IMG/VR virus record: IMGVR_UViG_3300033145_000694
Coordinates: 1-39,312 of that record
Strand: one strand, 5' to 3'
DNA: 39,312 nt
From: a virus
The translations under genes and the position numbers were made by a program. Below, piece after piece: positions 1 to 39,312 of the stretch. Under the pieces are notes generated by a model. The model saw only the letters and a program-made list of their open reading frames with translations. It was not told the origin of the DNA and did no database searches. Position 1 is the stretch's first letter. Each line of letters opens with the position of its first letter.

Positions 1-1833
1 AGTTTTGCGAATAAAACAAAAAAGGTTAGAGCACAATTAAAGGATATGAGCGAAACAATAGGAAATGAATTATTGCCAATTATTACACCACTAGTAGAAA
101 AAGCGTCAGTTATGATAACCAAATTAGCTGAATGGGCTAATAAAAACAAGGAGCTTACGCGAAAGATAGTAATAGGAACCGCAGCTTTTGGCGCGTTGAT
201 GTTAGTTTTGGGACCGCTTTTATTGATACTTCCAGGATTGATAACAGCAATCGTTTTATTAAGAAAAGCGTTCTTTTTATTAAATGGGACACTTATAAAA
301 GTTGTGACAATGCTTAAATTAACTACGATTCATTTTTTGGCTTTAATAAAATCAATAAAATTGACGAGAATTGCTCTTGTTTCATCAATAGCGCCAATAG
401 CTTTAATAGTTGGAGCAATTATTCTTTTAATAAAACTTGTAAAACATCAAATAAAAACTTTCAATCAATTTGGAAAATCATTAGAATTTATAGCAAATTA
501 TCTTAAAAAAGGATTAGGGAAGATGCTTGGATATGTTTCAGGTAAAATAAAAAATCTAACAAAAGATATAGGCATATTGGTTAGAGCGTTAGGCAACGCA
601 GTTGAAGACTCGGCGATAACAAAACTAGGAGAGAAAATAGGAGCAAGTATAGAGTGGGGAATGGGGAAAGCTGGATTTGCCGTAGAAAGCACAATGAATG
701 ATATAGGATATATCACAGAAACAGCTTCAAATAAAATAAAAGAAGGAATGTCATCGGCAGGTAATTTTGTCGTAGAAAAATGGCAAGGGGTTAATAACTC
801 TGTTCTAGGGAGTACCGAAGAAATGCTTAATAGTATGGGAGAAACTACGGAAAAAATGATGGAAGAATTTGAAAACTCAATTAGCAAAGCAACAGAAAAA
901 TTAAGTGAAAGCGGGGGAAAAATACAAGATAATTTCAAAAAATATATTACTACAGTAAAAGATTTTAACACTGGAGTTAAAAATGAAATAGAAGCGACAA
1001 TCGGAAAAATAGCAGATTTGCAACAAAAATTAGTAGATGTTGAAAAAGATTATAATGAAAAAAGAAAAGACAATAATATGTCTTATGCTCAGGCATATTT
1101 AGATCAAGAAAATAAAATAAAAGATACAAAAGAAGAAATCGCAAACACAAGCGACATAAAAGATAAAAATAGATTACAGACAAAATTAGCAGAACAAATA
1201 TCAGTATTAGAGCAATTTTCAAATTTGGAAAAAACTTATCATACAGAGATAGAATTTTTACGTGCTGAAGCTTTAAAAAGTGAACTACAAAGACAAGTAG
1301 AAAAATTAAAGAAAAAAGAATGGCACGAAATGGCAGAATATCAAAAAGTAAAAGAAAAGATATTAGCGGAAATAACTGCTGAAACAAAAAAATATAAAGA
1401 CCTAAAAGCATTGCAAACAAAGGGACTAGAGGAATATGCTAAATATTTGGCAAGTAGTGAAAAAATGACAGCCGATTCAATAGATAAAGAAATAGCTAAA
1501 TATAATGAATTGGCAAAAGCGGTAGAAAAAGCTAGGCAAGCGCAATCAACTTATTCAGGATATAGTTTTTCAGTTCAAAATGTTGTTTCAGAATTACAAG
1601 GAGCAGGAAGAAAATTCAATGATTTTATTTCACGGCCGGGATCAGCGCCAGTTTCGTTTTCTCCTGATGATACAATTATCGGTGTGAAAAATCCTGAAAA
1701 ATTAGGCGGTCAAAATATAAATGTAGCATTCAATAATTTGTCTGTTCGTGATGATAGAGATATAGATAGAATACGAGATGTGATGGATGATTATTTCAGA
1801 ACTGTTATGGTAAATAATAAAATAACAGCATAA
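1..1833 (+). CDS. Tail tape measure protein, C-terminal part (5' end outside window)
   Basis: The frame is open from base 1, before the first ATG at 46, so this is the 3' part of a longer gene. The tape measure sets tail length and lies inside the tail tube. Visible in order are the family segment ending in KKVRAQLKDMSETIGNELLP (residues 7-26 of the open frame), two hydrophobic membrane-type stretches (about bases 170-290 and 350-440), then a long charged, lysine/glutamate-rich coiled coil (about 960-1450). The next gene starts 3 bases after the stop. Gene order (chaperones and tape measure N-terminus at the right end of the window, baseplate protein here) indicates the same gene as 38922-39312. 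The split product is about 740 residues in sight, within the usual tape measure range. Confidence 0.9.
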   Translation, partial: SFANKTKKVRAQLKDMSETIGNELLPIITPLVEKASVMITKLAEWANKNKELTRKIVIGTAAFGALMLVLGPLLLILPGLITAIVLLRKAFFLLNGTLIKVVTMLKLTTIHFLALIKSIKLTRIALVSSIAPIALIVGAIILLIKLVKHQIKTFNQFGKSLEFIANYLKKGLGKMLGYVSGKIKNLTKDIGILVRALGNAVEDSAITKLGEKIGASIEWGMGKAGFAVESTMNDIGYITETASNKIKEGMSSAGNFVVEKWQGVNNSVLGSTEEMLNSMGETTEKMMEEFENSISKATEKLSESGGKIQDNFKKYITTVKDFNTGVKNEIEATIGKIADLQQKLVDVEKDYNEKRKDNNMSYAQAYLDQENKIKDTKEEIANTSDIKDKNRLQTKLAEQISVLEQFSNLEKTYHTEIEFLRAEALKSELQRQVEKLKKKEWHEMAEYQKVKEKILAEITAETKKYKDLKALQTKGLEEYAKYLASSEKMTADSIDKEIAKYNELAKAVEKARQAQSTYSGYSFSVQNVVSELQGAGRKFNDFISRPGSAPVSFSPDDTIIGVKNPEKLGGQNINVAFNNLSVRDDRDIDRIRDVMDDYFRTVMVNNKITA

Positions 1834-1835
1834 AA

Positions 1836-3362
1836 ATGTTGACTTTAACAATAGGCGGAAGCAACTTTTTGCCACAATATCGGACAAATTCGGCTAAGAT
1901 AAAGGAAATTTTACAGAACAGAAGTAATACAGCAAATCTAGTAATAACAAAAAAATCAAGTCAATCAGCGCCACAAGAGGGCCAAGAGATAATTTTCAAA
2001 GACGGATCAAGGTTTTTATTCGCAGGTTTTATTTCAAGGATTAGTCCGGTTGAAATTGGAGAGGGGGAATTATTTATTTATAGAATTGAGGCAACTGATT
2101 ATACTTATGTTTTGCTAAATAAGAACGCGCAAAAATCTTATGAAAACCAAACTTTAAAATATATTGTAGAAGATCTAATTTCAACTTATGTTGATTCCGG
2201 ATATTCAATAACCACGACAAATGTTGATACCGGCCCGACAATAGATACTATCGCTTTTGATCATATCAATTTAAAAAAATGTTTTGAAAAGCTAGCAAAA
2301 CTAACAGGCTATGAATGGTATATTGATTTTGAAAAAGATATACATTTCAAAGACAAAGAAACAGAGCCAGCGCCGGAAGAAATAACAGACACATCAGATA
2401 ATTTTATAAATATCAGTATAAAATACGATACCGCGCAAGTTAGAAATTATGTAATAGTTCAAGGCGGAATAGAAGAAACAGCATCTTATTTTTCACAGAA
2501 GTTTTTGGGCGACGGAAAAGCAAGGGAATTTATATTGAGAGAAAAGCCAAGAGATATGGAATTTATAAAATTAAATACTGTTTCAAAGAATTTTGGAGTT
2601 GATCCCTTGGACGAAGAAACCGGAAACTATTTTATGTTTAATTTTCAGGAAAAATATATCAGAGTGATTGACGCTGAATCTGTGCCATCAGATACAGATG
2701 AAATTGAAGTAAGTTATAAATATGATGTGCCTGTTATAGTATTATTAAAAAGCGCTTCAAGCATTGAAACTATGAAAGATATTGAGGGAGGCGACGGCAT
2801 ACATTCATTTTCAATCGTTGACAATTCCATAAAATCAAAAGCGGAAGCAAGGCAAAGAGCATTGAAAGAATTATTAGAGTTTGCAAATCCTCTGGTTAAT
2901 GCTATATTTACTACAAGGACAGGATTATTAACTGCCGGATCATATTTTAAGCCCGGACAGGAACTAACAATAAACTTGCCATCTTGGAATATTAATACAG
3001 ATACAAAATATTTAATTCAAGAAGTAGAAACAACATTAGTTGAAGATGGCTCAAATATAGAGTATAATTATAAAATAAGGTTTGGCGGAAGATTATTAGA
3101 TATAATTGCATTGCTTGACGGAATTGCCGGGAAAAAAGATATTTTAAAAGACACAGAAGAAATTGACAGAATAGAAGGAATTTCAGAAGAATTATCAATC
3201 GCAGAAGTTATAACCCTTGACAGTAATTTACAATCAATATCAGAGAGTTTAAGCATTGCGGAAGTTATTGACGAAACAATAATAACCCCGCCATTCAAAT
3301 GGAGTCCTTATGCTATTAATCCAGACTTGGCAGCGAAATGGGACAAATTTGAGTGGAGCTGA
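1836..3362 (+). CDS. Baseplate hub / tail-tip protein
   Basis: A 508-residue protein directly after the tape measure, where siphoviruses encode the distal tail or hub proteins. The first about 100 residues look like the beta-rich start of baseplate hub proteins (a field of FAGFISRI, then an ATDYTYVL stretch). The middle carries alternating strands and the pattern NYVIVQGG seen in tail-tip proteins. Near the C-terminus a short unit with LSIAEVI occurs twice (about residues 450-475), followed by a tryptophan-rich end (WSPYAINPDLAAKWDKFEW). That tail resembles the ends of other phage hub proteins. It probably forms the central tip structure that contacts the cell. The family assignment is from position and style, not from a catalytic motif. 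Confidence 0.7.
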   Translation: MLTLTIGGSNFLPQYRTNSAKIKEILQNRSNTANLVITKKSSQSAPQEGQEIIFKDGSRFLFAGFISRISPVEIGEGELFIYRIEATDYTYVLLNKNAQKSYENQTLKYIVEDLISTYVDSGYSITTTNVDTGPTIDTIAFDHINLKKCFEKLAKLTGYEWYIDFEKDIHFKDKETEPAPEEITDTSDNFINISIKYDTAQVRNYVIVQGGIEETASYFSQKFLGDGKAREFILREKPRDMEFIKLNTVSKNFGVDPLDEETGNYFMFNFQEKYIRVIDAESVPSDTDEIEVSYKYDVPVIVLLKSASSIETMKDIEGGDGIHSFSIVDNSIKSKAEARQRALKELLEFANPLVNAIFTTRTGLLTAGSYFKPGQELTINLPSWNINTDTKYLIQEVETTLVEDGSNIEYNYKIRFGGRLLDIIALLDGIAGKKDILKDTEEIDRIEGISEELSIAEVITLDSNLQSISESLSIAEVIDETIITPPFKWSPYAINPDLAAKWDKFEWS

Positions 3363-3378
3363 TTTTTAAATTAAAACT

Positions 3379-3954
3379 ATGATCAAAATAAACAAATCAC
3401 AATTTTTAACAAAAGGACAACATCTTGCGAGCTTTTATGATATGCGAGATAAAAAAGCGATCGCCATTGAAAGAGAAATTGAAAATCATATCAGAAAACC
3501 GCACTGCGGAAATCATAGGAAAACCTATTTAGAAATGGTCGCAGAATTAAAGCGGCTATTTTTGGTCCGCGAATGTGTAGTTTATAATCTTATTGCAATT
3601 ACCGGTCGCGCTGTTATTGCTCAACGATTGGCAAACGATACGACACACACCGGAATTATAAACTATGGCGCGCTTGGATCATCAGCAACTGCTCCAACGA
3701 ACGGAGATACTACACTGACAGCAGAAGTTTTCAGAAAAGTTGTAGCGTCCGCGAGTGATACCGATAATGTTGCTTTTATAGATTTCTTTTATAGCAAATC
3801 AGACACCAACGGAACTTATGAAGAATTTGGAACTTTTATTGACGGAGCGGCCGGAGCAGATACCGGACAATTATTCACTCACGCTTTAACTGGCAGTTGG
3901 GTTAAGACAGCATCGGAATCCATGACCGTTGCATGCCAATATACCGTAACTTAA
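3379..3954 (+). CDS. Tail-tip or fibre accessory protein
   Basis: A 191-residue protein. The N-terminal 65 residues are charged and helical and contain a His/Cys cluster (KPHCGNH). The rest is beta-rich with the patterns GRAVIAQRLA, INYGALG and EFGTFIDG, which recur in phage structural proteins encoded next to baseplate genes. It lies 17 bases after the hub gene and is preceded by the A-rich leader AAAACTATG rather than a Shine-Dalgarno site. A role in the tail tip or as a fibre base is inferred from position. No enzymatic motif is visible. Confidence 0.55.
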   Translation: MIKINKSQFLTKGQHLASFYDMRDKKAIAIEREIENHIRKPHCGNHRKTYLEMVAELKRLFLVRECVVYNLIAITGRAVIAQRLANDTTHTGIINYGALGSSATAPTNGDTTLTAEVFRKVVASASDTDNVAFIDFFYSKSDTNGTYEEFGTFIDGAAGADTGQLFTHALTGSWVKTASESMTVACQYTVT

Positions 3955-3958
3955 AAAA

Positions 3959-4168
3959 ATGAAAGAAACAATAAAAATAGGATTTACTTTTGAATACGAT
4001 CAGGAAGAAAATGATAATATGCCTGCAAGGATTTTCTTATTTCAAATGCTCAATCGTTTAGATTACGAATATCCGGTAAAAGAAATTGAATTTAAAGGCA
4101 AAAAATTAGAGATAAAAAACAAAGACGATATAAAAAATATAAAACTTAAAAAATCTAACTCAATATAA
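3959..4168 (+). CDS. Small hypothetical protein
   Basis: A 69-residue charged protein of unknown function, four bases after the preceding gene and presumably co-transcribed with the tail genes. It contains EFDYDQ-like acidic stretches and a lysine-rich C-terminus. Its last codons and stop lie in the first copy of a 31-bp tandem duplication, so its end was set or altered by that event. Confidence 0.5.
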   Translation: MKETIKIGFTFEYDQEENDNMPARIFLFQMLNRLDYEYPVKEIEFKGKKLEIKNKDDIKNIKLKKSNSI

Positions 4169-4203
4169 TGGCAAACTTAAAAAATCTAACTCAATATAAT
4201 GGC
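4142..4203 (+). repeat. 31-bp perfect tandem duplication across a gene junction
   Basis: A unit of 31 bases is present twice head to tail. It contains the end and TAA stop of the upstream gene and the ATG of the downstream gene. The unit is not a multiple of three, so the first ATG (4168) opens only a 26-codon decoy frame, while the second ATG (4199) starts the real gene. Confidence 0.9.
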
Positions 4204-4909
4204 AGAGAATACAGGGCTATTGTCAGCAGATGTAAGTGCAGGAGATGACGCAAATGCCTCACAATATAATAATTTAAGAGCAGACACCAAGAAAATGCGA
4301 CAGGAAGAAATGACAGCTGGCGCAACAATAAATGGCGCGACTTTGCCTGTGCCTGTTTATCAAAATACGACTGATAACGAAGTTTACGCTTGTGATGCCG
4401 ATGATACAGACAAATTAAACTTTCTAGGCTTTGCCATTACAGACGCAATTGATGCTGGAGCTATTATAGTTCAGCACACAGGAATAGTCGGAGGCTTCAC
4501 TGGACTTGATGAAGGAGAAAAATATTATGTTCAGGACACAGCAGGAACGATTGGGAAAACGCCTGGGACTTATGCTATTTTAGTTGGTGTTGCTATAAGT
4601 GCTACAGAATTGTTGATAGATAAAAAAAAATATTTTCATTCTTATGAAGTTAAAGCTGTAAATACAGAATATCAAGCATTTACCGACGGTTTCATAGTTG
4701 CAAGTTTGAATAATATGCCAAATGATACAGCTGGAACTTTTGATATAACTGTTGGTAGTGCTAGTCCTCCAACTAATATAGTATGTAGTCAGTATACTTC
4801 CACAAATATAAAAGGAAGTTTAACCTTTCCGATTAAGCGTGGTTGGTATTGGAAAGTAAATTCTTCAGGAACTGCTACGCCAGATGTATATTTTATACCA
4901 GCTAATTAA
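4199..4909 (+). CDS. Fibre or tail-tip decoration protein
   Basis: A 236-residue beta-rich, low-charge protein with many Thr, Gly, Ala and Asn residues. The start MAENTGLLSADVSAGDDA and the following 'ATINGATLPVPVY' stretch are typical of phage fibre or appendage proteins that carry a repetitive beta region. The C-terminal part (about residues 155-236) looks like a separate beta-sandwich. It is the last structural gene before the lysis cassette. The start at 4199 is chosen because the earlier duplicated ATG at 4168 is out of frame. Function is inferred from composition and place. Confidence 0.55.
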   Translation: MAENTGLLSADVSAGDDANASQYNNLRADTKKMRQEEMTAGATINGATLPVPVYQNTTDNEVYACDADDTDKLNFLGFAITDAIDAGAIIVQHTGIVGGFTGLDEGEKYYVQDTAGTIGKTPGTYAILVGVAISATELLIDKKKYFHSYEVKAVNTEYQAFTDGFIVASLNNMPNDTAGTFDITVGSASPPTNIVCSQYTSTNIKGSLTFPIKRGWYWKVNSSGTATPDVYFIPAN

Positions 4910-4959
4910 AAATCAAAAAATAACCATATGCAAAATACAAATATAATAATTAAAAACCT

Positions 4960-5385
4960 ATGATAGAAACATACATAAAACAAAAGATACTACTTGCCTT
5001 ATTTCCAACTGGCGTATTTATAATTACTGATATGCACAGAGAAATACTAGCGATAGTTTTATGGCTCTTGATCATTGATACAATTTTAGGCGTAATAGTC
5101 GCCATTAAAAAAAAGAGATTATGCTCTTATAAACTAGTCAAAGCAATTCACAAATTTATAATCTATATGTTCGCTCTTTCAACTGCGTATCTTGTAAGTA
5201 GTTTAGAATTGCCGTTACTGCATTATTTTTATTACTATGTCGGATCTTTTATAGCAATCACGGAAGCTGTCAGTAATTTTGAAAAACTGGCTTTACTTGG
5301 CTTTCAACTCCCAAAACAATTATTAGCAAGATTAAACATTGATTTTAAAGATAATAACATTGAAAAGATTTTATCAAAGAAGTAG
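4960..5385 (+). CDS. Phage holin, toxin-secretion/lysis family
   Basis: A 141-residue membrane protein with about three hydrophobic helices (residues 7-24, 27-48 and 64-100). Between them lies the KKKRLCSYKLVKAIHKF basic loop characteristic of the phage_holin_4 (TcdE/Cph1-type) family. A final amphipathic C-terminus ends in lysines. Length is normal for the family. Holins collect in the inner membrane and open it at a set time to release lytic enzymes. It opens the lysis cassette, and its TAG stop forms the first bases of the RNA helix at 5383. Confidence 0.85.
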   Translation: MIETYIKQKILLALFPTGVFIITDMHREILAIVLWLLIIDTILGVIVAIKKKRLCSYKLVKAIHKFIIYMFALSTAYLVSSLELPLLHYFYYYVGSFIAITEAVSNFEKLALLGFQLPKQLLARLNIDFKDNNIEKILSKK

Positions 5386-5465
5386 GCTGAATTGGGGATA
5401 CACCTCCTTTCCCCTTTTTGGAGCCAAGCAAGAGATAGATCTTCTTGGCTTCCCAATCCAGCCTA
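5383..5465 (+). ncRNA. Candidate structured RNA A with SD-switching potential
   Basis: Bases 5383-5396 pair with 5452-5465 (14 bp, one A/C mismatch). Inside, 5422-5433 pairs with 5440-5450 as an 11-bp stem with one bulged C and a 6-base loop. Just 3' of the closing helix, CCTAT and ATAGG (5462-5474) can form a hairpin that would cover the AGGGAG Shine-Dalgarno site (5472-5477) of the small gene at 5485. The closing helix and this hairpin use the same CCTA, so they exclude each other. The loop holds CACCTCCTTTC, identical to the 3' end of many 16S rRNAs. No known class was recognised. Confidence 0.5.
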
Positions 5466-5484
5466 TTTTATAGGGAGTGATAAA

Positions 5485-5565
5485 ATGAGATACATAGCAA
5501 AAATAAAAAGATTCGCAATGCGAACACAAAAACAAATAAACAGATACAATCGCAGGAATGATTGA
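5485..5565 (+). CDS. Small basic peptide (26 aa)
   Basis: A short frame with one of the few good Shine-Dalgarno sites in the window (AGGGAG, 7 bases before the ATG). The product is very basic (9 Arg/Lys of 26) and has no recognised domain. Its TGA is followed after one base by the ATG of the next small gene, so the two are likely translationally coupled. Its ribosome site may be controlled by the RNA structure immediately upstream. Confidence 0.45.
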   Translation: MRYIAKIKRFAMRTQKQINRYNRRND

Positions 5566-5566
5566 G

Positions 5567-5719
5567 ATGGGTAACGGAGAATTAATATACCAGAATGATT
5601 TCTGGGGCCTAAAGTGTGAAAATCCAGGAATGTGCGGTAAACAACAAATTGATCCGCAAACCTGCATATATTGCACCAACGCAAGAAAAATTCCCGGAAA
5701 GCTGGGAACATTGAGATAG
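5567..5719 (+). CDS. Small four-cysteine (zinc-binding) protein (50 aa)
   Basis: A 50-residue frame starting one base after the stop of the preceding peptide. Four cysteines occur as C-x5-C (KCENPGMCG) and C-x2-C (CIYC), a pattern that suggests a small zinc knuckle. A terminator-like hairpin begins at its TAG stop, which supports it as the last gene of a short unit. The function is unknown. A nucleic-acid or protein contact role would be usual for such knuckles. Confidence 0.5.
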   Translation: MGNGELIYQNDFWGLKCENPGMCGKQQIDPQTCIYCTNARKIPGKLGTLR

Positions 5720-5744
5720 GGGGTTGCTAAAAATCCCCTTTTAT
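5719..5744 (+). terminator. Rho-independent terminator
   Basis: Four to five G (5719-5723) pair with CCCC (5735-5738) around a loop of about 11 bases, followed by TTTTATTT. The stem is short but the U-run is clear, and it sits right at the end of the small-gene pair. Confidence 0.55.
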
Positions 5745-5792
5745 TTCTAAAATAAAATTATAAAAATAATAGAACCGCCATTTCTAGAATTG

Positions 5793-5858
5793 ATGATTAT
5801 GACATTTTCAGTTATATTACTTGCTATGATTTGTGCTTATTTTTATCCGATAAAATAA
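5793..5858 (+). CDS. Possible membrane micropeptide (21 aa)
   Basis: A 21-codon frame encoding essentially one hydrophobic helix (VILLAMICAYFY core). Location inside the lysis cassette, five bases before another one-helix peptide gene, makes a holin or antiholin accessory role possible. It is too short to be certain. Confidence 0.25.
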   Translation: MIMTFSVILLAMICAYFYPIK

Positions 5859-5862
5859 AACT

Positions 5863-5961
5863 ATGGATAATTGGGAGAAAGAAGACAGAAAACAAATATT
5901 TATAATATTACTTCTCTTTTTAGTAATATTAGTTTGTGTAATTATTAATACAATTTTATGA
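5863..5961 (+). CDS. One-helix membrane peptide (32 aa)
   Basis: The frame has the recurrent AAAACTATG leader and overlaps the next gene by ATGA. The product has a charged N-terminus (WEKEDRK) and one strong membrane helix (about residues 12-28). The overlap with the peptidase gene and the A-rich leader support translation. It may assist the holin or hold the peptidase at the membrane. No family was recognised. Confidence 0.5.
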   Translation: MDNWEKEDRKQIFIILLLFLVILVCVIINTIL

Positions 5962-6902
5962 ATATTGAACAATTTGGAAAAGGATGTTTTCCTGACACTC
6001 CCGATGATAGAGATTATATCATTGAGAATATTTTAGGATGGCCAGAACCCTTTAATTGGGATAAAGGTTTTGACATTGAAGAAAAAGTCGGAATGATAAA
6101 AGTTGAATCACAAGGAAAGTCGTTGTCGTGTGTCGGTCAAGCGTGGAGTTATTACGCTCAAATTTTAGAAATGATAGAAACAGGAGCATTTACAGATTTG
6201 TCCGCTAAAGACATTTATTCAAGAATATTCTTTGAGGGAGGCGGCGCAACCTTACGAGATGGGGCAAAACTGCTTAAAAGCAGAGGTGTAGCGAAAGAAA
6301 CGAGTAATCCGTCATATATGAACGGAAAGCCTCCCACAGAGGCATTTATGAGAGAATTAATAGGTGGAAATGAAAACGAAGCTAAAAAATTCGCTGTTAA
6401 AAGCTTTGCGACCACTACTCATAACAGTATAGACTATATGGCTTCCTATATTCGCGATCATCACGGTTTAGTTTCTGGAGTTATTGGAGATAATGACGGG
6501 TGGAGAATTGGCAGAGATGGAATGGTTCTGCCTCCGACATCAAAGGACTGGGGACACGCTCTTTATTTTGGAAAAGCCAAATTGATAAACGGAGAAAAGT
6601 GTTTAGGATTTATAAATTCTTGGAGCGACGAGTGGGGCAATTATGGTTGGGGCTGGCTTAAGGCAAATTATTTTGGCTCATTATTCGGGCTTTGGACTTT
6701 AATAGATTTACCAAATAACAATAAAAAAATGGAACTAATAAAAGAAAAAGACAGACCAGAAACTTACGCTGTAATAAATGGAAAACATTATTACATTAAA
6801 AGAAAAGCCTTTGACGATTTTTTAGCAGAAGGACTTGTGAAGTGGGAAGACATAAAAGAAACTAATCAAAAAATAGCTATAGATGGAGTTATAGCTGGAT
6901 AA
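5958..6902 (+). CDS. Papain-like (C1) cysteine peptidase, probable lysin
   Basis: A 314-residue protein with the papain catalytic layout: Gln52 six residues before Cys58 (QGKSLSCVGQAWSYY), as in papain Gln19/Cys25. His200 (WGHALYFG) and Asn220 (GFINSWSDEWGNYGWGW) complete the set. There is no signal peptide and no long propeptide. After about residue 257 follows a separate small C-terminal domain containing ETYAVINGKHYYI, which resembles short wall- or surface-binding repeats. Placement between a holin and other lysis genes suggests cleavage of peptide cross-links or surface protein at lysis, with release through the holin. Processing of virion proteins is the alternative. Use of a C1 peptidase in this position is uncommon. 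Confidence 0.8.
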   Translation: MNIEQFGKGCFPDTPDDRDYIIENILGWPEPFNWDKGFDIEEKVGMIKVESQGKSLSCVGQAWSYYAQILEMIETGAFTDLSAKDIYSRIFFEGGGATLRDGAKLLKSRGVAKETSNPSYMNGKPPTEAFMRELIGGNENEAKKFAVKSFATTTHNSIDYMASYIRDHHGLVSGVIGDNDGWRIGRDGMVLPPTSKDWGHALYFGKAKLINGEKCLGFINSWSDEWGNYGWGWLKANYFGSLFGLWTLIDLPNNNKKMELIKEKDRPETYAVINGKHYYIKRKAFDDFLAEGLVKWEDIKETNQKIAIDGVIAG

Positions 6903-6911
6903 GATAAATAA

Positions 6912-7337
6912 ATGAAAAATAAAGAAGAGAAAATTCCTTGGTATACAAATTCATCACAGCTACCAGTTGGATATACAGATGATTTATTTGAAGCATTAGA
7001 ATTACAAGAACCATTACAGACCAAATATACTGGAGGAACGGTTCATCACATTTTTTTAGGAGAAAGATTACCAAGCGGGAAAGAAGCAAAAATGCTTATT
7101 AAAAAAGCCTTTGAAAAAAGTAAAATGCCTTATATGTCTATCTCTCCGACTTTTAGTGTATGTCCCAACCATAAATATATTTCAGGAGAACACTTTGAAT
7201 GTCCTAAATGTGGAGAAAAATGCTTAGTATATGCAAGAGTTGTTGGATATTTAAGACCAGTTCAACAATGGAATGTTGGGAAAACTGCAGAATACAAAGC
7301 CAGAAAAGTGTTCAAACATAAAGTTAAGGTAAAATAA
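6912..7337 (+). CDS. Stand-alone C-terminal glycyl-radical domain of anaerobic ribonucleotide reductase (NrdD)
   Basis: A 141-residue protein that aligns by eye with only the last about 130 residues of class III (NrdD) reductases of the archaeal/Thermotoga type. Markers are PWYTNSSQLPVGYTDD (9-24), LQTKYTGGTVHHIFLGE (35-51), the zinc-site region C84-x2-H87 and C97-x2-C100, and the radical motif RVVGYLRPVQQWNVGK (109-124) with Gly112 as the radical residue. Full NrdD proteins are about 600-700 residues. The barrel with the substrate thiyl cysteine is absent, and no activase (NrdG) is seen in the window. It starts with its own ATG nine bases after the peptidase stop. It could act like GrcA/YfiD, replacing an oxygen-cut radical domain in the host enzyme. 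That role is inference; the homology is clear. Confidence 0.88.
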   Translation: MKNKEEKIPWYTNSSQLPVGYTDDLFEALELQEPLQTKYTGGTVHHIFLGERLPSGKEAKMLIKKAFEKSKMPYMSISPTFSVCPNHKYISGEHFECPKCGEKCLVYARVVGYLRPVQQWNVGKTAEYKARKVFKHKVKVK

Positions 7338-7341
7338 GTTT

Positions 7342-7428
7342 ATGAACTTAAAAATACTAAAACAGATCAAGCCAAATTTTAAAACTATAAAGAGAATGTG
7401 GCGGAGAATACTTTTATTTTTAAAATAA
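7342..7428 (+). CDS. Possible basic peptide (28 aa)
   Basis: A short frame five bases after the NrdD-domain gene, encoding a basic amphipathic peptide (10 Lys/Arg) with a hydrophobic end. There is no clear ribosome binding site. It may be a membrane-active lysis accessory or non-coding. Confidence 0.25.
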   Translation: MNLKILKQIKPNFKTIKRMWRRILLFLK

Positions 7429-7459
7429 ATATCTGTGTGTTCTATCAATTTTACAAGGA

Positions 7460-7522
7460 ATGATATTTATGATAATAATTTTAGTTGTGTTTAATTTAAT
7501 TAGCTTAATAAAAAAATCATGA
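7460..7522 (+). CDS. Possible membrane micropeptide (17-20 aa)
   Basis: A frame with AAGGA eight bases before the second ATG (7469), so 7469 may be the true start (17 residues). It ends in an ATGA overlap with the next gene. The product is one hydrophobic helix with a KKS end. The overlap and ribosome site are the support; length is the doubt. Confidence 0.3.
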   Translation: MIFMIIILVVFNLISLIKKS

Positions 7523-7737
7523 ACCAAGTAAAAAACAGCTTCGATCGTAAAACATTGGAGAAAATTGGTAAAGGCGCACTCATCGCCGGAACAGGAGCAG
7601 CAACATTATTTATATTAAATGCTGCAGGAACTATTGAAGCGGGAGGACTCACTCCGTTGATCGGATTTCTAGTTCCGTTTTTATCAAACCTTGTCAGAGA
7701 ATATTTGAAAGGCGAAGGCGTTACTATCGTTGAATAA
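7519..7737 (+). CDS. Holin-like small membrane protein
   Basis: A 72-residue protein with a basic N-terminus (FDRKTLEKIGKG), a glycine/alanine-rich hydrophobic helix (about residues 18-35), a second one (about 44-58) and a charged end (REYLKGEGVTIVE). Two short membrane helices with charged ends are usual for small phage holins. It lies between the peptidase and 3D-domain lysin genes. A second holin, antiholin or membrane anchor role is likely. Confidence 0.55.
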   Translation: MNQVKNSFDRKTLEKIGKGALIAGTGAATLFILNAAGTIEAGGLTPLIGFLVPFLSNLVREYLKGEGVTIVE

Positions 7738-7741
7738 TTAA

Positions 7742-7884
7742 AGACATTGAGTGCATAATGGGATACTCCAATTTCAGATACTCAATGTCTAACAAGACAT
7801 TTCAAAGTTTTGCGTTCGTAGTTTCTTTGTCCGGTTGCTCTCCGTGGAGTCGGTACCGATTGGAGTATCCAATCATGCACTCAA
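7742..7884 (+). ncRNA. Candidate structured RNA B with mutually exclusive helices
   Basis: Bases 7747-7772 can pair with 7859-7884 over 26 positions with only two mismatches. The left arm also overlaps a perfect 11-bp inverted repeat (7742-7752 with 7780-7790), whose right arm overlaps a third hairpin (7784-7790 with 7795-7801, loop AACA). These three helices compete, as in switching or attenuating RNAs. A proper terminator follows at 7889. No coding frame fits the region and no known family was recognised. No promoter is obvious just upstream, so it may be the 3' end of the lysis transcript. Confidence 0.6.
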
Positions 7885-7888
7885 AATG

Positions 7889-7915
7889 ACACCTCAATAA
7901 AATTGGGGTGTTTTA
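7889..7915 (+). terminator. Rho-independent terminator
   Basis: ACACCTCAAT pairs with ATTGGGGTGT (10 bp with one T-G pair) around loop AAA and is followed by TTTTA. It ends the lysis operon or structured RNA B. A new promoter follows within 25 bases. Confidence 0.85.
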
Positions 7916-7943
7916 GTTGTCCACAGTTGCAACCATTGACAAC
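7916..7943 (+). promoter_or_regulatory. Operator-like 28-bp palindrome over a -35 site
   Basis: GTTGTC and GACAAC flank a central GTTGCAAC palindrome, all sharing one centre of symmetry. The right arm covers the -35 hexamer of the promoter at 7936. A diverged copy with a damaged left arm lies at 11968-11995. This is the layout expected for a dimeric regulator, which I cannot name. Confidence 0.5.
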
Positions 7944-7964
7944 AAATGAAAACGGGTATATACT
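7936..7964 (+). promoter_or_regulatory. Sigma70-type promoter
   Basis: TTGACA (7936-7941), a 17-base spacer and TATACT (7959-7964). It lies just after a terminator and about 120 bases before the 3D-domain gene at 8086, leaving a long 5' leader. Confidence 0.75.
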
Positions 7965-8085
7965 GTAATTACAACGATAAGGAAGTGGATAAGTCAATCC
8001 CGAAATTAAAAGGGATAATTGGCAAAAGAAGCTCACTTATGCGTTCAAATAGGGTGATAGGGTGAATTAACTATTAACTATCACT

Positions 8086-8664
8086 ATGACAATAAACAAG
8101 TATTGGAAACCAAAAAAAAGACACAACAAAACATATCGCGGATCATTAACAAAAAGAAGAAAAGAAATAAATTCTAGTAGAGCCGTTGCATTATTGCTAG
8201 CTTGGTGTATATTTTGCACTACTTACGCATTCGCAATGACTTCAAATAATTTTGTAATTAGCAACGACAAGGTGGTGGAAGGGTTCTCGACTGCCAGTGA
8301 AGCGACTTTGCCCGTTGCCCCTGAACGAGCAGAGCCGGAAACGGTTCTGCCTGAACAGGTTAAAATGTATAGAGAATTTACAGCATACAATGCTGGCGAT
8401 CCTTACCAATGCGACAACACCCCTTGCATATCAGCAAGCGGAGATAATATTTGCACACTATTGGCACAAGGTCAAATCATATTCGCAAGCAACGAATTTC
8501 CAATAGGCACTAAGTTGCATGTTGACGGAATTGGCGAAGGAATAGTTTTAGATCGGATGAATAGCAGATTTAAAACTAGAATTGATGTCGCAATGCAAGC
8601 CCACGAGAAGCCGAGAGCCGTTGCATTTGGACTTCAAACTTTATCCGTTAAAATAATAAAATGA
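8086..8664 (+). CDS. Exported 3D-domain (lytic transglycosylase-like) cell-wall protein
   Basis: A 192-residue protein. After a basic N-terminus (RHNKTYRGSLTKRRKE) comes one membrane helix (about residues 35-51, AVALLLAWCIFCTTYAFA), so it is anchored or exported. The C-terminal about 90 residues form a 3D/double-psi barrel like that of MltA and RlpA-type proteins: REFTAYNAGDP, then ISASGDN, FPIGTKLHVDGIG, VLDRMNSR and RIDVAM with a closing FGLQTLSVKI. Asp180-region aspartates (VLDR, RIDV) are those expected in the barrel. It probably cuts glycan strands at lysis or entry. The gene has its own promoter upstream and overlaps the next gene by four bases. Confidence 0.75.
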   Translation: MTINKYWKPKKRHNKTYRGSLTKRRKEINSSRAVALLLAWCIFCTTYAFAMTSNNFVISNDKVVEGFSTASEATLPVAPERAEPETVLPEQVKMYREFTAYNAGDPYQCDNTPCISASGDNICTLLAQGQIIFASNEFPIGTKLHVDGIGEGIVLDRMNSRFKTRIDVAMQAHEKPRAVAFGLQTLSVKIIK

Positions 8665-8942
8665 AAATATTTAAAGGAGATATTATAACATTAGTTCTAA
8701 TTATTACAATATCAATATTCATCGGAGCAATAGTTGGTTCATATAAGAAACCAATGTTTGTAGGACTTTTTGATAAAATGGAAGGAACTCTTATATTTGA
8801 AAAAGAAACTTATATTCCGAATAGTGCTGTTCATTTTTACGGACTTTCTAGCGTAAAAGACAGAGACATTCTTAGATACGAAGCAAGGATAGAGGAATAC
8901 GGTATTAACTTAAGACTACTTAATAGAATAGAAAGGAAATAG
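8661..8942 (+). CDS. Membrane-anchored hypothetical protein (93 aa)
   Basis: It starts in an ATGA overlap with the 3D-domain gene. One membrane helix (about residues 9-27) is followed by a soluble domain of about 60 residues with the segment EKETYIPNSAVHFYG. Topology and coupling to a lysin suggest a partner in lysis, for example a spanin-like or lysin-inhibiting protein. No family was recognised. Confidence 0.5.
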   Translation: MKIFKGDIITLVLIITISIFIGAIVGSYKKPMFVGLFDKMEGTLIFEKETYIPNSAVHFYGLSSVKDRDILRYEARIEEYGINLRLLNRIERK

Positions 8943-8947
8943 AAAAC

Positions 8948-9223
8948 ATGAGCAAACCAGATTTTAAAATAACACCAATAAGAACATTAAAAGAAAGATT
9001 TAGAGATAAATTCGGAAAAGATCTAATCACTTGGGATGAACTAGAGGCAGGACCAGAACCGGACGAAAGATTGTTTAATGAGGTGTTCAAAGCTTTTTCA
9101 GGAAAAGATGATGCAAACGATATATTGAATGACATAGACAAATCGCCATTAGCGCAAGAAATAAGAGGAATAGCATTAGGTACTTTATTCGATATAATGG
9201 ATTTTTTTAGAGATAATAATTAA
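8948..9223 (+). CDS. Hypothetical protein (91 aa)
   Basis: A mainly helical, acidic protein with no cysteine, signal or membrane segment. The middle (ELEAGPEPDERLFNEVFKAF) is strongly charged. It lies six bases after the preceding stop and seven before the next gene, thus in the same operon. Function is not recognised. Confidence 0.5.
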   Translation: MSKPDFKITPIRTLKERFRDKFGKDLITWDELEAGPEPDERLFNEVFKAFSGKDDANDILNDIDKSPLAQEIRGIALGTLFDIMDFFRDNN

Positions 9224-9229
9224 AAAATT

Positions 9230-9871
9230 ATGAGCGAAGAATATAATCAAGGAAAAATAAAACCATTAATAAAAATTGTTGCAAGTATATTATATTCAGA
9301 TCCTAACTTGCATTATGACAAACTTATTTCAAAAGTAGAGGCAGAAATCCCAGAACTCAAAGACAAAACTCACTGCGCTAATTGCGGGGCCTCAATGTAT
9401 CAATATGTTTATAATCTAAATGTAATTGATGTAGCGCTTATTATCGGCATGGCAAAGGCGGTCAGGAAGGCAAAAATGGGCACTGTGGGCTTTACGGACG
9501 CAAACAGGGTACATTGTCCAACTTTGCAAGTTTCGGATGCCGTGAGGCATAAAACAACACGATGCGCAAAGCTTGGATTGATCGCAAAATACATAAAAGA
9601 CGGAAAACATGTAAAAGGAACATGGGTAATTACAAGACGAGGATTTGCCGCTTTAAGAGGCGAGGAGATCCCAAATGGAATAATCGTATGGCGCGGACAG
9701 ACAATTGAGCGTCCGGATATTACGACAACATTTAATCAAGTAAGATCAAGATATAAAATAAAGGTCGAAAAAAATAAACAATCAGAAGACAATTACCACA
9801 ACGAAGTCATGAATTATGATCAAAACGAATGGATTGGATTTGACAAATTACACGACGGTACATTATTTTAA
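9230..9871 (+). CDS. Putative DNA-binding protein with Cys pair and winged-helix-like region
   Basis: A 213-residue protein. Residues 48-53 hold HCANCG, a half zinc site, and later single cysteines (RVHCPT, TRCAKL) could complete it. The central part (about 95-150) has the helix-rich pattern SDAVRHKTTRCAKLGLIAKY followed by WVITRRGFAALRG, which looks like a winged-helix unit with its beta wing. The first half is a helical region. A regulator or replication initiator would fit the start of the early region, and no other replication initiator is visible. This is inference from fold-like patterns. Confidence 0.5.
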   Translation: MSEEYNQGKIKPLIKIVASILYSDPNLHYDKLISKVEAEIPELKDKTHCANCGASMYQYVYNLNVIDVALIIGMAKAVRKAKMGTVGFTDANRVHCPTLQVSDAVRHKTTRCAKLGLIAKYIKDGKHVKGTWVITRRGFAALRGEEIPNGIIVWRGQTIERPDITTTFNQVRSRYKIKVEKNKQSEDNYHNEVMNYDQNEWIGFDKLHDGTLF

Positions 9872-9882
9872 AATAGAAAAAT

Positions 9883-10035
9883 ATGAAAATAATTAATGAT
9901 TTTAAAGAAGCAATCAAAATTTTACTTAGCAAAGAATTTTGGAAAGATTTTAAGCACTATTATTCAGACAAAGAAATGGCTAAAAGATTGGATAATTTTA
10001 CAAAAAAGATAAAGGATCGTAACCAAATAAAATAA
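9883..10035 (+). CDS. Small hypothetical protein (50 aa)
   Basis: A 50-residue, lysine-rich, helical frame 11 bases after the preceding gene, with an A-rich leader. Contains an aromatic stretch (EFWKDFKHYYSD). Operon position supports it. Function unknown. Confidence 0.45.
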   Translation: MKIINDFKEAIKILLSKEFWKDFKHYYSDKEMAKRLDNFTKKIKDRNQIK

Positions 10036-10057
10036 TGAAATTAATCATCAAACGCAT

Positions 10058-10243
10058 ATGAATACAAAAAATGATAAAGACGGAGTATTACACATAAGAA
10101 CAACAGCATATCAATCAAGATGTGGAGCGATAATAATTGATTGGGGAAATAATACAATTTCTTTAACTGAAAAGCAAGCTAGCGTAATTGCTTATGATAT
10201 TAAAGATTTTGATGTAGAAGCATATAATAAATTTTATAATTAA
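10058..10243 (+). CDS. Small hypothetical protein (61 aa)
   Basis: A 61-residue protein with several beta-type stretches (VLHIRTTAYQ, GAIIIDWGNNTISLT) and an acidic C-terminus. The 22 bases before its ATG resemble the start of structured RNA C (10263), including ATTAATCATCAA and CGCA, so leader sequence may be duplicated. Not recognised. Confidence 0.45.
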   Translation: MNTKNDKDGVLHIRTTAYQSRCGAIIIDWGNNTISLTEKQASVIAYDIKDFDVEAYNKFYN

Positions 10244-10262
10244 CTTTGATAAATAAATAAAA

Positions 10263-10365
10263 TTAATCATCAATCGCAGGGGAACGACTTTGCAAAATGT
10301 TGCTTTACAAGGCGACGCCAGGCATTAAGCCGGGTGCGGGTCGTTTTCTCCCGATTGGTGGTTAA
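10263..10365 (+). ncRNA. Candidate structured RNA C
   Basis: The 103-base non-coding region is closed by a 14-bp helix (10263-10276 with 10352-10365), complete if two G-U pairs are allowed. A second helix of 6 Watson-Crick pairs (10283-10288 with 10340-10345), extendable by G-U pairs, stacks almost directly on it. The GC-rich core (10290-10338) can form small hairpins such as GGCATTAAGCC. The G-U pairs keep helix P1 intact at the RNA but not the DNA level, which favours an RNA. It does not look like tRNA, and no known riboswitch core was recognised. Confidence 0.6.
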
Positions 10366-10386
10366 TAAATATTTATAAATTAACAC

Positions 10387-10553
10387 AATGACTGGCTCTC
10401 CACAGTGCCAAAAATCACCCTAATGAAAAGAAGCATAATATGCAGAAGTGGAACTGTTGGGCGAACATAGTTACCTAAAGAGTAACGACGACTTAAATAG
10501 GAAAAGTTAGTTAGGAGGTGCATCTCCTTTGGATACCCACTGTCCCAGTCATT
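10387..10553 (+). ncRNA. Candidate structured RNA D carrying a full SD sequence in a hairpin
   Basis: AATGACTGG (10387-10395) pairs perfectly with CCAGTCATT (10545-10553). ACAGTG (10402-10407) pairs with CACTGT (10538-10543) just inside. Internal hairpins are GTTAC/GTAAC (10470-10486) and a stem in which AGGAGG (10513-10518) pairs with the following CTCCT. AGGAGGTG is a perfect Shine-Dalgarno sequence, yet the next gene starts about 70 bases later. No open frame explains the region. RNAs C and D fill the gap 10244-10588. Confidence 0.55.
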
Positions 10554-10588
10554 ATGTTAGTTTATAATCAATCTTAATAAATAAACCT

Positions 10589-10894
10589 ATGACAAACGAA
10601 ACAAAAAAACAAGAGGAAAAATTAAAAATTCTTGAACATCTGATACTGGGAAATGTTAAAGAATTTGTTGACGGAATTGATTCTGTAGTAGTAATAGCTG
10701 AGATGAAAAAATTTATAAGAAAAGAAATCATTAAAGAAACAGCGGAAGAAGTTTGTGATAAGATGATAGGAGAAAAAAAGGGCAATTATCATAGATATAT
10801 TGGCAAAAAAATTACTTATGAATTTGGTTTAGGCTATAATTCAAGAATAGAAGAAGAAAAAGAAATTAAAAAACAAATAATAAAAGAACTATGA
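10589..10894 (+). CDS. Hypothetical helical protein (101 aa)
   Basis: A lysine/glutamate-rich, mainly helical protein with no membrane segment or cysteine cluster. It overlaps the next gene by four bases (ATGA) and is preceded by structured RNA D. The three genes 10589, 10891 and 11274 form a tightly coupled unit. No family recognised. Confidence 0.5.
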   Translation: MTNETKKQEEKLKILEHLILGNVKEFVDGIDSVVVIAEMKKFIRKEIIKETAEEVCDKMIGEKKGNYHRYIGKKITYEFGLGYNSRIEEEKEIKKQIIKEL

Positions 10895-11277
10895 AAAACG
10901 AACAAAAAGTAATATCACAACCACTCGCTAAAAAGATTACTAATATATCAATAAAAAAAGGCACTAAACTTCCAGAGAGTGAAATGTATTGGGCAGAATA
11001 CACATATTATAATGACGAAAGAATGCTTACTACTGATTGGTTACTAAAATCAAAAAAAGAAGCAGACGATTGGGTCGGTTTTACTTTTCCAGCCTACGAT
11101 GTCGCAGAATTGGGAGAGATAATGGATTTTAGCGATATTTCTTATTATAGAAATACAATAGATTGCTTTAGTTGGTATCAAGGGAAAGGTGATAATGAAA
11201 AAATAATAACAGCCAAAACCGAAGCCGAGGTTAGAGGCGAAATGTATTTTTATTTATTAGATAATAATTTATTATGA
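10891..11277 (+). CDS. Hypothetical protein (128 aa)
   Basis: A mixed alpha/beta protein rich in Tyr and Trp (SEMYWAEYTYY, DCFSWYQG). It overlaps genes on both sides by four bases, indicating translational coupling. No catalytic motif is visible. Such small aromatic proteins are common as early phage host-takeover factors, but that is only a guess. Confidence 0.5.
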   Translation: MKNEQKVISQPLAKKITNISIKKGTKLPESEMYWAEYTYYNDERMLTTDWLLKSKKEADDWVGFTFPAYDVAELGEIMDFSDISYYRNTIDCFSWYQGKGDNEKIITAKTEAEVRGEMYFYLLDNNLL

Positions 11278-11696
11278 CAAATCAAACAAAATACAACCAA
11301 CTTAGAGAAGAGATAATTCTTGCTAATTCCGATATAGTGGAGTTGAAATTTGGGTGTAAAATAAAAACAGTTTTTGGAGAACTTGTTGAAATTGTTAAAA
11401 ATGAAAGAATGCCAGACGGAGAATTAATGACAAATAGTTCAAATAATAACTACCAATATATTCATATTGATGAAATATTAGAAATCATCGGCAGAGATAT
11501 AACTAACGATGATATACAAATTGCAATATCAAAGAATTTAAAAAATGGTTCTGTCTTGAATTGTCATATTAATGCTAGGGGAGAAGTGGTTTTAAGAATT
11601 GATGATAAATTGATAGACTTAAAATTAGGAAAACCCCTCCAAGACCAATCACAATCTACGATAGATTTTTTATTTGATTTAATTTGTAAAGAATAA
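11274..11696 (+). CDS. Hypothetical protein (140 aa)
   Basis: The last gene of the coupled trio, starting with an ATGA overlap. The middle (EIIGRDITNDDIQIAISKNL) is helical, and a beta stretch (VVLRIDDKLIDLKLGKPL) follows. The phrase KFGCKIKTVFGELVEI is like short beta-barrel segments in phage proteins. Function is unknown. Confidence 0.5.
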   Translation: MTNQTKYNQLREEIILANSDIVELKFGCKIKTVFGELVEIVKNERMPDGELMTNSSNNNYQYIHIDEILEIIGRDITNDDIQIAISKNLKNGSVLNCHINARGEVVLRIDDKLIDLKLGKPLQDQSQSTIDFLFDLICKE

Positions 11697-11698
11697 AT

Positions 11699-11755
11699 AT
11701 GAATTTAAAAGAAGCTAAACAAGAAGAAAGGAGGCGATTAAATGATAATCATTGA
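11699..11755 (+). CDS. Possible leader peptide overlapping next gene (18 aa)
   Basis: An 18-codon frame starting three bases after the preceding gene. It runs through the AGGAGG site and start codon of the gene at 11742 in another frame and ends 14 bases inside it. Its translation would open or block the next start, so it may be a coupling leader. It is very short. Confidence 0.25.
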   Translation: MNLKEAKQEERRRLNDNH

Positions 11756-11960
11756 AGACATAATAAAAAAGAGAAAAAAAGTTATAATAATAATCGGCAG
11801 TAAAAAAGAAGTATTGGAAAAAATAAACAATCTAAAAGAAGAAGAAACGGAAAAAAGAGATACAGAATTGCTTAAAACTGTAAATAGAATCTGGGAAGCA
11901 TTTAATTTGAATGAAAAATTATATATATTTGAAAAATCCGGTTACAAGTTAGAAGATTAA
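11742..11960 (+). CDS. Hypothetical helical protein (72 aa)
   Basis: It has the strongest Shine-Dalgarno in the window (AAAGGAGG, 7 bases before the ATG), unlike its A-leader neighbours. The product is a charged helix-rich protein (IIIEDIIKKRKKVIIIIGSKKEVLE start is beta-like, the rest a coiled coil). No family recognised. Confidence 0.5.
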   Translation: MIIIEDIIKKRKKVIIIIGSKKEVLEKINNLKEEETEKRDTELLKTVNRIWEAFNLNEKLYIFEKSGYKLED

Positions 11961-11973
11961 TAAAAAAGTTATA

Positions 11974-12016
11974 CACAGTTACAACCATTGACAACAAACA
12001 GAAACAGATGTAAACT
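11974..12016 (+). promoter_or_regulatory. Sigma70-type promoter with copied upstream element
   Basis: TTGACA (11988-11993), 17-base spacer, TAAACT (12011-12016). The 32 bases 11974-12005 are a near copy of 7922-7953, differing at few positions, and carry the same symmetric element around the -35. It precedes the HTH gene at 12046 and would start the recombination block. Confidence 0.65.
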
Positions 12017-12045
12017 TGAATTAAGATTAATAAATAAGAAAAGAC

Positions 12046-12297
12046 ATGAAAAAAAATAAAAAAATAGAACCGGATAAATGGTATACATTAAAAGAAATTG
12101 TAGATCAAAAATTGTTTTACTGGTGTAAAAGTTTTGTAACTTACCAAAAATATATTATTGAAGACAAGAGCGCAAATAATTTTCTAAAAGCAACAATAAC
12201 AAATAAAGGTCGACAAACAAGATACCACATTAAGGGCAAAAATATCATTGAGTATCTTGAGAATGTAGAAAACGGGAATATAGTATTTAATAAATAA
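12046..12297 (+). CDS. Excisionase-like HTH DNA-binding protein
   Basis: An 83-residue protein that begins EPDKWYTLKEIVDQKLF, the first helix pattern of excisionase/MerR-like helix-turn-helix proteins. It continues with a wing-like segment (ATITNKGRQTRYHIKGKNIIEYLENVE) that resembles the end of phage excisionase-family proteins. With no integrase in sight, a transcription regulator of this block is more likely than an excisionase role. It lies right behind a promoter with an operator-like element. Confidence 0.6.
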   Translation: MKKNKKIEPDKWYTLKEIVDQKLFYWCKSFVTYQKYIIEDKSANNFLKATITNKGRQTRYHIKGKNIIEYLENVENGNIVFNK

Positions 12298-12309
12298 TCT
12301 AAAAAAACC

Positions 12310-12732
12310 ATGAAAAACAAAAAACTAGAAGCATATACAAAAGCATTATTGACAGAAGCAGCATTTAAAGAACAACATAAAAAACTTTTTGAAGAACTGA
12401 ACAGTTTACAATATCAAATTTCTGAAACAGAAGCAGAACTAAAAAAGGAAGTCAAGATCAATCTAAAAACTAATATTGCGAACGAGTTTATCAAGGTAAC
12501 ATATTCGCCAGCTTTCAAAAAGTTTTATAACTTTGATGTGATTATGGAGCAGACCACACCAAGTCAGAAAAAAGCGCTTGAAAATGCAAAAGCAATCATC
12601 AGAACATTGGATAAAAAGATCTTTGAGGATTTAGTAGAGCAAGGAATAATCCCAATAGAAATTAAACAAGCGGCTTTTGAAGAAACAGAATTGGCGCCAA
12701 GAGTGTCAATCAAAGAAGTTAAGCCAGAATAA
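12310..12732 (+). CDS. Hypothetical recombination-block protein (140 aa)
   Basis: The N-terminal half is a coiled coil (about residues 18-50). A beta-type segment (EFIKVTYSPAFKKFYNFDVI) and more helices follow. It sits 11 bases before the probable annealing protein gene and so may take part in recombination, in the place where other phages encode nuclease inhibitors or Gp157-like proteins. I do not recognise the family. Confidence 0.45.
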   Translation: MKNKKLEAYTKALLTEAAFKEQHKKLFEELNSLQYQISETEAELKKEVKINLKTNIANEFIKVTYSPAFKKFYNFDVIMEQTTPSQKKALENAKAIIRTLDKKIFEDLVEQGIIPIEIKQAAFEETELAPRVSIKEVKPE

Positions 12733-12743
12733 TTTAAAAAACA

Positions 12744-13529
12744 ATGAGCAAGAAAAAAACTACAAAAAAAAAGAGCAAAAAACTTATTAGAGTAACAAGT
12801 CCAATAAAAAAGGATGAGGCATTTTTCGTAGCATCAGAATTGGCAGACGACAAACTTGTTGAAAAAGAAGTATTGGGCCAGATAACAAAAACAATGGTAT
12901 ATGAATACGAAAACGAAAATAAAGAAATTGTCCACGGACTATCTTATCAAGGAGTAAGAGAAGCTGTCAGAATTATAAATCGCAGACGTGACAGTGGCCA
13001 CCGGATACAAATATCAGACAAGCCGCCAATTATTGAACGAGATATTATGATACAAGGCGTCCAAGGCGTTGAGGTTCAAATTTATGCAATCGATATTGAA
13101 AGTGGCGGCGGATCATGGGGCTTGAAATTTGAACCATGGCAAAAACAAATATTTGACGGCAAAGGAAGCACAATGACTAATCGCTTTGCGCTAGAGCAAG
13201 CATTGAGCAAAGCACAACGTAATGCTATGTTTAATTTATTGCCAGCAGATCTTATTGAAAGCATGATTGCAAAGTTTGTCAAACAAGAAAGTGCAGTCCA
13301 GAAAATCGAAGCACCAAAGACAATGACACACGAAATTAAGCCAGAAAAAAGCCCAGATGAAAAGATGTATAAATCAACACTTGACAGAGTTGGAGAAATT
13401 AGCAAAGATAAAAAGGCACTAGAAAATGCTTTGACTAAAATTGATAACATGCCAATCAACGGCAAACAGCGCGGACAGATCCGGCGTAAAATTAGTACCT
13501 ATTTAAAAAAGATAAATAAAAAAACATGA
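12744..13529 (+). CDS. Probable single-strand annealing (recombinase) protein
   Basis: A 261-residue protein with a very basic N-terminus (KKKTTKKKSKK). The core contains VHGLSYQGVREAVRIINRR and NRFALEQALSKAQRNAMFNLLPADLIESMI, patterns of RecT/Rad52-type phage annealing proteins. A less conserved linker follows, then a C-terminal helical domain (about 205-258). It overlaps by four bases the PD-(D/E)XK nuclease gene. An annealing protein next to an exonuclease is the standard two-part phage recombination system. The subfamily is uncertain, and the call relies partly on the neighbour. Confidence 0.6.
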   Translation: MSKKKTTKKKSKKLIRVTSPIKKDEAFFVASELADDKLVEKEVLGQITKTMVYEYENENKEIVHGLSYQGVREAVRIINRRRDSGHRIQISDKPPIIERDIMIQGVQGVEVQIYAIDIESGGGSWGLKFEPWQKQIFDGKGSTMTNRFALEQALSKAQRNAMFNLLPADLIESMIAKFVKQESAVQKIEAPKTMTHEIKPEKSPDEKMYKSTLDRVGEISKDKKALENALTKIDNMPINGKQRGQIRRKISTYLKKINKKT

Positions 13530-14167
13530 GCATAGCAAAAAGTACTATTGGAAATCAAAAATTACCGAAGCCTTATATCTCACATTCACAATTCTATTTG
13601 TTTGTGCGTGATCCAATGGCTTATTATAGACAATATTTTATCGCAAGAGTAGATAAGCCAACACCAAAAATGATATTTGGCAAAATATTTCAAGAGGCTT
13701 GGTCCGATAGAAAATATGATTATGAAAAGGCTTTGCAAGAGAATGGTTTTACTTCGGACAAATTACGTGTGATTAAAACGGCATTATCACATCCAGAAAC
13801 ATTTAGACTGCCAAAGAGTAAGACAGAAATAAAACTAGAAATACAACACCCAGATATTGCAGACTATAAGTTACTTGGCTTTCTGGATGGATTAGAAAAA
13901 GACACTCACACTATCACTGAAAATAAAATGGGCGTATGGTGGACAGAAAAAACAGTGAAAGAAAGCACTCAAATTACTTGGTATATGCTTTCGTATTATG
14001 TAAAGTATGGAAAAATGCCAAAGTTAAGATTGCAGAGCTTTAATGCAAATAATGGAATACCGCGCATTTTCTGGGCAAAGCGAACTGTAGCAGACTTTAA
14101 AAATCTCATCATAAATATTAATTCAATGATCACAAAGATTGAATCCGGTGACTTTGAAAAATATTAA
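13526..14167 (+). CDS. PD-(D/E)XK exonuclease (RecB/Cas4-like)
   Basis: A 213-residue nuclease. Visible motifs are the start SHSQFYLFVRDPMAYYRQY, FGKIFQEAW (family 'G..(H/Q)E' region), E101 region, LLGFLDG with Asp121, and TENKMG with Glu132-x-Lys134 as the E-x-K element. The Q-x2-WY motif (STQITWYML) follows. This is the full active-site set of the family. It would resect DNA ends to load the annealing protein encoded just before it. The four-base ATGA overlap supports coordinated synthesis. Confidence 0.8.
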   Translation: MSIAKSTIGNQKLPKPYISHSQFYLFVRDPMAYYRQYFIARVDKPTPKMIFGKIFQEAWSDRKYDYEKALQENGFTSDKLRVIKTALSHPETFRLPKSKTEIKLEIQHPDIADYKLLGFLDGLEKDTHTITENKMGVWWTEKTVKESTQITWYMLSYYVKYGKMPKLRLQSFNANNGIPRIFWAKRTVADFKNLIININSMITKIESGDFEKY

Positions 14168-14180
14168 TTAATAAAATTAC

Positions 14181-14369
14181 ATGACAAAGAAAAAAACCGA
14201 GTATCAAAAAAAACTCAAACGCATGAAAATAAAAGCAAACAAGTTATACAAAGAAATGACAAATGCGATACAAGATATTAATATTTCAGTTGAAAACTTT
14301 TATAAAAGGTCGAACAAATACGCTAAATCATTAAAAAATATTGAGGAAGAAATTAACAAAAAATCATGA
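14181..14369 (+). CDS. Small basic coiled-coil protein (62 aa)
   Basis: A lysine-rich helical protein (20 or so Lys) with one continuous predicted coil. It overlaps the YopX gene by four bases. Function unknown; DNA or RNA contact is possible from charge. Confidence 0.45.
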   Translation: MTKKKTEYQKKLKRMKIKANKLYKEMTNAIQDINISVENFYKRSNKYAKSLKNIEEEINKKS

Positions 14370-14785
14370 GAGAAATAAAATTTAGAGCAATAGCAACAGA
14401 AGATTATCAAACATCTACAGACGGGATTGAAAAAGGGGAATTTGTGTATGGTTATTATTATTTTTGTAAAAGGAGAATGTCAGGAATAATTGTTACTGAA
14501 TTAGAAGAAGAAAGCGGAGGTGTTGGAAGCGGTCTTGTTCAAGTTGAAATAGAAGTAGATTATAAAACAGTAGGACAATGTATATGTTTAGAAGACAAAA
14601 ACGGAAAAGAGATTTATAAGGGGGATATTGTGCAAGGTGACAAAAAAGATTTTCATACAAAATATATAGAAAAAGTTGATGTTGATTTAATCAATGGTTC
14701 TATTTGGAAAGAAAGTGAATTAGAGAACGGTAAAATTATCGGCAATATTTACGAAAATCCTAATTTGTTAAAGCAAAAAGAATGA
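14366..14785 (+). CDS. YopX family protein
   Basis: A 139-residue protein with the family marks: MREIKFRA at the N-terminus, TVGQCICLEDKNGKEIYKGDIV in the middle and IIGNIYENPNLL at the C-terminus. YopX proteins are widespread in phages and prophages, form beta-rich folds and have no settled function. Length is normal. It overlaps both neighbours by four bases. Confidence 0.88.
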   Translation: MREIKFRAIATEDYQTSTDGIEKGEFVYGYYYFCKRRMSGIIVTELEEESGGVGSGLVQVEIEVDYKTVGQCICLEDKNGKEIYKGDIVQGDKKDFHTKYIEKVDVDLINGSIWKESELENGKIIGNIYENPNLLKQKE

Positions 14786-15309
14786 GCATCTTTCAAGACT
14801 ATCAAAAAAAGAGGGAAAATCTTATGTCGCAAATGCAAACTTTAAAAGAGTTTGAAAAAAGCGATGAGATTGTTGGACTAGTGTTTACTGTAAGCCGGGA
14901 GGTGTTAGACAGAAAAGCAAATCGAACACAAGATGTTGAATGGCTACTCAAAAAAGGAATGGAACTTGCGCAATACGCCGGAGTATTAGACGGAAAGCAT
15001 AATGAAATGTGGGGAGAATATAAAACGGCCGAAATAGCTTTTAAGTCAGTACGTGATGCTTTAATGTTAGCAAGCAAAAGTGATCATAAAAATGTAACAT
15101 CAGCCAAAGCGGCCGCCACACGCGCAACACAGGAGGCAGAAGTCGACGCATTGGCAAGAGAGCAAAGAGCAAAGAATTATGAAACGGCCGCAGATATTTG
15201 TAACCGCGTTGTCATGTTCTTTCAAACGACAATACGTTGGAGAGAACAGGAAATGTCAAAAACTAAAATTTCAGAAAGAGGAAATAAACCAAGTTATAAT
15301 AATCGTTAA
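14782..15309 (+). CDS. Hypothetical phage helical protein (175 aa)
   Basis: A largely alpha-helical protein with recurring phage-type phrases (VFTVSREVLDRKANRTQDVEWLL, KSVRDALMLA, AEVDALAREQRAKNYE). There is a small coil in the last third and no membrane helix. Proteins of this look are found in the early regions of other siphoviruses but lack a known role. It overlaps the YopX gene by four bases. Confidence 0.5.
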   Translation: MSIFQDYQKKRENLMSQMQTLKEFEKSDEIVGLVFTVSREVLDRKANRTQDVEWLLKKGMELAQYAGVLDGKHNEMWGEYKTAEIAFKSVRDALMLASKSDHKNVTSAKAAATRATQEAEVDALAREQRAKNYETAADICNRVVMFFQTTIRWREQEMSKTKISERGNKPSYNNR

Positions 15310-15311
15310 AA

Positions 15312-15683
15312 ATGCGACCAATACCAAAAAAATTAAAAGACGAAATGCTTAATGATCCGGCATATCATACTTGCATGCGCAATGCAATGTTTAACGATCA
15401 TATTTGTCAAGGAAGATTAACGCTAGAACATGCTTTTATTTACGCCGGTAAGCAGATAAATGAAAAATGGGCGATAATGTCATTGTGCGCATGGGGTCAT
15501 GATGTTGATGAATATCAAGACGGAGGCAATCTCGATAAAAGAAAAAATGAATATTGCTGCTTGATGAGAGCAACGAGCGAAGATCTGGCAAAATATCCGG
15601 ATAGAGATTGGGAACAATTACGCAAATTTCTGATCAGCAAATATGGACTCCCAAAGATACCCACAGCTTTTACACTTTTTTAA
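15312..15683 (+). CDS. HNH-like nuclease-related protein
   Basis: A 123-residue protein with Cys21, Cys32, a Glu-His pair (GRLTLEHAFIYAGKQI, residues 34-49) and Cys58-x3-His62 (SLCAWGHDVD). This layout recalls small phage HNH/NinG-like nucleases. The second catalytic His of the usual HH pair appears as Gly-His, and downstream residues are LDKRKNEY. It is the last gene before the sRNA unit. A nuclease or a zinc-stabilised binding protein are the options. Confidence 0.5.
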   Translation: MRPIPKKLKDEMLNDPAYHTCMRNAMFNDHICQGRLTLEHAFIYAGKQINEKWAIMSLCAWGHDVDEYQDGGNLDKRKNEYCCLMRATSEDLAKYPDRDWEQLRKFLISKYGLPKIPTAFTLF

Positions 15684-15704
15684 AAATTCAAAGTATGATA
15701 TACT

Positions 15705-15732
15705 TGCAATATCAAGTTGGCATGATATAATA
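15705..15732 (+). promoter_or_regulatory. Promoter of small RNA unit, with inverted repeats
   Basis: TTGCAA (15705-15710), 16-base spacer, TATAAT (15727-15732) with the extended TGA before it. A palindrome AAGTAT-GAT-ATACTT (15692-15706) overlaps the -35 and TATCA/TGATA (15711-15728) brackets the spacer, so repressor control is plausible. Confidence 0.75.
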
Positions 15733-15738
15733 TTTGTA

Positions 15739-15795
15739 TAGGATAGCAATATCCTTACAAAAGCCCGAACCATGCCAACATGACGGGCTTTTTGT
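15739..15795 (+). ncRNA. Candidate small RNA (about 57 nt)
   Basis: Starting about seven bases after the -10, the transcript would hold a perfect 6-bp hairpin with a GNRA-type loop (AGGATA-GCAA-TATCCT, 15741-15756). A Rho-independent terminator follows: AAAAGCCCG (15760-15768) with CGGGCTTTT (15785-15793), an inner CATG/CATG stem, then T-run. No coding frame fits. The next gene begins 20 bases later, with no new promoter, so read-through or processing is possible. Short terminator-bounded RNAs like this may be regulators or an attenuator leader for 15816 onwards. Confidence 0.6.
15760..15795 (+). terminator. Rho-independent terminator of sRNA unit
   Basis: A 9-bp stem AAAAGCCCG/CGGGCTTTT with an inner 4-bp stem and a short T-run. 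It also acts as an attenuator for the genes that follow if transcription comes from 15705. Confidence 0.75.
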
Positions 15796-15815
15796 TTAAT
15801 TATTAATAAAAAAAC

Positions 15816-16160
15816 ATGATAAAAAACATAATCAAATACAGTTTAATTGGACTTTTTCTGTTAGTAGCATTAGCAATAATCACACCAGAGCCAAAAACAA
15901 TTTATACTGAAAGAAAATGTGAAAAATGTAGTTGTTCAATCCAAGAGATTAAAATATCAGAACAGAAAAGAGATATTGAAAAACTTATAAAAATTATTGA
16001 ACTAGACAATGAGGTCTTTATGTTGACAGGAGAATATATCGGTAAATTAGATTATTGGCTAATGAATCCACTTGAAGCAGAACACCAATTAGAGATATGG
16101 TTATCAAAAATAAACAAAATTACAGAGGAAAAAACTGATATTATAAATTCTATAAAATAA
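15816..16160 (+). CDS. Membrane-anchored hypothetical protein (114 aa)
   Basis: One N-terminal membrane helix (about residues 4-24) is followed by a short cysteine group (CEKCSC, residues 35-40) and a helical domain. The helix without a typical cleavage site suggests an anchor. The cysteines could bind metal. It lies six bases before the helicase-methyltransferase gene. Function unknown. Confidence 0.5.
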   Translation: MIKNIIKYSLIGLFLLVALAIITPEPKTIYTERKCEKCSCSIQEIKISEQKRDIEKLIKIIELDNEVFMLTGEYIGKLDYWLMNPLEAEHQLEIWLSKINKITEEKTDIINSIK

Positions 16161-16165
16161 AAAAA

Positions 16166-18349
16166 ATGAAATACAATGAGTTTTTAAAAAGCAAGATCTT
16201 AAAAAGCAAAAATGCTGGTTTTAAATCCAAGAATCTAAATAACAATTTATTTGACTTTCAGAAAAAAATAGTTCAATGGGCAACGCAAAAAGGCAAGTGT
16301 GCTATATTTGCAGATTGCGGAATGGGTAAAACTATAATGCAATTAGAATGGGCTAATCAAGTTCACAAAAAAGAAAATAAACCAGTTTTGATATTAGCGC
16401 CATTAGCAGTATCGGCTCAAACAAAAAAAGAGGGGGATAAGTTTGGGATAAATGTAAATATTGCAAGTGATAATAATGATATTGTAAATGGAATAAATAT
16501 AACTAATTATGAAAAATTACATAAATTTGATCCATCTCAATTTATCGGTATTGTTTTAGATGAGAGTAGTATAATAAAATCTTTTACTGGAAAATTCAAA
16601 CAAGAATTAGTAGAAAAATATCAATTTACAAAATATAAATTAGCTTGTTCTGCTACTCCGTCGCCAAACGATTATGAGGAGTTAGGCAACCATTGCGAAT
16701 TTTTGAATGTTATGAGCAGAAATGTAATGTTATCAATGTTCTTTATAAATGACGCGGCAAAAACAAAATGCTGGAGATTAAAAGGACATTCTATTGATGG
16801 GTTTTGGAATTTTGTAGGAAGTTGGGCAATAATGATAAAAAGTCCTAAAGATATAGGGTTTGAAGATAAAGATTTTAAACTTCCGAAATTAAATATAATT
16901 CCGATATTGTTAGAAGATAAAAGTAAAAAAGATACTTTGTTTTCTGTCCCGGTTGATGGTTTTCAGGAAATTAGAAAATCATTAAAGGAAAGTATGAGCG
17001 ATCGGATTGAAGAAGTTAAAAAGATAGTTGAAACTGATAAAAATAATAAATGGCTAGTTTGGTGTAATTATAATGATGAGAGTAAAAAGTTAGCGAGCGT
17101 AATAGATGACGGTATTGAAATAACTGGAAGCAATACAAATGAATATAAGTCTGAAAAAATGATGGAATTTGCAAATGGCGGAGTTAGGGTTTTAATAACA
17201 AAACCAAAAATAGCAGGATTTGGTATGAACTGGCAGACTTGTAATAACATTGTATTTTGTGGACTTAATTATTCTTACGAGAGTTATTATCAAGCAGTAA
17301 GGAGATGTTGGAGATTTGGACAGAAAAAAGATGTTAATGTTTATATTGTTTTATCGGAAAAAGAAAAGAACATTTTAAATTCTATAAAAGAAAAAGAAAA
17401 AAGACATAATGAAATGGCAGATAATATTAGTAATTTGAAAATAAACTATTTTAAAAATAATAATGAAATTATGGATTACAATGAAAATAAAAACGAGAGT
17501 AAAAACTATAAAGCTATACTTGGAGATAGCGTAGAAAAAATACAAGATATAAAAACAGAAAGTATTGATTATTCAATTTTCAGTCCGCCATTTTCAAGCC
17601 TTTATACTTATTCAAATTCCGAAAGAGATATGGGAAACTGTAAAAATGATAATGAGTTTTATGAGCATTATAAATTTTTAGCAAAAGAGCAATTCAGAAT
17701 TGCGAAACAAGGACGATTATTAAGTTTTCATTGTATGTTATTACCGACTGTAAAATACAAAGATGGATTTATAGGATTAAAAGATTTTAGAGGCGACTTG
17801 ATTAGAATATATCAAGACGCTGGATTTATTTATCATAGTGAAGTTGTTATCTGGAAAAATCCAGTTGTGGCAATGCAAAGAACAAAAGCGCGCGGACTCC
17901 TACATTGCCAATTAAAAAAAGATAGTGCTAAAAGTCGCCAAGGAATACCTGATTATATTATTACTATGAAAAAACCCGGAGGAAACAAAGAACCAATAGA
18001 ACATACCAACGAAACATTTTCAGTTGATCAGTGGCAAAGAATAGCAAGCCCAATATGGACAGACATAAAACAATCAGACACTTTACAAAAAGCAAGCGCA
18101 AGAGAAGAAAAAGATGAAAAACACATCTGCCCACTTCAATTAGAAGTTATAAGAAGATGTATATTTCTTTGGAGCAATCAAGGAGATTTGATTTTTAGTC
18201 CTTTTATGGGGATAGGTAGTGAGGGATATGAGGCAATAAAAATGAATAGAAAATTCATAGGGATTGAATTAAAAGAAAGTTATTATAATCAAGCAGTTAA
18301 AAATCTGCATAATGCAGAAGAAATGGATAAAAGAATATCTTTATTTTAA
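16166..18349 (+). CDS. SNF2/DEAD-like helicase fused to DNA methyltransferase
   Basis: A 727-residue fusion. The helicase part has Walker A (CGMGKT, 51-56), the DESS box (132-135), SATPSPND (about 162-169) and motif VI (YQAVRRCWRFGQKK, about 370). From about residue 450 follows an N4/N6-type methylase: IFSPPF with catalytic SPPF (473-476), then much later the SAM-binding FSPFMGIGSEG (677-687). This motif order (IV before I) is the beta class. No nuclease domain is visible, so it is not a complete restriction enzyme. Such fusions are known in phages and may methylate phage DNA against host restriction. Confidence 0.85.
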   Translation: MKYNEFLKSKILKSKNAGFKSKNLNNNLFDFQKKIVQWATQKGKCAIFADCGMGKTIMQLEWANQVHKKENKPVLILAPLAVSAQTKKEGDKFGINVNIASDNNDIVNGINITNYEKLHKFDPSQFIGIVLDESSIIKSFTGKFKQELVEKYQFTKYKLACSATPSPNDYEELGNHCEFLNVMSRNVMLSMFFINDAAKTKCWRLKGHSIDGFWNFVGSWAIMIKSPKDIGFEDKDFKLPKLNIIPILLEDKSKKDTLFSVPVDGFQEIRKSLKESMSDRIEEVKKIVETDKNNKWLVWCNYNDESKKLASVIDDGIEITGSNTNEYKSEKMMEFANGGVRVLITKPKIAGFGMNWQTCNNIVFCGLNYSYESYYQAVRRCWRFGQKKDVNVYIVLSEKEKNILNSIKEKEKRHNEMADNISNLKINYFKNNNEIMDYNENKNESKNYKAILGDSVEKIQDIKTESIDYSIFSPPFSSLYTYSNSERDMGNCKNDNEFYEHYKFLAKEQFRIAKQGRLLSFHCMLLPTVKYKDGFIGLKDFRGDLIRIYQDAGFIYHSEVVIWKNPVVAMQRTKARGLLHCQLKKDSAKSRQGIPDYIITMKKPGGNKEPIEHTNETFSVDQWQRIASPIWTDIKQSDTLQKASAREEKDEKHICPLQLEVIRRCIFLWSNQGDLIFSPFMGIGSEGYEAIKMNRKFIGIELKESYYNQAVKNLHNAEEMDKRISLF

Positions 18350-18366
18350 CAAATAATAAAAATAAT

Positions 18367-18654
18367 ATGAATGAAGAAAAACAACAAATAGAGGAAGTAG
18401 AATGTAAAGAAACAAGACACTTTCATTATAGCAGAGAAGAATTGAGCTTTGAGTTTAATATTGATGTTTCAAATCCGGAAATAGCACTCGCGGAAATTTC
18501 AGATTTCAAAGATCTGATGGCTCAATCATTTAATGATTTGGAAAATTTAAGAAAAGAATTTGCATCTAAGATCGAAAAGCCAAAAGAAAAAAAACAAACA
18601 AAAGACGGAAAAACAGAAAAAGGAATACCACTAGATACGGCTCAAGATAATTAA
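18367..18654 (+). CDS. Hypothetical protein (95 aa)
   Basis: A helical protein with a beta-like start (RHFHYSREELSFEFNIDVS), a central helix and a lysine-rich low-complexity end. No motif recognised. It follows the methyltransferase gene by 17 bases. Confidence 0.45.
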   Translation: MNEEKQQIEEVECKETRHFHYSREELSFEFNIDVSNPEIALAEISDFKDLMAQSFNDLENLRKEFASKIEKPKEKKQTKDGKTEKGIPLDTAQDN

Positions 18655-18665
18655 TAATTACGAAC

Positions 18666-18848
18666 ATGAAAAATGAATTAAGGCGACAAAAAAAGATTGC
18701 GAAAAAAAAGAAAAATCGCAAGGATTATGAGAAGCGTAAAAACAAGGGCATTAAATTGCCAAAAAAGAGGAAATATAAGCTAAATAAAGCAGAAATAGAA
18801 GAAAGAAAAGAAGCGGATAAAAATGCAATGATGATGACGGCAAGCTAA
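18666..18848 (+). CDS. Very basic small protein (60 aa)
   Basis: More than a third of residues are Lys or Arg, in runs such as KKIAKKKKNRKDYEKRKNK. It ends in a glutamate-containing helix. Likely to bind nucleic acid. The charge bias can also arise from A-rich DNA, so the frame has moderate support. Confidence 0.4.
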   Translation: MKNELRRQKKIAKKKKNRKDYEKRKNKGIKLPKKRKYKLNKAEIEERKEADKNAMMMTAS

Positions 18849-18882
18849 TTAATTAATAAAAGATTATGTGAAAAAATAAAAA

Positions 18883-18920
18883 CTGGGAATGAACCAGCAC
18901 CCAGAAAAAACAGGCTCATT
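18883..18920 (+). promoter_or_regulatory. H-type RNA pseudoknot upstream of 18943 gene (riboswitch-like)
   Basis: Stem 1 is CTGGG (18883-18887) with CCCAG (18900-18904). Its loop bases 18888-18895 (AATGAACC) pair with GGCTCATT (18913-18920), 7 of 8 positions. The connecting loop 18905-18912 is A-rich (AAAAAACA). This is the architecture of small pseudoknot riboswitches such as preQ1-I, but the consensus residues of that class are not matched. It ends 22 bases before the ATG at 18943. Confidence 0.45.
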
Positions 18921-18942
18921 AAATAATTAAAATAATAAAACT

Positions 18943-19314
18943 ATGTCAGAAGAAAAAACGATTATTAAAACAGATCAAGAGATGCTTGCAGAGCATCGTA
19001 ACCAATTTCAAGGAAACTTAATAGCTGTTACGCTAGATTTAAAGCGCTACAGATTTATCAAAACAATCAAGCCAGATTTTCAAAAACAAGATCAACAAGG
19101 AAAATATGTTGGTATTGATGAATTGATTGAAAATTGTGAAAAGAAAGCAGCTAATGCAAAATCTTATGTTGGAATTATTGACGAATTATTGACAATGGAA
19201 GCTGCCGGTAATTTAGCAGAAGCATGGGCGGATATTTCAGAAACTACAGAAGAAGAAAAAGACGAAGCACCAATCGAATCACCACAAGAGAATGGAGAGG
19301 AAGAAGCAAAATAA
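18943..19314 (+). CDS. Hypothetical protein (123 aa)
   Basis: A helical acidic protein; the core DQEMLAEHRNQFQGNLIAVTLDLKRYRFIKTIKPDF is well ordered, and the C-terminus is a glutamate-rich tail. The gene is preceded by the recurrent AAAACTATG leader and, further upstream, by the pseudoknot. No function recognised. Confidence 0.5.
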   Translation: MSEEKTIIKTDQEMLAEHRNQFQGNLIAVTLDLKRYRFIKTIKPDFQKQDQQGKYVGIDELIENCEKKAANAKSYVGIIDELLTMEAAGNLAEAWADISETTEEEKDEAPIESPQENGEEEAK

Positions 19315-19330
19315 TATTAAATAATCGGTC

Positions 19331-19354
19331 CCGGCTAGAATGACATCTAGCCGG
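19331..19354 (+). other. Perfect 9-bp intergenic hairpin without U-tract
   Basis: CCGGCTAGA and TCTAGCCGG around loop ATGACA, between genes. Not followed by T-run; starts 20 bases before the zinc-ribbon gene. Perhaps an RNA end, a pause or a processing site. Confidence 0.6.
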
Positions 19355-19373
19355 TGATCATAAAAGAAAAAAA

Positions 19374-19538
19374 ATGATTGAAGCAACAAAAGAATATACT
19401 TGTATTGAATCTGATTGTGGAAAGGTCTTTGAGTTAACTGAAAGAGAAGAACGTTTTTTTACAGATAAAGGATTATTTGTGCCTAAACGTTGTCCGGAGT
19501 GCCGCAAAAAAAGGCGCGAAGCAAAAAGAAATGAATAA
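19374..19538 (+). CDS. Zinc-ribbon (zf-trcl-type) protein, 54 aa
   Basis: A small frame with a C-x4-C pair (CIESDC) and C-x2-C pair (RCPECRKKRR) about 30 residues apart. Between them lies the pattern KVFELTEREERFFTDKGLF, which is the hallmark of the probable zinc-binding family found near DNA metabolism genes (CxDCG..F..T..E..FY..KGF). The ending is basic. Likely zinc-stabilised nucleic-acid binding. The length is typical of this family. A poly-A leader precedes the ATG. Confidence 0.75.
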   Translation: MIEATKEYTCIESDCGKVFELTEREERFFTDKGLFVPKRCPECRKKRREAKRNE

Positions 19539-19551
19539 TAATTAAACAATC

Positions 19552-19776
19552 ATGAAAATTACGAAAGAAAAAAACTTCATCGAAATAAATATAACACCGA
19601 CATTTTACATTATTGTATGTCAGCAATGGTCAGAATTTTTAAATAAACAGGAAAGAATAAGGGGAATTGATATTATTTTTATAAGATACGAACGAGATTA
19701 CAGACTAGACAGACATAATTTAGTTTTCGGTTTTCTAGGTATTGTGTTATCATTCAGAAAGAACATTTTTGATTGA
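19552..19776 (+). CDS. Hypothetical protein (74 aa)
   Basis: A beta-type protein with IEINITPTFYIIVCQQW and a C-terminal hydrophobic stretch (LVFGFLGIVLSF). No recognised family. It lies 13 bases after the zinc-ribbon gene and before a strong hairpin. Confidence 0.45.
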   Translation: MKITKEKNFIEINITPTFYIIVCQQWSEFLNKQERIRGIDIIFIRYERDYRLDRHNLVFGFLGIVLSFRKNIFD

Positions 19777-19794
19777 AAAATTATTTTTTCATAG

Positions 19795-19820
19795 CAAGGC
19801 AAAGTAAAAACTTTGCCTTG
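19795..19820 (+). other. Perfect 10-bp intergenic hairpin, loop TAAAAA
   Basis: CAAGGCAAAG and CTTTGCCTTG around TAAAAA. Without a following T-run. The same six-base loop occurs in the hairpin at 29529. May act as a terminator in the host or protect a 3' end. Confidence 0.6.
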
Positions 19821-19856
19821 TCATGACAACATAATCAACAGATTTAAAAAAACTAC

Positions 19857-20183
19857 ATGCTTGTTGACGATATAATCAGAGCAAATTTTCCTTTTCCGGA
19901 AATACTGCAACCACCAACAAAATTAGCCTTAAAATTACAAGAGCGAATAAAATATATGTTTTGTATTACCGTTGAGCCAGTAATTATTAGACAGCCACAA
20001 AGCTATTATAAGACAATGGCATTTAGGCATCTCTGGGAAATGAAAACAAAATGCAATAAATACTGTATTGCAAGCTACGAGCAAGCGAATACAATGATTG
20101 AAAAATCGGCATGGCAAGTGCTTGACGATCCATTATTCGATCATCCACAAAATGAAATTACAAAAACTAAATTTATTTATTAA
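19857..20183 (+). CDS. Hypothetical protein (108 aa)
   Basis: A mixed protein of unknown function with several aromatic/hydrophobic helices (LKLQERIKYMFCITVEPV) and a Trp-rich middle. The start at 19857 is preceded by AAAAAACTAC. Nine bases before the methyltransferase gene. Not recognised. Confidence 0.45.
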   Translation: MLVDDIIRANFPFPEILQPPTKLALKLQERIKYMFCITVEPVIIRQPQSYYKTMAFRHLWEMKTKCNKYCIASYEQANTMIEKSAWQVLDDPLFDHPQNEITKTKFIY

Positions 20184-20192
20184 GAAAAAATT

Positions 20193-20612
20193 ATGAGCAA
20201 AATAATCTTAGATTTATGTGGTGGGACTGGTGCGTGGAGCGACCCATATAAAAAAGCAGGATATGACGTAAGAGTTATAACATTACCAGACTATAATTTG
20301 CATGAATATTTTGAATACAAAAATGAAATAAAAAATATATATGGCATACTTTCAGCGCCAACATGCACGCATTTTTCATTAGCCAGAACGACAGCAAAAA
20401 CCCCCAGAGATTTTAACATGGCTATGTCGTTGGTGAAAAAGTGTTTGGATATTGTATGGGATTGTAGGGCAAATGGAAATCTTAAGTTTTGGGCATTAGA
20501 AAACCCCATGGGATATTTAAGACAGTTTTTAGGAAAGCCACCACTAACATTTAACCCGAGCGATTATGGAAATGGATATACAAAAAAAACTGATTTATGG
20601 GGGGTATTATAA
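20193..20612 (+). CDS. C5-type DNA methyltransferase-like protein, N-terminal part (frameshifted gene)
   Basis: Residues 4-26 carry the SAM-binding motif LDLCGGTGAWSDPYKKAGYDV. The cysteine motif is APTCTHFS (Cys58), matching the PC nucleophile region of C5 methyltransferases. An ENP motif (103-105) and KKTDLWG (131-137) follow. After LWG the frame ends within two codons, while family members continue. The missing C-terminal part lies in the next frame (20614-20796). Deleting one G from the GGGGGG run at 20599-20604 fuses both into about 200 residues with the reading LWGYYNMPKKK. So this is a sequencing error, a phase-variable or programmed slip, or a broken gene. DNA modification is the probable role. 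Confidence 0.75.
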   Translation: MSKIILDLCGGTGAWSDPYKKAGYDVRVITLPDYNLHEYFEYKNEIKNIYGILSAPTCTHFSLARTTAKTPRDFNMAMSLVKKCLDIVWDCRANGNLKFWALENPMGYLRQFLGKPPLTFNPSDYGNGYTKKTDLWGVL

Positions 20613-20613
20613 T

Positions 20614-20796
20614 ATGCCAAAAAAGAAAATAGTTAAATTGACAAAACAAGAGGCTAGGGATTGCAGTATAAATAATCGGATATTGCCAGAGATACCAGAT
20701 GATTATAAAACACCAGACGATATAAACGTTCAGGCTGTACGTAGGAGCATTACCGCAAGTGGATTTGCTAACGCATTTTATAAAGCTAATAAATAA
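20614..20796 (+). CDS. C-terminal part of the frameshifted methyltransferase
   Basis: The frame begins (by homology) inside the G6 run at 20599-20604; the ATG at 20614 is the internal one. It contains the family's end pattern: RILPEIPDDYKTP and RRSITASGFANAFYKANK. This ending matches the C-termini of phage C5-like methyltransferases, which is why I attach it to the gene at 20193 rather than calling a separate protein. It could still be translated alone from 20614. Confidence 0.6.
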   Translation: MPKKKIVKLTKQEARDCSINNRILPEIPDDYKTPDDINVQAVRRSITASGFANAFYKANK

Positions 20797-20806
20797 AAAA
20801 TTTGAC

Positions 20807-21025
20807 ATGCAAAGAGATTGGTTAAAACTAAAAGAAAATATCTGTCCTATTTGTGGCGATGAAATTATAAGATCCGATAATTTTGATTACAATTGCTTTA
20901 ACTGCGGATTTTATTGCCACCATAAAAAAGCACAACAAATTATTGCAGATGTAGAATATAATAAATCAATAAAAGAGCATGACAAAATGGTCGACGAATG
21001 GATCACTAAACACGAAAATAATTAA
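20807..21025 (+). CDS. Zinc-ribbon hypothetical protein (72 aa)
   Basis: A start at 20807 is preferred to the earlier ATG at 20759 because that would overlap the methyltransferase end by 38 bases. Two Cys pairs, CPICG (C29-C32 counted from 20759) and CFNCG, form a classical four-Cys zinc ribbon, followed by HHKKA and a helix. Likely a small nucleic-acid binding protein. Not assigned to a specific family. Confidence 0.6.
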   Translation: MQRDWLKLKENICPICGDEIIRSDNFDYNCFNCGFYCHHKKAQQIIADVEYNKSIKEHDKMVDEWITKHENN

Positions 21026-21041
21026 TTAATAAAAAACTACT

Positions 21042-21302
21042 ATGAGCAAAACAATTATAAAACCAAGTAACGAAGACAGAGAAAAAATAAACGCAAAATT
21101 AGAAAAAGTGAATGCTAACACTTGTCGCCAAACAAAACTTATTAACTTTCAAGAAATACGATTTCAAGGAACTTTCACGCTTGAAGAGTTAAAAGAGATT
21201 ACAAGAATTATTGAAATAGCAGAAGCATGGTTGGCTCTTGAATCAAGGCCGCTAGGATATGCTACTAGCGAAACGGAAATTATATTATGTTGTGATTTAT
21301 AA
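21042..21302 (+). CDS. Hypothetical protein (86 aa)
   Basis: A helical, charged protein with two single cysteines and a middle segment FTLEELKEITRIIEIAEAWL. It carries the recurrent AAAAAACTACTATG leader. It is the last gene before the putative packaging operon promoter. No function recognised. Confidence 0.45.
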   Translation: MSKTIIKPSNEDREKINAKLEKVNANTCRQTKLINFQEIRFQGTFTLEELKEITRIIEIAEAWLALESRPLGYATSETEIILCCDL

Positions 21303-21326
21303 ATACAATTGTTATTTTATGAATTA

Positions 21327-21354
21327 TTGATATGATAAAAACATTGTGTAATAT
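21327..21354 (+). promoter_or_regulatory. Putative promoter of packaging/head operon
   Basis: TTGATA (21327-21332), 16-base spacer, TAATAT (21349-21354), 28 bases before the TerS start in an AT-rich 79-base gap. The region is AT-rich, so chance matches are easier; support is its position at the start of the late block. Confidence 0.45.
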
Positions 21355-21381
21355 AAAAATTTATGTTATGTTTTAGATATT

Positions 21382-21885
21382 ATGATAAAAGCAATAAAAC
21401 ACAAAAACAAAGGGGGGATACGAAAACCATATAAGAGTACTATATTTGGTCGTTTTGTTGATTGGATTGCTTTGCCGACAAGTGAAAGAATAGGAATCGG
21501 AATTGAAACACAAAAGGCTTTTGCTAAAAAATACGGAGTGCAAGAAAGAACATTAACCGAATGGAAACAACGAGTAGATTTCGGAGATCAGAAGAGGGAG
21601 GCACAAATATTAAGATTACAGAATGATACGGCAGATGTTTTGGAAGGATTAAAAAACCGATGTATAAGATATGGAATGGCTTATGATGTAGAACTGTTTT
21701 TATTGTATGTTGAGAAATGGGATCGTAAGCATGTATTGGAAATTTTAAGCGAAGTTAAACTTGGCGACAATGACATTAGAACATTAGTTGACTTATTACC
21801 AGAAAATAAACAAAAATTATTTTATGATACACTTACCAATCTTATCGCAGAAGCAGAAAGCGCGCGAACTATTGATACAGATTAA
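21382..21885 (+). CDS. Small terminase subunit (TerS)
   Basis: A 167-residue protein. An N-terminal basic helix-turn-helix (about residues 15-60; FAKKYGVQERTLTEWKQRV is the recognition helix pattern) is followed by a long helical part for oligomer formation. It overlaps the large terminase gene by 62 bases if that starts at 21824. It should bind the packaging start site and hand DNA to TerL. The order TerS-TerL-portal is canonical. Confidence 0.75.
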   Translation: MIKAIKHKNKGGIRKPYKSTIFGRFVDWIALPTSERIGIGIETQKAFAKKYGVQERTLTEWKQRVDFGDQKREAQILRLQNDTADVLEGLKNRCIRYGMAYDVELFLLYVEKWDRKHVLEILSEVKLGDNDIRTLVDLLPENKQKLFYDTLTNLIAEAESARTIDTD

Positions 21886-23371
21886 AGAAGCCGTGCAAGA
21901 ACACCCCGGCAAACCGGATCACTTCCGTGATATTTACAAAAAAAAACCGATAACATTAATTAAAACATTTTATCCTCAAATACTATGGCCTAAAAAGTTT
22001 AGACGAATATTTGCGCAAATATGGTTAGGCAAGGCAGGAAAGAAAGTTATTATTACTGGACCACGTGGAGGTGGTAAAAGTGTATTGATGGGAGCGCTTG
22101 GTTTTTCGTTTTGGTATCTACGCAAATATTCAGTTGTAGACATGGGCGGATCACTCGCGCAATCAAAAATAGTATATGGTTATTTTTCAAATATAGTTTA
22201 TTCGATTAAAGCGGCGCTCGGATTTTGCAAAAAAGATCCATTAATGGAACATACCGAAAGTAAAGAGGGAAACTATTTCAAAGCATTGCCAGCATCGCCG
22301 AAAGCAGTCCGCGGACCTCATCCGGATATATTGCTTGCCGATGAAGTTTGTGAAGCTAAAGATGAAATTGTGGGCGATGCTTTGCCAATGGTCACTTCAA
22401 GCGAAAATCCTTTGACAGTTTTAACAAGTACATTCCATAAAATATTTGGAGCTTTCCAAGAGATATGGGATCAAGCAGATGAATTGGGATACACTCGTTT
22501 TTCTTGGGATATTTTTGATGTAGTAAAAAGTTTTGATCCGAATATTTGGAACGATCCAAAGCTAAATAGATTAATACCAGACTTAGATAAATTAAAAGAA
22601 TTGGCAGGAGGAAGAATAGGAGATCCAGAGGGTTGGGTTCGCATTGAAAATGTAATTGATGCATGGCAAGGTAAGAGATCTATTGATTGGTTTCTTGTAG
22701 AATTTATGGGAACACGACCAAGCGCAAGCGGTTTGGTTAACGATCCGATTGATGTTGAGGCGGCAGTATTTGATATTTTAGAAAAAGAAGTGTATAGTTA
22801 TATCAAAGGCGCGGAAACTATCGGAGGCATTGACTGGGGATTTTCAAGCATGACGGCAAACGTTGTTTTTATGAAGCATCAAGACGATGTCAAAGTTCAA
22901 CTAAAAAATAGAAATTATACACAAGTCGCAAGCGAGATTATTATTGAAGACGCTTGTGAAGATGTAAAAAAGTACGGCATTTTAAGATATTATTGTGACA
23001 GTGCAGGAAAGTTTGAGAATGAAGCATTTAAACGGGAACTTAAAAAAAGACGTTTAAAATGTAAAATAGTTGAAGTAGTGTTTAGACAAGAAAAAGAAAT
23101 GATGCTAGGAAACTATCGCGCGCATTTCCAAAGAAGAAAAATAAAAATACCGATTGAATGTAAAGAAGCAAAATGGCAACACAAGCGATACAGATATATA
23201 CCAGGAACAGATAAGCCAGTCAAAAAAGATGATCATATTCCAGACGCAACAATGTGCGCATTCCAACATTGGCCATTAGGAAAAGATCCTCAACATTTTA
23301 AAGATTTACCAGACCACGACAAAACAGTATTGCCGACAATATCAAAAGGCATACTTGACAAAAAGTTTTAA
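21824..23371 (+). CDS. Large terminase subunit (TerL)
   Basis: The ATG at 21824 gives 515 residues; a TTG at 21788 would extend it by 12. Walker A is GPRGGGKS (79-86), Walker B is ILLADEV (169-175; Asp173, Glu174), then the coupling motif TSTFHK. The nuclease part starts with IGGIDWGFSSM (about 335), and the C-terminal DDHIPDA (about 480) gives another metal-binding aspartate. The protein drives packaging with ATP and cuts the DNA. It is well placed between TerS and portal. Confidence 0.9.
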   Translation: MIHLPILSQKQKARELLIQIKEAVQEHPGKPDHFRDIYKKKPITLIKTFYPQILWPKKFRRIFAQIWLGKAGKKVIITGPRGGGKSVLMGALGFSFWYLRKYSVVDMGGSLAQSKIVYGYFSNIVYSIKAALGFCKKDPLMEHTESKEGNYFKALPASPKAVRGPHPDILLADEVCEAKDEIVGDALPMVTSSENPLTVLTSTFHKIFGAFQEIWDQADELGYTRFSWDIFDVVKSFDPNIWNDPKLNRLIPDLDKLKELAGGRIGDPEGWVRIENVIDAWQGKRSIDWFLVEFMGTRPSASGLVNDPIDVEAAVFDILEKEVYSYIKGAETIGGIDWGFSSMTANVVFMKHQDDVKVQLKNRNYTQVASEIIIEDACEDVKKYGILRYYCDSAGKFENEAFKRELKKRRLKCKIVEVVFRQEKEMMLGNYRAHFQRRKIKIPIECKEAKWQHKRYRYIPGTDKPVKKDDHIPDATMCAFQHWPLGKDPQHFKDLPDHDKTVLPTISKGILDKKF

Positions 23372-23391
23372 AAATTATATAAAACTTATAT

Positions 23392-25755
23392 ATGGCAAAA
23401 GATAAAGAAAACAAAAAAAAGCCAAGCAGCAAACCTCTTGGAGTTTCCGGGACAGATATTTTTGATGGAATTATCACAGAAGAATATAACTCGGAACTTT
23501 CAGACATTAAAGGCATAAAGATCTATGATGAAATGAGGAGATCAGACGCAACGGTGCGTGCTGCTATCTCTGCAACACAATTACCAATCAGGCGAGCAAG
23601 TTGGTTCGTCAAAACAGCAAGCGAAGATGAACGAGATATTGAAGTGCGCGACTTTGTTGAGTGCGCTTTATTTGATGAAATGTCTATCACTTGGGCAGAC
23701 TTCTTAAGGCAAGCATTATTGATGTTGCCTTTCGGTGTAATGTTATTTGAAAAAGTATATGCAGTAAAAGAAATAGACGGCAAGAATTATATTATTTGGA
23801 AAAAATTTGCACCGCGTATGCCAAAGAGTATTACCACTTGGGAAACATCAGACGGAAAGCCAGGTGTGCAACAATTGGATTCAACCGGTCATAGCGCATC
23901 AATACCAATGGAAAAATTGCTCGTATTTGTAAATGAGATCGAGGGAGAGAATTGGTGGGGCGTTTCTTTGCTCCGGGCCGCATATAAACATTGGTATATA
24001 AAATCAAATCTTGAAAGAATTGACAGTGTAGCACATGAACGGCAAGGGCTTGGAGTTCCTTATGTTACATTGCCGGATAATCATACTGCTGCAGATGTAA
24101 CCAAAGCAAAGAACATTTTAAAAAATTTACGCGCCAATGATAGAGGTTATCTTTTGGAATACGATGAGCTTGCAGTTGAGTTTAAAGATATGAAAGCAAA
24201 CACAACAAGAGATCCTCACAAAAGCATTTCATATCATAACAGAGAAATTGTCTTATCAGTATTGGCACAGTTTTTAGATCTAGGAAGCAATGGCGGCGGA
24301 AGCCGCGCATTGTCAGAAGATCACACAAGTTTATTTTTACAATCACTAGAAGCAATAGCAAATAGTTTTAAGGATGTTGTAAATAAATATGCAATAAAAG
24401 AACTTGTTGATCTTAATTTTGATAATGTAGATATTTACCCAGAACTTGATTACAGCGGAATTTCAAGAGTAGATGCCGGGAAATTATCAACAGCATATCA
24501 ACGCTTTACTCAATCCGGAGGACTCAAAGCAACAAAAACAGATGATCAATATATTAGAGGTTTGCTTGGACTCCCAGAAAGAACAGATGAAGATGAAGAT
24601 GTTGAAAAGGAAAAAGCAGAAAGCAAAAAGATTGATGATGAATTAGAAGAAATGGAAATGTCAGAATTAAAACTAAAAAAAAAAATAGATCAAGGAGAAA
24701 TAAGAACGAAAATAAAAGCGCGGATTGATTCAATGGACATGGCAGAACAATTGGACTATGTACATAATAAAATTGAAACAATAAAAGATTTTAAAAAACA
24801 CAGAAAATTATTTTCAATGATACTCATAGAACTGCGAGAACGAATGAGCATGTTGACCTGGCGGCAATTTCAAGAGAACAATGATTTTAAAAGTTGGAGA
24901 AAACTAACCTTTGCAGAAAAAAAAGTAAACTTCAAAGGTATTCAATCAAAGATGGATAGCCTAGAAAAAAGTTTAACCAATGAAAGCAGAACGCTATTAA
25001 CAAAAGCAAAAGAAGATTATTTAAAAAGATTAACACCCGCATTAGAAAAAAAAGATACAATCGCAATAAAGAAATTAGAATTAAAATTTATCAATGAATA
25101 TACAAAAGTCTTAAACAAGCAAATGAAAGGTGCGTACGATTTTGCTAAAAGTAACGCCGCGCGAGAAATGGGAGTGAAGCCGCCAACAAGCAATGCAAAT
25201 GTAATACGGTCAATTAATATCGGCGCAGATACAATTGCAAGCAAACAAGCAGAGCAAATCGTTTCGGAAGCAAAAATAGTATTGGCAGACAGAATGGCAA
25301 AGGGCGAAAATGTACCAAAAACAATTGGGGCAATGGAAGTAGCAATCGCAAAGACGATTGAAAAAGTAACAAGAGATACAAGCTCAATCGTAATTGCCGG
25401 ACATATCAATCTTGGGCGTAGAACTGTATTTGAAAAAAACGCAAGTAAAATATACGCATTGCAAAGATCAGAGATATTGGACGCAAAGACATGTAACTTC
25501 TGTCTTTCCATAGATGAAAGAATTATTGAACTAAACGATCCACTAGGAAAGATTGGAACTTTCCACAGTAATTGCCGGGGAATATGGGTTGAGATATTAG
25601 AGGAAGAAGAAGAAAAACCAAAAATCACAGGAGTGCCGAATAGCATACGCGACAGAATAGGCGATGCAACGAACGAACTTTTGCAACCCAAAAAACCAAT
25701 TATCAAAAAAAGCAGTGCGGCCGCCAAGGCAATAAAAAATAATAAAGCAGGATAA
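23392..25755 (+). CDS. Portal protein (Mu gp29/DUF935-like) fused to MuF-like minor head domain
   Basis: A 787-residue fusion. The first about 420 residues match the DUF935 portal type: RRSDATVRAAISATQLPIRRASW, LLMLPFGVMLFEKVY, FVNEIEGENWWGVSLLRAAYKHW and SVLAQFLDLG. A charged linker with a coil (about 400-500) follows. The last part has the MuF/SPP1 gp7 signature near residues 700-735, with CNFCLSIDERII and FHSNCRGIWVEI. The portal is the DNA gate of the head; the MuF domain is carried at the vertex or injected. Fusion of both is unusual but seen in some phages. It runs from 20 bases after TerL. Confidence 0.85.
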   Translation: MAKDKENKKKPSSKPLGVSGTDIFDGIITEEYNSELSDIKGIKIYDEMRRSDATVRAAISATQLPIRRASWFVKTASEDERDIEVRDFVECALFDEMSITWADFLRQALLMLPFGVMLFEKVYAVKEIDGKNYIIWKKFAPRMPKSITTWETSDGKPGVQQLDSTGHSASIPMEKLLVFVNEIEGENWWGVSLLRAAYKHWYIKSNLERIDSVAHERQGLGVPYVTLPDNHTAADVTKAKNILKNLRANDRGYLLEYDELAVEFKDMKANTTRDPHKSISYHNREIVLSVLAQFLDLGSNGGGSRALSEDHTSLFLQSLEAIANSFKDVVNKYAIKELVDLNFDNVDIYPELDYSGISRVDAGKLSTAYQRFTQSGGLKATKTDDQYIRGLLGLPERTDEDEDVEKEKAESKKIDDELEEMEMSELKLKKKIDQGEIRTKIKARIDSMDMAEQLDYVHNKIETIKDFKKHRKLFSMILIELRERMSMLTWRQFQENNDFKSWRKLTFAEKKVNFKGIQSKMDSLEKSLTNESRTLLTKAKEDYLKRLTPALEKKDTIAIKKLELKFINEYTKVLNKQMKGAYDFAKSNAAREMGVKPPTSNANVIRSINIGADTIASKQAEQIVSEAKIVLADRMAKGENVPKTIGAMEVAIAKTIEKVTRDTSSIVIAGHINLGRRTVFEKNASKIYALQRSEILDAKTCNFCLSIDERIIELNDPLGKIGTFHSNCRGIWVEILEEEEEKPKITGVPNSIRDRIGDATNELLQPKKPIIKKSSAAAKAIKNNKAG

Positions 25756-25759
25756 TAAT

Positions 25760-25787
25760 TTGTCAAACTTTTAAAAAGTAGTATAAT
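25760..25787 (+). promoter_or_regulatory. Sigma70-type promoter before capsid genes
   Basis: TTGTCA (25760-25765), 16-base spacer, TATAAT (25782-25787). It lies just after the portal stop and 28 bases before the protease/scaffold gene, so it can raise capsid gene expression. Confidence 0.65.
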
Positions 25788-25815
25788 GAAATTGTAAAAT
25801 TATAAAGACCAAATT

Positions 25816-27072
25816 ATGAAAAAGAAAACAGCAAAAGAAATAAAAAAATTACCAATAGTATTCCAGATAGATCTGCAAACATTTTCAGAGAGTGGAGAAT
25901 TGCCAAAAGAAATACAAGTGTTGCCTATAGGAAAATGGAATCATCCAGCTTATGGACCTATTACAATAACGCGTGAAGATATAGAACAATTTAAACAAAA
26001 CTTTGATAATGGTCTTAGAAAAGATATACCAATTACAGCAGGTCATGAGAGTTTTGATGAAAAACCTGCAGTTGGTTGGTTTGTCGAACTAATCAATAAA
26101 GGTGGCAACGGTTTATATGCGTCAATAGAATGGACTAAAAAGGGAAAAACCCTTTTATCCGAAAAGTCTTACAAATACTTTTCGCCGGAGTTCTACTCCG
26201 AATATGAAGATCCCGAAACACGGGAGATACATGAAAACGTATTGGTAGGAGGCGCGCTAACCAACAAGCCATATTTTAAAGAACTTGAGGCTGTTGTCTT
26301 GAGTGAACAAATAATCAATAATAAATTAAAATTTAACGATATGACATTAGAAGAAATATTGGCAAAAAAAGTTGAAGAACTTTCAGCAGACGAAAAAACT
26401 TTTTTACAAGCCAACAAAGAACAATTAAGTGAAGAACAATTAGCAACTTTTGGAAGCGTTTTTGAAGATGAAAAAACAGAAGAAAAAACAGAGGAGAAGA
26501 CAGAGGAGAAGACAGAGGAAGAAAATACTGAAGAAAAAACTGAAGAAAAAGAGGAAGAAAAAACAGAGGAAAAAACCGAAGAAAAAACAGAAGAAGAAAA
26601 TACAGAAGAAAAGGTTGAAGCAAGCGAATTTAAAATGAATGAAAAAGGTGAAGTTATAATGACAGCAGCACAAGCAAAGGCATTGGCATCAAAGGCAAAT
26701 GCAGGCTATGAAGCAAGCGAAAAATTAAGAATGTCAGAAGTAAAAACAGCAAGTAACAAACTTGTCTTTTCGGAGCAGAACTCCAAAGGCAAGATTTTAC
26801 CAAAAAATGAGCAAAAAGTATTTAGCTTTATGCTCGGATTGACAGAGGCACAACGAAAAACGTTTGCCGAACTTGTGGACAGCATCCCAAGCAGTCAATT
26901 ATTCAATGAAAAAGGAAGCGGTCAAGTAGTCGAAGGATCAGCTCTCGCAGAGATTGAATCAAAAGCAAAGATTATGATGAGTGAAGATAAAGCACTCAAT
27001 TACTCCGATGCGGTAAATAAAGTTTGCAGTGAGAACAAATCTCTTGCAGAACGCTACGCGAAAGAACTATAA
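25816..27072 (+). CDS. Mu I-like prohead protease with scaffold domain
   Basis: A 418-residue protein. The N-terminal about 165 residues follow the Mu I protein type: GKWNHPAYGPITITREDIEQF, ITAGHESF, AVGWFVEL, SIEWTKKGKTLL, YKYFSPEF and VLVGGALTNKP. The ITAGH His and the ALTN region are the expected catalytic area. The rest (about 170-418) is a scaffold-like helical part including an acidic repeat stretch of EEKTEEKTE (about 218-268), then MTAAQAKALASKA and a last helical end. The protease is expected to cleave the scaffold and itself during head maturation. Confidence 0.8.
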   Translation: MKKKTAKEIKKLPIVFQIDLQTFSESGELPKEIQVLPIGKWNHPAYGPITITREDIEQFKQNFDNGLRKDIPITAGHESFDEKPAVGWFVELINKGGNGLYASIEWTKKGKTLLSEKSYKYFSPEFYSEYEDPETREIHENVLVGGALTNKPYFKELEAVVLSEQIINNKLKFNDMTLEEILAKKVEELSADEKTFLQANKEQLSEEQLATFGSVFEDEKTEEKTEEKTEEKTEEENTEEKTEEKEEEKTEEKTEEKTEEENTEEKVEASEFKMNEKGEVIMTAAQAKALASKANAGYEASEKLRMSEVKTASNKLVFSEQNSKGKILPKNEQKVFSFMLGLTEAQRKTFAELVDSIPSSQLFNEKGSGQVVEGSALAEIESKAKIMMSEDKALNYSDAVNKVCSENKSLAERYAKEL

Positions 27073-27100
27073 TTATTACTAAACAATTAATTAAAAATAT

Positions 27101-27478
27101 ATGTCACAAGCATTAAAAGAATTTGAACGTACAGGAGTTGCTGGAGAAGATTTATCAGCAAAACAATATTACATCGTTCAGCAAGATGCAAGCGGTAATA
27201 TTGAAGTTGGCGAGGGTGCAACAGATCTACTCGTTGGTGTGCTTCAAAATAAACCAGAAAGCGGGAAAGCAGCATTATATCGTTTCCTAGGCACGACAAA
27301 AGTTGTTGCAAGTACAGCAATCGCAATCGGGGCATTGGTAACAACTACTAATGCAGGCAAGGCAGTAACAACTACAACCGATAAGGATGTGGTAATTGGT
27401 CGAGCATTGGAAGCAGCCGGAGCAGATGGGGATATTATTGAAATACAATTGAGTATTTTTACACTATCCGCAGCATAA
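27101..27478 (+). CDS. Capsid cement/decoration protein (DUF2190-like)
   Basis: A 125-residue beta-barrel type protein. It contains LSAKQYYIVQQDASGNIEV, ATDLLVGVLQNKPESGKAALYRFLGTTKVVAS, IAIGALVTT and KDVVIGRALEAAGADGDIIEI, all in the order of DUF2190 decoration proteins. It follows the protease gene by 28 bases and precedes the capsid gene. It probably stabilises capsid hexamers on the outside. Confidence 0.8.
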   Translation: MSQALKEFERTGVAGEDLSAKQYYIVQQDASGNIEVGEGATDLLVGVLQNKPESGKAALYRFLGTTKVVASTAIAIGALVTTTNAGKAVTTTTDKDVVIGRALEAAGADGDIIEIQLSIFTLSAA

Positions 27479-27518
27479 GATAAAGCTGATTATTATTAAC
27501 TAATTAAACAATAAAAAT

Positions 27519-28436
27519 ATGTTAACAAGAACAGATGTCGTTGTAGATCCGGTATTGTCAAATATCTCTAAGGCATACCAGAATGAAATGTATGTTGCAG
27601 GGCAAATTTTGCCAACTGTCAAAGTTGCAAAACAAACCGGTAAATACTACATTTACGACAAAGCTAAATTCAGACGAAATGTAACAAAGCGTGCCGCTGG
27701 CGCAAAAGCCAACGAAGTTGAATATGGACTTTCAACTGCCAGTTTTGAAGCGGAAGATCACGCATTGAAAGAGAAACTACCTTGGGAAATTATTGATCAG
27801 GCAGATAGCGCATTGGCGCCAGAAACAGATTCAACTGAAAGTGTAACAGAACAGTTAAAGATTGATGCAGAAGTTGCATTGGCAACATCTATGGCCGCAA
27901 CAGGAACAATCACTCAAAATACTACTCTTTCCGGAACATCCCAATGGTCAGACTATACTAATTCAGATCCAATTGACGACGTAAAAACTGCAAGGCAAAC
28001 GATCCAAAAAGCAATCGGTAGAAAACCAAATACAATGATCATGAGTCAAGAAGTACTTGATACGCTTTCAGAACATCCAGATGTTATTGAAAAGATTAAA
28101 TATTCTCAACTTGGTACAGCTACGGAAGAACTATTGGCAAGACTTTTCAAGGTTGAAAAAGTTATTGTCGCAGCCGCTATTTACGAAACAGCCACAGAGG
28201 GTGCAACTTCAAGTATGGGCTTCATCTGGGGCAAGCATGCTTGGTTAGCTTATATCACGCCAAGCGCAAGACTAAGAAGCGTAACTCTTGGATTTACTCT
28301 TGAATATGACGCTGGAAAAGTTAAGAAATGGGATGATGAAGACGCGGAATCAAGATATATTCGTGTCAACAAGAATTACGTTCAGAAATTTGTAGCAGCA
28401 GAAGCTTGTTATTTAATTAAGAACGCTATAGCTTAA
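27519..28436 (+). CDS. Major capsid protein
   Basis: A 305-residue protein with HK97-type features: an N-arm (VDPVLSNISKAYQNEMYVAGQILPTVKVAKQ), an E-loop area with YGLSTASFEAEDHALKEKLP, the axis and peripheral parts (RKPNTMIMSQEVLDTLSEHPDVIEKIKY) and the C-terminal EYDAGKVKKWDDED followed by FVAAEACYLIKNAIA. Length is short but within range for non-HK97 minor groups. Placement after decoration protein supports the call. Confidence 0.85.
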   Translation: MLTRTDVVVDPVLSNISKAYQNEMYVAGQILPTVKVAKQTGKYYIYDKAKFRRNVTKRAAGAKANEVEYGLSTASFEAEDHALKEKLPWEIIDQADSALAPETDSTESVTEQLKIDAEVALATSMAATGTITQNTTLSGTSQWSDYTNSDPIDDVKTARQTIQKAIGRKPNTMIMSQEVLDTLSEHPDVIEKIKYSQLGTATEELLARLFKVEKVIVAAAIYETATEGATSSMGFIWGKHAWLAYITPSARLRSVTLGFTLEYDAGKVKKWDDEDAESRYIRVNKNYVQKFVAAEACYLIKNAIA

Positions 28437-28458
28437 ATTTAATTAAGCGCACATTACA

Positions 28459-28488
28459 CGGGACCGAGGGAATAATCCCTCGCTCCCG
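28459..28488 (+). other. Strong intergenic hairpin after capsid gene
   Basis: CGAGGGA/TCCCTCG (loop ATAA) extended by CGGGA/TCCCG across a C/C mismatch, with an outer GCGC pair at 28447 and 28494. No T-run follows. It may stabilise or end the abundant capsid mRNA. Confidence 0.6.
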
Positions 28489-28511
28489 GAGTAGCGCATA
28501 ACATAAAATAT

Positions 28512-29057
28512 ATGTCAAAAGACAGAAGATTTCCACAAAGAATAAGTTCCCCAGATTATAAAATGAAAAGGGGTACAGTTGTTAGACAAAACGCGCTAAC
28601 TGTTACTAAACTTTTAACAGCAGAGTTTGATACTGCTGGTAATGATAGTGCAGGAGTTTCAAACAAAACGATTGCAGCTCACGGTCTTGGTGTTTATTTG
28701 CCAGATAACGCAATCATAATCCGCGCATGGTATGATGTAATAACCACTTTTGAGTCAGCAACAGACGCAGGAACAATCGCAATTAAAGCTCAAACTGCAA
28801 ATGACTTGGTTTCGGCGCTTGCAATTTCAGACGGATCAAATATTTACGACGCAGGTTTGCACGGAACTACAACAGCAGGCACAACAACATTGACAGAAGC
28901 CGCGCCAAATACAAGAACTGCTATTGTCAACGCAACTGATATTGTTGCAGGATTTATCAAGTTAACCGCAGAAAGAGAAATTGTTTGTACTGTAGCGGTA
29001 GAAGCATTAACAGCAGGTAAACTTGTTATGTTTGTTGAATATGTAATAAGCGATTAA
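28512..29057 (+). CDS. Head or decoration protein (181 aa)
   Basis: A beta-rich protein with low charge after a basic N-terminus (DRRFPQRISSPDYKMKRG). It contains KTIAAHGLGVYLPDNAIIIRAWYDVITTF and KLTAEREIVCTVAVEALTAGKLVMFVEYVISD, typical of phage structural beta-barrels. It stands between the capsid protein and other decoration-like genes. No family name can be given. Confidence 0.5.
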   Translation: MSKDRRFPQRISSPDYKMKRGTVVRQNALTVTKLLTAEFDTAGNDSAGVSNKTIAAHGLGVYLPDNAIIIRAWYDVITTFESATDAGTIAIKAQTANDLVSALAISDGSNIYDAGLHGTTTAGTTTLTEAAPNTRTAIVNATDIVAGFIKLTAEREIVCTVAVEALTAGKLVMFVEYVISD

Positions 29058-29086
29058 AATCATTAATTAATAATAAATAAAAAACT

Positions 29087-29518
29087 ATGACAAAAACTTA
29101 TAAAGTAAAGTCAAATCTTAAACATGACGGTAATCTTTACACTAGAGGAAAAAAAGTTGAATTAGATGAAGAAGTCGCCATGCAATTACTAAACGATCAA
29201 GTTATTGTAGAGATCGAAAATGATATTGAGGAAGAAGAAAAAATCAGTCCACAACCGGCAGTAAACAATGTTAACAGAAAAGGAGAAGAAACAGACGGAG
29301 AGGCTAAAGTAGAACCGGGGAAAGTTACAAAGCCTCAACCAGGCGATGAAGTCAAAGACGACACACCGAAAAAATCAGAATACAAAGTCCTTAAAGGATT
29401 AGAATATCCAAGAGGAACAGTACACAATATTGATGATGTAATTGAACTAACAGATGAGCAAGCAAGCAAGTTTTCAGAGGGACTAATCGAAGAAATAGAA
29501 AAAGAAGATAATCTATAA
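29087..29518 (+). CDS. Protein with two related short domains (143 aa)
   Basis: The N-terminal (TYKVKSNLKHDGNLY, to about 45) and C-terminal (EYKVLKGLEYPRGTVHN, from about 101) units share the pattern of YKV, then GK or DD, VEL, EE or DE, A, L, and VEIE. A charged low-complexity linker (about 46-98) joins them. The unit resembles short proteins following the major capsid gene in other siphoviruses. A head-related or connector role is inferred. Confidence 0.5.
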   Translation: MTKTYKVKSNLKHDGNLYTRGKKVELDEEVAMQLLNDQVIVEIENDIEEEEKISPQPAVNNVNRKGEETDGEAKVEPGKVTKPQPGDEVKDDTPKKSEYKVLKGLEYPRGTVHNIDDVIELTDEQASKFSEGLIEEIEKEDNL

Positions 29519-29528
29519 AAAATCGGGT

Positions 29529-29552
29529 GGGGCTTACTAAAAAGTAAGCCCC
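29529..29552 (+). other. Perfect 9-bp hairpin, loop TAAAAA
   Basis: GGGGCTTAC and GTAAGCCCC around TAAAAA, 11 bases after the preceding stop. No T-run follows. Same loop as at 19795. Possible terminator or RNA-processing site. Confidence 0.65.
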
Positions 29553-29581
29553 TAGATAGATAATAATTTAAAAAAAAATTT

Positions 29582-30007
29582 ATGCACACAAAAATAGAAA
29601 CATTAAAAGCGTCAGGTGCAGTCGCGGCTGGAATTGTAACCGGGGACGCGATCAAACTACAGAAAGTTTATCAACAAGCAACAATAGTTCTTAATGTTAC
29701 AGCAGCCGCAACAGAAGTTGATGATACTCTTGATGTATATTTAGATACTTCTTATGACGGTGGAACAACTTGGGTTAACATTGCGCATTTTACACAAGTA
29801 CTTGGCAATGGTGGAGCAAAAGAATTTGCCGTCAATGTTATTAATAAAAATCCAGTTGCAGAAATTGATGTTGCCGCGGACGCAGCCGCAGGAACAATAA
29901 GAGCCTTATCTCTTGGAGATCGTATTCGTTACAGATCAGTTGCTGTTGATGCTGGCGGTACTGCTGCAGCATTTACTTTTGGATTAGTAGCATTTTTGAA
30001 CGAATAA
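29582..30007 (+). CDS. Structural decoration-like protein (141 aa)
   Basis: A beta-rich low-charge protein with TIVLNVTAAATEVDDTLDVYLDTSYDGGTTWVNIAHF, a pattern seen in bacterial-type Ig-like or decoration proteins (LDVYLDTSYDGGTTW). It is preceded by the hairpin at 29529. Assignment to head or tail is not possible. Likely an external capsid or tail decoration. Confidence 0.5.
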   Translation: MHTKIETLKASGAVAAGIVTGDAIKLQKVYQQATIVLNVTAAATEVDDTLDVYLDTSYDGGTTWVNIAHFTQVLGNGGAKEFAVNVINKNPVAEIDVAADAAAGTIRALSLGDRIRYRSVAVDAGGTAAAFTFGLVAFLNE

Positions 30008-30037
30008 GAAAAATAACAAGCCACTAAATTTAACTAT

Positions 30038-30394
30038 ATGGCAGATCAAAAAATCACAGGGCTTACAGAGTTAGCGGCTACTCCCGATGACGCTGATATT
30101 ATAGCCATAGTAGATGATGTGGCTGGAACTCCCGTGACTAAAAAAATAACGATAGCAAATTTGCTTGGAAACATTGGAATGCCAAAGCGAAACGAAACAC
30201 CAACAGGAATTATAGACGGAATAAATAAAGTTTTTACAATAGGAGAAACGCCGAAGACTGATTCGCTTCAACTCTTTCTTAATAGCGCATTTCAAACAGG
30301 TGGAGGAGAAGATTATACTTTAGTAGGAAAAACAATAACTTTTGTTAATGCTCCTGTATCAGGTAGTGTTTTGAAAGCATTTTATTATTACTAA
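30038..30394 (+). CDS. Fibre N-terminal-type small protein (118 aa)
   Basis: The N-terminus MADQKITGLTELAATPDDADIIAIVDDVAGTPVTKKITIANLL is the repeat-start pattern used by phage tail fibres and spikes to attach. The rest is a beta module ending in FYYY. It may be a separate attachment piece for the following fibre genes, which lack such a head-binding start. Confidence 0.55.
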   Translation: MADQKITGLTELAATPDDADIIAIVDDVAGTPVTKKITIANLLGNIGMPKRNETPTGIIDGINKVFTIGETPKTDSLQLFLNSAFQTGGGEDYTLVGKTITFVNAPVSGSVLKAFYYY

Positions 30395-30403
30395 ATTAAA
30401 TTT

Positions 30404-33400
30404 ATGAAAAAACTTATTATAGCGATTATTGCTTTTCTATCTTTATTTGCTATCTCCGCTAAAGCTGTAACGCTATTATCAGTCCCACAAGGAGGCACCA
30501 GCGCGGGAACTTTCACGACTGGACATTTATTAACTGGAAATGGCACAGGGGCGATAACAACCACTAATCCCGCTAATTGGAATACAGCGTACGGATGGGG
30601 CGACCACTCAACGCAGAATTATTTTGATATAGACACTCAAACTTTAGACAATGTTCCAGACGGAACTACTTACAAATTATTAACCGCGACAAAAGACGGT
30701 TATATTATTGACTGGACGGCGGACCAAGGGGCAACAAACATCCACGCGGGGAATTATACCGATACAAATACAACCTATACCGCAGGGACAGGCTTAACAT
30801 TAACGACAGGAGCATTCAGTGTAAATACTTCTCAAAATATTGCTACGCTATCAAATCTGACCACTAACGGGTTTATAACAACAAGCGGAGGAGTGGGAAC
30901 ATTGGGAATTGACACTAATACTTATTTAACAGGAAACGAAACAATAACTTTATCAGGGGATATAAGTGGTTCGGGAGCAACTGCAATAACAACTACTATT
31001 GGCGCGGACAAAATCCACGACTCTATGATTGACTGGGGAACGGGAGCAAATCAAGTCAGTTCCGCAGATATGCCCGATCACAACTCTCATACAGTGAGAG
31101 ATACTTTTGTTCATATTGTTAATCGTGGAGTATCTTCTACTGTAACAGTTACGGAAACTGGCGGTTTGGGTATTAGCTGGACTTCTGGAGAGATATATGA
31201 TATTGCCAATCATACTTTCGTAGCCACGGATGCAGGAAGCGGAAATGTAACTAATACAGAAGTCAATTATCTTAAATGGGTATCAGGAACGACTTTGACT
31301 ATTTCAACTTCAGACGCAACTGGTGATGAGGTTTTAATTGCAACAGGTTCTGTATATGACGGAGTTATAAACGGATATAGGCATACTTCTTTATTAGATG
31401 AAAGCACCGCTAACGCTCGCAGAGGTCTTAGAGCGTTGTTTCCTACTCGTATTATAAGCGGGATGAGTGTTCACGAAGACACAGATGTGACAAATCCTTT
31501 AGATGTAACTATGGATGCTGGAGTATTATGGAAAGAAGCAATGGAAAAGAAAACGCCAGTTGAAATCAAATCTCGGACCACTGCAATGGTCAGACATTTT
31601 CATACTGCGGGCGCGTGGGACAGCGACACTAACGCTCAAATAGAAACGACAAATTATGACAACGGAACAGACAAAACAGCAATACCTTCTAATAAATGGG
31701 TTAAAGGACTATTTATTTTTATGAATGGGAAAATAGGTTTTGTTTATCCGACAGAATATTTTACAAACAAAGCACAAGCGGAAGAAGCCTCTTTACCAGA
31801 TATGCCAACAGGACTTGAACCAATACCAAAACTTACGGCGATAGTTTATCAACAAGGAACTTCAGATTTTACAACAGCAGTATGGCAAGATGTCAGAGCT
31901 GGTATAGGCGAACAAGCGTTCGGCGGTGTTTCGGACCACGGAGCTTTGGCGGGACTTTCAGACGACGATCATCCTCAATATTTACTAGCAGACGGAAGCA
32001 GAAATTTAGGAGGTGCCTGGAATTTAGGCGGTCAAAATTTAACGAATGGCGGAACGATTACAGCTTCATTCACTGGAGCTTTAACTGGCAATGCAGACAC
32101 ATCAACCGCTTTAGCCGCTAATGGTGCGAATTGCACAGCGGGACATTATCCTTTAGGTGTTGACGCTTCAGGAGCAGTAGAGTCTTGCACAGCGGATGCT
32201 AATACTACATATGTTAGCTCGGATTTTATTCATGATGATTTGACTGGTTTTGTTGCCAACGAGCATTTGGATTGGACTGCCGATTTGGGAGCTACTAATA
32301 TTCACGCAGGAAATTATACCGATACAAATACAACATATTTAGGCGGAACTAATTTAACTTTGGCAGACACTACTTTTAATGTAGATGATGCTTTTGTCGT
32401 AAACTCAGGATCAGACATAGTCGGCGGAGGCGCGGGATTTACTTGGACTTTTAATGCTTCGGCTGGAACAGACCCTGTTCTTACTTTTGGAGATGGAACA
32501 GCAAATTTATCAACGGGAGCTTTGCAAGTTGGAGGCGTAGCGGTTTTGACAGGAAATGAAACAATAACTTTAAGCGGAGATATTTCAGGTTCGGGAGCCA
32601 CAGCTATCACGACTACGATCGGAGCTGATAAGATTTTGGAAAGCCATCTCAAAAGCGTAAACGCCGCAACTGATGAATACTGTTTGACATACGAAGCAAC
32701 GACAGGAGATTTTGAATGGCAAACTTGCGGAGGTTCATTAGCGATAAATGATATAACAGATATCACAATTGACACGCCAGCCGATAACGAGGTTTTAGCT
32801 TACAATACTGGAACTTCTACTTGGCTCAATCAAACACCAGCAGAGGCTGGACTACAAAGCGTTTTGACTAATTCCGCCGGACTGCTTGCTGCTCTAAATG
32901 ACGAAACAGGAACAGGCGTATCGGTCTTCAGCACCTCGCCAACGCTTGTAACTCCTTTATTGGGAACTCCGACATCAGGCGTTCTTACAAACTGCACAGG
33001 GACGGCCTCAGGGCTAACAGCAGGAAATGTAACAACAAATGCCAATCTCACAGGCGATATAACGAGTGTGGGAAATGCTACTACAATAACCGCAGATGTT
33101 ATTACTCACGCTGATATAGCGGATAGCGATCAGGCAGATACAAAATGTCTTTATCTTGAAGATCCTGTTGCTGATGACGATTTAAAAAGTATTTGGCGAA
33201 ATAGCACGGCTAATAACTTTTTGATAACTGAAATTTGGGCGGAGAGCGACCAGACAGTTAACTTTGATTTACAGATTGATGACGGAACGCCAGCTGATGT
33301 AAATGGAACAGATATATCTCCAGCCGCAGGAGAGGCAGAAGACACTTCACTTTCAGGCGATACTACATTGGCGGCTAGTGAAGAACTAGACTTAATAATA

Positions 33401-33463
33401 ACTTCGGTAAGTGGAACTCCGACTTGGGTTTCTATTTGCTGGACTGGAAATTGGGTAGATTGA
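30404..33463 (+). CDS. Large fibre/adhesin-like protein with a signal peptide
   Basis: A 1019-residue protein. It starts with a classical Sec signal peptide: basic MKK, a hydrophobic core (LIIAIIAFLSLFA) and SAKA as a likely cleavage site. The remainder is a long beta-rich array with Gly/Thr/Asn-rich phrases such as GGTSAGTF, GNGTGAIT, WTADQGATNIHAGNYTDTNTTY and ISGSGATAITTTIGADKI (two copies each or more). The phrases GNETITLSGDISGSG and TDTNTTY occur repeatedly, giving internal repeats, and TGTGVSVFSTSPTL is typical of bacteriophage fibres. A signal peptide is not expected for a normal tail fibre. It may be displayed on the host surface or periplasm. Confidence 0.75.
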   Translation: MKKLIIAIIAFLSLFAISAKAVTLLSVPQGGTSAGTFTTGHLLTGNGTGAITTTNPANWNTAYGWGDHSTQNYFDIDTQTLDNVPDGTTYKLLTATKDGYIIDWTADQGATNIHAGNYTDTNTTYTAGTGLTLTTGAFSVNTSQNIATLSNLTTNGFITTSGGVGTLGIDTNTYLTGNETITLSGDISGSGATAITTTIGADKIHDSMIDWGTGANQVSSADMPDHNSHTVRDTFVHIVNRGVSSTVTVTETGGLGISWTSGEIYDIANHTFVATDAGSGNVTNTEVNYLKWVSGTTLTISTSDATGDEVLIATGSVYDGVINGYRHTSLLDESTANARRGLRALFPTRIISGMSVHEDTDVTNPLDVTMDAGVLWKEAMEKKTPVEIKSRTTAMVRHFHTAGAWDSDTNAQIETTNYDNGTDKTAIPSNKWVKGLFIFMNGKIGFVYPTEYFTNKAQAEEASLPDMPTGLEPIPKLTAIVYQQGTSDFTTAVWQDVRAGIGEQAFGGVSDHGALAGLSDDDHPQYLLADGSRNLGGAWNLGGQNLTNGGTITASFTGALTGNADTSTALAANGANCTAGHYPLGVDASGAVESCTADANTTYVSSDFIHDDLTGFVANEHLDWTADLGATNIHAGNYTDTNTTYLGGTNLTLADTTFNVDDAFVVNSGSDIVGGGAGFTWTFNASAGTDPVLTFGDGTANLSTGALQVGGVAVLTGNETITLSGDISGSGATAITTTIGADKILESHLKSVNAATDEYCLTYEATTGDFEWQTCGGSLAINDITDITIDTPADNEVLAYNTGTSTWLNQTPAEAGLQSVLTNSAGLLAALNDETGTGVSVFSTSPTLVTPLLGTPTSGVLTNCTGTASGLTAGNVTTNANLTGDITSVGNATTITADVITHADIADSDQADTKCLYLEDPVADDDLKSIWRNSTANNFLITEIWAESDQTVNFDLQIDDGTPADVNGTDISPAAGEAEDTSLSGDTTLAASEELDLIITSVSGTPTWVSICWTGNWVD

Positions 33464-34812
33464 TGATTAAAACACTCAAACAAACAATTTCAAATATCTA
33501 TTACTGGATTAAGAAAAAACTAATCCAGTTTAAGAAGTGGCTGATTATTCTTATATTCGGTGCTGCGGTTGTTGCCGCTCCTTTGGTTATACCTCCTCAA
33601 GTTCCAGATGTTGCTCTTGAAAAAATACAACAGAAATACGAAACAAGCGAATTAAAAGGAAAATACAGATTAGAAAAAACAGCGTTTATTTTAGACGCCG
33701 TTGACGAGAACGCAATACAGGCGGAAGTAGGCAATAAAAATTCAGACGAGTTCACTCCTGAATTGACATTGAGAAAATGGGATGATGAGGTAAATTTCAA
33801 AGTGAAATATAAACATAGTTCTAAAAAGAATAAACAAAAGGTTGATATTGAAGGTAAAAAGATCAAGTGGAAAGGCGAGAAAACAGAAGTTCATTATTAC
33901 GATATTAAAAAAGGGGAATTATTACATGACAAAGTTTTAGAAAGCGATGTTTATGAGGTTGAAGTTATCTTACTTGAAAAGCCAGATACCAATATTGTAA
34001 GTTTTGACATTGAAACAAAAGGATTGAAATTTTATTATCAGCCAGAATTAACCCAAAAAGAAAAAGACGAAGGGGCTTCAAGACCTGAAAATGTTGTCGG
34101 TTCGTATGCCGTTTATCACGAAAGCAAAGCAGGCGATTATTCTCCAATGGGATTAAAAAATTACCGAGCAGGCAAAGCGTTTCACATCTACCGACCAAAA
34201 ATAATTGATAGTGCTGGAACAGAAGTCTGGGGAAAGTTAAACATAACAGATAATCTCTTAACAGTTGAAATTCCTCAAGAGTTTTTAGACAACGCTGTTT
34301 ATCCCGTGAGGCACGCAGCGGGATTGACTTTTGGATATTATAATGAGGGAACTCCAGGAGGGTCTACTTGGGGAACTACTGCTGATTATATAGTGGGAAC
34401 AAAGGCTATTCCTGCCAGTGCTGGAACGGCAACAAGTATTTCTTTCTATTTAGTAAGTGATTCTGATGACGATGGACCAAGAAAGCTTGGTTTATATAAA
34501 ATGAGTGATAATTCTTTTGTTAAAGGAACTGCTGAACATTCAAGAGAAACACCTGATAGTTGGCACACTCACGATTTAACAGAATCTGTTGCAATTACTA
34601 CTACAGAATATACAATAGTCCATTATGGAGAAGAACTAAGTCTTGCTTATGATTCTGTAGTAAATGCGGGAGCTTATTGGAATGGTGCTGATTATCCAGC
34701 AGCGTTTCCTAATCCCATAAATTGGTCAAGCACAAGTTATGATCGTAAATTCTCCATCTACTGCACTTATACAGCAGAGGAAGCAGAACGCAGAATGTTT
34801 TTAATTGAATAA
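33463..34812 (+). CDS. Membrane-anchored fibre/adhesin-like protein (449 aa)
   Basis: The start at 33463 overlaps the preceding TGA (TGATG) and is preferred over an in-frame ATG at 33424. A basic N-terminus and one membrane helix (WLIILIFGAAVVAAPLV, about residues 26-42) suggest an anchor. The central domain (about 60-300) is charged beta-rich with NVVGSYAVYHESK and GKAFHIYRPKI. The end (about 300-449) is a jelly-roll-type sequence (SFYLVSDSDDD). Similar sequences occur next to phage fibre genes in metagenomes from memory, but no function is assigned. Host surface or adhesin role is inferred. Confidence 0.6.
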   Translation: MIKTLKQTISNIYYWIKKKLIQFKKWLIILIFGAAVVAAPLVIPPQVPDVALEKIQQKYETSELKGKYRLEKTAFILDAVDENAIQAEVGNKNSDEFTPELTLRKWDDEVNFKVKYKHSSKKNKQKVDIEGKKIKWKGEKTEVHYYDIKKGELLHDKVLESDVYEVEVILLEKPDTNIVSFDIETKGLKFYYQPELTQKEKDEGASRPENVVGSYAVYHESKAGDYSPMGLKNYRAGKAFHIYRPKIIDSAGTEVWGKLNITDNLLTVEIPQEFLDNAVYPVRHAAGLTFGYYNEGTPGGSTWGTTADYIVGTKAIPASAGTATSISFYLVSDSDDDGPRKLGLYKMSDNSFVKGTAEHSRETPDSWHTHDLTESVAITTTEYTIVHYGEELSLAYDSVVNAGAYWNGADYPAAFPNPINWSSTSYDRKFSIYCTYTAEEAERRMFLIE

Positions 34813-34820
34813 CAATAACT

Positions 34821-35030
34821 ATGAAAAAACTACATAAAGCATTAATAGCAATTCTAATCATTCTATCAGTATCCGCGAACGCTTATTATTTTGGAACTCA
34901 AGAACTTAAAAAGAGAGAGCAACAAGCATTCAATAACGGCATTCTTTACACTTTCCAAAAAGCAAGCGAAATAGGAGAGGTTAGTTTAAAAACAGAACAA
35001 GGACAGATAACTTTAATAATTAAGAAATAG
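34821..35030 (+). CDS. Small exported or membrane protein (69 aa)
   Basis: Basic start MKKLHK, hydrophobic core (ALIAILIILSVSANAYYF) and a possible Ala-x-Ala cleavage site, then a charged helix. It may be secreted or anchored. It follows the membrane-anchored fibre-like gene and completes a run of exported products. Confidence 0.5.
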   Translation: MKKLHKALIAILIILSVSANAYYFGTQELKKREQQAFNNGILYTFQKASEIGEVSLKTEQGQITLIIKK

Positions 35031-35032
35031 CT

Positions 35033-35284
35033 ATGTCATTTTTATTGAAAGAAGATGGAAGCTATATACTTCAGGAAACAGGAGATAAAATCTTATTGGA
35101 TACTGGAATTATCATACAAAAAATTTGGAAAAAGATAACAAATCTATCAACAATAAATAAAAAGACAAATCTATCAACAAAGAATAAACAGAATATTTTA
35201 TCAACAATAAATAAAAAGACAAATCTATCAACAAAGAATAAACAGAATATTTTATCAACAATAAATAAAAAGACAAATCTATGA
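35033..35284 (+). CDS. Repeat-containing small protein (83 aa)
   Basis: The first about 25 residues (SFLLKEDGSYILQETGDKILLD) are a beta-hairpin type module common at the ends of phage structural genes. Then five 9-residue repeats of the type (N/I)LSTxNKxx follow, encoded by the tandem DNA repeat. It ends in an ATGA overlap with the connector gene. The repeat part may be variable in length between strains. Confidence 0.5.
   Translation: MSFLLKEDGSYILQETGDKILLDTGIIIQKIWKKITNLSTINKKTNLSTKNKQNILSTINKKTNLSTKNKQNILSTINKKTNL
35138..35280 (+). repeat. 54-bp tandem repeat made of two 27-bp halves
   Basis: A unit of 54 bp repeats about 2.5 times within a gene and keeps the reading frame. Each half encodes nine residues of the type (N/I)LSTxNKxx. 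No spacers, so not CRISPR. Confidence 0.9.
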
Positions 35285-36195
35285 GAAATTTTACCGCGCC
35301 AACAGAGAATTTTGTTTTTACAGAAATATCAGAAATTGATTTAGATGTTTCGGCTGGCAGTAGTGTTACACTTAAATTATTAAGCAACAACGGATTTGCC
35401 GACAATGATTTTGTAATGGTAAAAGAAAGCGGAAACGATCAAGCACATATATGCCAAATAAATGCGGTAGTATCCGGCAATACGGACATTCAAGTTGATA
35501 CTCTAAAATATGATCTGAAAAAAGGCGATAAGGTAATTAAGATATTATTCAATCAAAGAAAATTTTACGGATGTTTAACTTCTGACGGAACTTATACAGA
35601 AATAACAGCCGACGGATCACCAAAAGGAATTGAAGTTGATAATCCAAACGGAACACTATTTGAATATACAGGATCAGAGGACTATTTATATTTTAAATGC
35701 ACTTACTATAATTCAGAAACATTAACGGAAACTGATATTGACGATTCGGAAGCCGTATTAGGAGGGGAAACAGATAGATATTGTTCAATTTACGCAATAA
35801 GAGTACAAACAGGATTAGTACAAAACCCATACATAAATGACATAAGAATAAATAGAAAAAGAAAACAGGCAGAAAATGAAATTAATTCGTCATTATTTAG
35901 CAGATATACTTTGCCGTTGGAAGAAGTGCCACCGTTAGTACAGAATATTTGCGAATTATTAGCAAGCGGTTATATAGATTTTGAAGAGTTTGGACCAGAG
36001 GGTCAAGGCGTTAAATGGCTTGGAGAGGGCAGAGCATTATTAAAAGCAATTCAGACCGGACGACAAAGACTTATCGGGACAGATGATACAGAGCTTGCCA
36101 CGGTTTCAACAACAAATTCTTTACAAGGCTATCCGGATAACGACGGAGATGATGACACTCCGGAGCGCGCATTTTCAATTGATAAAAAATACTAA
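35281..36195 (+). CDS. Head-tail connector (DUF1320/Mu gp36-like) with N-terminal extension
   Basis: A 304-residue protein. The C-terminal about 110 residues have the DUF1320 pattern: EINSSLFSRYTLPLEEVPPLVQNICELLASGYIDF, then GQGVKWLGEGRALLKAIQTG. The first about 180 residues are an extra beta-rich domain (LDVSAGSSVTLKLLSN), not normal for the family. The protein joins the portal to the tail. It overlaps the previous gene by four bases. Confidence 0.7.
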   Translation: MRNFTAPTENFVFTEISEIDLDVSAGSSVTLKLLSNNGFADNDFVMVKESGNDQAHICQINAVVSGNTDIQVDTLKYDLKKGDKVIKILFNQRKFYGCLTSDGTYTEITADGSPKGIEVDNPNGTLFEYTGSEDYLYFKCTYYNSETLTETDIDDSEAVLGGETDRYCSIYAIRVQTGLVQNPYINDIRINRKRKQAENEINSSLFSRYTLPLEEVPPLVQNICELLASGYIDFEEFGPEGQGVKWLGEGRALLKAIQTGRQRLIGTDDTELATVSTTNSLQGYPDNDGDDDTPERAFSIDKKY

Positions 36196-36196
36196 T

Positions 36197-36649
36197 ATGT
36201 CTTTTCAATTAAATTGGACAATTGAGGGCGAGAAACAACTAGCCCGTAATTTACGAGGAGTAAGTGAAACAATGGGCGATTGGCGGCCAGCATTTAAAAA
36301 AGTGGCCAAAGAATTAAAAGATGTATTTGAGAATGATGTTTTCGCTACAAGAGGTAGAGCCATTGATGAAAATTGGAAGCCACTGAATCCTCAATATTTA
36401 GCAGCAAAGAGGGCGCAGGGTTATCCATCGGATCCGCTTATTAGAAAAGGAAAAATGAAAGAATCTTTTAAAAGCCTTGTTAAGATAGACAGCGCAACAA
36501 TTTGGAACGCAATTGCTTATTCAAAATATCATCAGTCAAATAAACCAAGATCAAAAATTCCAAGACGCGTCATGATGAAATTAGGGAATGCGCAAAAGGC
36601 ACTCGTCGTTAAAATATTTCATACGCATTTTGTAAAAAAATTAAAATAA
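36197..36649 (+). CDS. Tail completion / virion morphogenesis protein (Mu gpG-like)
   Basis: A start at 36197 (MSFQLNWTI) gives 150 residues and avoids an overlap of over 110 bases with the connector gene. It contains WRPAFKKVAKELKDVFENDVFATRG and NWKPLNPQYLAAKRAQGYPSDPLIRKGKMKESF, which are the patterns of phage virion morphogenesis proteins that fit the tail to the head. A basic C-terminus follows. The neighbours, connector and tail terminator, are consistent. Confidence 0.75.
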   Translation: MSFQLNWTIEGEKQLARNLRGVSETMGDWRPAFKKVAKELKDVFENDVFATRGRAIDENWKPLNPQYLAAKRAQGYPSDPLIRKGKMKESFKSLVKIDSATIWNAIAYSKYHQSNKPRSKIPRRVMMKLGNAQKALVVKIFHTHFVKKLK

Positions 36650-36653
36650 TAAA

Positions 36654-37157
36654 ATGAATTTGTATAGAGATCCCATCAGCAAAAAATATATAGATCTAAT
36701 TGTCGGAATTGTCGGCGAGGGATTTTTTAAAGGCATATATTATGGCGATCCAATAAGAATACCAAACAGCAATTTACCGGCGCTTATTATTTCAAAAGAC
36801 GAAACACGGATAAGTAATATCACGAATACAGAAGATCAGCACCTTATGGCTTTTATGATCACGGTCATTACAGATATTCGCAATGACATAAATGATGACA
36901 AAGCTATTGCGCCGGGAACCGCTTCGTTGTATGATATAATTGAGGGACGAGAAGAAGACACTTTAAAACTAAAAACAAAATCACTTTTACATATTTTAAG
37001 AAATAATGTTGATGTAGATACTTCGCTCGGCTTACGCACAGATCTCGGAAGTATTACCCGCGCAGATTACGGAATGACGATCGGAAAGCGTGAAATAGAA
37101 GCATGGGCCATTGAGGCAAGTATAGAATTTATAGCACAGTTCACACAAATTAGATAA
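36654..37157 (+). CDS. Tail terminator-like protein
   Basis: A 167-residue protein with alternating helices and strands, comparable to DUF1834 / tail terminator proteins encoded between completion and tube genes. Positional evidence dominates; a typical phrase is HLMAFMITVITDIR and IEAWAIEASIEFIAQF, giving the central beta-sheet edges. It would end the tail tube at the head side. Confidence 0.6.
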   Translation: MNLYRDPISKKYIDLIVGIVGEGFFKGIYYGDPIRIPNSNLPALIISKDETRISNITNTEDQHLMAFMITVITDIRNDINDDKAIAPGTASLYDIIEGREEDTLKLKTKSLLHILRNNVDVDTSLGLRTDLGSITRADYGMTIGKREIEAWAIEASIEFIAQFTQIR

Positions 37158-37174
37158 TAATTAATAATAAAACT

Positions 37175-37342
37175 ATGAAAGTAACATCAAGAAAAAATAT
37201 AGTATTTCCAAAGTTGAATTTTGGAATAAATAAAGGATGTATTAGAGATTTGCCAAAGGATGAAAAAATGGCAAAAATAATTTTGGCGCATCCTGTAATT
37301 AGCGAAGTTAAAAAAGATAAAGTAAATAATATCATTAAATAA
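37175..37342 (+). CDS. Small hypothetical tail-region protein (55 aa)
   Basis: A 55-residue basic protein with a conserved-looking phrase NFGINKGCIRDLPKDEKMAKI. It has the AAAACTATG leader and lies in the spot where Mu-like phages carry the short DUF2635 gene. I cannot confirm homology. Intergenic spacing is 17 bases on the left and 15 on the right. Confidence 0.45.
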   Translation: MKVTSRKNIVFPKLNFGINKGCIRDLPKDEKMAKIILAHPVISEVKKDKVNNIIK

Positions 37343-37357
37343 TTAAGAAATAAATAT

Positions 37358-38341
37358 ATGAAAACAGCAGGAAGACAAGTTGAAGTAGGTATAGGGATTG
37401 AAGCAACCCCTGGCACACCAGTTGCCGAAACAGCTTTTTTACAACATACAGCATTTTCAATGCAAGGCATTTCAGAAAAAGAAATGTTTGCTTCTGCTCG
37501 AGGAATACGCAACACGATTTCAAATTCAATGATCAAGCGTAAATACTCCGGCGGATCGATTAGTGTTATACCAAATGTTATAAATGCTCCGTATATGTTT
37601 GCTTTAGCGCTTGGTAGTGTTTCAAGTGCAGTCGCAGCTGAAGAAACGGTAATATCCGAACACACAATCACAGTACAGAACGCTAATGCGTCAATGAAGA
37701 CAGCAACATTAACAGTGGCAGAGGGGGCAATCCAAACAGCGCAATATTCTAATGTAGTTGTCAATAGTCTAGCACTTGAAGTTTCAGACGGCTATGCAAC
37801 AATGACAGCGGAACTTTTAGGACAATTTCCCGGCACAGATACACAAGTAGAAAGTTACACACAGGAAACAGAATTTGCATATCACAATTATGTTGCTAAA
37901 TTCGGCACATCAGTAGCAACTGCAAACTCCGGATCGGCAACACCACTAAAAGGATTTTCTTTAAACATTAGTAATAATGTTCAACTGGATGAAGCATTTT
38001 TAAGTGGCAGTAATGAAATAACTGCAAGCGGACTTGTCGCAGGAACATTAGAAATTACAGGATCATATACATTGCATTTTGAAGACACGGTAGAGCTTGC
38101 GAAATATAAAGCGAATACAAAAAACGCAATGGTAATTATATTCACAGGCGCATCTATTGGAGTATCGGAAACAGAAGAAATAAATATTGCTCTCGGAAAA
38201 GTGATACTTACCAGTCAACCAATAGAATATGATATTGACGGACTATTAGTGCTTACTCAAACATTCACAACAGAATATGACGCGACAGATAAGGAAATTA
38301 CGGTCATTGTGACAAACGAGGAAGACGGAACAGCTTACTAA
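37358..38341 (+). CDS. Tail tube protein
   Basis: A 327-residue beta-rich protein starting KTAGRQVEVGIGIEATPGTPVAET, the signature start of phage tail tube proteins of the Phage_tube_2 type. A well-formed beta-sandwich follows, with an insertion of about 40 residues (GTSVATANSGSATPLKGFSLNIS). It polymerises around the tape measure protein. There is no tail sheath gene, so the tail is non-contractile. Confidence 0.85.
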   Translation: MKTAGRQVEVGIGIEATPGTPVAETAFLQHTAFSMQGISEKEMFASARGIRNTISNSMIKRKYSGGSISVIPNVINAPYMFALALGSVSSAVAAEETVISEHTITVQNANASMKTATLTVAEGAIQTAQYSNVVVNSLALEVSDGYATMTAELLGQFPGTDTQVESYTQETEFAYHNYVAKFGTSVATANSGSATPLKGFSLNISNNVQLDEAFLSGSNEITASGLVAGTLEITGSYTLHFEDTVELAKYKANTKNAMVIIFTGASIGVSETEEINIALGKVILTSQPIEYDIDGLLVLTQTFTTEYDATDKEITVIVTNEEDGTAY

Positions 38342-38369
38342 ATAATATTAATTAAATAAAAAAACTACT

Positions 38370-38729
38370 ATGAACAACGAACAAAGAGAAACAAAGGAGA
38401 TAAAAGTTGGCGAGCATGCTCTAATTGTTAATACCTATCTTACAGGTAGAGAAGCTAGATCTATTGAGAGTCTTATGATGGATAAATTAGAAATGAGCCA
38501 AAGCACAAAAGACGGAGAGGAAAAAGGGGAAACAATGATTACTGGATTCAAAGGCAGTCTTTTAAGTGATCGGCAAGATTTTCAAGTTAAAGCTGTTATT
38601 GTTTCGTTCAATGGTAAAACAGAAAATATACTAGACACAATATTAGATTTGCCAAGAAATGATAGCGAGGAAATAATGAAAATTGTGAGTGAAATTGCAG
38701 AACCTAAAAAAAAAGCAAACGACAAATAG
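38370..38729 (+). CDS. Tail assembly chaperone, short form (gpG-like)
   Basis: A 119-residue acidic helical protein before the tape measure, the standard place of the tail assembly chaperone. The frame stops at 38729, while a second frame continues to 38911. Near the end lies an A9 run (38706-38714). It keeps the tape measure soluble until the tube forms. Confidence 0.8.
   Translation: MNNEQRETKEIKVGEHALIVNTYLTGREARSIESLMMDKLEMSQSTKDGEEKGETMITGFKGSLLSDRQDFQVKAVIVSFNGKTENILDTILDLPRNDSEEIMKIVSEIAEPKKKANDK
38706..38714 (+). promoter_or_regulatory. Slippery A9 site for -1 ribosomal frameshift
   Basis: Nine A residues in the last codons of the gpG-like gene, in phase such that a -1 slip continues in the frame to 38911. 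This is the known mechanism for making the long tail chaperone (lambda gpGT type). No obvious stimulator stem was sought. Confidence 0.8.
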
Positions 38730-38911
38730 ATGCAATTACTAATTATATAAATGATGGTCTTTCAGGGGATATGCTCATTATAGAGATATGTCAATATATG
38801 GGTGGCTGGGATTATTACACATACTATAATCAACCTCAAAGTTTTATTAGTATGATAAAAGAGCGCATGAGAATAGACTCTACAAAAGCAAAACAAAAAG
38901 CTAAACACTAA
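38714..38911 (+). CDS. Tail assembly chaperone, frameshift extension (gpT-like)
   Basis: The -1 frame from 38714 (AGC AAA CGA CAA) gives about 65 residues, with CQYMGGWDYYTYYNQPQSF in the typical T-extension style. It has no independent start with a ribosome site and stops at 38909-38911, 10 bases before the tape measure ATG. It would be made only as a fusion with the short form. Confidence 0.8.
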   Translation, partial: SKRQIDAITNYINDGLSGDMLIIEICQYMGGWDYYTYYNQPQSFISMIKERMRIDSTKAKQKAKH

Positions 38912-38921
38912 TCTTAAAAGA

Positions 38922-39312
38922 ATGGCATTTTTTGGAGGAGCAGATCAATCATTACAAATTGTTATTAAAGCTAGAGATGAAGCTAGTAAGGTTTTGGCTG
39001 GAATGACTGGAAAGATAAAAAAGACAACAAAAGATATGAAAAAGATTGGAGTTGGAATGTCAGCAATGGGAGTGGGAATTGGAGCGATGAGTTATAACTT
39101 TATTAAAGTTGCAAGTGATGCGGAAGAAACGCAGTCAAAATTTAATGTTGTTTTTAGAGGAATGGAAAAAGATATGAATGATTGGGCTGAAAGTTTTGGT
39201 AAAGACACTGGACGAGCAAAACAAGATATAAAAGCGTGGTCATCTGGAATGGCAGATGTTTTAAAGCCAATGGGATTGACGACAGAAGTGGCAGGCGAAA
39301 TGAGTAAGGAAA
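38922..39312 (+). CDS. Tail tape measure protein, N-terminal part (cut at window end)
   Basis: The frame starts with ATG 10 bases after the chaperone and runs to the window end. The start SLQIVIKARDEASKVLAGM and ASDAEETQSKFNVVF are typical of tape measure N-termini. The window ends at the first base of a codon, and direct joining to base 1 would give a stop after four codons, so a part is missing between the two pieces. Confidence 0.85.
   Translation, partial: MAFFGGADQSLQIVIKARDEASKVLAGMTGKIKKTTKDMKKIGVGMSAMGVGIGAMSYNFIKVASDAEETQSKFNVVFRGMEKDMNDWAESFGKDTGRAKQDIKAWSSGMADVLKPMGLTTEVAGEMSKE

Follow-up and report, generated by a model that had tools for sequence, protein, structure and literature searches.

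The DNA analysed here (hereafter the window) is a 39.3 kb phage record, IMG/VR IMGVR_UViG_3300033145_000694 (39,312 nt), that encodes a Mu-type portal, a phrog_1005 capsid protein and an ordinary terminase large subunit. The single cellular contig in the genome collection with a relative of the capsid protein belongs to a Patescibacteria MAG, which makes a Patescibacterium the probable host. The plus strand carries a structured element, which we call RNA B, between the lysis genes and an early promoter. The features of the locus are as follows:

7519-7737, plus strand: 72-aa small hydrophobic gene (holin-like, lysis region), the last gene 5′ of RNA B
7743-7887, plus strand: RNA B core, 145 nt, structured non-coding RNA (CM R2 match, 127.6 bits)
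7747-7773, plus strand: 5′ strand of P1, the long closing helix (~26 bp), pairing with 7858-7884
7780-7783, plus strand: 5′ strand of P1b, ACUC, pairing with 7847-7850
7784-7801, plus strand: P2 hairpin, AAUGUCU-AACA-AGACAUU
7803-7829, plus strand: P3 hairpin, stem CAAAG/CUUUG
7808-7824, plus strand: P3 loop, proposed antisense segment UUUUGCGUUCGUAGUUU, reverse complement of the gene-start context
7831-7847, plus strand: P4 hairpin region, loop UUGCUC
7847-7850, plus strand: 3′ strand of P1b, GAGU, pairing with 7780-7783
7858-7884, plus strand: 3′ strand of P1
7888-7912, plus strand: intrinsic terminator, a hairpin directly behind RNA B
7936-7964, plus strand: early-operon promoter TTGACA-17-TATACT (11 of 12 consensus), outside RNA B

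A family search gave no match for the 72-aa gene; in relatives, small membrane or exported-protein genes occupy its position. Further upstream, at 6912-7337, lies a 141-aa stand-alone C-terminal glycyl-radical domain of the anaerobic ribonucleotide reductase NrdD (PF13597 positions 436-562, E = 6e-46), which may serve, in the manner of GrcA, as a spare part for repair.

To find homologues of RNA B, we first baited searches with the terminase, a tail protein and an early protein, and afterwards applied a covariance model. Four related phages besides the window carry a copy, the last two listed having been first detected by the covariance model (E = 8e-10 and 8e-6, respectively):

G004, 13650-13789: RNA B homologue
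G012 (L026), 13229-13364: RNA B homologue
G014 (L029), 9268-9418: RNA B homologue
G011 (L025), 15643-15786: RNA B homologue

The core is 136-151 nt long across the five copies. Each homologue shares the strand and the location of the window copy, where the lysis region ends, with the lysis genes on one side and the early promoter on the other. G003, although closely related and with this region intact, lacks RNA B, which is therefore not essential in this phage group. BLAST of RNA B against phage records returned nothing useful, protein queries with the 72-aa gene and a 3D-like protein found no relatives, and a promoter-pattern scan recovered known relatives only. Two new, unrelated matches in a helix-pattern scan of viral contigs were judged to be chance, and the sole match of the RNA model in 380 and 381 Patescibacteria genomes (phylum/class) was the processing stem that flanks 16S rRNA.

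The initial annotation had described a 26-position helix ahead of a terminator, and had named folding and a covariation search on metagenomic relatives as checks. The 26-nt arms at 7747-7772 and 7859-7884 are indeed complementary at 24 positions (92%), and a terminator-like hairpin is found at 7888-7912. Including the terminator, the 174 nt fold at -63.9 kcal/mol, compared with -36.3 ± 3.7 kcal/mol for shuffled sequences (z -7.5; 0 of 200 shuffles). Compensatory changes were also found, in an alignment of five homologous sequences whose helices were aligned by hand, a procedure biased towards the structure. P1 is paired in 121 of 135 cells, a value that none of 119 partner permutations equals, and 14 of its 25 counted pairs show double-sided changes. 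For P1 and P1b together, 90.3% of cells are paired against 77.8% in shuffles (none of 500 as high), and pairing drops to about 39% when the strands are slid. P1 is also strongly conserved in sequence (GGRYRYUYCAAYU/RUUGRRRURUCC). The inner helix P1b, of 4-5 bp, is kept by compensatory changes: it pairs in all five copies (ACUC/GAGU, CCUC/GAGG, CCCC/GGGG, AGUC/GGCU and CCAG/CUGG), with double-sided changes in 4 of 4 pairs. P3 is likewise present in every copy, with 25 of 25 cells paired and double-sided changes in three of the five stem pairs (CAAAG/CUUUG, AUAAG/CUUGU, GUAAG/CUUAC, CAAGG/CCUUG and GGAAG/CUUCC). P2, also with double-sided changes, occurs in four of the five copies and is missing from G011; P4 forms a hairpin in the folds of G004, G014 and G012, and is weaker in the window. 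The unconstrained minimum free energy folds of those same three phages agree on P1, an inner loop, P1b and P2-P3-P4, with almost no unpaired bases between the last three hairpins, while G011 retains P1, P1b and P3 and has P2 and P4 replaced. Summed over the homologues, G-U cells outnumber A-C cells on the plus strand by 23 to 6, indicating that RNA B is read from this strand. We conclude that RNA B is a real, conserved, structured RNA, with compensatory changes above the controls.

Reading frames through RNA B are not conserved (stops interrupt them in three of the five copies), and RNA B is therefore not a gene; a coding reading based on a 43-aa frame that spans it in the window was dropped, since the homologues do not keep this frame. 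A minus-strand gene starting in the P3 loop was also rejected, as there is no AUG there in the window or G014. No family of Rfam 15 matched RNA B at the gathering threshold or at E values up to 10, ARAGORN found no tRNA or tmRNA gene in the window, and our literature search returned no description of such non-coding RNAs from Patescibacteria phages. On these comparisons, RNA B appears to be a folded RNA that belongs to no known class and has not been described before. The initial annotation had read it as a structured RNA of unrecognised class with the logic of a switch; the first part of that reading holds, and the second, discussed below, is not supported.

Gene starts in these phages, as called by a simple ORF rule, mostly lack a Shine-Dalgarno (SD) sequence and tend towards AAUAAAAAACU-AUGA(GC)AAAA; many genes have the start-site signature AAAC(U/C)AUGAGCAAAA. 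The P3 loop, with the consensus UUUU-GCUCRURGUUU, is the reverse complement of these SD-less starts (AAACUAUGAGCAAAA), which makes it complementary to the start codon and the bases on either side of it. The loops read GUUCGUAG in the window, GCUCAUGU in G004, GCUCAUGG in G012, GCUCGUAG in G014 and GCUCAUAG in G011, and are mostly framed by U runs. The G011 loop segment UUUUGCUCAUAGUUU matches the reverse complement of AAACUAUGAGCAAAA exactly, and the variants GCUCAUGG and GCUCAUGU come from genomes with frequent CCAUG and ACAUG starts. The window loop has CGU in place of CAU, so that G-U pairs are needed. The GCUC of the P4 loop is also antisense to the GAGC of AUGAGC starts. Exact copies of the loop motif on the opposite strand coincide in several cases with gene starts, and of the 15 occurrences of CTATGAGC in seven related records, 12 are at called starts.

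Among all 14-nt segments of each RNA, the one with the strongest preference for starts over gene interiors belonged to the P3 loop in every one of the five phages. Against shuffles that preserve the CAU/CGU block, the mean start-minus-internal preference gave p values of 0.005, 0.0175, 0.02 and 0.042 in the other phages and 0.20 in the window; these values are not independent, the five loops being related by descent, and with A-rich starts and a U-rich loop the shuffles control only partly for composition. The best target site in G012 and in G011 was reached by none of 1500 shuffled loops, whereas the same test was not significant in the window and G004 (p = 0.21 and 0.15), and these target statistics are partly post hoc, since the focus on P3 was chosen after the match had been seen. 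In G012, gene 23862 offers 15 nt of mismatch-free pairing from the AUG onward, followed by 6 more past a one-base bulge; four starts in G011 offer runs of 16, 15, 14 and 13, some with G-U pairs. The gene at window position 38370 (the next after the one behind the capsid/tail genes), for which homologues were identified, ranks with the better sites in each of the five phages. We observed no consistent bias towards early or late targets, and a loop did not always score best in its own genome.

We propose, tentatively and at slightly less than even confidence, that RNA B is a loop-displayed antisense RNA that blocks the translation starts of several phage mRNAs. From its strand and position, we infer that it is transcribed with the late (lysis) mRNA; the region upstream of it in the window holds no convincing promoter of its own. 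The transcript would end at the terminator, and RNA B would be freed from the late mRNA and probably trimmed, possibly by RNase III or another nuclease. The closing and inner helices would serve as a scaffold displaying P3, which P2 and P4 would usually flank in a compact four-way junction, and the P3 loop, together in part with the P4 loop, would present the reverse complement of the SD-less start signature. Most likely, RNA B would act in trans on multiple targets, the loop covering start codons and blocking initiation. Such a mechanism is plausible given the precedent of the c4 RNA of phages P1 and P7, whose loop segments block the translation start of a phage mRNA by base-pairing around it (PMC12197685). 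Like c4 (RF01695), RNA B is a small phage RNA with loop segments complementary to phage translation starts, a complementarity that is significant in G011 and G012 and only suggestive in the window and G004. Unlike c4, it does not match the RF01695 model, has a different fold and shows no link to immunity, and while c4 acts on ant, the predicted pairing partners of RNA B are many SD-less starts throughout the genome. The likeness does not, with Rfam giving no match, make RNA B a c4 RNA.

A broader form of the antisense proposal, which we consider doubtful, is that RNA B is a phage-wide translation silencer. One RNA would read the SD-less start signature and shut down or re-balance phage protein synthesis at a late stage of Patescibacteria infection, with a hairpin in the position of the anticodon arm of a cloverleaf and wobble pairs letting a single loop cover many starts; the layout recalls a cloverleaf whose middle arm bears a CAU or CGU triplet, but as a resemblance only. 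A conserved RNA aimed at the start signature that SD-less genes have in common would show how translation can be governed globally without an anti-SD site. On the antisense reading, which yields a directly testable prediction, RNA B may be a switch-off signal for protein making in a virus whose probable hosts are tiny and poorly known bacteria.

Alternatively, RNA B may be a structured RNA that acts by its shape (in protein binding, in packaging or as a decoy), in which case the likeness of P3 to gene starts would be due to chance or common origin. Most antisense sRNAs are far less elaborate than its closing helix and junction, the sequence of P1 is itself strongly conserved, and the window's own copy gives a weak antisense signal. 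We nevertheless think this unlikely, as the loop is conserved as antisense to starts, with a significant site preference in G011 and G012.

Several other known RNAs resemble RNA B in part. GOLLD and ROOL are phage-associated; the Y RNA YrlA has a long stem formed from both ends with a cloverleaf-like module at its tip; and the packaging RNA of phi29 is a phage RNA with paired ends and a branched core. RNA B resembles YrlA in its end-to-end long stem and cloverleaf-like tip, but these phages have no Ro/TROVE protein: Ro60/Rsr (TROVE, PF05731) is absent from the seven phage records, some of which are fragments. With the phi29 RNA it shares paired ends and a branched core, although the terminase large subunit of the window phage is ordinary. 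GOLLD and ROOL are, like RNA B, elaborate RNAs backed by covariation (PMC12286853), but both are several-fold larger. For all of these, Rfam gave no match to RNA B.

Rather improbable, in our estimate, is a cis-acting 3′-UTR element whose double-stranded helix sets the stability or the RNase III processing of lysis mRNAs. RNA B invariably follows the last of the lysis genes and shares their strand, its helix is long and double-stranded, and RNase III is encoded in the one related Patescibacteria genome searched; yet this model leaves the conserved inner helices and the P3 loop unexplained, and in G012 a terminator-like hairpin separates the last lysis gene from RNA B.

The initial annotation had favoured an attenuator, a riboswitch or a bistable RNA ahead of the terminator, and the overlapping matches on which it relied are present in the sequence. 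The match between 7742-7752 and 7780-7790 is perfect over 11 bp and above chance in the window (p = 0.0015), and that between 7784-7790 and 7795-7801 is perfect over 7 bp. However, the 11-bp helix was not found in the four other copies (p = 0.31-0.72). The long-helix form has -51.0 kcal/mol, against -28.3 kcal/mol for the best fold with the 3′ part (RNA positions 115 onward) unpaired, and because of this difference of about 23 kcal/mol the competing helix would form at most transiently while the RNA is being transcribed. There is no overlap between the terminator and the helices of RNA B; the terminator is also close 3′ of RNA B in G004 and G012, but lies about 100 nt downstream in G014 and about 700 nt downstream in G011. 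RNA B therefore cannot gate it in the usual way. Only in G011 do small open frames, several of them and with SD-like sites, lie directly behind RNA B, and with its terminator so far off, control of the terminator is not a conserved feature. In the window, G004, G012 and G014, RNA B precedes the terminator, and the next operon, opened in the window by the promoter at 7936-7964, starts from its own promoter where the sequence reaches it. A TTGACAA(C/G)AAAT-type promoter lies behind RNA B in the window and in the three homologues whose contigs extend far enough (G004, G011 and G012), and G003 has an early promoter at the equivalent place although it lacks RNA B. Thus RNA B neither has mutually exclusive conserved helices, one of them forming or controlling a terminator, nor sits in the leader of a regulated gene, and we regard a switch as very improbable. 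Also hardly credible is a DNA-level element (a mobile inverted repeat, or a recombination or replication site), which a large inverted repeat in a gene-free spot beside a DnaA-box-like site and a promoter might suggest, since the one-strand G-U excess and the covariation of the inner helices argue for selection at the RNA level.

DnaA-box-like sites of the TTGTCCACA/TTATCCACA type occur at window positions 7917-7925 and 11970-11977, and such sites lie just 5′ of the early promoter in the window, G003, G004, G011 and G012. A promoter-like 57-nt repeat recurs at 11967-12023. In both G004 and G003, a C-rich helix element (L014 13838-13920; L013 about 6060-6141, minus strand), in which GGGGTACC..ATTTTCAC is conserved, separates the late terminator from the early promoter. 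Two long-helix elements in the early region of G004 (21252-21369 and 23104-23220; L015 1252-1369 and 3104-3220) have no evident sequence likeness to RNA B. In the window, a second long inverted repeat (10376-10564; 18 of 20 outer pairs) lies in a gap between early genes, and its minus strand gives the better fold (-72.9 vs -57.0, the stretches folded differing slightly). A tandem coding repeat rich in E, K and T lies at 26467-26604, and a 27-nt spaced tandem repeat at 35129-35289 precedes gene 35281.
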